This document shows, in pieces, positions 1-64,000 of a DNA stretch of 64,000 bases. The notes under the pieces were generated by a model that was not told the DNA's origin, searched no databases, and saw only the letters and a list, made by a program, of their open reading frames with translations. This DNA comes from Lepiota brunneoincarnata. Taxonomy: Eukaryota; Basidiomycota; Agaricomycetes; Agaricales; Agaricaceae. The stretch is taken from positions 310,001 to 374,000 of the forward strand of contig JAEBUN010000032.1 of the NCBI GenBank assembly GCA_023014365.1, in the 5' to 3' direction. Within the stretch, counting starts at the first letter, position 1, and every line of letters starts with the position of its first letter. The translations under genes were made by a program, and so were the position numbers.

Positions 1-420
1 AGGATGCACGCTAAGCTCAGGCATTTCTGCCAGTGGGTCCCCTTTTATTTCTCGTTTTATCCTGAATCTCTCCGGTAGATCACCCAACACTGGCCTCACT
101 TTTAAGGCTACTGGTTTATATTTCTTCCCAGCCAGGCATTGTACCATATCTTCGTCATCTTCTTCTGTTTCGAAGACAGTTATTCCCTGGTCCTCTGTGC
201 CCTGTGCGTTGGCTATGCGTCCTAGGCACAATAACGCCGTCGCTTTATCTTCTTGTGGACAGTCCTCATCGTGTATGACTTGGTCAATGAACATTAGCTG
301 TAGCTCGGCCTCTGAGAAGCTTCCTTTTGCTAAGCTTAGTGTTTGTGCGACGACAGGGCCCTTCTCATCATCATAGTCTATTATACAAGCCACCTCTCCT
401 TGTCCCTCAGTCAACTCATC
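1..420 (-). pseudogene. Start of pol between protease and reverse transcriptase, family A element (partial)
   Basis: On the minus strand, one frame reads through from about 420 to 1 without a stop. It contains KYKPVALKVRPV followed by LPERFRIKREIKGDPLAEMP. That is the linker seen just before the reverse transcriptase in agaricomycete gypsy polyproteins. The RT core itself would lie to the left of the window. It is out of frame with the 411-1382 segment. Confidence 0.75.
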
Positions 421-1382
421 GAGGTTTCTTGAAAATTTTGACTGTTTTCCCTAAGCTTAGGAGGATTACACTCTCCTTGAGCATAAGTTGGTAACACAGC
501 CCTTTCTCTGGTATTTGGGTCCGTAATAACCAAGGTTTGCTCGCCACTGGCGCTATTCCTGACTTCGCTAGCCATCATTACATCAAAGGGTCGTCCCAGG
601 AGTACTCGATACGCGGGGCTACGAACGATGTGAACTTGCAAATAGATTGTGACTCCCCCGCAGGTAAAGCCTATGTTCTTTGCCAATCCACAAGTCTTTT
701 CAACCTGCCCATTCGCACTCTGCAAATTTATCGTAGTATCTGGGTCCCAAGAAACTTGACATGCAATCGCCGCTTCCTGACTCATGGAGACGATCTGTGA
801 CCTGCTATCTAGCAAGGCCTCTTCCTGCCGAATCCCATTTATCAGAGTTGGCACTACTCTCAACGGCTTGCATTCTTTCGCAATAAACACTTGTCGTCCC
901 CTGTCTCTTTGGGGCAGTGACTTCAAGTACTGCATGATTGGATCCTGAGCTACCCAGGCTTGGGTTGCCGAGCCTTCTCGGAGCACCGTATCATACTTCC
1001 GAGGACCGTCTGCTAGCTCCATTATCATGACTTGTACTGGCCCACTATTAATCTCTATATCTTCTGTATCATCGTCCCCGGGCCCTACTCCTGCTATTAA
1101 GCTTTGACTTGTGGGTACCCGTTTTCTCATAATGCGCTCTCTATAAGCATTCCTGTATATCGGTGACAATGCCAAGAGTTCTCCATGCGATACTGAGGCT
1201 TCTCGCTTCAATACCCTGCTGAGTACTTCCTCAACATCGACATTCCTCTCTATAGGGGCCTGGTGCTTATATGCAGGCTCCTTCTTGGATGGTTCCATCC
1301 TTCTGACAGGCAGTGGTGGTACCTCAACGACCAGGCGCAGTGGTTTCACATTTCTTATATGGTAATTCTCCTGCTGCGGCAC
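411..1382 (-). pseudogene. Retropepsin-type protease region of the family A element
   Basis: This is a 323-codon open segment with the layout of the fungal gypsy protease domain. An ALLDSRSQIVSM stretch sits where the family has the catalytic D-S/T-G triad, and AYRVLLGRPF follows about 60 residues later as the usual LLGRPF flap-end motif. The glycine of the triad is replaced by arginine (DSR), a change expected to damage activity. The frame ends at 411 in ATG-AGT-TGA, while the pol homology continues one frame over, so a frameshift (mutational or programmed) lies at about 411-440. Confidence 0.75.
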
Positions 1383-1520
1383 GCATTGGTTTCTCCGTTG
1401 TCTGCCCTATTTCCTCATTTTCTGATTCTTCTGATCGCTCGGAATCCGACGCGTCCTCAGGAGTCTGTCCTCTGGCGAAGGCGACCTTCTTCTTCAGAGC
1501 CGGCTCCTTCCTCGAACCCT

Positions 1521-3530
1521 TTAGAAACCCGACTCCAAGTTCCTAGTCTTCGCGCCACTTCTGGTGTCCAAATACTGGCTTGCCGAGGGCGTACCATCCG
1601 TCAAACTGCTAAGCTTAGCCTGTATCTGGGCCAATTGCTCAGCCAAAGACTGTATTTCGACGTTATCCTCCTTCCTGGTCATAAGCTTAACCTTTGGGGC
1701 ACTCCCGGCGTGGATGGCAGCTGTCTCCAACATTTCCATGCGCTGCTTCAGACGGCGGACTTCTTCTTCCGCTGGTGACCTTTGGTTTTCTGACCTTGGG
1801 AACGCTCTCTGTGCAAACCCCACTGACATTGGCACTTGCGGTAACTCAGGCTCAACCTCCGGCAGTTCTGGTATCTGAACGAAGAGTTGTCCCTTTGTCG
1901 CATAGTACTTTGCCACTTTCTCTTTAATAGGCCCTTCTCCTCGAGGGATACTTGAGCCATCTCCCATATATATTTTGTTCCCTTCGACTCTAATTCGGCC
2001 AGCTTGCTTATCCGCCTCCATGTCTGGGCAGAATAACCAACTATGCCCTAATAACCAGCAGTAGAAACACTTGCGGTTGGAAAGCGACCCTGCTGACCCA
2101 CTTCCGGTATTCCTCTGAGCGTGGTTATAACCGGCATGATTATGTCCGTCTTTCGCCAAGCTCTCTAAGTATGATTTTAAGGTATGCCCCTGGATATTCA
2201 TGAGGTCCTTAAGCTCAGCGAGGCCACCTGCCATCTGCGAGACTTCATCCTGAAATTTCTGCTTTAAGCTTTGCAGCTCTCGCTTTACTACTGGGTCATA
2301 AGTCCCTGTTCCGGACGTCGCGGGTGGATGGCTCATCGATGCCGAGTTTACCGGCCTCAAATCCTGATGAAGGGATCGCATAAGTGTTTTGCCAATCGAA
2401 ATTTCGACGGCTTTATCCACGACAATCCTCCAATCATAGGGGTCCTCTTCGTGTAAATCCTTTGCAGTCAGTGCCGACCCATCGCTTGTGGTTCTACGCG
2501 CCCTGGTGATCGCTAATCTCGCATTGAGTACATCCTGGAACACCGAGTCCAGTGCGCTCGTAAATAACTTGACTAGTTCTCGGTTCGAGACTACCGCCGG
2601 CGACTTCAGACACTTCTCTGCTTCGAGAATGAATCGCCTTTTAAAGTCCAAGACTTTATGCTCCTCATTCATCGCAATGCCTCTACTCTCTGCACAGAGT
2701 TCCCTCAATCGTCGCACTGAGCCCTGCTCGGCTGCCACAGTCTCGGGATACTCTTTCTTCAATCTCTCCACGAAGCCTGTCCAGCTTCCTGCTGGGAACT
2801 CTGCAAAACTCATCCACTCTTCACGGATATCCTGGTCCACATATGACACTGCCCAATTTATCCTTTCTGCATCGTCCGTCGTCTTCGTTATCGTGAAGAG
2901 CCAGTTCAAGCGTCCAGAGATAATTTCTCAATGTCTGTGGTTTTGATGCATCCCATCTGGGAGCATTATTGCTAAAGGGAATTGGCATACGCTCGTGTCC
3001 CATTTTACTAGCTGTAGTCGTCGTAGACAGCGTGGTTTGGTTTGTCTGTACAGTCAGAGTTGACTGTGATATCTGTGGTACCGTAGAGGCACCAGGAGGG
3101 TTGTATGAAACGAGTTTTGGTTTGTAAACGCTAAGCTTAGCGTAGGAACGGTCTGACCGTCCTGGCTTTCGGTGTGCAGAATATGCGCTATGTTGCGAGC
3201 TGAGGCTGGAAGCCTTATAGTAATTCTGGGAACAGTAGAGGTCAATGGTGCGACTTCTCTCGATACTGCAACTGCTGAACCACTCGCTGTGTTCGCAGCT
3301 AAAGAGTTAACGGGATCTTTTCGCTTTCGAGAGGTACTAGCGGCGATGAGGCCTTCAGAACCTTCTGGACAATTGGAATTCCGAGTAGTTCTCTGTTTTG
3401 GGGGGTTGACCTTCCTGAGACTGTTCTCGAAGGACGTGTTGGGTGACTTTACGGTCTTTGCTTGAACCTTTTTCTGCTTCGCAAGTGAAAGGCGGGCCAG
3501 TGTCCAAGTCTTTTGGTGTTTGTCTTGTGA
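1521..3530 (-). pseudogene. gag of the family A gypsy element, frameshifted
   Basis: The main open segment is 462 codons (2909-1521). Near residue 290 it has a zinc knuckle of the exact CX2CX4HX4C form (C-FY-C, then H, then C), which binds nucleic acid in Gag. The N-terminal part continues in other frames up to about 3530: the segment starting at 3003 (MGHERMPIPF) and one ending near 3003 both belong to the same protein, so at least two frameshifts lie between 2900 and 3400. Gag forms the capsid of the cytoplasmic particle. The segment after 1521 also continues in another frame toward the protease. Confidence 0.75.
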
Positions 3531-3548
3531 AATTCAACTGAAAACCCC

Positions 3549-3567
3549 CCTCGCGGTGGGCTCCAGA
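3549..3567 (-). promoter_or_regulatory. Primer-binding site of the family A gypsy element
   Basis: Two bases after the CA end of the 5' LTR, the minus strand reads TGGAGCCCACCGCGAG. The leading TGG matches the complement of a tRNA CCA end, and the next bases fit a GC-rich acceptor stem. The position is the standard one for minus-strand priming of LTR elements. I cannot say which tRNA is used without a tRNA gene set. Confidence 0.6.
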
Positions 3568-4810
3568 TGAAAAGGTGGTGGAACTTTCGTTGGTTTTAAT
3601 ATAGATAGTGGGCTTGTTTTCACTAAGCTTAGCCGCAATTCGATAAGCTTAAGCTAATACAAGTGGAATGAGATAGATAATGAACAGTTTTGTCTTTTAG
3701 GGTGTTCTGGGGGTGCGTTCTGACAGCGAAATTCAAGAGAGTAGTGTTTTTAGAGGTTAACAAACAGCCATTGAAGTTATCTTAGCCGTACGGTGCAACA
3801 ATGAAAGGACAATCCCTGCCAATTCAAAGCGCTGGGTCTCTGGTCTCTGGTCTCTGAACTCTGGTCTCTGTCTCTGTCTCTGGGTTGGTCGACGACTGAA
3901 GAAATCACACTTAACGACGCACACTAAATAGTCCTCTGAAACCGTTCTTGATCACAGCTTGCAGACTTGTGTGTGGAAGTGGGGGTGAGACCTCTTGCTT
4001 CTCCACGAACAAGTGCGACCATATTTATATTGTTTAGATACATACAAGAGATAGTAAATATGAAATAGAAAACAATAAGCTTAATTGTTACAGGCACTGT
4101 AGAACATTTTGGAAGGTTCGGCAGCATTTCTACCTCACCCTGGGTTATGGGTTTTTCTCTGATTAACGAATGGCAATCCAGCCAGACGTGTTCCATGCTC
4201 GTCTGCATTATTCTGCGTCCACACAAGCACATTAAGTTTCCGGATCAATTATGATCGGAATGTATAGCGGATGGACAATTCCTTGATCCGTTGTAATTAA
4301 TCTCAGTTAAGCAGTATGCCGAAGTGCCGGGACCCCCAAAGCACTTGTTAATTAGGAGTCTTTGATATTTCTAGGGTTTTGGGCATCGGGTATTGCCTCC
4401 CGAACGTTGGACATTCCGTTCCGTGGTCCGGTCATCATTATTGAACTTGCTATAGACGTAATATGCCTGCGACAGCCGCTAGGTACATTCTTTTATGTTC
4501 AAACGCATTCGGGTTCATCAGAAAACTGCTCGTAAGGTCCCTTGATGCGACCGGGGTATACTCGATAGGCTATGTAGAGCCCTGAATCCCTCCGGAGAGC
4601 GTTCTGATAGCTTGGTTCACTAAGCTTAGTGATAATGAGCTGGTTTGAACACTTCCGAGGCTCGAATATCCTCAGTTCGGTCGAACTGGCTACTACAGGG
4701 ATATAGTACCAATCCTCTATAGAGTTCTTTAATGATATAGCCAATGATTCTATGTAGAGAATCGTTCCTGGAGTACGGAATTCATGTATAGGCGTGAAAT
4801 CGGCATATCA
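3568..4810 (-). repeat. LTR of family A, copy A1 (5' LTR)
   Basis: It begins with TG and ends with CA when read on the minus strand, 1243 bp. Four other copies occur at 9371-10675, 17296-20158, 29578-30722 and 40579-43471. It contains a TATAAATA-like box, a GAGACA-type microsatellite near its 3' end and several TAAGCTTA palindromes. A primer-binding site follows it directly, which fixes it as the 5' LTR rather than a solo LTR. No target duplication can be checked because the other end of the element is outside the window. Confidence 0.88.
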
Positions 4811-6308
4811 TCGTGAGAGTGAGACATGAGGTTTTGGAGTTCCTGGAGCAAACGAGCTGCCCGGGAGAAGTGTCAGAACTGTTAAGCTTAGCAAATAGAA
4901 GTAAGAAATTGCCCACCAGATAAGCCTGCAAAGGTGCGCTCATCGGAAGTAAACTCGGTATGGGCACACTCGGCAGTATTGGCATTGGCTTTGGCTAGAA
5001 CCTGTTCAGCCTGGGCATAACAGCAGTGTTTAGTGTTCATATTGGGAACTTGACAATAGGGAAGAAGACAGACAGTGCCTTTAGATGAGGAGGACTTTTT
5101 GACAGCCTCCTAGCAAAGGATGAAGTCGGAATCAGTGGTTAGGGGGAGTAGAGCTGGCGCACCACATTGGAGGTAGACAAACAACACTTGTGATAAGGCA
5201 AGACTACACGAACCTCTTTGACAATAGCTTGAGAGACCTCCTCATCGACCATCATGTCCTGAAGGCGAGTGATTATCTCAGCCAATGTAATAGGTTGAGA
5301 AGCAGCTAGATTACCATGTCAGCACCTGTAAGGGGACTGGCGTCATGTGCATCGCAGTCGCGCCCCCCCCTTACGCAAGGTACTTCTAGGGACCTGCAGG
5401 TTGGACTGTCTGGGCTCGGCCCTCTTAGCTGATGCCCGATGCCTGAGCCCTGGTCTCGGCCTTCGGCCACCCCCATCCCTGAGCCTGATCCATGGGCGAC
5501 TTCTTATTATTAGTTGCTTGTTTATTGTTTGTGTACATTATTACTGGTAGCTATCAGTAGTGTCTGGTTACCTGGTCTGTGCGCAGACCACTATGTATAT
5601 ATATAGCATGGGTGGCGATTGTAATCGCCACCTGAATATCAACTTGGTTCCGGTGCCTATCTTCCCCTAACAGCACTGGTTGCTCAGGAGTTGGAAGCAC
5701 TGGTCATACTCTCAGCAAGCTTGGTATTGGTGTCTACCACAACAGCAGCAGAGATAGGGGCCTTGTGACCTTTGCGAGGCTAGGCTTATACATGAGAAGA
5801 CAATCAGAGCCAAAAGAACACTAAGCTTACATGTTTGGGGACAGCAGAGCATTCAGCAATGTTGGAGGAAGTAGAGCCAGTCATGGATGATGGGTTCTGA
5901 GCCTCTTTGGTCCTGGATTTATGGGATTCTTCAGAACAAACGTGATTAATGTGGCTACAGCATTCAGAGAGCGCCTTGTAGATCACAGGCATTTCATAAG
6001 ACAAATGGTAGTTGTTTTGGTAAATTTTGTAGAGCTTGCAGATACAGAAGACATAGTCCTGGTTGACATGAAGCTTGATAGCCTCATTATCCTCCAATAA
6101 CACTTCAATATAAGCAGACTAGAAATGATTTAGAAACGGCGACAGAAGCATGGAAAGAGTAGACATACCCCAGGGGCATCGAACACAAGGAGAGCCTTCT
6201 TGACGAGGGGACGAGCGACTTGGCCATTTTGCAGGTGCTGAAGACAACCTTTGGCATTGCTGATGAGATTGTTGAGCTTGACCTGGAGATGGGGGATAGA
6301 AGAAGCCA
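4811..6308 (-). pseudogene. Unrecognised multi-exon gene, cut by the family A element and carrying LTR B1
   Basis: The start codon is at 6308 (MASSIPHLQVKLNNLI). Exon 1 is 6308-6169, intron 6168-6119 (50 bp, GT...AG), exon 2 is 6118-5831, and the next intron starts GTAAGCTTAG at 5830. Exon 2 encodes an alpha-helical, Cys-containing segment (HVNQDYVFCICKLYKIYQ) and then a Ser/Thr-rich stretch. Coding-like sequence continues on the far side of solo LTR B1 (5327-5672), for example QPITLAEIITRLQDMM near 5290-5240 and a Cys-rich segment near 5080-4930. It stops at the LTR at 4810. I do not recognise a function. Short Cys-rich genes of this kind are frequent in mushroom repeats, so it may itself be element-borne. 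Confidence 0.45.
5327..5672 (+). mobile_element. Solo LTR of family B, copy B1
   Basis: 346 bp, starting TGTAAGGGGA and ending TCCCCTAACA, which are imperfect inverted termini of the TG...CA type. Flanks are GCACC and GCACT, a 5-bp target duplication with one mismatch. Inside are a TATATATATAG box and two hairpins described in the findings. It lies within or beside an intron of the minus-strand gene at 4811-6308. Confidence 0.8.
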
Positions 6309-7002
6309 TTTTCTTGCAAAGGGATGTCTGCTAGAATGAGGCATTGCTCCCTCACTTTTATAAGAAAAGGCTGTTGGCAGTGATGACAAATCATAACAAG
6401 TGGATGAAGAGCACCCTCCACCCTAAGCTTATGACCTGAGAGGCCTAGGAAACCTGTAATCTTGAGTAGCCAGCCTTCAACAGACTTGCTGAACCACAGT
6501 TGCCTTATTAGGTAATATGTCACCAGGGTCTCTGCAGTTATCAGTGTGCACAGGGATTCTGATGGAACGGTGAGGGCACCAATTTCCATTTGGCTAGGGG
6601 GGAGATAGGGTCCCAAGGGGCACTTCAGTTTGACAGTTTGATGCAAGCTTTTTCACGAAGAGCTTTTCCAAATATTGTGGACAGGCTGGTTCGGGCTTGT
6701 AAGGAAACCTGGAGTGGATGAGCTGGATCACTATGCATTGCGGATCACTACACATTGTGGATCACTACTGTGTTGCAGTTCACGGCGTGTTGAGGGTTCA
6801 GTAGGCATCGCAGAAGTGTCAGAGAAATATCTAATGAGCATATAAGTGGCTGGAAGCCTTAGCTTAGCTCAGGGTCTTCAGAAAGGCCTCAAGCTTAACT
6901 CAGAAAGATACCAAGAGACAAGAATCTTTAATTATGAATGTATCTACAGGACAAAATAGGATGTTACATTCAAGAGATAAAGGTATAAAAGGGGAGCGGC
7001 TA

Positions 7003-9162
7003 GTTTAAGTCCTCCAAGATAGACTCCGGATCCTGAGTCATCAGGAAAGCAAGGAAGAGAAGTGATTTGAGCTCCTTGAATTCTTCGTATGTCAGGACTC
7101 CCGGAAAGTTGTTGGTGAACTTAAAGAATGCCTCGACATCTTCAATAGAGTTGGCCATCCCCATCTCAACAAATGCCATGTCGTTACCTTCCAAGGCTGT
7201 CTTGGTAGCTTGCATTTCCTGGATGAACTGATAAACCACCCAACAGTGGTGAAACGCCAAAGCCTCATAAGCAACACAGTTTGCCTCCAGGCTGACCAAG
7301 CTGGAGGACACAACACGTGCAAAAGCAGCCAGATCTAGAAAATAAAGAGAATAAGAAAAGAGAAAAATAGTGAACAAAGAAACTTACAGTATTCACTGGT
7401 CAGTGAAGACGTGACTAGGGCATTCACAACGCCAGCCAAGACTTGCGGATGGTCTGCGAAGGTGCAGGGGTAATTATAGAGGTCACAGCTGCGACACTTC
7501 TTACCCTTGCCCAGAGGCTTGCACTCCAACTTATGAGCAGTGCAAGAAGGACACCAAGACTGAGGTGGCATGTACTGGGGTAGATGTCAAAACCTTCAGT
7601 AAGGAAACACGAAAAAAAAACTTGGAGAACATACCAAAAGCTGGCTAGCTGCCAGCAGCCTAGGAAAGTCCTCACAAAAGAGTGGGACTGGGTGGCAGTA
7701 TCCATGGTCCTGAATAATGGCAGCCTCAGAGTGTCAAACACAAACTTGGGGAATGTATTTCTTTGTCCATGTGTTGGAACTCTTCTTGGACAAAAGGATG
7801 TGTTTTTGACACTGACGGGCCAGCATGAGGAGACTCTTGAGGGATCTCTGGAACCACCGGGCTAGGCAAATGAGAAAGGACAGGGGTTGGAGAAGCTAAG
7901 AACGCATCTTGAAAAACAAAAGTTGGTTCTTGAGGGGCAGGCAAAGGCTCCAGAAGGAGCTCCAAATCTGGAGAAGGTAAAATCTCCATGGCACTTGCAA
8001 GAGACTTGACTGGAGTGCCAGCCAAGTGAGGTGGTGATGGGGTTGGGCACCTAGGTGAAGCCAGCACATGTTGCCCATCCAGAGAAGAGGACCAGCTAAA
8101 GATTTTAAAGAGGTCAGCTTGAGAGACCTCAGGGACCGGAGAACACGATGACAAGTTAGAACCCACCAGGAATAAGGGGAGAGGGGGTGGCATTGATGAT
8201 TTCACCTTCTGTTTGCCTTTAAGGGCAGCTGGTATACGCGCTAAAGCAGAAGTCAGCAGAAAGAACAAATATATTGTGAAAATGACTAAGCTTATGCATT
8301 GAAGTAGCAGAAGAGAGTACAGGGGAAGAAGGCCAGTTTGTTGAAGGGCCCAGCACCTCTGAACCTGATGCAATACCCAGGGGAGGGAGCACCAGCAAGT
8401 CTTTCTCAGTCCAGGGTGTGCAGCGAGACAGCGAGAGGGGGCAGCAACATTGAACTGGACAAAGCCTCTGTGGATAATCCACCAGAGGGCCTGCCTAACA
8501 GGGATACCTGACAAGGGTTCTGCGGAAAATCCAGCAGAGCACTCATTGGTTGGATTGCACAATGACGCAATGGAAATCATGCATCTCAGCACTGGAACGG
8601 CCAAGGGAGAGGCCTGGCGGAGGAGTTGGTTCATGGGGTGGAGAGTATGGTGGAGGAGGGGTCCTTGCCACACCCACCTGACAATTTCCACAAGCTCCTC
8701 AAGCTCCTTGCCCTCCTCTAGCCCTCCTAGTATGCAGTGCTGGTGGTTCCCATTGAGGCAGGAGGTTGCAACACACTGGTAGGTGAATAGTGAGACCTAA
8801 AAGCAGAGAAAACATGAGTAATGACAACAAGAATGGAGGAAAAATGCGATGTACATTGCGCGATTGAAGGAGAAGATGCGTTTCCTGGAGCCATAAGAGT
8901 GCTCCTTGGCTCAGTGTAGTCTGAAGGCAGTGTTTGGCAAGACAAAGGCCAACAGTAAAACTGAACATTGCTTACTAGAGGAAGAATCTGAATCTTCATC
9001 ATGACAAGCTCTCTTGTTGCTGCAGCAGGTTTCTGTCCATTGTTGCTGTAGGTGGGTGTAGAAGACTGAAAGTTGAGATGAAAATAGACGAGTGAGAAGT
9101 GAGAGGGAGAACGAAAAGAGAGGAAACAAGACCTTGGGACTTTTAAAAAGACCCAATAACAA
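7003..9162 (-). CDS. Unrecognised multi-exon gene with a Cys-rich (CxxC) segment
   Basis: The minus strand shows coding-like exons in order. A Ser-rich start region lies at about 9160-8960. A long Pro/Ser-rich exon lies at about 8240-7730 (SSMPPPLPLFLVGSN). A Cys cluster lies at about 7571-7389: WCPSCTAHKLECKPLG, then KKCRSC. An intron at about 7385-7326 is followed by a last exon at 7325-7003 (HHCWVVYQFIQEMQATKTAL) ending in a stop near 7003. The paired CxxC motifs suggest metal binding, perhaps a zinc-knuckle or GAL4-like fold, but spacing does not match a family I can name. Exon joins at the 5' side are uncertain. The family resembles the neighbouring broken gene at 4811-6308 in composition. 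Confidence 0.4.
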
Positions 9163-9370
9163 GATAAAAATTTAGGCTATAGCAACAAGAAGTTGATCTA
9201 TACAGTTAAACTCAGTGACATGACATCATTTTGGAATAAGCTTAGCAAAAGTATGCTACTCTCGAAGCTGGTGAACATTCTAGAACATAGAACTGCATCA
9301 GAGAGACTCAGATACTGCAAATTTGAAGGAGATAATGACTGAGGACAGTCAGCAATTGGTTAGGGGGAGA

Positions 9371-10675
9371 TGATATGCTGATTTCATGCCTATACATGAA
9401 TTCTGTACTCTGGAATGATTCTCTAAATAGAATCATTGGCTATATCATTAAAGAACCCTATAGAGGATTGGTACTATGTCCTGTAGTAGCCAGTTCGACC
9501 AAACTGAGGATATTTGAGCCTTGGAAGTGTTCAAACCAGCTCATTATCACTAAGCTTAGTGAACCAAGCTATCAGAATACTCTCCAGAGGGATTCCAGAC
9601 TCTACATAGCCTATTGAGTATACTCCGGTCGCATCCAGGGACCTTACAAGCAGTTTTCTGATGAACTCGGATTTGTTGGAACCTACAGAATGTACATAGC
9701 AGCTGTTGCAGGTGTATTACGCCTGTAGCAAGCCCAATAATGATGACCGGACCATGGAATGGAACGTCCAACATTCAGGAGGCGACACCTGATGCCCAAA
9801 ACCCTAGACATATCAAAGACTCATAATTAATGAGTGCTTTGTGGGTCCCAGCACCTCAGCATATTGCCAGACTGAGATTAATTACAACAGATCAAGGGAT
9901 TGTCCATATGCCATACATTCCAATCATAATTGATCTGGAGGCTTAACACGCTTGTGTGGATGCAGAATAATGCAGACAAGCATGGAACATGTCTGGCTAG
10001 ATTGCCATTCATCAATCAGAGAAAAACCCATAACCCAGGGCAAGGTAGAAATGCTGCCAAACCTTCCAAAGTATTCTGCAGTACCTGTAACAATTAAGCT
10101 TATTGTTTTCTATTTCATATTTACTATCTCTTGTATGTATCTAAACAATATAAATATGGTTCGCGCTTGTTCGTGGAGAAAGAAGAGGTCTCACCCCCAC
10201 TTCCACATGCAAGTCTGCGAGCCATGATTAAGAATAGTTTCAGAGGACTAATTAGTGTGCATCATTAAGTGTGATTTCTTCAGTCGTCGACCAACCCAGA
10301 GACAGAGACAGAGAACAGAGTCCAGAGTTTAGAGTTCCAGAGTGCTAGAGACAGAGACAGAGACAGAGAACAGAGTTCAGAGACCAGAGACCAGAGACTA
10401 GAGACCCCAGCACTTTGAATTGGCAGGGATTGTCCTTTCACTGTTGCACCAGTACTGGCTAAGATAACTTCAACTGGCTGTTTGTTAACTTCTAAAAACC
10501 CTATTGTCTGGAATTTCGCTGTCAGAACACACCCCCAGAACACCCTAAAAGATGAAACTGTTCATTATCTATCTCATACTACTTGTATTAACTTAAGCTT
10601 ATCAAATTTCGACTAAGCTTAGTGAGAACAAGCCATTTATCTATATTAAAACCCATGAACGTTTCCACCTTTTCA
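9371..10675 (+). mobile_element. LTR of family A, copy A2 (probably solo)
   Basis: 1305 bp, TGATATGC...TTTTCA, opposite in orientation to A1. It has no matching flanks (GGAGA and GCAGG), so a rearrangement or a decayed duplication is likely. Its right end cuts straight into the integrase of a different gypsy element. It carries a TATAAATA box, a GAGACA microsatellite at about 10300-10400 and an 80-codon ORF at 9375-9617 shared with other copies. Many CpG sites kept in A1 and A5 are TpG or CpA here. Confidence 0.8.
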
Positions 10676-11396
10676 GCAGGTCAACCAGGAATTGGACCAA
10701 TACCTCTGGATCTTTGTCAATGAGCAACAGAATGATTGGCATGACCTCCTCCCCCTGGCAGAATTTCAGCACAACAACCACATCCACACTTCCACCCAAC
10801 ACTCACCATTTGTCCTAGACACTGGCCAAAACCCAAGAATGGGGTTTGAACCCTGCCAACAACCATCTTGGCTGGAAACAGTCAACAAGTTCAAATCCCA
10901 GATGGAATTGGCATTGGAGGAGGCAAGATTGGCACTTGCGAAGTCCAAAGATGATATGGCAAGGTACTACAACCAATGGCAAACCCCAACTCCAGAGTTC
11001 AAGCCCAGAGACAAGGTTCTCCTGGATGTGTCAGACATACAAACCACACAACCATCCAAGAAACTCTCACATTGCTGGTTAGGACCCTATGCAATTGACA
11101 AACAGGTCAGCCCCAATGCATACCGACTGAAGCTACCAAAATCCATAAGACACCTCCACCTGGTCTTCAATGTGGTAGAGCTCACACTCACTCCCACAGA
11201 CCCCATTCCCCAATGCCAGCCCAAACCACTGCCAGCACCTATCATCATTGAGGATGAAGAAGAGTGGGAAGTTGAGGAAATCCTGGATAGCTGCATCCAC
11301 CAGAGGAGACTCCAGTTCCTAGTGAAATGGAAGGACTTTGGGATTGAAGAAAACTCCTGGGAATTGGCCGAGGACATCCATGCCCCAACTGCATAA
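10676..11396 (+). pseudogene. Gypsy (chromovirus) integrase C-terminus with chromodomain
   Basis: The frame enters from the LTR at 10676 and reads QVNQELDQYLWIFVNEQQN, the end of the integrase core. It continues through the GPY/F-like region (CWLGPYAIDKQVSPNAYRL) and ends in a chromodomain (WEVEEILDSC, then LQFLVKWKDFGIEENSWE) at about residues 185-234 of the 234-codon segment. In chromoviruses this module targets insertion to heterochromatin. The rest of pol is missing because LTR A2 abuts it, so the element is dead. A purine-rich tract and the 3' LTR follow in the expected order. Confidence 0.9.
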
Positions 11397-11523
11397 TGGA
11401 ATTCTATCAACAACACCCAGGAGCTCTGAGACAGATCAGGAGTCTTGCATTCAGCTCAATCCCCTTCCATGCCCTCAATCTGACTATTGTGCCGAGTCAT
11501 CACAACCTTGAAGGGGGGGTAGG

Positions 11524-11943
11524 TGTAAGGGGAAGCTCCAGGTCATTGCTCACAACTTCAGATTTGGAGTTCTGATCCCCAGCCTCCCTGCACTCGGAAA
11601 TCCGATTCCCAGCCTCCCAATGCTCAGAAATCCGATTTCTAGCCCTCCTGCATTCGGAAATCTGTCCCCCAACACCCCAGCACTTGGAATTCCCTCCTAC
11701 ACCCCTCCAATGCAGATGCAAACCCTCACTGGCATGCCTGACCCTATCCCAAGCCCATTCCCAACTATACCTACTGTAGGCATCCCTGACACCTCACGGC
11801 CATTTATGTAGAGTAGATTACTCAACTTGGACCTTATGGCAGGTAGTATAAGTAGTGTAGGTGAGCTTGGAGAAACCTTACTCAATTCTCTAAGGTTTCT
11901 CCCTGCTCAGCCAACACAACACGGTGACCAGGTCACCCTTACA
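11524..11943 (+). repeat. 3' LTR of the chromovirus (family J)
   Basis: It starts TGTAAGGGG directly after a purine-rich tract (GAAGGGGGGGTAGG, about 11508-11522) that fits a polypurine tract for plus-strand priming. It ends CCCTTACA at 11943. Length is 420 bp, with TG...CA termini. A 30-bp tandem repeat of about 4.7 copies lies at 11561-11700. The 5' LTR is absent, so no target duplication can be checked. Confidence 0.75.
11561..11700 (+). repeat. 30-bp minisatellite inside LTR J
   Basis: Units of about 30 bp recur at 11561, 11591, 11621, 11651 and 11681, each built around a CGGAAATCCGATTCCCAG-like core and a C-rich tail. CpG sites in some units are TpG or CpA in others. Confidence 0.75.
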
Positions 11944-11949
11944 AGGGCC

Positions 11950-13156
11950 ATGGAGGAGGCAAGTACCTTGGCACTGGCTGAAGCCATGGCAACCCATGGC
12001 AATGGTGCCAACTGCCTGGCAACTGGCCACCCCATGCCAAATTTTCAGTGGGGGGTGGATGGTAATGAGGGATATGAAGAGGGTAAGCTGTTACTAATCT
12101 CATGTGGGAGGTTATGTTCACTCACTCACAATGTCTATTCAAGCCATGGGTTGGGTCCAAGAATGCTTGGATTATTTTGACCAGTGGCTGATCAAACATT
12201 TTAGCTGTGCCAAGGGCAAAGCACTCTTCCAGGCTGCATGGATTTTCAAGATGGAGGAAAGTATGAAGGGCTTTTGCACTTGGCTGGATGAAATCCAAAG
12301 CCAGATCATTGCTGGAATGCTGGCACTCTTGCTGGACTTAGAAAGTCAGCTTGGGAACTTGGAGAAATTGGTTGAGAGCCCGTCCCAGCAGGTTGGAACA
12401 TTAGTCACAGGTGTTGTGAGTGCCACTGGTATTACTGATGCTAGATATGCTGGGGAAACAGGTGGAAACGTGGCCATAGCAATGGATATTGATGCTGGCC
12501 CATCAGGTGCAATGCTGGTTGAGGACACTCAGGCCATTAATCCCCCAGCTGCTGCACCACACTCACTCTTGCCAATAGATCTCACCACTGACCATGTGAC
12601 AACTTTACCAGCACACCAATGCCCCTCACCCCTGGCCTTGCTGCAGCCACAATCCCAATCACCTCCCACATCAGCCATACTGCCACTGGCAGTACCTCAA
12701 GTCGAATTCCATGACCCGACCAGGTCCAATAGGCTAGGTGATCACACAATGTTCTTGACATCACCATCCAACATACCATGCACCAATGAGAAGCCAGCAA
12801 CAAATGATGCCTTACCACCATTAAGGCTGGCCTCACCAGTAGTTGCCTCGGCATCATCCCCTGTTGCCATGACAGATGACAATATGCTGGCAACTTTCAT
12901 TGGGAGTTTGCCAAGATCATCCTCAATTCTGGCAACCACATTTCAACCAGCAAGTCCTTTGTCCCAGGCACCAGTGGCAACTTTGGCTGCTCCACCCACC
13001 ATGTCTCCACCACCACTCCCCCCCCTCCCAGCAAACATCACTGCACCATCATCGCCCAATGCCACCACATCACATTTCCTGCTTGCCGGCCACCCATCCA
13101 GTACTGATGTCTCTCTTCCCCCTCCTGTTCCCAGTGCCATGACCCCAGGGGTGTGA
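11950..13156 (+). CDS. Hypothetical Pro/Ser-rich protein, two exons
   Basis: The start ATG at 11950 is only 6 bp beyond LTR J. A 61-bp intron (12083-12143, GTAAG...CAAG, with a TACTAAT branch-like site) joins exon 1 in phase 1 to exon 2. The product is about 380 residues: a helical N-terminal third (WVQECLDYFDQWLIKHF, then LLDLESQLGNLEKLVES) and a low-complexity Pro/Ser/Thr/Ala C-terminus. No family is recognised. The helical part could be a coiled coil or a Gag-like domain, so this may be an element-borne gene rather than a host one. The LTR may supply its promoter. Confidence 0.5.
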
Positions 13157-13311
13157 TTAATTGCCCCTACCCTGGCACATTCCCAAGAGGATGTTATCAT
13201 CCATTAAGCCACATTGTTGGAGCCACATACTGGCACTCTCTCACATCCTTGGACTCACTCACAGTCACAAGCTGACCATGATCATGGAAATATCAATTCA
13301 GCCAATTCCCC

Positions 13312-13978
13312 ACCAGGCTATGCAGTGAGGATTGATGGAAGGATGGATGCAGAGTTGTTTGTGCAAATTTTGGAGGAAGATTTGAAGAAGAGTCTCTGGT
13401 GGTACAAGCTTAAACCCCGAGATATTATCTTTCAGCAAGATAATGACCCCAAACACAAGAGTACACTGGCCAAAGAATGGTTTCAAAAAAATCATTTTAG
13501 GCTCCTAACCTGGCCAGCACAGTCACCTGACCTCAATCCCATTGAACACTTATGGGAATATGTGAAGAGAAAGTTGGGAGAGTATGAATCTCCTCCCAAG
13601 GGTATGGAGGAGTTGTGGCAGAGGGTAGAAAAGGAGTGGGATGCTATTCCAGCTTCTGAGTGTCAGAAGTTAATTGAAAGTATGCCTAGAAGAGTAGCAG
13701 CTGTACTCAAAGCCAGGGGGGGCTACTCTAAGTACTAGAAATAATAGGATAGCCTAGTATAATATGTCATTGACAAAACTGTTCCAATGACTTAAAATGA
13801 TTACAAAATTCATAATTGCCTAATTTGGAAGTATTACATGACGCAACTTTGCAGAGTCAGATATGACATATTTGGCTATGTTTATAAATATATTCACAAA
13901 TATGGCTATTTTATTTACTGAGCTATTACTACTTTAAGTCAAAAGTACAAAACATTGGAACGGTTTTGTGGGTCACTG
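13312..13978 (+). pseudogene. Tc1/mariner transposase C-terminal half, copy D1 with right TIR
   Basis: From GYAVRIDGRMDAELFVQ onward the sequence matches the full copy at 41614-43219 almost residue for residue. The second catalytic Asp (FQQDNDPKH) and the Glu (NPIEHLW) are kept, 34 residues apart. The N-terminal DNA-binding half and the first Asp are missing. The break falls at about 13312, where unrelated sequence joins. The right terminal inverted repeat ends GGGTCACTG at 13978, followed by TA. The stop codon is at 13736-13738. At least one change from the full copy (CGG to TGG, Arg to Trp) is a CpG transition. Confidence 0.9.
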
Positions 13979-13980
13979 TA

Positions 13981-15060
13981 TGAGGCAAACTCATTTTGCA
14001 TCTTTTCCACAGGGCCCTTGTATGCCTTCACAAATGTCTCTGCCGCAACACCCATAGTTAATGCCATCTCATGAAAACTGAAAACAGTTTCTCTTATTGT
14101 CCATAGAATTTCTGACATACATTGGCCACTCACATGCCAATCATCATCCATCCATCTGTGTCTGGAAATCCAAAAAATGTCATAGTGACAACTCCCATCT
14201 CCAACCAGCATTTCCTTGACCATTCCTTCATATGCCATTGTGCTTGCACAGTTGCAATCCTAGATATTCATAAGTTGAGGTCCTTGAACAGTAATTTCTA
14301 GTATGTACTGTCTTCTTATCTCAGGCTCATTGCCATTGGCCTGGTATGATGTGACATATGCTGTGATTGCCCCCTTTTCCGATTCATCCATGTGTTCATA
14401 CACATGCTTGGCCACCTTGGTACAAGTTTGAAAGTATTCCTTTGATCCCAGTCTGAGTTCATTGACATTCAAGATTGCTTTCATCTCATCTTCAACTGCT
14501 GTCTTCTGTGTCTTCCAGACAGCTTGATTTCAGTTCATTGTGATCCCAGGTTTTATTGTTCTGCTCAAGGCATAAGGATGCCAATTGTTCACAAGCCACT
14601 TCCCCAATGCCTGGTTAACTATCTTCAGAACCATTCGCCAGAAAGGTATTTCATTACTGCATACCTTGACATGCTTTTCCATCTCATCCTCTGCCAATGG
14701 GATCTCTCTGTTATGCATCCAGTAGTTGAAGATATTGGGAAGAATTTGTGATCTGAAAATAATCCCTCACTGTTCCAGTGTAGTTTGCTTGCGGTAATTC
14801 TCTTTGTATTTTTGAATGACTCCCTGTTCTGCAGGGGGATATTGGCAGTTGGCTCTGGGCTTCTTTGCTTTTATGACAGTCTGCATGGTGATTGGATACA
14901 GTAAGAACAAAGGCCATGAGGGACCAAAGTTGATTTTTACTGCCATGCTGAGCACATGTGCACTCGCCTTTTCCCAATACCAACAAGATTGCCTTCTTCA
15001 GATCCCATGGATTACCTGGTTGTGCCTCAGAAAACATTGCAGAAATGCAAGTGAGGGAAA
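13981..15060 (-). pseudogene. Unrecognised minus-strand coding remnant
   Basis: Four open stretches (15037-14711, 14718-14530, 14484-14260, 14238-13981) read as parts of one protein with frame changes between them. Examples are GKGECTCAQHGSKNQLW and ELRLGSKEYFQTCTKVAKHV. Some breaks may be introns. The Tc1 copy D1 cuts its 3' end. I do not recognise the family. Its place beside a KDZ transposase suggests it may belong to that element. Confidence 0.35.
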
Positions 15061-15093
15061 CAGGATGGATGGGTCATTCAGGCTGCAGATGAA

Positions 15094-15290
15094 ATGACTG
15101 AATTTTGGACATACAAAGAAATAACTGTGGAGACACCACATGGACCAGTGGCAACTAAAATTAAGGTCCCACTCCAGTCTGGGTCAGGCGCAAAACAAAC
15201 AGGAAAGGATTGGCAAGGAAATGAAGTTCCACTCTTGGCTGAAACAGCCACACAAGGAATAGTAGACAACTTGGGTTCCAAATGTGGGAG

Positions 15291-15322
<32 letters not shown>

Positions 15323-17295
15323 TAACAATGGATGGCAGGTTTCTGTGCTGTGATAACAGTGATGAGTTTGATATTGAAGAGAAGAACAAACTGAGGCCAA
15401 ATAAAGTAAGTCAATTTGCTTATGATCATTATGAGAAGGAGGAAGTCTAACCACTGCAGCAACAACACTGGATGGAAGAGTTTGTCAACATGCCAATGGT
15501 CTAATGGCAGCACTCCTTGCCCACAAAGCATTGCCTGGCAATGGCAAGCGTTGCAACTGTGCTGAGGAGCAACAGGCAATTTGGTGATGCCAAGATTGTT
15601 TTGGAGCCAAGGTGCTTTGCTGAATGTGCATGAGGCACTCCCATTTTGGTGTTCCTCTGCACAGGCTGGAGTGGTGGACTGGGCGGTTCTTTTCCTTGGC
15701 TAGTATGTGGGAGGTTAGAACATATATGATGGTACCACACAATGATGGCAGAGGAGACCTGTGTCCTATACTGAAAAATCACATAGACATGCTTGAGGTG
15801 GGTCAGGAGCTGAAGGATCATGCTGAGCAAGAAACATTGCATGTGGGAACAGCAAGCAGAAACACTGTCCTGTCCAACAGTTGGGCTCCGGCTCATAATG
15901 CCAAGCCAGATGGTAATACTTTTCCACTCAGCAATACCCAGGCTGATCCTGAAATCAAGGAAGGGTTATGCAGCTTAGATGAAGGTGGTGTTGCTGATGA
16001 AGCCACAATGGGAATGGATGAAATGCAAATGGGGGAGTTTTCCAGAAAGCTGCAGGACCCAGCTCATAGTGAACAGGACTTTGTCCACCAAACTGATGCA
16101 CTTAGCAATCAATATGTGCAGCTTATACACACAAATGGTATACACCATATTGCCTTGGTGACTTGTGCCTGCTGGAGGAGAGAGGACGCTATTGCCGATT
16201 TGATGTATTGCCATCTAGTGCTGGCCACATTCACACAATACCACACTGTGTTCACAGCAGATGTTCTTGATGATTGTCGACTTGAGAATTTGGAATGCAA
16301 GGCCTCAGCATATCAATACTTCCAGAAGCTTTACCAGCTTACTGCCCCCATGACACCTAGCAAAGTGCCAAACTTGTATCAGGAACTGCTGCAAATGGCA
16401 CAGTTGTGGCACTGGTTAAAAAAGAGAAAGTGGGCAGGCTATGGGCAGAGTTCATCAAAAGGAAGTCCAACAAGCGCTGGATTGCTTGTAAACTTTTGTC
16501 CAGCATGCCCCCAGCCTGGTATTAATCTGCCTCCCAATTGGAAAGATGATTCAAACAGGTTAGTCAAGATTTGTCTATTTTGTCCTGCATATCATATTGA
16601 TTGCAGTCTGGAGGTGGGCTTACCAGTGTTTCTTTGTTGCTGACAGCAATTTCAAGGCAGACCACATTTGGCAAAACCATGGCACTTCCAATATTTGGCT
16701 TTCTGAAGGAGGCAGCATGTTTGCCACACATGCACAGTATCACAGCTTCCTGAGGGATGCAATTGAGATGTCCACAGTACATTCAGCAGCAGTACTTCCA
16801 TATCCTCAAAAACATTTATTCGTGATCTGAATACAGAAGGCACCATGTGAGAACCACTTTGTGCTATCAAACTTGCAATGGCTGGTTCCAAAGCCTGTGA
16901 TATTACCAGCATAGTAGCCATAGCTTGTGCTTGGCATGGATGCTTTGCACCAAATGCAATTGCTGACTTGTTCAAGGGGGAGCAGCAAAAGAACATAGAC
17001 TGGGTCTTTTTGCAATCTCTGGAAACAACCCACCTTGATCCGGAGCAAGGTGCCATATTGATTTATGACATTGCCTGCCAATATTTGGTCCATCTCCAGA
17101 AAAGAATCAGCCATCATCTCCCAAATGATCTGGTCATTGACTGAGCCATTGGTCTCTTTCATGTGCATGGCCATAGACAGGAGTGCTTTTTCTGGTATGT
17201 GCTGTCCTTCATCCGTGGCAGTGGTGTAGTGGCCAGTGAAATTCTAGAATCTTTGTGGTCATCCTTAAATTCCATTTCACCAACTGTTTGTACAG
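15094..17295 (+). pseudogene. KDZ (Kyakuja-Dileera-Zisupton) transposase with CxC2 domain, decayed
   Basis: In order: an N-terminal region ending in a run of ten Asp codons (GAT repeat, about 15295-15325); a CxC2-type cysteine cluster split by frameshifts (about 15500-15640, then MCMRHSHFGVPLHRLEWWTG); a CPACPQPGINLPPNW segment near 16500; and the core with ACAWHGCFAPNAIADLFKGE, LIYDIACQYLVHL and, in another frame, HVHGHRQECFFWY with a trailing SGVVASEILESLW. These are the conserved blocks of KDZ transposases in mushrooms. Several frameshifts and stops break the frame. Family A LTR copy A3 cuts its 3' end at 17295. Confidence 0.85.
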
Positions 17296-17801
17296 TGAAA
17301 AGGTAGAAATGTTCATGGATTTTAATATAGATAGAGGGCTTGTTTTTACTAAGCTTAGCTAAAATTTGATAAGCTTAAGCTAATACAAGTGGAATGAGAT
17401 AGACAATGAACAGTTTCATCTTTTGGGGTGTTCTGGGGGTGCATTCTGACAGCAAAATTCAAGAGAGTAGTGTTTTGGAGGTTAACAAACAGCCATTGAA
17501 GTTATCTTAGCCATACGGTATAACAATGAAAGGACAATCCCTGTCAATTCAAAGTGCAGGGTCTCTAGTCTCTGGTCTCTGGTCTCTGGTCTCTGAACTC
17601 TGTTCTCTGTCTCTGTCTCTGTCTCTAGCACTCTGGAACTCTAAACTCTTGACTCTGTTCTCTGTCTACTAAATAGTCCTCTGAAACCATTCTTGATCAC
17701 AGCTCACGGACTTGCATGTGGAAGCAGGGATGAGACCTCTTGCTTCTTCACGAACAAGCGCAACCATATTTATATTGTTTAGATGCATACAAGAGATAGT
17801 A

Positions 17802-19405
17802 CAGTGACCTACAAAACTGTTCCAATGTTTTGTACTTTTGACTTAAAGTAGTAATAGCTCAATGAATAAAATGGCTCAATTTGTGAAAATACTTACAAAC
17901 ATAGCCAAATATGTCATATCTGACCCTGCCCAGTTGCATTATGTAATACCTCCAACTTAAATATTTATGAATTTTGTAAGCATTTTAAGTCCTTGGAATA
18001 GTTTTGTCAATGACATATTATACCAGGCCATCCTATTATTTCTAGTACTTAGAGTAGCCCCCCTTGGATTTGAGGACAGCTGCTACTCTTATAGGCATAC
18101 TTTCAATTAACTTCTGACACTCAGAAGCTGAAATAGCATCCCACTCCTTCTCTACCCTCTATCACAACTCCTCTAGACCCTTGGGAGGAGATTCATACTC
18201 TCCCAGCTTTCTCTTCACATAGTCCTATAAGTGTTCAATGGAGTTGAGGTCAGGTGACTGTGCTGGCCAGGTTAGGAGCCTAAAATGATTTTTTTGAACT
18301 ATTCTTTGGCTAATATACTCTTGTATTTGGGATCATTATCTTGCTGAAAGATGATATCTCAGGGTTTAAGCTTGTACCACCAGAGACTCTTCTTCAAATC
18401 CTCCTCCAAAATTTGCACAGATAACTCTGCATCCATCTTTCCATCAATCTTCACTGCATAGCCTGGGCCATCCACAGCATACAGCCCCAAACCATCACTG
18501 ATCCTCCTCTATACTTCAGAGTTTTCTTAACTAATCTTTCACTGAGTTCCTCTCCCTTCTTTTTCCATGCCCACTTCCTCCCATCTGACCCCAAATGATT
18601 GATTTTGGTCTCATTATACTATTCAACCAGCTTCCAGTCCTCCACAGTCCAATGCTGGTGTGTCAGAGCAAAATCCAGTCTAGCTCTCCTATGCTTGTCA
18701 GAGAGTAAAGGCTTTTTTTGCTTGACTACAGCCTTCATTCCTGCCTGTTTGAGATGCCTTGCCATAGACTGTGAAGAGACTGATGTCCCAATGATGGGAG
18801 TAAGAGATTTGGCTATATCTACAGCAGTTTCAGCCTTGCTAGCAGAGATAAGATGGATAGCATGCCAGATATTGGTAGTAGAGAGTTTTGAAGGATGTCC
18901 TCCAAGTGATTTGGTAAGGCTGGAACAATTTTTAGAGGCTAGTCTGGATATAGTACTGCACCCAACACCAGTAATTGCCTGATTTTTAGTATAGGAATGA
19001 TGAGAATTTAGCATAGAGAGGATAGTTTTCTTTAGAGTAGAAGATAATGGCTTCATGATAAGTGGGGGGGTTGAGAATGATGGGACATGGCTATCAGCAG
19101 ATCTATTTATATGTCAAAGATACATGGTCACATAACCTTGTTGATTCACAATCAATGGAGTTATGTGATTGCTTGGATTAGTATCAAAAATCACCATTGA
19201 CAAAACTGTTCCAATGACTTAAAATGCTTACAAAATTCATGATTACCTCATTTGGAGCTATTACATAACGCAACTGTGCGGGGTCAGATACGACATATTT
19301 GGCTATGTTTGTCAATATTTTCACAGATTTAGCCATTTTATTCATTGAGCTATTACTACTTTAAGTCAAAAGTACAAAACATTGGAACAGTTTTGTGGGT
19401 CACTG
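17802..19405 (-). mobile_element. Tc1/mariner element D2, decayed, nested in LTR A3
   Basis: Both ends carry the long TIR beginning CAGTGACC, and TA is duplicated at 17800-17801 and 19406-19407. Rejoining the flanks restores the LTR sequence ATAGTA-AATATG. The minus-strand transposase keeps 145 codons (19056-18619) up to the EDWKLV segment, then stops. The rest is broken by stops and a frameshift near 18300. It is a dead relative of the full copy at 41614-43219. Confidence 0.92.
18050..19056 (-). pseudogene. Tc1/mariner transposase of D2, degenerate
   Basis: The N-terminal helix-turn-helix half is open (19056-18619), with a CSTISRLASKNCSSL recognition-helix region. A premature stop falls just before the first catalytic Asp. 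Further 5'-to-3', stops and a frameshift (around 18300) break the DDE core, but the segment down to about 18050 still aligns to the intact copy. Most changes look like C-to-T or G-to-A. Confidence 0.88.
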
Positions 19406-20158
19406 TAAATATGAAATAGAAAACAATAAGCTTAATTGTTACAGGTACTGCAGAATATTTTGGAAGGTTCGGCAGCATTTCTACCTTGCCCTGGGTTATG
19501 GGTTTTTCTCTGATTGATGAATGGCAATCCAGCCAGACATGTTCCGTGCTTGTTTGCATTATTCTGCATCCATGTGAGTGCATTAAGCCTCTGGATCAAA
19601 TCTGATCAGAATGTATAGCAGATGGACAATCCCTTGATCTGTTGTAATTAATCTCAGTTAGACAGTATGCTGAGGTGCTAGGAGCCATAAAGCACTTGTT
19701 AACTATGAGTCTTTGATATTTCTAGGGTTTTGGGCATCGGGTGTTGTCTCCCAAACATTGGACATTCCATCCCATGGTCCAGTCATCATTATTGGGCTTG
19801 CCATAGGTGTAATACACCTGCAACAGCCACTAGGTACATTCTTTATGTTCAAACACATTTGAGTTCATCAGAAAACTGCTTGTAAGGTCCCTTGATGCGA
19901 CCAGAGTATACATGGTAGGCTATGTAGAGTCCTGAATCCCTCTGGATAGTGTTCTGATAGCTTGGTTCACTAAGCTTATTGTTAATGAGCTGGTTTGAAC
20001 ACTTCTGAGGCTTGAATATCCTCAATTCGGTTGAACTGGCTGCTACGGGACATAGTACCAATCCTCTATAGAGTTCTTTAATGATATAGCCAATGATTCT
20101 ATGTAGAGAATCATTCTGGAGTATGGAATTCATGTATAGGTGTGAAATTGGTATATCA

Positions 20159-20399
20159 GTGGTCCACCCATCTGCTGTAGTTGATACTTTCTGTTATCAG
20201 AATTCCATCAGAAGGACAGTTATTCTTAGCTATTATTCACATGTCACTATGAAATGATCAGTAGTGTACATCAGAAGGACTATCTTTAAGTACATAACTC
20301 AATTCCTTATCTCTGACTCATAATTACTCTGGTCCAGATTATTATAGTAGGAGCACAGCCACACTTAGTATTATATAAGGATACAGTACAGTACTATGT
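20159..20399. other. Intergenic, no gene seen
   Basis: This AT-rich sequence lies between LTR A3 and the tandem array. I see no ORF, repeat or RNA gene. Confidence 0.5.
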
Positions 20400-21114
20400 A
20401 CTAGGGTAAGACCCTAGCTGTGCCTTTGGCACAGTGAGTATAATAACAAAATTTTGTTAGGTCACATGACTTTATTTGATGATATTTGTTTGTCTGTATT
20501 TTGATCACATGACCTTATTTATGAATGTTTTAATGACTTTGGTATTATTTGAGATGGTTTGAGTACTTGAAATCTGTTAGTTAAATGAATTTAGTATAAG
20601 TTTTTTCTGGATCACATGATTGCATTTAACAATATTTTAATGACTTTAGCATTATCTGAATAGATGCCCAGACCCTTTGGCCTGGGCACTTGGAGTGTAA
20701 CAATTGTTTATATTATCTGAAGCTTAGTATTGTCTAGGTATGTTATATTACTTATATATTAAATACAGCATGAAAATAATCACAATACATGCCTGAGCTT
20801 ACACACAAATTTGGATGACTTTAGCATTATAGTTAAGTTTAGAGATTTTGAGTGAAATTTTTTTTTTGGAAGTCACATGATCTTATTTACTGATGTTTGT
20901 AAGTGACTGAATAGATCACATGATCTTATTTATCAATGCTTTGATGACTTTGGCATTCACTGAATGGATTACATGATTATGTTAATCAATATCTTGATGA
21001 CCTTAGCATTATCTGAATGGATGCCCAGACCCTTTGGCCTGGACACTTGGAGTGTGCTAGTTGTTTCTATTATCTAAAGCTTAGTATTATCTAAGTATGT
21101 TGTGTTATTTATAT

Positions 21115-21600
21115 CTTGAATTCAGTAGGGAACTGACTACAATTCATGCCTTCAGCATGCATGTGTGGTCAATTTCCATCACAATTTAGTATTGTCTGAA
21201 TATGTTATATTACTTATATCTTGAACACAGCATGAAACTGACCACAATCCATGCCTCCAGCATGCATGTGTGGTCAATTTCCATTGCAATTTAGCATTAT
21301 CCTAATCTTAGCATTGTCTAGGTATAATATATGTATTACTTATATTTGAACACAGTAGTGGGTGGTCAATTTCTATCACAATCTAGCATTGTCTGAATAT
21401 GTTGTGTTATTTATATTGTGAACACAGCAGGAAACTGACCACAATCCATGCCTTTGGCATGCATGTGTGATCAATTTCCATCACAATCTAGCATTGTCTG
21501 AATATCTTATACTACTTATATTTTAAACACAGTATGAAACTAACCACAATCCATGCTGTTGGCATGCATGTGTGGTTACTTTCTATCACAATTTACCACT
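21115..21600 (+). repeat. About 100-bp subrepeats with CATGC hairpins, array unit 1
   Basis: Four to five copies of a block reading GACCACAATCCATGCC, a 5-bp CATGC/GCATG hairpin, then GTGGTCAATTTCCAT and an AT-rich spacer, at about 21131, 21234, 21431 and 21535. Related blocks lie at 23880-24310 in unit 2 and about 26330-26480 in unit 3. Confidence 0.7.
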
Positions 21601-24507
21601 ATCCTGATCTTAGCATTGATTACATCAATTTACTTTGCATTTCTCTCACCTGTAACTGAGCAGTTAGATTTATCTTTAATTTATTTTTAATTTTCCTGAA
21701 TTTTTACAATTATCTTTATGTTTTATTTGCTATTTACAATGATTTTGGATATATTGCTTGGTCTTGTTTAACAATAAGTATTCTTTTAATATTATCCGAA
21801 TTTCCACGAATTTAAGCGTATTTTTAGCGATTTTTTATGGCTGGAGAGGGATGGTGGCAGGAAGATCAATGGTGGACGGGGCGTGAGAAGCTCAGGTGGA
21901 CATTGATCCGGATGTGTCAGCAATTGCCAGAATTTCCTTGTTCCCAAAGAAATTCCGATTGCTCAACATTCCACCTATTGATTTATTTGTGGATTACTTG
22001 GAGGCCATGATGGGGATGTATGACACGTGAATCCCAGGTTTGGCGCGAGGGGAATGAGTATATGAGCGGAGATATTCAATATCATGTACAAAATGAAATT
22101 GAGCGTTGCGCTATATTGTTCCTATGGGTATGGTCCAGGACTTTGAGGGCATGTGCACGTAGATGAGGGGTAACATGTGCCAATGTAGCAAAGATTTAGG
22201 ATAATTGCAGGGCCCTGGGATGAATTACCTTTTAAATTACAGTGTAATTACTATTCCTCCACATTCTCCCTATTGATTCTGTTCCAGATTTTTGCGAGGT
22301 CTTCGCAGTTTGTACCCCAAATGAGATACAAAGTATTGTAGCAATTGAGCCAGTGGAAGCCACTCAAATACGCTTTTTGCATTTTCCCCTCTGATGGGCC
22401 ATCAAAGCCCATGTCCAATTGCTCAACATCCCACCAATGAATAAATACTCGTTAAATCAGAGGATTACCATGCCTATAGCCGCTCCCCAATCCCATATTT
22501 ACATTGCAAACGAACGCCTCTGGCACTGGGAATACCCCCATCAATATCCCCATCAAAGGTGTTATCCCTCATTGTTCTCTCTATCGATTTGCTTTCCGTC
22601 TTCGCGAAGGGGGAGAGCCAGTGCACCCCAGCCGGAATCCCAAGTATCATTGCCATTGAACCATTTCCCAACCCTCTACAGACACCTCTTCCCCCACAAA
22701 GATCAATTTATTCCTCAACATTCTTTCTATCAACCTGCTTCGTAATTTCGCCGTTCACATCTCGCTATCCACCCCCCCAGATCCCCAGAATTATAGAATT
22801 CCAAACCCCCTCCTTGTCATTGACCCCCCCAGCCAGCCAATCAGATAATTTTATGTCAGCATGACAAATCTTAGTCAGCTCTGACTCAGCACCCATCATC
22901 TCACCCTTGACGTCCCATTCTCTATAAGACTAGGGTAAGACCCTAGCTGTGCCTTCGGCACAGGGAATATAATTATAAAATTTTGTTAGGTCACATGACT
23001 TTGTTTGGTGATATTTGTTTGTCTGTATTTGTCAATGTATTGATCATATAACCTTATTTAATTATCTGAGTTAGTCTAGATACTTGAAATGTATTAGTTA
23101 AATGAGTTTAGGATAAGTTTTTTCTGAATCACATGATCATGTTTACCAATATTTTAATGACTTTAGCATTATCTAAATAGATGCCCAGACCCTTTGGCCT
23201 GGGCACTTGGAGTATGCTTATTGTTTAATATATATCTTGAACAAACATTTTAATAATAGTTGAGTTTAGGAATATTTAAGTGAAAAAATGTTTTATGGAA
23301 GTCACATGACTTTGTTTACTAATGTTTGGTATCAACTGAATGGATCACATAATCCTGTTTAATAACCTTAACATTATCTGAATAGATAGCCTAAATCCTT
23401 CAGCCTGGGCACTTAGAGTATGTATTCTACTTGTTTTGAGAGAGATTCAATTTTTCTGAGTCACAGAATCTTATTTACTGATATTTTAATCATTTTAGCA
23501 TTATCTGAATAGATGCCCAGACCTTTCGGCCTGGGCACTTGGAGTGTGCTAATTGTTTATATTATCTGAAGCTTAGCATTGTCTAAGTATGTTATATTAC
23601 TTATATCTTGAATACAGCATGAAACTGATCACAATACATGCCTAAGCTTACACTTGTGTGCCTTCAGCACATAAATTTGGGTGACATTAGCATTATAGTT
23701 AAGTTTAGAAAAATTTGAGTGAAAAGAATGTTTTTGGAAATCACATGATCTTATTTGATGACCTTAGCATTATCTGAATAGATGCCCAGACCCTTCAGCC
23801 TGGGCACTTGGAGTATGCTAACTGTTTATATTATCTAAAGCTTAGTATTGTCTAAGTATGTTATGTTACTTATATCTTGAATACAGCATGAAAATGACCA
23901 CAACCCATGCCTTTGGTACATATGTATGTGTAGTCACTTTCCAATGCAATTTAGCATTATCCTAATATGTTGTGTTACTTATATCTTGAACACAGCAGGA
24001 AACTGACCACAATTCATGCCTTCAACATGCATGTGTGATCAATTTCCATCACAATCTAGCATTGTCTGAATATGTTATTTTACTTATATTGTGAACACAG
24101 CAGGAAACTGACCACAATCCATGCCTTTGGCATGCATGTGTAGTCAATTTCCATTGCAATCTAGCATTATCTGAATATGTTATACTACTTATATTTTGAA
24201 CACATCATGAAACTGACCACAATCCATGCCTCTGGCATGCATGTGTGGTCAATTTCCATTGCAATTTAGCATTATCCTAATCATATTACTTATATCTTGG
24301 ACATAGTATGGGTGTGTGGTCCCTTAGTATTGATTATATCAAATCTCCACTATTAACTGAGCAGTTAGATTTATCTGTAATTTATTTCTAATTTTCCTGA
24401 ATTTTTAACAATTATTTTTACAGTTTATTTGTGATTTACAATGATGTTGGATGTATCCAATATTATCCAAATTTTTGGGAATTTATGCGTATTTTTAGCG
24501 AATTTTT

Positions 24508-24912
24508 ATGGCTGGATGGTGGCAGGAAGATCAATGGTGGACTGAGCGTGAGAAGCTCAGATGGGCATTGATCCGGATTTGTCAGCAATTGCCAGAATTT
24601 CAATGTTTCCAAAGAAATTCCAATTGCTCGACATTCCATCTATTGATTTATTTGCGGATCATTTGGGGGCCATGGTGGAGATGTAAGACACGTGAATCCC
24701 AGGTTTGGCGCGAGGGGAATAAGCATATAAGCGGGGATATTGAATATCATGTACAATATAAAACTGAGTGTTGCACAATATTGTGCCTATTGATTTGCTT
24801 CAGGACGTTGAGGACATGTCCACCCATGGGAGGGGTAACATGGGACTATGCAGCGAAGATTCCAAATAAATGCAGGGCCTTGGGACGAATTTCCTTCAGA
24901 ATTACAGTGTAA
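24508..24912 (+). CDS. Trp-rich ORF shared by the three array units (best copy)
   Basis: A 134-codon frame begins MAGWWQEDQWWTEREKLRW and runs through LIRICQQLPEF to a stop at 24912. The same start and frame recur at 26718-26918 (66 codons, then a stop) and at 21837, where in-frame stops break it. No known domain is recognised and there is no obvious membrane segment. The shared frame suggests former coding, but with three related copies chance cannot be excluded. Confidence 0.3.
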   Translation: MAGWWQEDQWWTEREKLRWALIRICQQLPEFQCFQRNSNCSTFHLLIYLRIIWGPWWRCKTRESQVWREGNKHISGDIEYHVQYKTECCTILCLLICFRTLRTCPPMGGVTWDYAAKIPNKCRALGRISFRITV

Positions 24913-27871
24913 TTACGATTTCTCCACAATCTCCCTATTGGTTCTGTTCCAGATTTTTGCGAGGTCTTCGCGATCTGTACCCCAAAGGGCCCCCAAGGTA
25001 TTGTAGCAATTGAGCGAGTGGATGCCACTCGAAATGCGCTTTTTGCATTTTCCCCTCTGATGGCCATCAGGGGCCATGTCTGATTCCTCAACACCCCACC
25101 TATTGATAAATGCCCGTTAAATCAGGGAATTGGCAAGCCTAGGGCCGCTCCCCAATCCCAAATTCACATAGAGAACGAACGCCTCTAGCACTGGGAATAC
25201 CCCCATCAATATTCCCATCAAAGGGGTTATTCCTCAATGCCCTCTCTATCAATTTGCGTGGTGTTTTCGCCGGAGGGGAGAGCCAGTAGGCCTTCCCTGG
25301 CCCCTAAAACATCGTGTTGACCGAGCCACTGTAGCACTCTCCAGACCCCCTTCTTCCTGAACAAAGATCAATTTATTCCTCAATATTCTTCCTATCAATT
25401 TACTTCGTAATTTCGCCTTTGACATCTCACCCCCCACCCCCCCAGATCCCCAAATTTATAGACTCCCAAACCCCCTCCTTGTTATTGACCCCCTCAGCCA
25501 GCCAATCAGAACAAATTAGTAAGAACTGACTAAGCTGAGTCAGCCTGACAAATCCCCCCATCACTCCCACCCTCGACGTCCCATTCTCTATAAGACTAGG
25601 GTAAGACCCTAGCTGTGCCTTTGGCACAGGGAGTATAATAACAAAATTTTGTTAGGTCACATGACTTTGTTTGGTAATATTTGTTTGTCTGTATTTTGAT
25701 CACATGACCTTATTTATGAATGTTTTGATAACTTTGGTATTATTTGAGATGGTTTGAGTACTTGAAATCTGTTAGTTAAATGAATTTAGTATAAGTTTTT
25801 TCTGGATCACATGATTGCATTTAACAATATTTTAATGACTTTAGCATTATCTGAATAGATGCCCAGACCCTTTGGCCTGGGCACTTGGAGTGTAACAATT
25901 GTTTATATTATCTGAAGCTTAGTATTGTCTAGGTATGTTATATTACTTATATATTAAATACAGCATGAAACTAATCACAATACATGCCTGAGCTTACACA
26001 CAAATTTGGATGACTTTAGCATTATAGTTAAGTTTAGAGATTTGAGTGAAATTTTTTTTTGGAAGTCACATGACCTTATTTACTGATGTTTGTAAGTGAC
26101 TGAATAGATCACATGATCTTGTTTATCAATGTTTTGATGACTTTGGCATTCACTGAATGGATTACATGATCATGTTAATCAATATCTTGATGACCTTAGC
26201 ATTATCTGAATGGATGCCCAGATCCTTCAGCCTGGGCACTTGGAGTGTGCTAATTGTTTATATTATCTAAAGCTTAGTATTATCTAAGTATGTTATGTTA
26301 TTTATATCTTGAATTCAGTAGGGAACTGACTACAATCCATGTCTTCAGCATGCATGTGTGGTCAATTTCCATCATAATTTAGCATTGTCTGAATATCTTA
26401 TGCAACTTATATTTTAAACACAGTATGAAACTAACCACAATCCATGCTGTTGGCATGCATATGTGGTTACTTTCTATCACAATTTACCATTATCCTGATC
26501 TTAGTATTGATTATATCAATTTACTTTGCATTTCTCTCACCTGGAACTGAGCAGTTAGATTTATCTTTAATTTTCCTGAATTTTTACGATTATTTTTATG
26601 GTTTTATTTGCTATTTACGATGATTTTGGATATATTGGTTGATCTTGTTTAACAATAAGTATTCTTTTAATATTATCCGAATTTCCGCGAATTTAAGCGT
26701 ATTTTTAGCGAATTTTTATGGCTGGAGAGGGATGGTGGCAGGAAGATCAATGGTGGACTGAGCGTGAGAAGCTCAGGTGGGCATTGATCCGGATTTGTCA
26801 GCAATTGCCAGATTTTCGATGTTTCCAAAGAAATTCCGATTGCCCGACATTCCACCTATCGGTTTATTTGCGGATTTCGTGGGGGCCATGGCGGAGATGT
26901 AGGACACGTGAATCCTAGGTTTGGCGCGAGGGAAATGAGTATATGAGTGGGGAAATTGAATATCATGTACAATAGAAATTTGAGTATTCTACAATATTGT
27001 TCCTATTAATTTAGACCAGAACCTTGAGGGTATGTGTACCCAAATATGGGGTAACATTTGCCAAAGCAGCGAAGATTTAGAATAATGGCAGGGCCCTGGG
27101 ATGAATTTCCTTTTAAATTACAGTGTAATTACTATTCCTCCACATTCTCCCTATTGATTCTGTTCCAGATTTTCGCGAGATCTTCGCAGTTTGTACCCCA
27201 AGTGAGCACCAAGGTATTGTAGCAATTGAGCCAGTGGAAGCCACTCAAAATGCGCTTTTTCATTTTCCCCTCTGATGGGCCATCAAAGCCCATGTCCAAT
27301 TGCTCAACATTCCACCTATTAATAAATACTCGTTAAATCAGAGGATTGCCATGCCTATAGCCGCTCCCAACTCCCAAATTTACATTGCAAACGAATGCCT
27401 CTGGCACCAGGAATACGCCCATCAATATTCCCATCAAAGGTGTTATTCCTCATTGTCCTCTCTATCGATTCGCTGTGCGTCTTTGTGAAATCGGAGGGCC
27501 ACTGTGCCCCAATCGGAATCCCAAGTATCATTGCCATTGAGCCATTTCCCAATTCTCTACACACACCTCTTCCCCCACAAAGATCAATTTATTCCTCATC
27601 ATTCTTCCTATCAACCTGCTTCGTAATTTCGCCGTTTACATCTCGCTATCCACCCCCCCGGATCCCCAGGTTTATAGGCCCCCCAACCCCCTCCTTGCCA
27701 TTGACCCCCCCAGCCAGCCAATCAGAAAATATTATGTCAGAACTGACTAAGCTGAGTCATCCCCCCATCATCCCACGGCCTTGTCCCATTCTCTATAAGA
27801 TCCTTATCTTAGTGTTATACAGTTCTTGTCTCCTATACCTCTTTGCCCTTCAACCAGCTGGACTATAGTGC

Positions 27872-28518
27872 TCCATTCACTTGAGACCGAAGACAATACA
27901 AGGGCCCTGTGGAGGGTGCCATAAATATTCCCATGTATTCAAAATGTGCTGACAAATGTACAGGCCTCACAAATGTAGTCACAGAGAAAAACTATAAATC
28001 TAGATTTGTTGTTCCCATTTAGGTGGTTCATAGAGTTTATGTCTGTGAGCCACCTTTTTTTGAACAATTTGAATTGCCTCTGCAACCATCATTTATTCAC
28101 CCATTGAGTTAGGACCTATGATTGGGTAAGTGGTGCATATCCATTCATTAATTTATTTTAACAATAGTTGCCAAATATATCTGCTCTAATGAATGGGCTG
28201 AGAGAATATGTGGGGTCACTATTGTTAAAATGAATGAATCAAATATGTGGGCCTTGCTTATCTAACCCTAAGTTCTAATTCAATGGGTGAATAAATGATT
28301 GTCACAGAGGTAATTCAATTTTTCTAAAAAAAGGTGGCCCATACTTATAAACACCATGAACAACCTAAATGGGAACAATAAACCTAGTTTTGTAGTTTTT
28401 CTCTGTGACTACATATGTATATGAGACCCATACATTCATCAGTAGAGTTTGAATATATGGGAATGTTTATGGCACCCTCCATGGGGCCCTTGTATTGTCA
28501 TTGGTCTCAAGTGATTGT
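27872..28518. mobile_element. Foldback element: long imperfect palindrome, probable non-autonomous DNA transposon
   Basis: The left arm starts CACTTGAGACC and continues through ACAATACAAGGGCCC and GTCACAGAGAAAAACTA. The right arm ends with the same sequence inverted. Pairing continues inward through ATTTATTCACCCATTGA to a centre near 28190, so almost all of the roughly 650 bp is one inverted repeat. There is no ORF of note. I could not define a target duplication. Confidence 0.8.
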
Positions 28519-28599
28519 ATCTAAGTCACACCTAGTAGGACAAGACCAAGTCTGTATAGACATCTTGCCTCAAATGCCATGCTACTCAAGAGCAAACCC

Positions 28600-29044
28600 C
28601 TAACCTGGGTAACACTTTCCCTGGAGTGGACTATGCTGAGTTAGTACAGATATGGCCAAAGTGTTAGGATTCTTACCATTATTTGCTTTCTAAGGTCTTC
28701 CAAGTGCACGAAAAATTGATTGTGAAGGTAGACCCCGATGTCATGTTGATTTGGAAGCTCAGATCACTTGGTCACAGGATGCATCACCACCAGGCAATTT
28801 CAGAATGACACATTATTGGCCACCATCAGTGCCTAGAAATCCATCAGCAACTTGAAGGAATTCCTATACAACATCACTCACCTGATTGTTGCATGCAATA
28901 TGTTTTGCAACCACATCTAAAAACCTGTCCCATGTAAACTCCTTTGCCTTTTGAAAGTTTAACATCAGCTATATTCCCTTCTTCCCCATTGCTTTCTTCG
29001 CTGCAGCTTTTGCACTCAAGACATCTGCTGGAACACAATGATTG
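28600..29044 (-). pseudogene. Coding-like fragment, unrecognised
   Basis: The minus strand reads LMLNFQKAKEFTWDRFLDVV and HIACNNQVSDVVQEFLQVAD between about 28970 and 28800, with stops on either side. It is cut at 29044 by solo LTR G1. The family is not recognised. Confidence 0.25.
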
Positions 29045-29564
29045 TGTAAGGGGACACCTCAGAGGCCTCAAGACACCCCTAACATGTCCCACACCCCTAA
29101 AACCCCTCAAAGCATCCCCTTACCCTCCAGCACACTATACCTTCCTCACTTCAAATGCCAGAAGCCCCAGGACACCCAGAACAACCCAAGCACCCCATGA
29201 AGGTCCTCACAAGCCCTCCCTCTCCCCCTCCAGACTCCCCCTGACACCTATCCTATATTCTCCTATTACCTGACACTCCCTTGTCACCATATTCACTTCC
29301 TCCTTTCATCCTTCCTTATTCCTACATTAGCAGTGTTGGGACAGTTCACTTCACCCCCCTATTCATTAATATTGCTTATATAAGTCATGTATATACACAG
29401 TTTTCGCCTGCAGGGGTTTCTTCATCCTATTCTCTTAGGATTCTCCTGCAGGTAAGCCCTCCATATGTACATACCTGGTCAATGACACTTAGGATTCCCC
29501 TGCAGGTTCACCTCTGCTCCCCTCAGTTCCCCTGAGTTGCCTGGGCCCCCAGGTTGCCCTAACA
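29045..29564 (+). mobile_element. Solo LTR of family G, copy G1
   Basis: 520 bp, TGTAAGGGGAC...GCCCTAACA, with an exact 5-bp target duplication GATTG at 29040-29044 and 29565-29569. A TTGCTTATATAAG box lies near 29370. A related, truncated and inverted copy is at 32649-33013. Confidence 0.88.
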
Positions 29565-29577
29565 GATTGTTCATTGG

Positions 29578-30722
29578 TGATACGCTGATTTCACACCTAT
29601 ACATGAATTCCATACTCTGGAACAATTCTCTACATAGAATCATTGGCTATATCATTAAAGAACTCTATAGAGGATTGGTACTATGTCCTATAGTAGCCAG
29701 TTCGACCAAACTGAGGATATTTGAGCCTTGGAAGTGTTCAAACCAGCTCATTATCACTAAGCTTAGTGGACCAAGCTATCAGAACGCTCTCCAGAGGGAT
29801 TCAGGACTCTACATAGCCTATTGAGTATACTCCAGTCGCATCCAGGGACCTTACAAGCAGTTTTCTGATGAACTCGGATTTGTTTGAACCCAAAAGAATG
29901 TACATAGCAGCTGTTGCAGGTGTATCATGCCTATAGCAAGCCCAATAATGATGACTGGACTACAGAACAGAATGTCCAACATTTGGGAGGTGACATCTGA
30001 TGCCCAAAACCCTAGACATATCAAAGACTCATAATTAATGAGTGCTTTGTGGGTCCCTGGCACCTTGGCATATTGCCTGACTAACCCAGGGCAAGGTAGA
30101 AATGCTGCCGAACCTTCCAAAATATTCTGCAGTACCTGTAACAATTAAGCTTATTGTTTTCTATTTCATATTTACTATCTCTTGTATGTATCTAAACAAT
30201 ATAAATATGGTCGCACTTGTTCGTGGAGAAGCAAGAGGTCTTACCCCCACTTCCACACACAAGTCTGCAAGCTGTGATCAAGAACGGTTTCAGAGGACTA
30301 TTTAGTGTACATCATTAAGTGTGATTTCTTTGGTCGTTGACCAACCCAGAGACAGAGGCAGAGAACAGAGTCCAGAGTTTAGAGTTCCAGAGTGCTCAAG
30401 ACAGAGACAGAGACAGAGACCAGAGTTCAGAGACCAGAGACCAGAGACTAGAGATCCCATGCTTTGAATTGACAGGGATTGTCCTTTCACTGTTGCACTG
30501 TACGGCTAAGATAACTTCAACGGCTGTTTGTTAACCTCTAAAAACACTATCCTTCTTGAATTTTGCTGTCAGAATGCACCCCCAGAACACCCTAAAAGAC
30601 GAAACTGTTCATTATCTATCTCATACTACTTGTATTAACTTAAGCTTATCAAATTTCAACTAAGCTTAGTGAGAACAAGCCCTTTATCTATATTAAAACC
30701 CACGAATGTTTCCACCTTTTCA
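29578..30722 (+). mobile_element. LTR of family A, copy A4 (solo, internal deletion)
   Basis: TGATACGC...TTTTCA, 1145 bp, starting 13 bp after solo LTR G1. Compared with A2 it lacks a segment of about 160 bp after position 30081. The flanks do not match (CATTGG and TCAGT). A TATAAATA box lies at about 30199 and a GAGACA microsatellite at about 30345-30450. Confidence 0.82.
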
Positions 30723-32648
30723 TCAGTATCAGTGGTATGAACGGATATGGTTGCAACAGGTAGTGTTCGAGCCAGCAAGAAAACACTCATGGAGGGTTTG
30801 CCACAGTCACTGCTTGTTGTTGATGGCATCCTTGACTTCATCTCTGATGATAAGTAAGTATCCACTTGTGCTATATGTTATCATCATAACTCACTTGCAT
30901 GCCATGCACCCTCAACCCTCCACCAGCTTGGCTTCCCTGTTTTTCTTCTTGAAGCTCACTTGGACCCTGATCATGAAGATTGTCAAGAAATTGCATGTGC
31001 TATCCTTCTTTGCATGGACAAGAGCAGGGATTCTGGTGCTCTGCAACTTGTTTAGTCCCTCCTGCATGACAAGTTAAGATTCTGCATTTGTATGGCTATC
31101 TTTGATGACTCACTCCACCTCCAGCATCCTCACCAACCTCATCTTCCTTGATTACATTGTTGTTGGGATCTTCCATGTCAACAACCTTGAACTTCACCTT
31201 CCTCATCCTCATCATCCATCACTTCAACAGCTTTTGCCTTTCACTTGCCCTTCTTTGATGATGCTATCCCATCAGCCTCAGATTCATCTGATGTGACATG
31301 TGTTCTAGCCTTCTTCTTGCACTTCTGACACCGAGCATTGTCTTCTGAGGATGACATGGACTCATTATCATCTTGGGCTGTCTGCTTCCAGCCAGGTGCA
31401 ATAGCCATCTTTGATCCTGTGGGTCATTTCTTTACATTCTTGGGTTTTGGTTTAAGGACTTTTTTAGAACAGTAATTGGCATTTGATGATGAAGGCATAG
31501 TCAATGGTCAATGTGGGGGGGTGAACATTGGAATGTTGAGGGTTTGTTGTCTCATATATTCAATATCCTGCATTACCTCAATGCACTGCAGATGTCTGCC
31601 TCATGGCTCTGTACCTTCACATTGTGGACTTTATGACACTTGATGTACTATCTACTTTTTTTTACCCATCTTTATGTTTCAGTTACCCCTCAAATGTTGT
31701 TCATAGTTAGCACTATAAAAAAGTAGCACAGGTATTGGCACTACAAAAACAGCTCTCCCTTGGAGGCAGAGGCAGAGCCAAAGGGGCTGACTACAGTCTG
31801 GTCCTGACTGGTCTTGATCAGTTCTGACTAGTTATTTGTTATGCTGAAATGTGACCCTGACCTGACCACAGCATGAGGCAGATCCCCTTGACCATAACCC
31901 AAAGTTTGGTCAGCTTCAGTCAAGTCCAGTTCAGTTCCAGCTTTTTCCAGTCAGGGTAACCTGACCTCAAAACACTAGCCCATATTCGAATGTATAACCC
32001 ATAAAATGATAGACATTCTTGTGCAACCTGGTGGGCCTGAATGTCATACAATAATTCAATGGTTGAGGCATTGAACAATGCAGGTTCCAGATGAGATTTG
32101 CTGTGCTTCATTTTGGAAGGTATGGTGTCTGTCAGCTGTGGGGGGTTCAATTGAGGTACCAGGAGGACACTGGCATCCTTTCCATCCTCCACATCAACCA
32201 TGTACCCTACATCTCCTTTGTACAATCCTGTGCATATCTGAACCCAATTTCAGACCTTTACTTTGATTGCAGGTTTCCACATTCTGAGCAGGGCCTCCTG
32301 ATCATTTTGATCAACAAGATGGTGAATAAATCCATCATACCAATGAATCACTCCTGGCGCAAGTCACAGGAGATGGCTCAAGTGTTTATTCATTGTTGCT
32401 TCCATGTAAACCCAGCCACAAATGGAAGTGCATGCAAAAGCTGACTTGAGTTCATGTCATGGCTGAACCTTATGAAGGAGGAAAAGTACCAGCTCATCCT
32501 CCAGCCCCAGCTAAATACTATTTCAAATTCAGTACAACATATCTCATGATAGGCCTTACCCAACAGCTGACTTGCCAGATTGGACAGTCATCCAGTTCCA
32601 AGATCCCTTCTAGCATATCTGCAGAAGAAGTTACCCATCAAACAAGGT
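30723..32648. other. Gene-poor stretch with degraded coding fragments
   Basis: No intact gene is seen. On the minus strand 31410-31200 reads an acidic, Ser-rich segment with a CQKCKKKAR motif, then shifts frame repeatedly, and KVVDMEDPNNNVIKEDEVG is readable near 31170. On the minus strand 32225-31920 is a 101-codon ORF of unknown nature. These look like remnants of element genes, perhaps of DNA transposons, but no family is certain. Confidence 0.4.
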
Positions 32649-33013
32649 TGTTAGGGCAACCTGGGGGCCCAGGCAGCTCAGGGGAGCTAAGGTGAGCTGG
32701 GGCAAACCTGCAGGGGAATCCTAAGTGTTATTGAACAGGTATGTACATACAGAAGACTTACCTGCAGGGGAATCCTAAGAGAATAGGATAAAGGAACCCC
32801 TGCAGGCAAAACTGTTATATATATGACTTATATAAGCAATATTAATGAATGGGGGTGAAGCGAACTGTCCCAGTGCTACTCATAAAGAAATAAAGAGAGA
32901 TCAAAGGAAGGAGTGAATATGGGGAGAAGAGGGTATCATATAATGGGGAAAATGAGAGAAATGTCAGGGGAGAAGGAGAGGATGGGCTTGTGGGGACCTT
33001 TAAGAAATACTTG
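32649..33013 (-). repeat. Family G LTR fragment, copy G2 (inverted, truncated)
   Basis: It starts TGTTAGGGCAACC and aligns, inverted, with about 29175-29564 of G1, including the CCTGCAGGGGAATCCTAAG repeats and the TATATAAG box. The remaining 130 bp of the LTR are missing. At 33014 the sequence changes to repeat H, which may have been inserted there. Confidence 0.75.
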
Positions 33014-33260
33014 GGCTGTTCTGGGTCACTGTGAACCCCTAGGGGTGGTAAAATACAACCTTAAAGAGTAAGTCGTGTAAATTACACCAGGTAGTGTTGT
33101 ATCTTGGGATGTAGGAAAAAATAGTGTTTTCTGTAGGATGAGTTTCGACAGTAAATCTAGACATTTACGCCAGAAAATGTCATCAGTGTAATGGCGTAAT
33201 ATACGGAGGGTGGTATAAGGCAACTTAAAGGAGGGGAATGGGGTATAGCCACACATACCA
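33014..33260 (-). repeat. Dispersed repeat H, copy 1
   Basis: It begins CACTGTGAACCCCTAGGGG and aligns, inverted, with 54040-54290. Shared blocks include TACATCCCAAGATACAA and TATACCCCATTCCCCTC. The CACTGTGA end looks like a transposon terminus but the other end is not defined. No ORF. Confidence 0.6.
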
Positions 33261-34720
33261 TTGTTTTTCACGACTTAGGAAAGTGCAACAATTTTAGTAG
33301 AATGTTTTTCAATAGCAAACATGAATATTAATTACTAGTATACAATAGAGTAATATACTGGAGGTTTGCTGTCAAGGTGGAAAACTGGAATGCAACACCC
33401 AGCCAGAGGATGAAGCAAAGGGCAGGGGAGGATGGTGGCCATGCAGACAGTGTTTCCGTGCAGGGCAATGTAGTGCCATGGTGTAGTAAGGGGCAATGGG
33501 GCCCCAGTAGCATTTGCTCAACCTGTAGAAGTGCATCCACCAAAAGGAGTGGCCTCTGGGACGTTAAAATGAACAAAAAAAATGGAAACCTGGTGTGCGT
33601 ATTTGCTCTTGGGGCTGAGAGGTGTGGCCACAAGAGTGGCAGCCCTCATAGTCATAGGGGATGGTGGACCATGGAGCTGCATTTACTGTGCTGTTGTATT
33701 GAGCATTTGCGTTTGTACTTGCATAACTTGCAGCTCCTGATAAGTGTGACAAGTGCTGCACCACTGTCACTCTCACCATCATCACCAAATTCACTTGCAT
33801 ACATGTCATATGCTTACCTCTACTCATGCAAGTACAAAAAGCTGTCCTGGGAAGAGAGGGGAAAGGCAAGGGCTGCCTTGGAGGTTGCTAAAAGCACCCA
33901 CAAGAAGAAAGTATCTGGAATGGCTACAGGTCGGTAGTGTGAAGGGGAGTAAAACATTCTTTGAAGTTGGATAAAGATGAACACTAGATGGTCTGGGGGT
34001 TCTGTGGTGTGCATGCCATTGTAATGTTCCATATCTACAAGGGGACCATTCCAGCAAAGTTTTTTGTGAATAGGGGAGTCTGGTCACCTGTGGGGAAGTG
34101 TCTTGATATAACCCAAACTCGGTGTTGGTGAAATGTGGATTAGGAGTGTACATGACCTTGAAAATAAAATCCTTACTGTCTTGCATGTGCCACCCAATGA
34201 ATATCTCAATAGATTGCTTCCAACTAATGGTACTCTGAGCAATACTAGCTGGGATAAAGTCGCAAAATTGAATACAGAGTATGGTGTGCATCTGTTGTAA
34301 GTCCTATGTCCTGTTCTCAGTACCTGATCACACTATGTGGTTGCTCTACTGGCGATTGAATATACCGAAGGATTTCACTATTATATTCATTACATTGATC
34401 GTTAGCCCCTGAGTGCTGTTCAGCTAACTGCACAAACTTACTATAAATTGAAAGTTAATCTAACAATATAACAGGAAATACAAACCAAGAAGGATTGGTC
34501 TCAGGACGCAAAGTTGATATTTCAAAAGTCTCAGGTGCCAATGAACAAATTCACTGAAAAATTGGTCCAAATTGCCAATGGGATACCTCTGGCCATTAAA
34601 CTCATCATTTCCAAACTACAAGAAGGGAACAAGAGGCCCGAATCACTGTGGGCCTGATGGGAGCAGACACAGACAAGGGCCATAGGGACGGGTAGCAAGC
34701 ACCGTTTATCCAATCTTGAC
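33261..34720. other. No supported gene
   Basis: Several ORFs up to 186 codons occur on both strands (for example 33377-33937 plus, 34291-33824 minus), but none shows a known motif or a consistent exon pattern. I see no clear repeat copy here. Confidence 0.4.
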
Positions 34721-35310
34721 ATGTCCATCCACCTGTCGGTGCACAGTCCACATATGTGGGTGGACCCAAACGCTGTCCTGATTTTCGCCATGCTATTGAG
34801 CCTTCCTGGATGGGTTCCCATGCTGACAGGGGGCCTATTGACAAACTGCATTGATGCACTGCAAAGCCACTTGCCAGCAACGATCCATCTTCAGGGGGCA
34901 TTGGTGTCCCTGCAACAGGTATCACTCATCTACATTGATGGACCTGAGGGAAACCTCCCATATCAAGTGCTTGTGCCAATCTGGGAGTTTGGCATGAAGA
35001 TGGGGATGGATTGTCCCCTCGAGAGCTGCTTGTGTGCCTTCTACACCAAAATGACAAAGTGCTTTGCAGATTATACAGATCCCGCTGGCCATGACATTGT
35101 TCTGCCAGAACTTCTCAATGTACATTCGGTGTTCATGAAAGTGCTTAAGAAAGACTGAGTGGATGAGACAACTACCAACACTTCTATTCATTACACCCTC
35201 TGGTGCATCTATTTGGGTAATCCCACTCCAGAGATCATTGAACTGGCACTGCAACAATCGGAAACCTGATATAGTTTTCAAAATATAGCTGCAAATTTGT
35301 TCACTATCAG
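34721..35310 (+). pseudogene. Unrecognised gene remnant with in-frame TGA stops
   Basis: A frame opens at 34721 (MSIHLSVHSPHMWVDPNAV) and runs 145 codons to a TGA at 35156. It continues without shift (VDETTTNTSIHYTLWCIYLG) to another TGA near 35268, then YSFQNIAANLFTISF. Open sequence on both sides of the TGA codons suggests nonsense changes in a former gene, consistent with CGA to TGA. Function unknown. Confidence 0.4.
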
Positions 35311-36130
35311 CTTCTAATGTTTGGGAGTAAGCAGAGAATGTGGAAGACAAACTGCATCCAATATGTCCAAGTGGTGAACAAACTCCATGTCAAAAATGCT
35401 GTCATTGCCACTACCACAAACCTCACACTTGCACAACTCCAAAGAGAGCTTCATAATCAGCAATGGCAGACCCCCCCTGAACCTCTCCAGCCTTCCCTGT
35501 GATGGTGTCCCTTGTGCTTCTGCCTTCTCTGGCTCCGATCCTTGACTCCTTGGTGTTGGAACCTCTGAGGCTTCTCCTGTCATTCGTTCTGCACATTTTC
35601 AAGGAACCACTGCCAGTGCACAAATGAGACCACCTGGGAGCATGTGCCAACGACTAACAACATGATAATGTCTAGATTTTGGATGGGGGGATAGTAGTTT
35701 GGGATGTGAAGAGAAAGAAAGCTCACTGCAAAGTCTTGGATAAAGATGAGCAGCACATGGGTTTTTCTACAGAAGGGAAGAGAAAAGAGATTAAAAAAAG
35801 GAAGGGGAGCCATGTACGCAATCCTACTGCTTGCATGACATGTCCATATACATCGGTGGGTTGTGCTTGGTGCATTTTGCATGGTGGCCAAGCTGGGAGC
35901 ATGTGGGCCTCAGCCTTGTCTCCACAGTATCGTTCTCAGTCCAGACTAGTGGAAGAGGGGATGAGGGGTGCTACATGAGCAGCCATTGTCTACTCTCCAC
36001 ACAGGGAGCAATGGGGGTGATCCAATCAGGATTCATGAACCCATCTAAGATATCTAAGAGGTGCCAAGCACATAGTTACTGGTCCAAAACAGCAGACTTG
36101 AATAGTTTATGAATCAATACAATCAGAACC
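35311..36130. other. No supported gene
   Basis: Short ORFs only. The right end may be the 3' non-coding part of the Plavaka element, whose coding remnant stops at 36131. Confidence 0.35.
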
Positions 36131-36244
36131 TTAGTCCACCTGGCTCTCCATATTGGGTGTTTGATCTACAATGGCCCACTCACCCCTGTCTAATATCCTT
36201 CCAATAACACACTGCACCATACTCATATCAACAACTTTGTCAAC

Positions 36245-37249
36245 TGTCATATCCATGCTAAACCCAGAGCTTAACCATTATACTTTGGCTTCTCAACTCC
36301 ACGTGCGCTCCACATAACAACCCTCTGCCCTCTGACTCAGCCCCGACCCACTCCAACCATAACCCATTGCCCCAATCACACGACCATCTCCGCATGTGCT
36401 GTGGTCACCTGACCCTCGGTGCTACTTTCCAGTTCTCCATTCTCCATCCGTAACCAAGAGACGTTATCAGTCTCCATACCCATACTGGTCTCCATTCCAT
36501 TCGTAATCCATTCATAATCCGTTTGTAACCATATCAGTGTTAGGGGAGTAAAGGCACCTAGAACCAAATTGATATTCAGGTGGCGATTACAATCGCCACC
36601 CATGCTACATATATACATAGCAGTCTGCGCACAGACCAGGTAACTAAACACTACAATAGCTACCAGAAATAATATGCGCAAACAATACACAAACAACTAA
36701 AAGATAGTAAAGTCATCCGTGGATCAGGCTTGGGGATGGGGGTGGCCAAAGGCTGAGACCAGGCTCAGGCATCGGGCATCAGCTAGAGAGGCTGAGCCCA
36801 GACATCCAACCACAGGCCCCTAGGTGTGCCTTGCATAAGGGGGAGCGTAACGCAGAGCGCAACGCCAGTCCCCTTACAATCAGTCTCTGCTTCACTCCGT
36901 CTGTAGTCAGTATGAGTCATAGTTCGTAAGACCAGTAGTATATATACCATAGGTACTTGACTTGTACTCCTCAGTCTGATAATCAAATCAAGCAGTGGAC
37001 CAGCTCCCTGTTCCATATCCTCCTCTCTCTCTGCCTCACTCTGCTTCGGCCCCGACCTCCTGAAATATGGACTTGGACAGTAGGAGGGCACAACACATAA
37101 GCTGAGGCCGCAAGTCCAACCCCCTGCCCAAAGTACTCTGCCTCAGTCCCGAAGTCTATGTACTGACTTTGCCCTGTCCCCTGGTTACCTTATACCAAGG
37201 ATACCACCCTGACCCTCCGCTTTGGTCCTGACCCACACCAGCTCTAACA
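36245..37249 (+). mobile_element. Solo LTR of family I, copy I1, containing LTR B2
   Basis: TGTCATATCC...CTAACA with an exact 5-bp target duplication TCAAC at 36240-36244 and 37250-37254. About 660 bp remain after removing B2. It splits the C-terminal end of the Plavaka gene: SSGGCGVD on one side and KVVDMSMVQC on the other rejoin in frame when it is removed. Copy I2 at 46754-47416 lacks the B2 insertion. Confidence 0.92.
36538..36878 (-). mobile_element. Solo LTR of family B, copy B2, nested in LTR I1
   Basis: 341 bp, inverted relative to B1, with an exact target duplication ATCAG (36533-36537 and 36879-36883). The matching point in LTR I2 is uninterrupted, giving an empty-site comparison. 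Confidence 0.93.
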
Positions 37250-37881
37250 TCAACACCACAACCTCCACTACTGTAATAGTAAATGCCATTTTTTTGTGTT
37301 GCCTTGACACCATGAATAAGTGCCAGGATAACAGTTGTTGGCATGGTTAGGTTGATTTGGGGTGTGGATGGGAGTTCTAAAACTAGGATGCACTTCAGTT
37401 GGCCAAAGAAATCATGTGGTATGAATTCTGGTGTTTTTCTCTTTTGGCGAGCATACCAATCCACAAGTTGAGTATACTAAAATGAGAAACATTCAGATAT
37501 CATATGCAGGAAGAAGCAATAGTACTCAACCAGCACAAAAGACACATCCCAACTGTCCTCTCTCTTCCTGACCAGATCACAGGCAATCATGACATCACCT
37601 CCTTCAAGACAAGTTACTCTGCCATACTGGACAATGAGCTGATCTGGTTTTACAATGGATTGAACAGTTTTCTTTGTGACATCAAAACATGTCACTAAAG
37701 AAGCTAGAACTTTGTTATATACTGATGGGAGTAAGATTTCACATCGTCGGGGGGTGGAAAGCATGTAGGATGGGTTTGTTTACAAGCAGGTGAATAAGCA
37801 ATAGGTACAAGATGGCAACGTAAACATACATAAATCATGGACAAATTTGTCAGTTTCCTTCTTGTCAGGATCCAAAGATCA

Positions 37882-38212
37882 TGTTAGGGGAGTAAAGTGG
37901 CCGGAACCAAGTTGATATTTGAGTGCTGATCATAATTGGCACATGCGCTACTTAAGTACAGCAATGGTCTGCGCACAGACCAAGTAATCTAACACTACAT
38001 AGACTACTAGAAATAATATGCGCAAACAACATACAACAATGTTAGTAAATACAATTGTACGCAGGGTCAGACTTGGGGATGGGGGTGGCCGAAGGCCAAG
38101 ACCGGGCTTGGGCATCAGGCATCGGCTAGGGAGGCCAAGCCCAGATGTCCAACCACAGGCCCCTAGACATGCCTTGCGTAAGGGGGAGCATAACAACACA
38201 AGTCCCCTTACA
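37882..38212 (-). mobile_element. Solo LTR of family B, copy B3, nested in Plavaka
   Basis: 331 bp, TGTTAGGGG...CCCCTTACA. Flanks GATCA and GATAG match at three of five bases. The Plavaka protein continues on both sides (LYDLYEVLS to the right, SYSHQY and related blocks to the left), which confirms insertion. Confidence 0.85.
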
Positions 38213-41200
38213 GATAGCACCTCATAAAGATCATACAATAATTGTATTTGATTTAATTGTGCAGTTGCTGTGACAAAGGTGTCAATGGATTTGTAAGGGT
38301 GGCGTCAACTTCTGATTGATGGAAGTAGAGTATTGCAATGATGCTCCATAGGAAATGCCCAATACGTCCAGACAGGACCTGCCACCTGGATACCCCATGC
38401 AATATGAAGAAGGGCATCGAGAGTCAAAGGACAAGTGGAGAGTTGAGCAGGGTCATTTTCATAGTACAGCCTACAATAATTTGAGCATAAGAGTGCAATG
38501 TAGAAGGTAGGTGCTCACTTTTCATACATCTGAACCCAGGACTTGAAACCCTCATCAATCTGTTTCAATTCCTCTTCCGTGATCTCAAGCAACAAGCAGA
38601 GCTTCAAAAGTTTGACAAGCTGCATGAAATGGTCATAATACTTCATGTTTGTGAACCTGCCATGAAGCACAACCAGAGCAATATATAGCATCCAGTTGGA
38701 GTACATCTCGGCAGTCATTTGTGACTGTTTAGTTGCAATGTTGGGTACTGAAGCCCTGAAAGCTGCTGGGATTGTTGCACCATATGCTGCCATGGCAGCA
38801 CCAATTTCATTCCAGATTTGTTTTGCAATGACATAGCCTTTGTCTTGGTGATCTGGGTCCTTGAATTTGCCAGTCCAGAACAGAATGAGGTTAGGAATTA
38901 AATTTTCCCAGATAAGGTGCATGAAGTCAAATGGGAATGAAGATGGGAATGAGAGCAAGGATATGGTGCTGAGGATTGGTATCCCTTTGATGCCATACTG
39001 TTTGGCAAGTGCATCATGTACAGAGTTGCTGGGGGCCATATCCATGGCATGAGCTTGCCCTAAAAACTCCTTGTGAGTACAAATGGGGAGATCATATGGG
39101 TTGTACTGGGGAGGATTTGCTTCGGGAACCTTATCTCACCAAAGAAGGACATAGTAAGTACGAGAGGGTGAGAGAACCCTTTTGATGTTGCAGATGTGGC
39201 ATGGGCTGATACCATTCTGCCCTTTCATGTGTGTTATCAGGGTCATGGCTGGAATATCGCCAAATGCTATGATGAGATAGGCACAAAGCAAGAACAATGA
39301 TTGACTGATTGCGTTGAAAGCTTTAACACCCATTTCGAGTTGGATGAGTTCTTGAGCAAGTGGCCAGCAGAATGAATCCCAATCCCAAGGTTTTTTCGGA
39401 CCTGGGACTGTACCAGCATGAATGTGGTACTGTTTCTGGAAACACATTTTGGGGAGAAGATTGTAATTGACAAGGAGGATGGGCCAGCACATCTTGTTAC
39501 GGTGTTTGAATGGGGCAAAGCCATCTGTTGAAAGACCAAGGGCAATGTTGTGCTTATCAGAGAAAAAAGACATAGGATGGCTTGCATCAGGGATGAGAGT
39601 ACTGAGCAAGGACTGATAGTGGGAACCATCGAAAATGTCCTTGGTGATGCTGGGCTCATGAATGTACATTCCCCGATAGCACATCTTTTTCGTGTGTGTG
39701 GGGTTCATTGACATAGCCTGTAGGTGAGGGATGAGGGGAAGGTACTCGAATGTCTTGCGTAGCTTTCCATTAGCTGCATATTGCAATTCCTTGCAGTTGG
39801 GGCATCCAGTGAGGTCTTCATATGGCCCCACAAAACAAATGCAACTATTTATACAACAGCTGTATCATATGGGCTGAAATCCAGACAGTGATTGAATGCA
39901 CTTTTTGGTTGTTTTCAGGCTGACCTGACTGCTGCCTGGAAAAGCTTTATGGAGTTGACTGAAAGTGCACTCAGTTATGTGGTCCTCCACCTTGAGGGTA
40001 TAACTGCGAAGTAGATTAAGGTCTGAATCTCCCAAGGCATTCGCATCTAAAGTATTGTTAGCAAGGCAGGTGATTCATGGGGCGAGGACAAACCTATGGC
40101 TGTGGATGCCGCTTCACGTGCAAAGTTTTCATCAAGCATGTCCAAAGAGTGAATGTGCAAATCATTATCTTCACCATCCTTGCTGTTCTCATTGCTCTCA
40201 CAGGCTTCATTGCTCTCATAGGCTTCATTTCTCTTGCAGTCTTCAGGCTGGGAAGCTTCTGCAGCACCACCACTGGATCCCTTGTCTTCACTGTCATTAC
40301 CATTCCTACCAGCAGGCCTGGCATCTTGTGGGTGGCTATTCCCCCATTGCTGCTCCATCACATGCCTGGTTCTATCCATAAGCCTATCTGACCAATGCGT
40401 AGATGGCAATGCCTTGAGAGAATTATTGTCATCATTACATTCTCAGGTAGGGAGGGATTCTGTGAGGTTGGTATTGGCTTGAAAGGTTACAGAAATCTTG
40501 GGGGGTTGGTATGCCTTGGGTTGAGCTGGTTTAGTCCACTTACGGCTGCTGTCCTTGTCAGAACTAAATTGCAACCGCTGAAAAGGTAGAAACGTTCGTA
40601 TGTTTTAATATGGATAGTGGGCTTGTTTTCACTAAGCTTAGCCGAAATTCGATAAGCTTAAGCTAATACAAGTGGAATGAGATAGATAATGAACAGTTTC
40701 GTCTTTTAGGGTGTTCTGGGGGTGCGTTCTGACAGCGAAATTCAAGAGAGTAGTGTTTTAGAGGTTAACGAACAGCCGTTGAAGTTATCTTAGCCGTACG
40801 GTGCAACAATGAAAGGACAATCCCTGTCAATTCAAAGCACGGGGTCTCTAGTCTCTGGTCTCTGGTCTCTGTCTCTGTCTCTGTCTCTAGCACTCTGGAA
40901 CTCTAAACTCTGAACTCTGGTCTCTGTCTCTGTCTCTGGGTTGGTCGACGACCGAAGAATTCACACTTAACGACGCACACTAAATAGCCCTCTGAAACCG
41001 TTCTTGATCACGGCTCGCAGACTTGCGTGTGGAAGCGGGGGTGAGACCTCTTGCTTCTCCACGAACAAGTGCGACCGTATTTATATTGTTTAGATACATA
41101 CGAGAGATAGTAAATATGAAATAGAAAACAATAAGCTTAATTGTTACAGGCACTGTAGAACATTTTGGAAGGTTCGGCAGCATTTCTACCTTGCCCTGGG

Positions 41201-41613
41201 TTATGGGTTTTTCTCTGATTAACGAATGGCAATCCAGCCAGACGTGTTTCGTGCTCGTCTGCATTATTCTGCGTCCACGCGAGCGCATTAAGACTCCGGA
41301 TCAATTATGATCGGAATGTATAGCGGATGGACAGTCCCTTGATCCGTTGTAATTAATCTCAGTTAAGCAATAGGCCGAGGTGCCGGGACCCACAAAGCAC
41401 TCGTTAATTAGGAGTCTTTGATATTTCTAGGGTTTTGGGCATCGGGTGTCGCCTCCCGAACGTTGAATGTTCCATTCCGTGGTCCGGTCATCATTATTGG
41501 GCTCGCTTTCAACGTAATACTCCTGCGACAGCCGCTAGGTACATTCTTTATATTCAAACGCATCCGGGTTCATCAGAAAACTGCTCGTAAGGTCCCTTGA
41601 TGCGACCAGAGTA

Positions 41614-43219
41614 CAGTGACCCACAAAACTGTTCCAATGTTTTGTACTTTTGACTTAAAGTAGTAATAGCTCAGTAAATAAAATAGCCATATTTGTGAAT
41701 ATATTTATAAACATAGCCAAATATGTCATATCTGACTCTGCAAAGTTGCGTCATGTAATACTTCCAAATTAGGCAATTATGAATTTTGTAATCATTTTAA
41801 GTCATTGGAACGGTTTTGTCAATGACATATTATACTAGGCTATCCTATTATTTCTAGTACTTAGAGTAGCCCCCCCTGGCTTTGAGTACAGCTGCTACTC
41901 TTCTAGGCATACTTTCAATTAACTTCTGACACTCAGAAGCTGGAATAGCATCCCACTCCTTTTCTACCCTCTGCCACAACTCCTCCATACCCTTGGGAGG
42001 AGATTCATACTCTCCCAACTTTCTCTTCACATATTCCCATAAGTGTTCAATGGGATTGAGGTCAGGTGACTGTGCTGGCCAGGTTAGGAGCCTAAAATGA
42101 TTTTTTTGAAACCATTCTTTGGCCAGTGTACTCTTGTGTTTGGGGTCATTATCTTGCTGAAAGATAATATCTCGGGGTTTAAGCTTGTACCACCGGAGAC
42201 TCTTCTTCAAATCTTCCTCCAAAATTTGCACAAACAACTCTGCATCCATCCTTCCATCAATCCTCACTGCATAGCCTGGGCCATCCCACAGCATACAGCC
42301 CCAAACCATCACTGATCCTCCTCCATACTTCAGAGTTCCCTTGACCAATCTTTCACTAAGCCCCTCTCCCTTCTTTTTCCATCCCCACTTCCTCCCATCT
42401 GACCCCAAACAATTAATTTTGGTCTCATCAGACCATACAACCAGCTTCCAGTCCTCCATAGTCCAATGCTGGTGTGTCAGAGCAAAATCCAGCCTAGCCC
42501 TCCTATGCTTGTCAGAGAGTAAAGGCTTTTTTTGCTTGACTACAGCCTTCATTCCTGCCTGTTTGAGATGCCTTGCTACAGTCTGTGAAGAGACTGATGT
42601 CCCAATGATGGGAGCAAGAGATTTGGCTATATCTACAGCAGTTTCAGCCTTGCCAGCAGAGATAAGATGGATAGCATGCCGAATATTAGTGGTAGAGAGT
42701 TTTGAAGGACGTCCTCCAAGTGATTTAGTAAGGCTGGAACAATTTTTAGAGGCTAGCCTGGATATGGTACTGCGCCCAACACCAGTAATTGCCTCAATTT
42801 TAGTATAGGAATGATGAGAATTTAGCAAAGAGAGGATGGTTTGCTTTAGAGTAGAAGATAATGGCTTCATGGTAGGTAGGGGGGTTGAGAATGATGGGAC
42901 ATGGCTGTCAGCACATCTATTTATATGTCAAAGACACGTGGTCACATGATCTTGTTGATTCACAATCAACGGAGTCATGTGATTGCTTGGATTAGTATTA
43001 AAAATTACTATTGACAAAACCGTTCCAATGACTTAAAATGATTACAAAATTCATAATTGCCTCATTTAGAAGTATTACATAACGCGACTTTGCAGGGTCA
43101 GATATGACATATTTGGCTATATTTATAAATATATTCACAAATTTAGCTATTTTATTTACTGAGCTATTACTACTTTAAGTCAAAAGTACAAAACATTGGA
43201 ACGGTTTTGTGGGTCACTG
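41614..43219 (-). mobile_element. Tc1/mariner element D3, structurally complete
   Basis: 1606 bp with TA duplicated at 41612-41613 and 43220-43221. The terminal inverted repeats are about 215 bp long (41614 to about 41828 and 43005-43219), each with an outer and an inner copy of a CAAAACnGTTCCAATG motif about 190 bp apart, an IR/DR arrangement. Inside is one intact transposase gene. It sits in LTR A5. It looks potentially mobile. Confidence 0.95.
41854..42870 (-). CDS. Tc1 transposase, DD34E, intact
   Basis: 338 codons, no stop or frameshift. Residues 1-110 form the paired helix-turn-helix DNA-binding region (YTKIEAITGVGRSTISRLA, then GGRPSKL as a hook-like linker). The catalytic triad is D148 (VVWSDETKIN), D240 (IIFQQDNDPKH) and E275 (SPDLNPIEHLW), with exactly 34 residues between D240 and E275, as in the Tc1 family. 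A glycine-rich YGGGSVMVWG lies near residue 182. The enzyme would cut at the TIR ends and insert at TA. The copy is closely matched by fragment D1. Length is normal for the family (about 340). Confidence 0.96.
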   Translation of the reverse strand: MKPLSSTLKQTILSLLNSHHSYTKIEAITGVGRSTISRLASKNCSSLTKSLGGRPSKLSTTNIRHAIHLISAGKAETAVDIAKSLAPIIGTSVSSQTVARHLKQAGMKAVVKQKKPLLSDKHRRARLDFALTHQHWTMEDWKLVVWSDETKINCLGSDGRKWGWKKKGEGLSERLVKGTLKYGGGSVMVWGCMLWDGPGYAVRIDGRMDAELFVQILEEDLKKSLRWYKLKPRDIIFQQDNDPKHKSTLAKEWFQKNHFRLLTWPAQSPDLNPIEHLWEYVKRKLGEYESPPKGMEELWQRVEKEWDAIPASECQKLIESMPRRVAAVLKARGGYSKY

Positions 43220-43675
43220 TATACTCGATAGACTATGTAGAGTCCTGAATCCCTCTGGAAAGCGTTCCAACAGTTTGGTTCACTAAGCTTAGTGATAATG
43301 AACTGGTTTGAACACTTCCAAGGCTCGAATATCCTCAATTCGGTCGAACCGGCTACTACGGGACATAGTACCAATCCTCTATAGAGTTCTTTAATGATAT
43401 AGCCAATGATTCTATGTAGAGAATCGTTCCGGAGTACGGAATTCATGTATAGGCGTGAAATCGGCGTATCACCGCTTTGTGGAGTCTCTTCTCCAATGAT
43501 CCTGAGGTGAAATTTGGGGATGTTGGGGGTTGGGGAGCAAGATAGTGTGCCCCAGCCGCTCTTGCTCTGCTAAGACACCTGCTCTGAGTGACATCTTTCC
43601 ACAACCATTCAAATGGTTTTGTTTTGTAGCATATGTCACTTGTAGGCCACAACCGCAGGTGCAGGGGACAGGCAT

Positions 43676-46600
43676 GACTGTGGTAGAGAGAAAAAATGCA
43701 CGATAGCACAGTCCAGTGGACCCTTTCTGCCGATGCAAAATGACTCATACAAGAACATGTAAGACATGTTAATAAGCGTATATTACTCATTTCAATGAAC
43801 ACTTCTACAGAATGGGAGGGTATGGATAAGGAATTGGTAAGTGAGCATAGGACATCTGGCCCAACATACACTAATCCAGAGTGGTATGTGCCACTGCTCA
43901 TGATGATTGCACACAGTAGTTTTGGAACTCTTAGCTATCCTCCAAGGAGATCCTCAGATGGTAACCAAGAGGTGTCCCAGTAACGAGTTTCTGTGCTTAC
44001 ATCTGAGGAGATCCTCAGATGGTAGCCACAGATTGGTGTCCAGTTTCTATGGCTGAGATATAGGTGACACCTGTGTTGAATGTCAGTAGGTGAGAGTTTG
44101 ACACTTGTAAATACTTACCTTGTCCATTAAATAGGTGCCAGGCAGTTGAACACGACTGAGATGGTGGTAGAAACATGAAGGAAATGGGTTGATTGATTAC
44201 AAATAAGGGCATCACCTGACTTACTTTCCCATACGCTCTAGATCTGATGATTGCTGAGTGTTTCTGGGGTGAATGGAACAAGAGATGCGACATCCTTGAT
44301 CCATAAATGATGGCACAGGAGGTGCCTGTAGAGCTAGGAGGATCAACCTTACAAATGTATAGGTCAAGCCATTGACTTTGGCGTATGTGTAACCCAACAG
44401 ACTATTCAAGATGTCCACTCATGTTCAACTTAGCTTGCATGGTGGGAATAAACAAAATGGCTCATAATTTCAGTTGCTTCAGTATTTACATGACATCGAT
44501 ACATTCCAACAAAAGAAAAATGCAAAAGATGTAATTACAATGTAACAAATCTACCAGTAAGCATGAGGGGGACCAAACTTGTTAATAAACTCCCTGGACT
44601 GTTCTTTGAGGACTTTCTTCTGGTAAGAAAAATCCATCTGAATTTGTATACAAAGTTTTTTGTGGGATATGGGCCAATGACTCTACCAATACGCCGCTGT
44701 AAGCCACAGGCATGGTGGGGACGCAGCTCAACCACTCTGTTTGGGCAGTCCACCATCGTGGTTGTTGGAAATTGTCTGCTATCGAGGCACCTAGCACAAA
44801 TGTACGAAAGCCCTCAGATGTATTATCCTCCACCACTGTGAAGTTGCACTGGCTGTTGGGTGAATAGAAGGTGTCACCATTCACAATGGTGACTTGTCCT
44901 GCCATGGCAGATATTCTGCCAGCCAATGTCCAAGGAGATCCTCAGACAAACTCTGGTAGATATGCTGCTAATATTTGAAACCCTCCATCCAAGGAGATCC
45001 TCAGATGAAAGCTCTGGTGCTGACTTGAATTTGAATTGCACATCCAAGGAGATCCTCAGACAAGGGCTCAAAGCTTAAGGCGTCAGGTGAGGGGGTGACA
45101 CCTATTAAGAAATTAGAGAAATGAAACAAGGAACAGTTTCCCAACTTACGCTAACATGTTTTTGTGATCACTGACTTGGGGGTGGCAGTGGTGGTGGTTG
45201 CTTGTGACTCTGAGTCTGGATCACAGCATTGACGGATCAGGGGCATCACCTGACCTTGGCAATTTTCTAGTCACATGATGCTGATGGTGTGCAGTGCCTC
45301 CAACCTCTAACTTACCCCTTCACTGTAACCCCGACTCAATCAATGGAATAACCTGACAATTGGCCCTTGCTTTTGGAGTTGGAGTGGTCTTTGGATCTCC
45401 AAAGACCTCTACTGCTCTCATATGTGGCCTTGGGATGACGGTCTTTGGATATCCAAAGACCTTTCTATCCCTCTGGCAGGCCTTGTGATGACGATCTGTA
45501 TATATATTGCAACAATATTACAAGGAAACGGACCTTGGATTTCTGTACCTCATCACACCATTCTGGCACAACTCTTGATATTCTCACGACCATCTGCATG
45601 CCTTGATCTCGAACCACTGCCATCCCCCAGTACTAATTGCACTGGGGCCCCCAGTATCTTACCGAACACCTCACACTAATCCCCTATTCCAATGTCTCTC
45701 ACCTGTCAGTTGCTTCCTAGTCACCACTCCCATATCAAGGCCCCTCTGTATAATACCTGGATTGCCACTGTCCATGATGGTTTGCAAACCCATCAACACT
45801 CTTGTGGCCCAATAGCCCCTCTGTTGACCTCAACCATCCTCTGAACTCCTTGAGATGGTGGATTAACATGTAGATCATTGCAAACTTCCTGCTGGGACAT
45901 CATTTCCGATTGGAGGCCTGAGACTGAGCCCCCCAAGAGACCTTTTCGTAAGGTCCTGGAGGTGCAGAGAGGGTTCAATTCCCTACTCAAAGGTACATTG
46001 CGACTGGGCTGGTGCTCCAGGAAGACCACTTGGTCAAACCAACACCATATCCACCTGTTGCACCCACTGCTGCAGACTGCAGTGAGAGCCCTTTGGCTAC
46101 ACCAACATATAAATGCCATGCATGGCCTGGGTTAGGAGTTGCAAGTTGCTTTGTCATTGGGATTGCGATGGCAGGATCCAGCTCTGGGGTACTGGCCACA
46201 AGAGGCTATCTTTACTTCTGGGTAAAAGGTTACAACTGCCTGTCATTTTGTCTATTACTGCCGCCTTCACCTCCACTATTTTTACTGCAGACTTTCATCT
46301 CTACTAGAAACCTCTACACAACCTCTCAAACTTTACTATGCAGACCCACCACTGTTGACTTCCGGGCATTAGGCCTGACCGCGTCTTAGCACTAGTTTAC
46401 TTGTTATGGTATATAAATGCAGAATTCAAAAAAAAAAAAAAAAAGATATGCTCACAACTGTTCTCACATTTGCCTGTTCAGTTCAGATCTGCCTACTATA
46501 TTTCCACATGGAGAAGCCATCTTCTTGAGGAAGACATGTCCACATCATACATAAGGATACAGCCTCAGATCTACTACATGGCCCTCTTGTCCACAGGTCC

Positions 46601-46753
46601 AGTGCAAGCTATAAGGATGCCCACTTGGGGGCGGCACTCACTAGGGACAAGGTCGACTTGCAGGGGTACAAAATGAATGGGACCAACATCTATTCAAGGG
46701 GAAACCAAGGACATTCAACCCCTCCTAGTTACTATATACATAAAACAGCCACC
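43676..46753. other. Gene-poor stretch with short repeats
   Basis: ORFs here show no recognised domain. The best are minus 44926-44582 (MAGQVTIVNGDTFYSPNS) and plus 46012-46389, which has one hydrophobic segment (GLGVASCFVIGIAMAGSSSG) and is followed by a 17-A run at 46428-46444. A 17-bp repeat recurs five times, and two near-identical 22-bp palindromes lie at 45386-45460. Confidence 0.45.
43940..45064 (+). repeat. Five copies of a short CCAAGGAGATCCTCAGA repeat
   Basis: Copies lie at about 43940, 44006 (variant TGAGGAGATCCTCAGA), 44928, 44988 and 45041. Three of them are spaced at 50-60 bp. The core GAGGATCTC / GAGATCCTC is nearly palindromic. Confidence 0.7.
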
Positions 46754-47416
46754 TGTCATATCCATGCCAACTCAGAGTCTAATCATTTAAACTTCGGCTT
46801 CTCGACTCCACGTGTGTTCCACACAACAACCCTCTGCCCTCCAACTCAGGCCCTGACCTGCTCCGACCGCAACCCACTGCCCCGATCACGCGACCACCTC
46901 CACACGTGCTGTGGTCACCTGATCCTTGGTGTCTCATACCCCCATCTCCATTTCCCGTCCGTAGTCAAGATACGTTATTAGTCTCCATACCTGTACCCGT
47001 TTCCATTCCATTCGTAATCCATTTGTAATCCGTTTGTAACTAGATTGGTCTCCGCTTTGCTCCGCATGTAGCCAGTACGAGTCATAGTTTGTAAGGCCGG
47101 TAGTATATATACTGTAGGTACTTGGCTTGTACTCCTCAGTCTGATAATTGAATCGAGCAGCAGACCAGCTCCCTGTTCCCTATCCTCTCCTCTCTTCTGC
47201 CTCACTCCGCTTTGGCTCCGACTTCCTGAAATACGGACTAGGACAGTAGGAGGGCACAGCACATAAGCTGAGGCTGCAAGTCCAAACCCCCGCCCGATGT
47301 ACTCCACCTCGGTCCCAAAGTCTACGTACTGACTTCGCCCTGTCCCCCAGTTACCTTATACCAAGGATACCACCCCAACCCTCCGCTTCAGGTCCCGACC
47401 CGCACCGGCTCTAACA
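46754..47416 (+). mobile_element. Solo LTR of family I, copy I2
   Basis: 663 bp, TGTCATATCC...CTAACA, with an exact 5-bp target duplication CCACC (46749-46753 and 47417-47421). It is homologous to I1 throughout, but without the B2 insertion. Confidence 0.93.
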
Positions 47417-47819
47417 CCACCCCCAACAGACAAAACGCCAAGGAAACACAAATCCTGGTGTAAACCAGGTCTGTGGGCTACACAGGCCAAGCATACCTCG
47501 ATATACTCAGGATTGGTACCATGACACCTGCACCACTACACTGGCCTGACTTGATTCACATTCAATGCAACTCATGCACATATGCTGCCAAGCTCTATGC
47601 CCATGGAAGGATGTACCCAACACAAAATCCCTCATTCCTACCTTGCTTGCTGTCTTCTCCCTTCTTCATGCTCTTCCAGTCCTGGTCTAAACCCCATTGA
47701 TAAAACCCTTGTCTGTTTCTCATTTTCTTCTACCAGGCTTCCCTGACCATGCCCTAGGCCAGTAGAATAAAAATAGGACAGAATTTATCATACAAATACT
47801 CAGTAAAACATCACTACCT
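47417..47819. other. Short spacer, no supported gene
   Basis: It holds one 75-codon ORF (47473-47700) with no recognised motif. Confidence 0.4.
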
Positions 47820-50029
47820 TGTTAGGGGAGGATATAGCACCAGAACCAAGTTGATATTCAGATGGTGATGAAATGTGGATTACTTTATGAGATTGAAAAT
47901 GAAGTTTGTAAACAGGTTCACTAATTCCGACTTTATAAGTTCATGGGGGAGAGGTTGTCACAGATCTCCAGAAATATATTCAATTCTAGTGTTTTTAGGG
48001 TTTTGGTATGTTATTCTCTTAGTCACCAACTAGACAGACAGTTGTTCTATCTGAATACAATTGGAACTTTGATGGTCATTACTATATAATATGTTAACTA
48101 ATATCTTCACAATTTGATAAGTCAGGCAAAATGCAAGCTTTCGCAATCAGTGGACCTCCGTAGACCTAGCAGACAACATGTTCTAACAGGCCCTAGCATA
48201 CCACGTCCTTTCTTCTTGACAATACTGTAAATTTACACTACCCAGCGAGACAGGCTTTTGACAAGCTCCTGCAGTAAGTGTCTTTAAGCTAGTAGGCCTA
48301 GCGGACGGCATTATCTAACAGGCCCTAGCGCACTACAGCTTCTGAACAAGGCAATAAAACTTTTATACTACTCAGCAAGACAGGCTTCTAGCGAGCTCCT
48401 GCAGTAAGTATCTTTAAACTAGATAGACCTAGTGGACAGTGTTTTCAACAGGCCCTAGCGTACTATGTTCGCTTCTCAATTAAACAGCTCTACAATTCGA
48501 TGGTATACTTCTGAGGCAAGGCCTCTAAGAGGAACCCAAAGAAACAGAAGTTAGTGAACTTTCTACTTAAGAACAGAAGAGGCATAGCAACTTGTATTCA
48601 GTTCTCAAGTCAAGCAGAAGGGTCTGTCAATATCTCAATCGTTTCAAAGGGTCTGGTTTTAAAGAGTATAACTCTTTAAGTCTCTGGTGGTCTATGACCA
48701 AAGAAAATCATATAAAATTGCTTTATATTCCTATCCTAATCAACCATACAATCAGGGGGGGAAATAGGCAAGCAGTTTCTTGCCTCCCATGTAATTTACA
48801 GACTGGGTTTTTATAACAATATACAATTAACTTATGGGTATACCTGAAACAAGCCTTCAGCTTCATCATTTTATTGTCTCCTCATCATTTGGGAGCATCA
48901 TTCTAGGAGTTCCAATATCAGCAACATCAATTTGCTCTCAGGGGCTTGCTCCCTAGGTGCCTGGCTATTTATATCACAGCCAGCTGGGTTAGCAAGTTTC
49001 CTCACTAATGTTTATCTATTGGTTTTTATTTTATTCTTTGACTCTCCACACCTGAATTTTCAACCCTAATGTTCTAAAGTCCACTTCCATAGTCATTCAG
49101 GTAGTAGACTAACACTAGAATTAATTAGCTTATGCTATTCTTATCAATCTTCATTTTCTAGTTCATCATTTCTGATCTCTTTTTGTTTCTATGAGGGGGC
49201 ATCCTTCCCTGAGTACCCTCTGGGATACCCCCATTTGATCCCTTAGGTTTCAATATCATCAGAACCATTCCAAGGGGACATTCTTGTCAGGGCATTAGCT
49301 AATCCCTACATTCTTTTGTCAAGATTCACTCCCGGACCTGTTATTATGACTAGGTACCATCCGGATGACATAGGTGTTGCGACTCGTCCACTTTCTAGGG
49401 CAGAGGCAAAGAAATGGGTCTTTTGTGCAGTCATGAGTATCTTAACTAATATCTTAGTTAACACATGTATCGGATGCAATGCTCAGGTACATTCATACCA
49501 GAGTCATTCTTCCATAGCCTTATCACCAATAAGTTAGTTAACATCATCTTTACTTGTCTGGGTGTTCTGGTTCTGTTTCTGAGATGTCCGCCTTCACATA
49601 TTTTAGATAGTATTCTAAATCTCTCACACCCAGTGTCTGACCATGGCCATATACTGATATTATTCAGTAACAGAGAGTTAGTTACTTTATTAGCTAGTGA
49701 TTTCACAAATGAAATGATTTTGTGGCGCAACAGTGATTTACAATCACCACCCACACTATATATGTACATAGTGGTCTGCGCACAGACTGGGTAACCAAAC
49801 ACTACAATAGCTACCAGTAATAATGCGCACAAACAATAAACAAACAACTAATAGTAAGAAGTCACCCGTGGATCAGGCTCAGGGATGGGGGTGGCCAAAG
49901 GCTGAGACCGGGCTTGGGCATCAGGCATCGGCTAGAAAGGCCAAGCCCAGACGTCCAACCACAGATCCCTAGGCATACCTTGTGTAAGGGGGAGCACGAC
50001 ACAGAGCATATGACACCAGTCCCCTTACA
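47820..50029 (-). mobile_element. Solo LTR of family B, copy B4, split by element C
   Basis: The left 49 bp (47820-47868) and the right 297 bp (49733-50029) are the two parts of one B LTR. Outer flanks TACCT and TACTT differ at one base, as expected for an old target duplication. Element C sits between the two parts. Confidence 0.85.
47869..49732. mobile_element. Element C: 1.86-kb TG...CA insertion, probable solo LTR
   Basis: It begins TGAAATGTGG and ends GCGCAACA, with GTGA repeated on both sides (47865-47868 and 49733-49736). It contains three loose tandem units of about 130 bp (48158-48470) built on AACAGGCCCTAGCG and AGCTCCTGCAGTAAGT. No transposase or pol motif is seen. Termini and size fit a long solo LTR, but a non-autonomous element is possible. 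Confidence 0.65.
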
Positions 50030-51340
50030 TACTTGAGGCTCAAAGCCTAGTGACTGACGGACACTCCTCTCGCTTTACTGCTTACGATCTTTCTTTGACT
50101 TCTTGTATTTCTGTGTTGTCTCGTGAACCTTGATGGAAATAGTTATTGTAATCTTCTCGAAGGTTAGCTCCCATTAACTACAGAGCCTCTCAGCAAAGTG
50201 GGACTTTGTAAGTCAAATTGTCTTACCTCCTATTTTGGCTGATGCGTTTCCAGGGCTGTTGTTGCCCCCTTCCCCTGCAAGCATGTGGGCTTGTCCTGAC
50301 TGTCAGCTATGGCTGTGGAGGGTACTGTTCAGCGCTCTACCTTTGTTATTGGCCTGGGCAAGGGTATTCTGATAACCCTCCATGGTCCATTGGCATAGCT
50401 CCAGTAGGTTGGGAAGTGGAACACCTGCCATGTCCCAATGCTCAAGTTGGTTACTGCAGCCACATACCTGAGACATCAGCCCACGCAATTTGGTCAATGA
50501 TTCAGCTTTGATTGACAACCCAGGTGATGGTTCATGCGATTCGGTTGATGAATCAGTTTCAGTTGTTGACCCAGGTGACAATATCAAAGCTTCTCCAGGT
50601 CCTTGACAAGGACTGGCTTTGCAGCTATGTGTGTCAGGTGAAAGAGCCATTGTGAGTAGTAACTTGAATGACTGACACATCGTACTGCTCATTTATCCAT
50701 GCAGGAGGGCTTGACGAAAGATCACCTGGCTTACTGACTTACCGAGTTGGTGGTACCTAGGCCTATAGCCAGATATACCCTGAGCAACAAACATTGGTGG
50801 TAGCAGGACCCAGCACTGCAGCCAAGTTAATGGATTCAATGAGTGAATACTGCCTTCTGATTGCTTACGTCCTTATATTAGCTAAAATGCATGCTGTTCG
50901 CCTTGGATCCCCTCCCACCTTGCTACCCTGCCAGGACATTGACCCACCAACAATTTATTGCACCAGGGCACCACAAATGAGAGCAGAATATGTTATCATT
51001 TCAGCCTGCAGGCAGTTGGTTATCCATAGACATTGTCACTGATGCATTGCACCAGGGTACTGCGCACACAAATTAGACATAATGGATAATAGATTTCATT
51101 CTGGTACATTTGGCCCATTTTCACCAAACACAGCTTATGTCCCTCCTCAGTCCTGACCTCCCCAGCTTACCACCGGACAATGGCAAGTTCCCTCACCCAA
51201 GCGCCCTTTCCATGTATACCATGGCCAATGTACCTTCGGGAGGTATTCAATTATAGATTCAGAGAAATATTTAAGGACTTTTGTTGCTGATTGCTACTTC
51301 AGCAGTCACCCACACTCCATTCACAGTGCATTTACCAAAC
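50030..51340. other. No supported gene
   Basis: A minus-strand ORF at 50692-50303 (EHWDMAGVPLPNLLELCQW) may be an exon of an unknown gene. I see no confirming splice pattern. No known repeat copy is seen. Confidence 0.35.
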
Positions 51341-52537
51341 ATGGCCAACACCAAGAAGATAAACACCAGTGCCTCCAAGAAGTCCGCTAGGAAGATGATC
51401 AACAGCACAGGTAGAAGACCAAGCTCTCAGCTGACATCATCACAGAGACCCACACCCACCACTCTATCCTGCAAAACAAACACTCCACTACAGGCTGCCA
51501 CCACTGCCACCACAAAAACTGTGAACACTCCCACAAGGAAGATGACTACTTCCTCATCAAAAGAGAACAGGCCACTAGCACCACTCCAGGCACAGACCCA
51601 AACCCCAAACAATACTGACCTGGCCACTAATGCTCTGCTTGCTGTGATTGCAAAACAAGAAGGTAAGTCCATTGTTACCTGGGTACTATCCATGCAACTA
51701 ACATTGTTTAGCAGAGATCAATAAGTTGAAGAAAAGCAATGCCTCGAAGGCCAAGGATACAAACGTGAAAGAGATCCCTCACCCCCGTGGCACCATTATG
51801 AGCCTGATGAACGCAATGGGCCTGGGGAATGACAGACAGCTTTATCTGCATTGTCATGTAAGTTGTTCTTCATTTTACTTTCAATGCTAATGCTTGTCAC
51901 AGTCAATTGTCAGACAGAACCTTGTGTGTGCATCCATATGATCTGATTTTGATTGGAGGCACCAAGACCTAGCTGCCTTAGCTGGAGTTGTAAATATTGT
52001 ATGTTCTTGATCAATTATAATTCCTAGCTATTAATTATGCACATCACACAGGTGCATGCCCAACATGAATGATTTTGGCATTACGAAGGAAACTGGGCCA
52101 CTCTAGAAATAATGAGGACTGTGCTCAAGAATAAAAGGAACAATGATGGAAAATGTCTCCATGCTCTGAATGGCACCCAAGTTCAGACAAGCAAGGACCA
52201 CAAGGGTGCCAGTGAGGATCGAAATGATGGGATTGATGATGCCCCTGAGCATGAAGAGCACAATGGCCTGGAGTACAATGGCAGTGATAACAAAGAGCTG
52301 GGGATCGTCAGTGATAAGGGCACAGGCGAAGGAGGAGCAAGTAGTGATGGGGAAGAGGCAGGCAGTGATAATAGGGAAGAGTATGGCAGTGATGGTGAGG
52401 AAGAGGTGGGCCATGATGAGCAGGAACCTGAGGCAAGCACCGACAATGATGAGGATACCAGTACCAGCATCCTGCTGGGAATGAAGAGAAAAGCAATGCA
52501 AGGTGGCAAAAAGACAAAGAGGCTAAGGAGAAAATAG
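51341..52537 (+). pseudogene. Unrecognised multi-exon gene with Lys/Arg tail, two in-frame TGA stops
   Basis: Exon 1 51341-51662 (MANTKKINTSASKKSARKM, Ser/Thr/Lys-rich). Intron 51663-51714 with a CTAAC branch site. Exon 2 51715-51857 (IPHPRGTIMSLMNAMGLGND). Intron 51858-51902. Exon 3 51903 to about 51989. A further intron of about 65 bp ends at CACACAG near 52050. The last exon (NWATLEIMRTVLKNKR, an acidic stretch, then KRKAMQGGKKTKRLRRK) ends at 52537. All joins keep frame. Exon 3 and the last exon each contain a TGA with open sequence on both sides. The basic ends suggest a nuclear protein, perhaps element-encoded. Function unknown. Confidence 0.5.
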
Positions 52538-53521
52538 TGTAAGGATTGGACACACACTGGCAGCAGAGCCACCAATGCATGACCTCTCCTCACCAGTCCG
52601 GACAGATGTTCCTCAGATGCCCCCTCATCCTTCCCAACCCAATTTCCTGATTTCAAATTCATCCCCATGATTTTTTTTCTTTTTTTTTCTTCTCTTTTCT
52701 CTCCATTTCTTTTCCCTTTTTCTTTCTGTTTCCATTACTCCCCAAACCTACTCCTTATACTTGAGTTTCACAATTGCAACATCATTGAGCTGCTTGATGA
52801 GCCATTCAACTGGCTTTTTCTTTTCTTTCTCTCCTTCATTATCACCACAAATACTCTATTTACCTTAAATATGGTTTGAATGTAGAGAACAAAATCCAGT
52901 GAATACAATGTGCAGTTTTCACCTGTCTCCAGTTCTGTTCAAGTACCCATGTGCACTCATCTCCTCATTTTTATTGTGCTAGGCCCTTGAAACCTCTCCA
53001 TTCAAATTCTACTACATATTCCAACACCTCTGGGTCAAAACCCACAATGACCAGCAGTAGCGGTCATACCTTGCACCCCCCGTCTTGAACACACACCTCA
53101 AACCCTCACTTTAATAGTATAAATACATTGTTACCTACCAATCCTGTAATAGCCATAAATTACAGACTTTTTTGTGTTCACACCTGAGGGGCTGGCCACC
53201 TGAGCACTCAGTTTATACTTATTTTTGGGTCAAGAATGACAACTAAGGTTATTGTCTCTTCCACTGAAAACTATTGTGATTTCCTTCAGAACAGGGGTTG
53301 TAATTTTTGTCAGTTTCCTTCTGAATAAAGGTTGTAATTTTCATCAGTTTCCCTCTGAATAAAGGTTGTAATTTTCTTCAGTTTCCTTCTGAACAAAGGT
53401 TGTAAATCTTTAATAATTCGATACAAAATACAACCCCTCACAACCCTAAATGAAGTGATATTCCTCCATTAAGTGTTGTAATTGAGTACACTAGGGTGTG
53501 TAATTTGCTACACTAAGGTGC
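52538..53521. other. Spacer with pyrimidine tract and minisatellite
   Basis: A T/C-rich tract lies at 52668-52735. No gene is supported. Confidence 0.45.
53281..53406 (+). repeat. 34-bp minisatellite, about 3.5 copies
   Basis: The core GGTTGTAATTTT recurs at about 53296, 53330, 53364 and 53398. Between cores is CAGTTTCCTTCTGAATAAA with one or two changes per unit. Confidence 0.85.
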
Positions 53522-53861
53522 TGTAAGGGGACAGGTGTTGTGCTCCGTGTTACCCTCCCCCTTATGCAAGGTACATCTAGGGGCCTGTGGTTGGACATCT
53601 GGGCTTGGCCTCCCTAGTCAATGCCTGATGCCCGAGCCTGGTCTTGGCCTTCGGCCACCCCCATCCCCAAGCCCAATCCACAGATGACCTCACCATCTTG
53701 TAGTTGTTTGTGTATTGTTTGCACATATTATTTCTGGTAGCTATTGTAGTGTTTAGTTACCCAGTCTGTGCGCAGGCTGCTATGTATATATGTAGTGTGG
53801 GTGGCAATTGTAATCACCACCCGAATATCAATTTGGTTCTGGTGCCCTTACTCCCCTAACA
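53522..53861 (+). mobile_element. Solo LTR of family B, copy B5
   Basis: 340 bp, TGTAAGGGGA...TCCCCTAACA, with an exact 5-bp target duplication GGTGC at 53517-53521 and 53862-53866. CpG positions in its hairpins have changed to TpG or CpA. Confidence 0.93.
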
Positions 53862-54480
53862 GGTGCGTAATTTGCTACATTATCAATGAATATTCACAGT
53901 AGCAATACCCCCATATATTGTGGGAATTGATAACACCTTACGTCAGAACCAGGGGTTGTTTTTCACAACCCCCCAGGTCTCACAGTGATTGATATCCCTG
54001 TTCCTGCTGTTAGTGAAGATCCTCCACAAAAGGATCTTTACAGTGTGGTATACCCCATTCCCCTCATTTGAGGTGTTTTGGCTACCCTCCAGATGACCAC
54101 ATATTATGTCATTATACCTATAGTATTTTCTGGTGTAAATATCTATGTAGGTTTACCATGAAAAATGACCCTACTGAAAACATTGTTTTCTCCTACATCC
54201 CAAGATACAATACTATTTGTAGTAACTTACATGCTTTTCTCTTTAATATCACATTTTACTACCCCCAGGGTCTCACAGTGTGTATATAAATTGCTTCAAC
54301 ATCTCAAGTGAGCATAAGAGGTAACAACCAGTTCATCTAGCCCTGTATGCTTACAGATAGTGGTAGCCAAAGTCCATGTGGGTGTCCATGACAAGATCTA
54401 TTTATCTCAAATAAGATACTACTACCAAATCAACATGTACTCCTCCTGACACATTAATGTACCTCCCTACACCCACCTCT
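53862..54480 (+). repeat. Spacer with dispersed repeat H, copy 2
   Basis: 54040-54290 aligns, inverted, with 33014-33260. A GGTCTCACAGTG motif occurs both at about 53970 and at the end of the repeat at 54278. No gene is seen. Confidence 0.55.
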
Positions 54481-55503
54481 TCACCCTTTAACTTCCCCAA
54501 GATTCCAGTCATGAGCTAAGTCTTGAACTGAACCAGGAAACAATGGAAGGGTAGTACGTCCCTCTCTCACACAAGTGTCTACAAATTGGCGGTATTCTGC
54601 ATTGAGTGACAAGTAATAGCTCCGCATGCCTAGTTCATCAAGCAAAACGTGCTGGGCCATAATATGTTCATAGTCATCAAGTTGTGGTTGTGCTGGTCCA
54701 GTTTGTGGAATTGAGAAGTTGATAACAGTGGCAAGCAAGGCATCACAGGCTATGTCAGCCAATGGATCTACTCCTTCAGCAGGGACATAATCTGAGAGCA
54801 CATTAAAGGAAATATTAATGCAATCTAGACCCAAAGGTGAGCCTTGTGCCTGCAATTAAGATAAATAAGCAGTATGTCTTACCTAGTACATGGCGAGCCT
54901 GGAAAGAGAGTGGATTCATGAGTCAAAGACCTGGGTATTGAGGACAAAAAAAAAACAGACATGTTGCCACTTTCTGAGCTCTGCAAGCAGTGATGGAGGA
55001 CATGATGATAATACAGAAGTGATCTGCTCCAAGTCTTCTGCTGGGAGTTTGGAGACGACAGTGAGTTCCTAAAGCAAGAATCAGTCAAGTTAGTTTGGAA
55101 GGAAAGTCTGGAGTTACAGGTTTTTTTCGAGACTTGATCTGAACTTGGGCATCATCCATATTCCAATACTCCCTGCAGTCCGAAATAATCTGGTAGAAAA
55201 CATGATTAAATGGGAAGCAGGGCTGCCTGTGACATGAAGACATACCTGATAAATGTTTGCATTGCGACGCATAAATTCTTCTCTCCACAACTTTTGACGA
55301 TGACAAAGTATTTCCCATGCATCCATTCTATGGCATGGGAGCCTGAATGCAGCTTGAATGCGGCCAAATATGCGGCTGGGTGCAGCTCGAACGCGGTCAA
55401 ATATGCGGCTGGGTGCAGCTCGAACGCGGTCAAATATGCGGCTATGTGCAGACATGGCTGATGAGAGGTAGGGTCTGCATATCCGTCTGCTACGAAACAA
55501 CAT
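54481..55503 (-). CDS. Unrecognised multi-exon gene
   Basis: Start codon at 55503 (MLFRSRRICRPYL). Exon 1 55503-55246 has an 11-residue repeat (SRIFDRVRAAP, three copies). Intron 55245-55190. Exon 2 55189-55118 (IISDCREYWNMDDAQVQIKS). Intron 55117-55069 with a CTAAC branch site. Exon 3 from 55068 (LPAEDLEQITSVL, then LLAELRKWQHV). One or two introns whose joins I could not settle lie between about 54975 and 54856. The last exon 54855-54481 (GMRSYYLSLNAEYRQFVDTC) ends at a stop. Introns 1 and 2 are phase 0. No family is recognised. CpG is present at normal levels in exon 1, so it may be a working gene. Confidence 0.5.
55355..55453 (-). repeat. 33-bp in-frame tandem repeat in exon 1
   Basis: Three units of 33 bp encode RIFDRVRAAPS-like 11-residue repeats. 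Two units are almost identical and rich in CpG. The period is a multiple of three, so the frame is kept. Confidence 0.85.
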
Positions 55504-56463
55504 CAGGATTGTCTCAGTGGCTCCCTTCGATGATGTGTGGAATGACGAGTATGGGGAGAGTGAGCCAAGACATACTCACTCATTAGGAGGTATTTTCCTT
55601 TTTTTTTGTTTTTGCCCCTATTCTTTTTAGTCTAAGACATGCTCCTATTTCTCCAAGAGGTTGAGAATCAAGACAATAGCCACATACATTTGTCTGTAGG
55701 GTATCTGTATAGTATACGTGTCAATCTGGTACAAGATTTGTTTCCGCATGTTCGCTTGAGCTCCGTTCATTATGTCGGAACCTGTGGCTGGACAAACTTT
55801 ACATGACTACCTGAGGCACCCTGGTGGTCTTCATCGGGTTTTGTCAACAGGGATACGCTAAACGACTCGCACCACCACTGCGTTGTGGAGGCGACACCAA
55901 GAATACAAAGAAAAGAACACGAAAACCTGATTGGTAGTAATGGTTCTGACCTTCAGTTGTTTCCTAGCGTGTCATCGGAGAGAGTTGAGGCCACATGGTT
56001 TACATACGTGACATTGTATTTGGATGGGTTTTCGCACTCTGCAGGTCTCGGAGATGGTACAAGGGTGGTGGGCGGAGAAGGCACTGGCCCTACTTGCGAT
56101 ATATTACTCCATTGTGTTGCTGTTGATTTCTTGCATAGTTTTCGGGGGACGAAGGAAAGGGTGATGGTGCGGGTTACTTAGCGTGGGAAAAACTCGTTGA
56201 AAACCACCACCGTGCCTCTGGCGGCCATGTGAGGTTTGTCCGGCCACAGTTTCTAATATAATGAATGGAATTCGAGTGAACGCGCAGAAAACAAATCTTG
56301 CATTGGGCTGACATCTACTACACAGATACTATACAGACGAGCGTACGAAACTATTGCTTTCAATTTAGTGACTCCTATCCTATGCTTTATTCACTGAAAT
56401 AGAACCGAAAGTATTCTCTCCGACAGTGTCTCTGGTAGACGCCCCAGCGATCCTACGCATCTG
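55504..56463. other. Intergenic, no supported gene
   Basis: A 98-codon plus ORF (55885-56181) shows no motif. The sequence is CpG-containing and has no repeat copies. Confidence 0.45.
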
Positions 56464-58492
56464 CTATTCATCAGAGTCATCAAACCATTTGATGCAACTG
56501 GACGTCCTCACCGCAAGGGAGTCGATAGATTGATCTGTACAGATAGATATACCTACAACCCCCGACTCGAGCTGCATGGAATTTACCCGCACGATATTAT
56601 CGTTATGTGAGTCACGGCGATTTAGTCTGGGTGTATGCCGCGTTGAGGAGGGTATTTTTCCCACGTGGAGCTTTGTAAACGACTCACGTCGCCAATAACG
56701 TGGTGATATGAACTGGATATGAGGGAACCATTGACCTTCATCTTCGAAAGAGAGTTTGCGGGTGACCGACAGACCTTTGCTTAGAACCATATGGAAGGGA
56801 GTCCATACGAGGTTCTGCGGCATGCCGATGAAATGGAAGTCTTATGAATGAGAGGTAAATCACCCGGCGATGATGGATGTACACACGAGAACCATAATGA
56901 GTATTTGGATGGTGCTGCACAGGATATTCACTCAGCCATCCCAAGAGATGACAGGTGGAGGAAAACATGGTGCTCACGCTGTTACAATTCCACGATTGAC
57001 GACGTAAATCACTAATTTGTCCAGAAGGGTGTCGGTCCTGTGCAGCAAGAATCAATGGGACCAAACAAATCGGTGGAGGAATATAAGGACGCCTACTCTT
57101 TGATACCCCCCTTGTAGAAGCGGAAATAATAACACAGGGAAATTGTAATTGAAATATCACAGAGCGCAGCCAAACCAAATTCAAACCCGAAAAGAACCTA
57201 GGACAGACATCGGTGAGGTGAACAGCAGGAACACGTTGGTGGGGATTGTGATTCACCCACACCCTTGAAACTCCCAGGTCGGCGAAGTAAATATGAACGA
57301 AAGTACTCTGCACTATCACTTTCATGATGGTTCAATACTACCAGAAGCTACGGTGGCTATAAGGAGCACATACCGAGTCCGAGCGCTGGGAATTATTGTG
57401 ATTAGCTAAGGTTATTGCAGAACTGGTTTCGGGACGAAGACTTAACGTACCCAAGGTAATGGTTGCAAGGATGTACTGAGATAGGATCCGTTCAGAACTC
57501 CTTTGCCTTAAGTCATTCTACTTACTATGAACCCAGCGACCATTAAATTCCTGTTCGAGACTGACGAAGTATTGAAATGAAATTCAGGACACTCCTTAAA
57601 TAAATGAGGACTTGCGCTTACCATTCCAAACGCAATAACCGAAGAAGCTACAGGACAACACTGTAAGCCGCAAGTATATTCTTGTCCACAAGTTTTCGCA
57701 CCATTGCACGATGAAGGTCACCAAGAACTACGACGCCAGTGACCATGAGTATCAGCGAATCAATTGTGTGAGGAGTACTCTGTATCTCACCGCGCACAGG
57801 CCTTCAACCTGTTCTCGCATGACCATCAGTGGACATTCTACGGTCAAATATATGTTAGTACATACGATAAATCCCCTAGAATCCGAGGCATACCATTAGC
57901 AAGTTGTATGTACCCGACTGAATGGACGTACTTATCAATGATTGCCAGTGCTGAGGAATCACCATAGTGCGTCACAAGGTACCAGTATACCCCTTGAGCC
58001 ATGCACCCAGTGGCGATGGTATCCTTAAAGCAATTTAATTAAAATGCATTACTCTCACCAATCACTCGGGCGTACATAACCAAGCAAACCTATATACGGT
58101 TCACGAATCACATCTCAGATATAAGCGGCACAAGAAGAGACATTGAGCTCACGGTTATCTTCCGAATTATGTGGTCATGAGGGAATCTTCTGTAGTAGTT
58201 GTACATCTGTACGAGCTGCTCACGCGCATCGTGAGGCAGATTACTGGCAGAAACATCGTACATCAACTCACATTCACTCCGTATAGGCTATTGGGGTCAT
58301 AATATAAGTCGGGTCGTCACGGTCAGCTTTTGTGCATAATGCCCATTGTTTCTTACCATGTTGCGAGAATAAGGCCAATAAACAACATACCATAGCTAGA
58401 ATCGAGCGCAGCCATAGCGATTGTGTAAGATGGGATTGGATAAATGTTGGATGGGTGGTGCTGCTTGTGCACTTATATGCATTCTTACCCAT
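56464..58492 (-). CDS. DUF6534-type integral membrane protein, several introns
   Basis: Blocks of the mushroom DUF6534 family appear in order on the minus strand. LYGVN (to 58272) joins, across a 56-bp intron, exon 58215-58153 (VQMYNYYRRFPHDHIIRKIT). After an intron comes DTIATGCMAQGVYWYLVTHY (from 58023). Later come GLAALCDISITISLCYYFRF (about 57190-57130), a spliced TDTLLDKLVIYVVNRGIVTA (about 57030), TIQILIMVLVCTSIIAG and a C-terminal exon ending at 56464. Family members have about seven membrane helices with a conserved cytosolic end, and their function is unknown. The exact start and some joins are uncertain. It stands alone between repeats and the LamB gene, on the opposite strand. Confidence 0.65.
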
Positions 58493-58499
58493 GTAGGGA

Positions 58500-59350
58500 G
58501 GGGAGCAAATTTGGCATGTCGTGCCGTCGGCACATCAATGATCCATCGATGATTCGTCACAAAATGCAGTTCCGTTTTTTTTTCTAGAGCAAGAAAAGAA
58601 TCAGAACAACGAGAAGTTTGTTGGATAAATCAAGTGATACCGAATGTATTTTTGTAAGTAAAATGATTTGTCTGACGAATAAAAGGACTGTGCATGGGTG
58701 ATATTTCTTGCATTAAGCTGCACAATGTCTACGTGTACGATAGGTCTCCTTCAATCAGTCAGGACTTTGCTGCCAGAAGATAGAGACTAGCATTACCATT
58801 ATAATGTGACCTGAATTGGTGCTGCAGCTCCCACGTTATTGACCTGCGCCCGGATGGGCTCCTCTTGCACGAGGCCTGGCTGTTGCTCGGGGGTTGATGC
58901 CATTGGAGCTGAAGGGAAGTTGATCACCAGAGCGCTCTTGTCGAAGTGTGCCCTCCACTTTCATCATGAATGGTCTCCTCCCGGATCTGGGTATCGATCC
59001 AAAGAATCACGGATCACTGCTGAAATCTGTGCAGAACCACCTCTTGATAGGATCCAAGTTATTACTGGATGATGTGGAGTGTGTCATTTGCTTGGCGTAT
59101 AGCAGTGAGTGACCTCGGTAGCCATTGGTCGATCGCCAAGCTGACTATTCTGACAATTGGAATTTGTGACATTCAAGGTCGGACCAGTCGTATATACATA
59201 CTGCATCTCTCCCCTAAGTTCTAACGAGACGGCCAATCGCGCGCAACGAAAGCTATTATTTCTATTTGGGGTTGTTTGCATTTATTACATATATGACGTA
59301 TTTTTGATTCCCCTATTCTCTCACCTCACGCTCATCTCTAAGCTCAGGAT
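58500..59350. other. Spacer upstream of the LamB gene, possible minus-strand exon
   Basis: On the minus strand, about 58965-58810 reads HFDKSALVINFPSAPMASTP and, after a few more residues, VNNVGAAAPIQVTL to a stop, preceded by an acceptor-like AG. This could be the last exon of an unknown gene. The plus side from about 59100 to 59350 is likely promoter for the LamB gene, with a TATATACATA at about 59190. Confidence 0.35.
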
Positions 59351-60616
59351 ATGCAACCACTCAAGGCAACTCTGAACTGTGATATGGGGGAGGTACGCTC
59401 TTCACCGTTCATCCTCCCTGATCCATGCGCTAATTCCAGATGGGTTCGTCATTGGGGCTAGGGTTACAGTCTCTATCGAATTGTGCATCTTCTCCACCCT
59501 CCAGCTTTCCAGTCTCCGTTCAAACGCTTTGCTAGGCAGATGACGAGGAGCTCATGAAAACGATCCACCTCGCAAATGTAGCTTGTGGATTCCATGCTTC
59601 GTAAGCGGCTTTTCACAACAAATAGGAACGGACAACCCAAGTTACGAAGGGACTTCGATATCATGAACACGACTGTGTCATTTGCGAAAGCCAATGGAGT
59701 CAAAGTCGGTGCACATCCTTCCTTACCTGATCGACAAGGATTCGGAAGACGAGAGATGAAAATAAGTCCTGTACGTTTCTCGTTCTACGCCATTGCCGCT
59801 TTTCAAACTCTCGCGACCAGGACGAATTGTTCAACTGCTTTACATATCAAGTTGGAGCTCTCTCCGGGTTCCTCAATGTGCACGGTATGAAGTTGCATCA
59901 TATCAAACCGCATGGTGCAGTGTATGGGCAAATGGCGAGGGATCTGGGATTAGCAAAGGCAGGTGCGCGTGTGTGCAAGGCTTTTGGTGGTGCTGGTGGG
60001 AATGGGCTAGAGGAGGGGGTGGCGTTTGTTGGGTTGGCGGGAACCATGCATCAGGTTGCTGCAAAGGAGTTGGGAGTACGGTTCATTCCTGGTGAGTTTT
60101 CCCTTTTTCCTCCCTCTTCGTAGGGCTCTGCTCGTGGGCGTGTAGCTGACGATGTTACGGAAGAGTGGTTCGCGGATTTGGAGTACGACCATGAGGGGAA
60201 GTTATTGATCACCAAGTGGGTATTTTCTATACGTGACTGAACCTTTTTGAATCTGGACATATAGGAAACACGATCCCGTCCCGCGGGAGGTTGTTGTTGA
60301 GCGGGTCAGCACCTTGTTCTACTTCCTATGCAAGTGGCGGTTTTCCCCTGACTTGATATAGGTCAATCGATTGCTCAAGGAACGGCTGGTCACCACTATC
60401 GTCCCAGAACATTACTTACCCCTCGGTGGAGCGGACGTGGACGAGGTGACGATTTGTGTGCATTCCGACACTCCGGTGCGTTCGTTTCCCCCGTATCCCT
60501 CTCTTAGTCCATTACCTTGCTGAGTCTGAGTTTCGTTTTCGCAGGGTGCTGTGGCTATCGCCCAACTTGTAAAAAAACTCGTTGATGAACATAACCGAAA
60601 ATCTGGACAGAATTGA
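59351..60616 (+). CDS. LamB/YcsF family protein (PxpA-like), 5-oxoprolinase subunit A homologue
   Basis: At least eight short exons: 59351-59392, 59540-59600, 59650-59770, 59821-60091, 60146-60215, 60265-60304, 60362-60475 and 60545-60616, about 265 residues (bacterial PxpA about 250). Family motifs are LNCDMGE at the start, [65 protein letters not shown] and, near the end, [16 protein letters not shown]. In bacteria PxpA works with PxpB/PxpC to open 5-oxoproline with ATP. The segment between exon 1 and the DDEEL exon (59393-59539) must supply one more base in frame; I found no standard small exon, only GFVIG in another frame. The next gene, 222 bp on, encodes the likely partners. Confidence 0.92.
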
Positions 60617-60837
60617 AATACAAGTGGACAAGGACTCAAAGCAGGCTTATGGTTCTCACGAAAGCGGTCAGGGGAGGAACTTGTTTTGTATAAAGAAGCT
60701 ACACGGAACGATATATGATCATACCCCTACCTCTATTTTCTGTCGTTCTCCATGTAGGGGTTTCTTTTCGCACGTTTTCTTTATCTCAGGAGCTCAAGCT
60801 GCCATTATCGCTCACACAAACTGCCTCCAACAACAAT

Positions 60838-63800
60838 ATGGCGGGCGAGGGCCACACAAAACACACACTCCTCGTCGCCAATCGCGGCGAAATCGCCGTC
60901 CGAATCATCCACACGGCAAGGAAACTCGGCATACGCACCGTGGGTGTGTACACGCCTGCCGACGCACTCGCGCCACACGTTACCCTCGCAGACATTTCTG
61001 TGCCTCTACCCTTCCCAACCACCACCACCACCACTCCAGAAACACATTCAACGAGCAGCTCCGGTTCGAATGTCACTGATGCGAGTGCAGCAACGACAAC
61101 GGAAGGGAGAGCATATCTCGATTCAAGTGCGCTCCTTGCAATATGTCGATCTCAGCGTGTGACGCTTTTACACCCCGGATACGGATTCCTCTCTGAAAAT
61201 GCATCTTTTGCGCGAGAGGTTATTGATTCGGGTGTGACGTGGCTTGGGCCCTCTCCAGAGAGTATTATGCTCATGGGAATGAAGCACGGGGCGAGGCGGG
61301 TGGTGCGGGAGGTACGCACTAATTGTGCCGGTGATCCCAGTAATAGTAGGGTGGAGCTTGATGTGGTGCCGGGCTCGGAAGGGTTGGTAAGAGATGTAGA
61401 TGAGGCGGTGGATGTAGTTGAGAAGGTGACGGGGTTGCCTGTTGTGTTGAAACCGAGTGCGGGTGGGGGTGGACTTGGGATGATTGTTTGTGACAACTTG
61501 GAGGAGATGAGGACGAAGTTTATGGGGGCGAGAGAGAGAGCTAAGGTGCGTGGTGTTTCTTCTTTTCTTTTTAGCTGGTTGGCTCCGTGGCTTATTGCTT
61601 GACTGTGTAGAGTTTGTTTGGGGATGGTGGGATATTTATTGAGAAGTACGTTCCGAAGGCTAGGCATGTTGAAATTCAGGTATAGTCGTTATTGTTTCTT
61701 TTTGCTTTCGTGTTTTCTTATTGATGTTTCATAGGTGTTTGGGGACGGCAAAGGAAATGTGGTACATATGAACGAAAGAGAGTGTAGTGCGCAACGTCGA
61801 CATCAGAAAATCGTCGAGGAGAGCCCTAGTCCTTTTCTCGAAGCCCATCCTGGTCTGTGGTATGACATTTATAACAACTCAAGATCTAATCCAGGTCATG
61901 CAGGTCTCAGGGAGAAAATGTGCGACGCAGCCCTTGCCTTATGTCGCTCGATCAAGTACGAGTCCGCGGGTGCGTGCAACACCAGGATGTGAACTGCTAT
62001 CTATACTCATTGTCGCAAAGGAACGGTGGAATTTTTAGTGGACGATGAAACTGGCGCATTTTACTTCTTGGAGATGAATACCAGGATCCAAGTTGAACAT
62101 CCCGTCACTGAAGTGGTCCACGATGGCCTCGACCTCGTTGAGTTAATGATCAAGCACGGTATAGCGAAGCGGGATGGCACATGTTCTGATGTCGACATGG
62201 AACAAGCGACATACAACATGCTCAGGAAAACAGCGAAGGAAGAAGGGCGGGGGTATGCCATTGAGGGTAGAATCTATGCGGAGAACCCTGCTGAGGGATT
62301 TTTCCCTTCTCCTGGGTTATTGCAGCACGTGGGATTGGCTCAGGAGCATCTGTGGTTGAGAATTGATGGTTGGGTAAATTGTTTCTCTTATTGAGCTTTG
62401 GACGGACGTTCATACGCTTGAATAGATCTCAACGGGAATGCATATCACGCCTCACTTCGATCCGTTGCTCTGCAAGATTATAGTGCACGGAGGAACGCGC
62501 CAGGAAGCGATGTCTCGATTTTTACAGGCCCTTGAGGAATGCAAGATCCTCGGTCCACCGAATAACGTTGAGTATTTGAAAGCCGTCGCCACGAGCCCGA
62601 CGTTCAGGGAGGGGAAAGTCACCACGGGGTTCTTGGATCGTTTTCAATATACTCCACGGTACGCAATATTGCAGTCCTGTAGCACTGAGCCAACTGAAAA
62701 TGTGACAGAGCCATGAAAGTACTCTTGTCGGGTATTGAAATGACGATTCAAGACCTCCCAGGACGTATGATCGGGAAAGGGATACCTCGGAGCGGAGCAA
62801 TGGATCCAGTGGCGTTTGCTGTAGGGAATATCTTGGTTGGAAATGATGAAACAACAGAAGGCGTAGAGATCATCGTTGCTCCCGGCGTGCCTAGTTGCTT
62901 CCAGTTCTTTTATTCCGCTGTGGTTGCAATTACAGGGAAGCAGGTTGAAGTGAAGGTTGATGGAAACAATGTGGAGACGTGGGCTCTTGTGATCGTACCT
63001 GCTGGGAAAAAGCTAGAGCTTCGGGTGCGGGGGGGTGAAGAGAGACCTGGTGGCTTGAGGGTGTATTTGTCGGTCCGTGGTGGTTTCCCTCAAGTACCGC
63101 AATATCTTGGTTCCAAGTCGACCTCTATGGGCTTAGGCGGTTATCAGGTATTATTATTATATCCGCGATTTTCGAACGATAAATGTTGACCCGTTTGTTT
63201 GCTGTGTGGTAGGGAAGATCGCTAATGCCTGGCGATTCACTCGAGCTTGGACATTGCGAGCCGAACGAGAGCGAATTGGCCTTCATGTTGCCTCGGGAAA
63301 TAGTACCCCAATACCCGAAGAACTGGGTTGTGTATGTCTTACCAGGCCCCCAAGATGATGAAGAGTTCGTGACGAAGGAAGGGATCGCAAAGTTTTACGG
63401 GTCCCAATGGTCCATCAGTCCATCAAGCAACCGAATGGGGATTCGGCTCGAGTCTCCTGAGAAAATTGAATGGGGAAGAGATAGCGGTGGTGAAGGCGGA
63501 GCTCACCCAAGCAACATTCTTGACAATGGATACGCTTTCGGATCTATTAACGTTAATGGAGACACGCCGGTTATATTGACGAGCGAAGGACCTGACATGG
63601 GGGGTTACCTGTGCTTATGCACCGTGGCTTCGGCGGAATTGTGAGTCAATGAAGCTCTTGGTCTTCTATTTATTTTCACAAGTTCCCAAGGTGGAAACTG
63701 GGGCAATTGGGCCCAGGGAGCAGCGTACAGTTCCGACGCATCTCCTATGACGCGGCCCGTAAAATCACTAATCACAATCGAACCTGGATGACCAGCGTCT

Positions 63801-64000
63801 CAGCAATGGTTGCTGGAGCAAAGGAGCACTTCAGTGGCAGACTTTGTGATGAAGATCTAGGAGACCAACAGTATGGACCAATGTTGTATCAGAAACCCGA
63901 GGGACCGGGCTTCGTCCTCAGACAGGTGCATACCTATAGCTTTTCTGTTAGTCACTCACAAAGCGCAATGCAGGCGGGTGATTCTGCGATACTTGCTGAG
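60838..64000 (+). CDS. Fused biotin carboxylase - KipA (PxpC-like) - KipI (PxpB-like) protein, partial
   Basis: Exons: 60838-61545, 61611-61679, 61735-61852, 61904-61969, 62021-62373, 62426-62658, 62709-63147, 63213-63640, 63691-63925, 63974 to edge. All phases fit; 892 residues are visible. Residues 1-515 are the biotin carboxylase: [34 protein letters not shown], the ATP-grasp loop [36 protein letters not shown] and [17 protein letters not shown]. Then comes the KipA/AHS2 domain ([59 protein letters not shown]), then the start of KipI/AHS1 ([15 protein letters not shown]). Order and wording match urea carboxylase without an N-terminal amidase. A C-terminal biotinyl domain would be off the edge. 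A Thr/Ser-rich insert lies at about residues 62-90. The neighbouring LamB gene argues for lactam or 5-oxoproline hydrolysis rather than urea use. Confidence 0.93.

What the first reader, a model, noticed from the sequence alone, without database searches (positions are those of the whole stretch)
59351..64000. LamB/PxpA gene beside a fused biotin carboxylase-PxpC-PxpB gene in a mushroom
Seen: a spliced LamB/YcsF gene, then in the same direction a gene with biotin carboxylase, KipA and the start of KipI in one chain. Known: bacterial PxpA+PxpB+PxpC is an ATP-dependent 5-oxoprolinase without biotin; urea carboxylase has BC-KipA-KipI-BCCP but no LamB partner. Inferred: the pair is a biotin- and ATP-dependent amide or lactam hydrolase, possibly acting on 5-oxoproline or another cyclic amide. 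The substrate is unknown, and a plain urea carboxylase remains possible.
Basis: partly seen in the sequence, partly recalled or inferred. Interest (0 to 1): 0.85.

Follow-up and report, generated by a model that had tools for sequence, protein, structure and literature searches.

The report
Mushroom biotin-dependent lactam-opening gene pair
Mushrooms carry side by side a gene usually labelled "urea carboxylase" and a LamB gene, and the evidence suggests that the two proteins together open ring-shaped amides such as 2-pyrrolidinone instead of digesting urea.

Summary
A UC-LamB cluster is already in print for Trichoderma.

It is unlikely to be a plain urea carboxylase. The genome has urease, no AH_C (allophanate hydrolase) match and no other CT_A_B gene. 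The protein is below NCBI's urea-carboxylase cut-off (1142.7 vs 1303.85). In a CT tree, 11 fungal sequences fall outside 26 bacterial urea carboxylases plus yeast Dur1,2 (UFboot 100). Of 98 distinct bacterial loci with fused CT halves, 79 have allophanate hydrolase nearby, none LamB.

The mushroom LamB groups (UFboot 100) with LamBs mostly of bacterial LamB/BCCP/BC/KipI/KipA clusters, whose KipI has the urea-carboxylase catalytic lysine; PxpB from mostly biotin-free loci has arginine.

Best reading: the carboxylase N-carboxylates a lactam and LamB opens the ring. The substrate is unproven; 2-pyrrolidinone is favoured. It is a new variant of a known kind.

The parts
59351..60616 (+). LamB/YcsF gene; exons 59351-59392, 59462-59482, 59536-59600, 59650-59770, 59821-60091, 60164-60215, 60265-60304, 60362-60475, 60545-60616; 265 aa
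   Evidence: spliced by homology, all introns GT-AG; Pfam PF03746 234.6 bits on the slightly longer first model; relatives aligned
60838..64000 (+). first part of the fused biotin-dependent carboxylase gene (19 exons, continues to 65711 on the host contig; 1,289 aa)
   Evidence: spliced; aligned to five mushroom relatives; Pfam
60838..62641 (+). biotin carboxylase part (residues 1-510), six exons
   Evidence: PF00289, PF02786, PF02785; coordinates worked out from the exon table
62713..63796 (+). CT_A_B (KipA/PxpC-like) carboxyltransferase half, residues about 518-840
   Evidence: PF02626 260.9 bits; exon table
63902..64000 (+). start of CT_C_D (KipI/PxpB-like) carboxyltransferase half; the rest, with catalytic-type Lys1054 and the biotinyl EAMKTE motif (Lys1250), lies beyond the window
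   Evidence: PF02682 109.4 bits

Best explanation
The two genes encode one two-protein, biotin- and ATP-dependent lactam (cyclic amide) hydrolase. Proposed steps: (1) the BC domain uses ATP and bicarbonate to carboxylate biotin on the C-terminal BCCP (inferred from domains); (2) the BCCP carries the carboxyl group to the KipA-KipI carboxyltransferase, where Lys1054, aligned with the essential base of yeast urea carboxylase, helps to move it onto the ring nitrogen of a lactam (residue conservation shown, reaction inferred by analogy with urea to allophanate); (3) LamB hydrolyses the N-carboxylated, activated ring bond, taking the place that allophanate hydrolase has in urea degradation; (4) the resulting carbamate loses CO2 and gives the amino acid. 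The likeliest substrate is 2-pyrrolidinone (giving GABA) or a close relative. The partner difference (LamB instead of allophanate hydrolase) and the phylogeny are shown; the substrate, the N-carboxylation and the physical partnership are inferred.
For: Complete gene pair, same strand, 221 bases apart. UC and LamB are also reported in one segment in Trichoderma. Host genome: no AH_C match, no allophanate hydrolase over cut-off, urease present, this is the only CT_A_B locus found. LamB groups with LamBs mostly of bacterial biotin clusters, UFboot 100. Catalytic Lys in 11 of 11 fungal, 26 of 26 bacterial fused, the yeast and 17 of 17 Lys-type split proteins, Arg in 26 of 26 others (role of the Lys from passages of PMC5770610). 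BC gene in the fetched stretch of 16 of 17 Lys-type loci and 3 of 26 Arg-type loci. Fungal carboxylases lie outside the sampled urea-carboxylase clade, UFboot 100, and lack its Asp insertion ('GLGDVYLGAP' type) near the active lysine, reading 'G-FYLACPFL', closer to LamB-linked enzymes. lamB of A. nidulans is a lactam-utilization gene.
Against: No biochemical or expression data. In 10 of 60 species the two genes carry different contig lengths. The carboxyltransferase halves are closer to three fused urea carboxylases (KipA 38-44%, KipI 36-42%) than to split LamB-linked subunits (31-33%, 28-30%); the BC part does not discriminate (38-40% against 38-40%). Strope 2011 places fungal short urea carboxylases with the broad bacterial UC2 group and with green-algal ones, of which three of four have an amidase gene nearby, so the fungal clade may not be purely LamB-linked in origin. 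In their Table 2, 2 of 9 fungi with the short form also have a separate amidase and 3 have urea amidolyase. Whether A. nidulans lamA is this carboxylase was not tested.
Confidence: 0.58

Rival explanations
1. The carboxylase is an ordinary urea carboxylase (urea to allophanate), and LamB next door is incidental or serves as an unusual allophanate hydrolase.
For: Same domain order; 762.6 bits to yeast urea carboxylase 3va7; catalytic Lys conserved; sources name many relatives urea carboxylase; one of eight fungal proteins tested (P0161, 1315.7) just passes TIGR02712; Strope 2011 groups fungal with algal urea carboxylases.
Against: No AH_C and no allophanate hydrolase over cut-off in the genome, while urease is present; below the equivalog cut-off in 7 of 8 fungal proteins, against 7 of 7 bacterial controls above it (no eukaryotic urea carboxylase was available as a control); outside the sampled bacterial/Dur1,2 clade; LamB linkage recurs.
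Confidence: 0.13
2. The pair is a biotin-dependent 5-oxoprolinase (5-oxoproline to glutamate), a eukaryotic counterpart of PxpABC.
For: LamB homology to PxpA (NF003814 subfamily, 235.5 vs cut-off 226); KipA/KipI halves homologous to PxpC/PxpB; bacterial clusters with biotin parts are often annotated 5-oxoprolinase.
Against: The genome has hydantoinase-B genes of the eukaryotic oxoprolinase type; the mushroom LamB is not in the part of the LamB tree that holds the biotin-free loci; its best PxpA equivalog score (198.6) is lower than those of three PxpA controls (373.5, 288.2, 411.2). The cut-offs themselves do not decide: two of those three controls fail them too.
Confidence: 0.18
3. The two proteins form a lactam hydrolase in which the substrate is activated by carboxyphosphate or phosphate, as assumed for PxpBC, and the biotin domain is regulatory or vestigial.
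For: PxpB and PxpC are assumed to phosphorylate 5-oxoproline (PMC13274462 passage).
Against: BC and BCCP regions are kept in the six mushroom proteins aligned and the carboxyltransferase Lys in 11 of 11 fungal proteins, whereas Arg-type PxpB occurs mostly without BC (23 of 26).
Confidence: 0.07

Closest known systems
Bacterial LamB-BCCP-BC-KipI-KipA clusters (e.g. Thioclava, Methylobacterium, Aureimonas plasmids; annotated PxpA or LamB/YcsF plus acetyl-CoA carboxylase parts)
   Same: Same five modules; LamB in one clade with the mushroom LamB (UFboot 100); catalytic-type Lys in KipI
   Different: Five separate genes, not one fused polypeptide; their CT halves are more distant (31-33% for KipA) than those of fused urea carboxylases (38-44%); substrate unknown
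Urea carboxylase (TIGR02712; bacterial uca, UC part of yeast Dur1,2)
   Same: Fused BC-CT_A_B-CT_C_D-BCCP order, biotin, catalytic Lys; the fused proteins, fungal ones included, form one clade with UFboot 100
   Different: Partner is LamB, not allophanate hydrolase; outside the sampled bacterial/Dur1,2 clade; below the family cut-off; lacks the Asp insertion near the catalytic Lys
Prokaryotic 5-oxoprolinase PxpABC
   Same: LamB plus KipI plus KipA components
   Different: Mostly biotin-free, Arg in place of Lys, different LamB clade
Aspergillus nidulans lam locus (lamA, lamB; 2-pyrrolidinone use, AmdR-regulated; details beyond lamB recalled)
   Same: LamB homologue by name; A. nidulans also has a 1,241-aa short urea carboxylase without an amidase gene (PMC3073912 sections 5 and 6)
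   Different: Not compared sequence by sequence here; that lamA is this carboxylase is a guess
UC-related gene segment in Trichoderma (PMC8675399)
   Same: Urea carboxylase and LamB genes in one segment (passage)
   Different: There with NADPH dehydrogenase, MFS and transcription factor genes, and discussed only as a possible urea cluster

Membership tests
Urea carboxylase | BC-CT_A_B-CT_C_D-BCCP architecture in one chain | tested here: met
   the BCCP by its EAMKTE motif
Urea carboxylase | NCBIfam TIGR02712 equivalog cut-off 1303.85 bits | tested here: not met
   1142.7; 7 of 8 fungal proteins below it, one at 1315.7; 7 of 7 bacterial controls at 1760 or more
Urea carboxylase | in the clade of bacterial urea carboxylases and Dur1,2 | tested here: not met
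   26 bacterial (19 with allophanate hydrolase in the fetched stretch) plus K. lactis form a clade without the 11 fungal proteins, UFboot 100; algal sequences not sampled
Urea carboxylase | allophanate hydrolase partner in the genome | tested here: not met
   AH_C 0 matches; TIGR02713 8 matches, none over cut-off, best 97.3 of 511.05; six-frame search exon by exon, so sensitivity is limited
Urea carboxylase | carboxyltransferase Lys (KlUA K1605) and biotin Lys | tested here: met
   EAMKTE
Urea carboxylase | carboxylates urea | not testable with these tools
   no assay
Prokaryotic 5-oxoprolinase PxpABC | PxpA/PxpB/PxpC equivalog cut-offs | tested here: inconclusive
   PxpA models 198.6/392, 175.7/337, 152.2/378; PxpC 140.7/500; PxpB 49.4/145.55: none passed, only the subfamily model NF003814 (235.5/226). 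But of three PxpA controls only L158 passes a PxpA equivalog model
Prokaryotic 5-oxoprolinase PxpABC | no biotin parts, Arg at the CT position | tested here: not met
   BC and BCCP fused; Lys
LamB-linked biotin carboxyltransferase clusters | LamB of the same clade | tested here: met
   11 fungal plus 15 bacterial LamBs, UFboot 100
LamB-linked biotin carboxyltransferase clusters | BC, BCCP, Lys-type KipI and KipA present beside LamB | tested here: met
LamB-linked biotin carboxyltransferase clusters | separate genes; CT halves in the split clade | tested here: not met
   one fused protein, in a clade with fused urea carboxylases
Eukaryotic ATP-dependent 5-oxoprolinase (hydantoinase type) | Hydantoinase_A/B domains | tested here: not met
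   Pfam scan shows none in either protein; such genes lie elsewhere, on C9 and C79
A. nidulans lam locus | orthology of both genes to lamA and lamB | not tested

The most novel reading that the evidence does not exclude
The fungal 'urea carboxylases' without an amidase partner are N-carboxylases of lactams that work with LamB: a route to ring opening through N-carboxylation instead of phosphorylation. Read with the tree, LamB partnership is the older state and true urea carboxylase arose when such an enzyme changed its partner to allophanate hydrolase; mushrooms keep the fused, LamB-partnered form.
Probability: 0.35. Interest if true: 0.75.

Novelty: new variant of a known kind. Interest (0 to 1): 0.57.

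Why it matters
Many mushroom proteins of this family are named urea carboxylase or allophanate hydrolase subunit 2 by their sources. In Strope 2011, 4 of the 9 fungi of Table 2 with the short form have neither amidase nor urea amidolyase, and all 9 have urease, so for those the label leaves the enzyme without a pathway. A LamB-partnered lactam hydrolase would give that orphan a function, correct annotations, suggest a molecular basis for the old fungal lactam-utilization genetics, and offer an origin for urea carboxylase. It is directly testable with two proteins, ATP, bicarbonate and a panel of lactams.

Tried and rejected
Rejected: plain Dur1,2-type urea amidolyase (no amidase part, outside that clade). 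Rejected: chance neighbours. Rejected as the whole story: a simple fusion of the bacterial five-gene cluster of the Thioclava kind, because the CT halves group with fused urea carboxylases. Weakened, not rejected: 5-oxoproline as substrate. I first took the failed PxpA equivalog cut-offs as evidence against it; the control run showed that two of three PxpA controls fail them as well, so I raised that rival from 0.15 to 0.18 and lowered the best reading from 0.60 to 0.58.

Led nowhere: the megablast against plasmids gave only short matches, 1% of the query in each row listed. Papers on A. nidulans lamA were not held, and a search for lamA with urea carboxylase and Aspergillus gave 0 papers. The mycobacterial paper opened after said nothing on LamB. 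Of 10 window ORFs scanned with Pfam, 4 had a match, all of transposon type. The third protein search, the structure predictions, the fold searches and the RNA tools were not used.

Rows dropped before counts: the rows without a species name were left out (21 of 120 LamB rows, 6 of 120 carboxylase rows); names and contig lengths were typed by hand. In one search three of 46 loci with LamB but no KipI in the fetched stretch (L166, L172, L178) fall out of the Lys/Arg count. Of the 49 places listed I fetched the surroundings of 34. For the tree, 23 of the 80 loci plus 3 plasmid ones were used. One locus is in both neighbour sets (L240 is L091) and is counted once in the totals of 98.
Full report
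What is there. The window lies on a 514,782-base contig (G000:C28:310001-374000) of a 55.6-Mb genome. The nearest relatives of both proteins are from Macrolepiota, Leucocoprinus and Agaricus, so the host is probably an agaric mushroom. A LamB/YcsF gene runs from 59351 to 60616 in nine exons. After 221 bases a second gene on the same strand begins at 60838 and ends at 65711 in window numbering, in 19 exons. I read the part beyond 64000 from the host contig. Its 1,289-aa product has biotin carboxylase, CT_A_B (KipA/PxpC) and CT_C_D (KipI/PxpB) domains and a C-terminal EAMKTE biotinyl motif. The exon structure was checked against five mushroom relatives.

A broken second copy. At least 5.3 kb of this stretch is duplicated on the same contig at C28:255001-260305, with 95.4% identity to window 57489-62807 (the fetched piece starts inside the match, so it may reach further). 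That copy has lost splice sites in both genes and is cut inside CT_A_B, where other sequence begins. The whole-genome CT_A_B search finds only the window's locus, so one intact set remains.

Conservation of the pair. Where both names show locus tags of one assembly (14 species by my reading), 8 pairs have consecutive tags; 3 (Serpula, Jaapia, Hydnomerulius) have non-consecutive tags but equal contig length; 3 (Sphaerobolus, Ganoderma sinense, Termitomyces) lie on different contigs. Linkage is therefore common but not universal. A Trichoderma paper reports the same two genes in one multigene segment and says that whether they form a urea utilization cluster is not known (PMC8675399, one passage read). 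The association thus spans Ascomycota and Basidiomycota and is in print, without a lactam reading in that passage.

Is it a urea carboxylase? Four tests say not simply. First, the host genome: no AH_C match, 8 allophanate-hydrolase-model matches but none over the cut-off (best 97.3 against 511.05), and urease present. Second, the TIGR02712 equivalog cut-off of 1303.85 bits: this protein has 1142.7; 7 of 8 fungal proteins fall below it and one (P0161, 1315.7) passes; 7 of 7 bacterial controls score 1760 to 1963. I had no eukaryotic urea carboxylase of full length as a control. Third, neighbours: of 80 bacterial loci whose KipA and KipI halves match in one run (75 of them in open frames of 1,100 aa or more), 63 have allophanate hydrolase within the stretch held and none has LamB (some are short contigs). 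In a second set of 19 fused loci the numbers are 17 and 0. One locus is in both sets, so in all 79 of 98 have allophanate hydrolase and 0 of 98 LamB. Fourth, the tree: on 81 taxa and 577 columns (KipA plus KipI halves), 26 bacterial fused enzymes (19 of them with allophanate hydrolase in the stretch held) and K. lactis form a clade with UFboot 100 that excludes the 11 fungal proteins.

Against this stands Strope et al. 2011 (PMC3073912; abstract, sections 5, 6 and 9 and search passages read). They place the fungal short form with the broad bacterial group UC2 and, at 100% bootstrap, with green-algal urea carboxylases, of which three of four have an amidase gene nearby. I did not check how their tree was rooted and had no algal sequence, so whether the fungi changed partner or kept an older one stays open. 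In their Table 2, 9 fungi have the short form: 4 (A. nidulans, A. fumigatus, A. terreus, Cryptococcus neoformans) have no amidase or urea amidolyase, which fits an enzyme that is not in a urea pathway; 2 also have a separate amidase on another scaffold and 3 have urea amidolyase, which does not help either way.

What LamB keeps company with in bacteria. The best plasmid matches of the mushroom LamB (45-49%) were Thioclava, Methylobacterium and Aureimonas genes, and the one locus of each that I opened is the cluster LamB, BCCP, BC, KipI, KipA. A search of 190 genomes of the class of G001 gave two score groups: 11 hits with 203.9 bits or more and the rest at 161.4 or less. I fetched the surroundings of 39 LamB loci in all (34 of the 49 places and 5) and joined 7 plasmid loci. 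Of these 46, 43 had KipI and KipA in the stretch. KipI falls into two kinds: a lysine kind (17 loci, BC gene in the stretch of 16; the exception, L170, lies on a 4.7-kb contig and has BCCP) and an arginine kind (26 loci, BC in 3). The lysine aligns with KlUA K1605, described as most likely the essential general base of urea carboxylase (PMC5770610 passages); it is present in 11 of 11 fungal, 26 of 26 bacterial fused, K. lactis and 17 of 17 lysine-kind proteins, while 26 of 26 others have arginine. In the LamB tree (58 taxa) the 11 fungal LamBs and 15 bacterial ones form one split with UFboot 100; 13 of those 15 come from stretches with biotin genes and a lysine KipI, and two (L166, L172) have no such genes in the stretch fetched. 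Four lysine-kind biotin clusters (L173, L181, L183, L185) and L116 have LamBs outside that split, so the match between LamB clade and biotin cluster is strong but not perfect.

A stepwise series. Rooted on the arginine kind, the carboxyltransferase tree reads: split lysine kind with LamB; then L165, a split LamB-BC-KipI-KipA-BCCP cluster with a urea-carboxylase-like lysine motif; then the fungal fused proteins with LamB; then fused urea carboxylases. A second locus with an L165-like KipI was found among 398 genomes (G429, 49% identity, 330 bits); it has the lysine and LamB about 5.6 kb away. Near the lysine, all 27 urea-carboxylase-clade sequences have an Asp insertion (GLGDVYLGAP type); the 11 fungal, the 17 lysine-kind and the 26 arginine-kind ones lack it. 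All 11 fungal and all 17 lysine-kind sequences have Phe next to that place, where the 27 have Val. The simplest reading is that LamB partnership is old and allophanate-hydrolase partnership is derived, but rooting, long branches, mushroom-only fungal sampling and the algal result above limit this.

How it probably works. BC and ATP charge biotin; BCCP carries the carboxyl group to the KipA-KipI site; the lysine helps transfer to the ring nitrogen; LamB then cleaves the activated ring bond, as allophanate hydrolase does for N-carboxyurea. That PxpA is probably a metal-dependent protein with lactamase activity, and that PxpB and PxpC are assumed to activate 5-oxoproline by phosphorylation, is taken from passages in PMC8453981 and PMC13274462. 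For the substrate, lamB of A. nidulans is called a lactam (e.g. 2-pyrrolidinone) utilization gene (PMC3412718 passage); the original paper was not held, and the two-gene lamA/lamB organisation is recalled. 5-oxoproline is less likely, as hydantoinase-B genes of the eukaryotic oxoprolinase type are present (C9 and C79) and the mushroom LamB groups away from the biotin-free loci. The failed PxpA equivalog cut-offs do not count for much, since two of three PxpA controls fail them too. Domains, residue conservation, partner linkage and trees are shown; substrate, N-carboxylation and complex formation are inferred.

Novelty. Searches of the held library for urea carboxylase, LamB, lactam or 5-oxoprolinase terms gave, among the papers I opened, the Trichoderma passage and no lactam interpretation of it. 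Most subscription papers are not held, so this does not show absence from print. I rate it a new variant of a known kind: known modules, with a fused urea-carboxylase-type enzyme partnered by LamB instead of allophanate hydrolase, a pairing found in 0 of the 98 bacterial loci examined.

Noticed in passing
host contig C28:255001-260305 (L008:1-5305), matching window 57489-62807: A 95.4% identical duplicate of the locus that is decayed: splice sites lost in both genes, carboxylase cut off inside CT_A_B.
   Followed up: partly
L117, L119, L159: Three bacterial clusters have LamB, KipI, KipA and biotin genes (BC and BCCP) but an arginine-kind KipI; L119 and L159 have two BCCP-like genes. What the biotin parts do there is unexplained.
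   Followed up: no
PDB 9yx5 (listing only): Allophanate hydrolase subunits 1 and 2 are listed in the same entry as a biotin-dependent acyl-CoA carboxylase alpha3 subunit, which suggests that KipI-KipA may work with a shared biotin carboxylase in mycobacteria (organism recalled, not listed).
   Followed up: no
beyond the window, L007:7470-9720: A multicopper-oxidase (laccase)-like gene lies downstream (LHCHIDWHLEAG motif read by eye); in Leucoagaricus (P0125) a predicted protein joins Cu-oxidase and urea-carboxylase domains, probably a gene-prediction fusion of these neighbours.
   Followed up: no
window 10659-11393, 15624-16640, 39139-39864, 41857-42927: Transposon-type domains (Tf2-1 SH3/chromo, KDZ-associated CxC2, Transposase_21, Tc3/DDE_3) left of the pair; part of the sequence right of the duplicate's breakpoint (L008:7812-9110) recurs in several window places at 80-93% identity.
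   Followed up: no
own genome C79:96043-97880: A second hydantoinase-B gene, with weaker scores than the one on C9, so a second ATP-dependent lactamase or oxoprolinase may exist.
   Followed up: no
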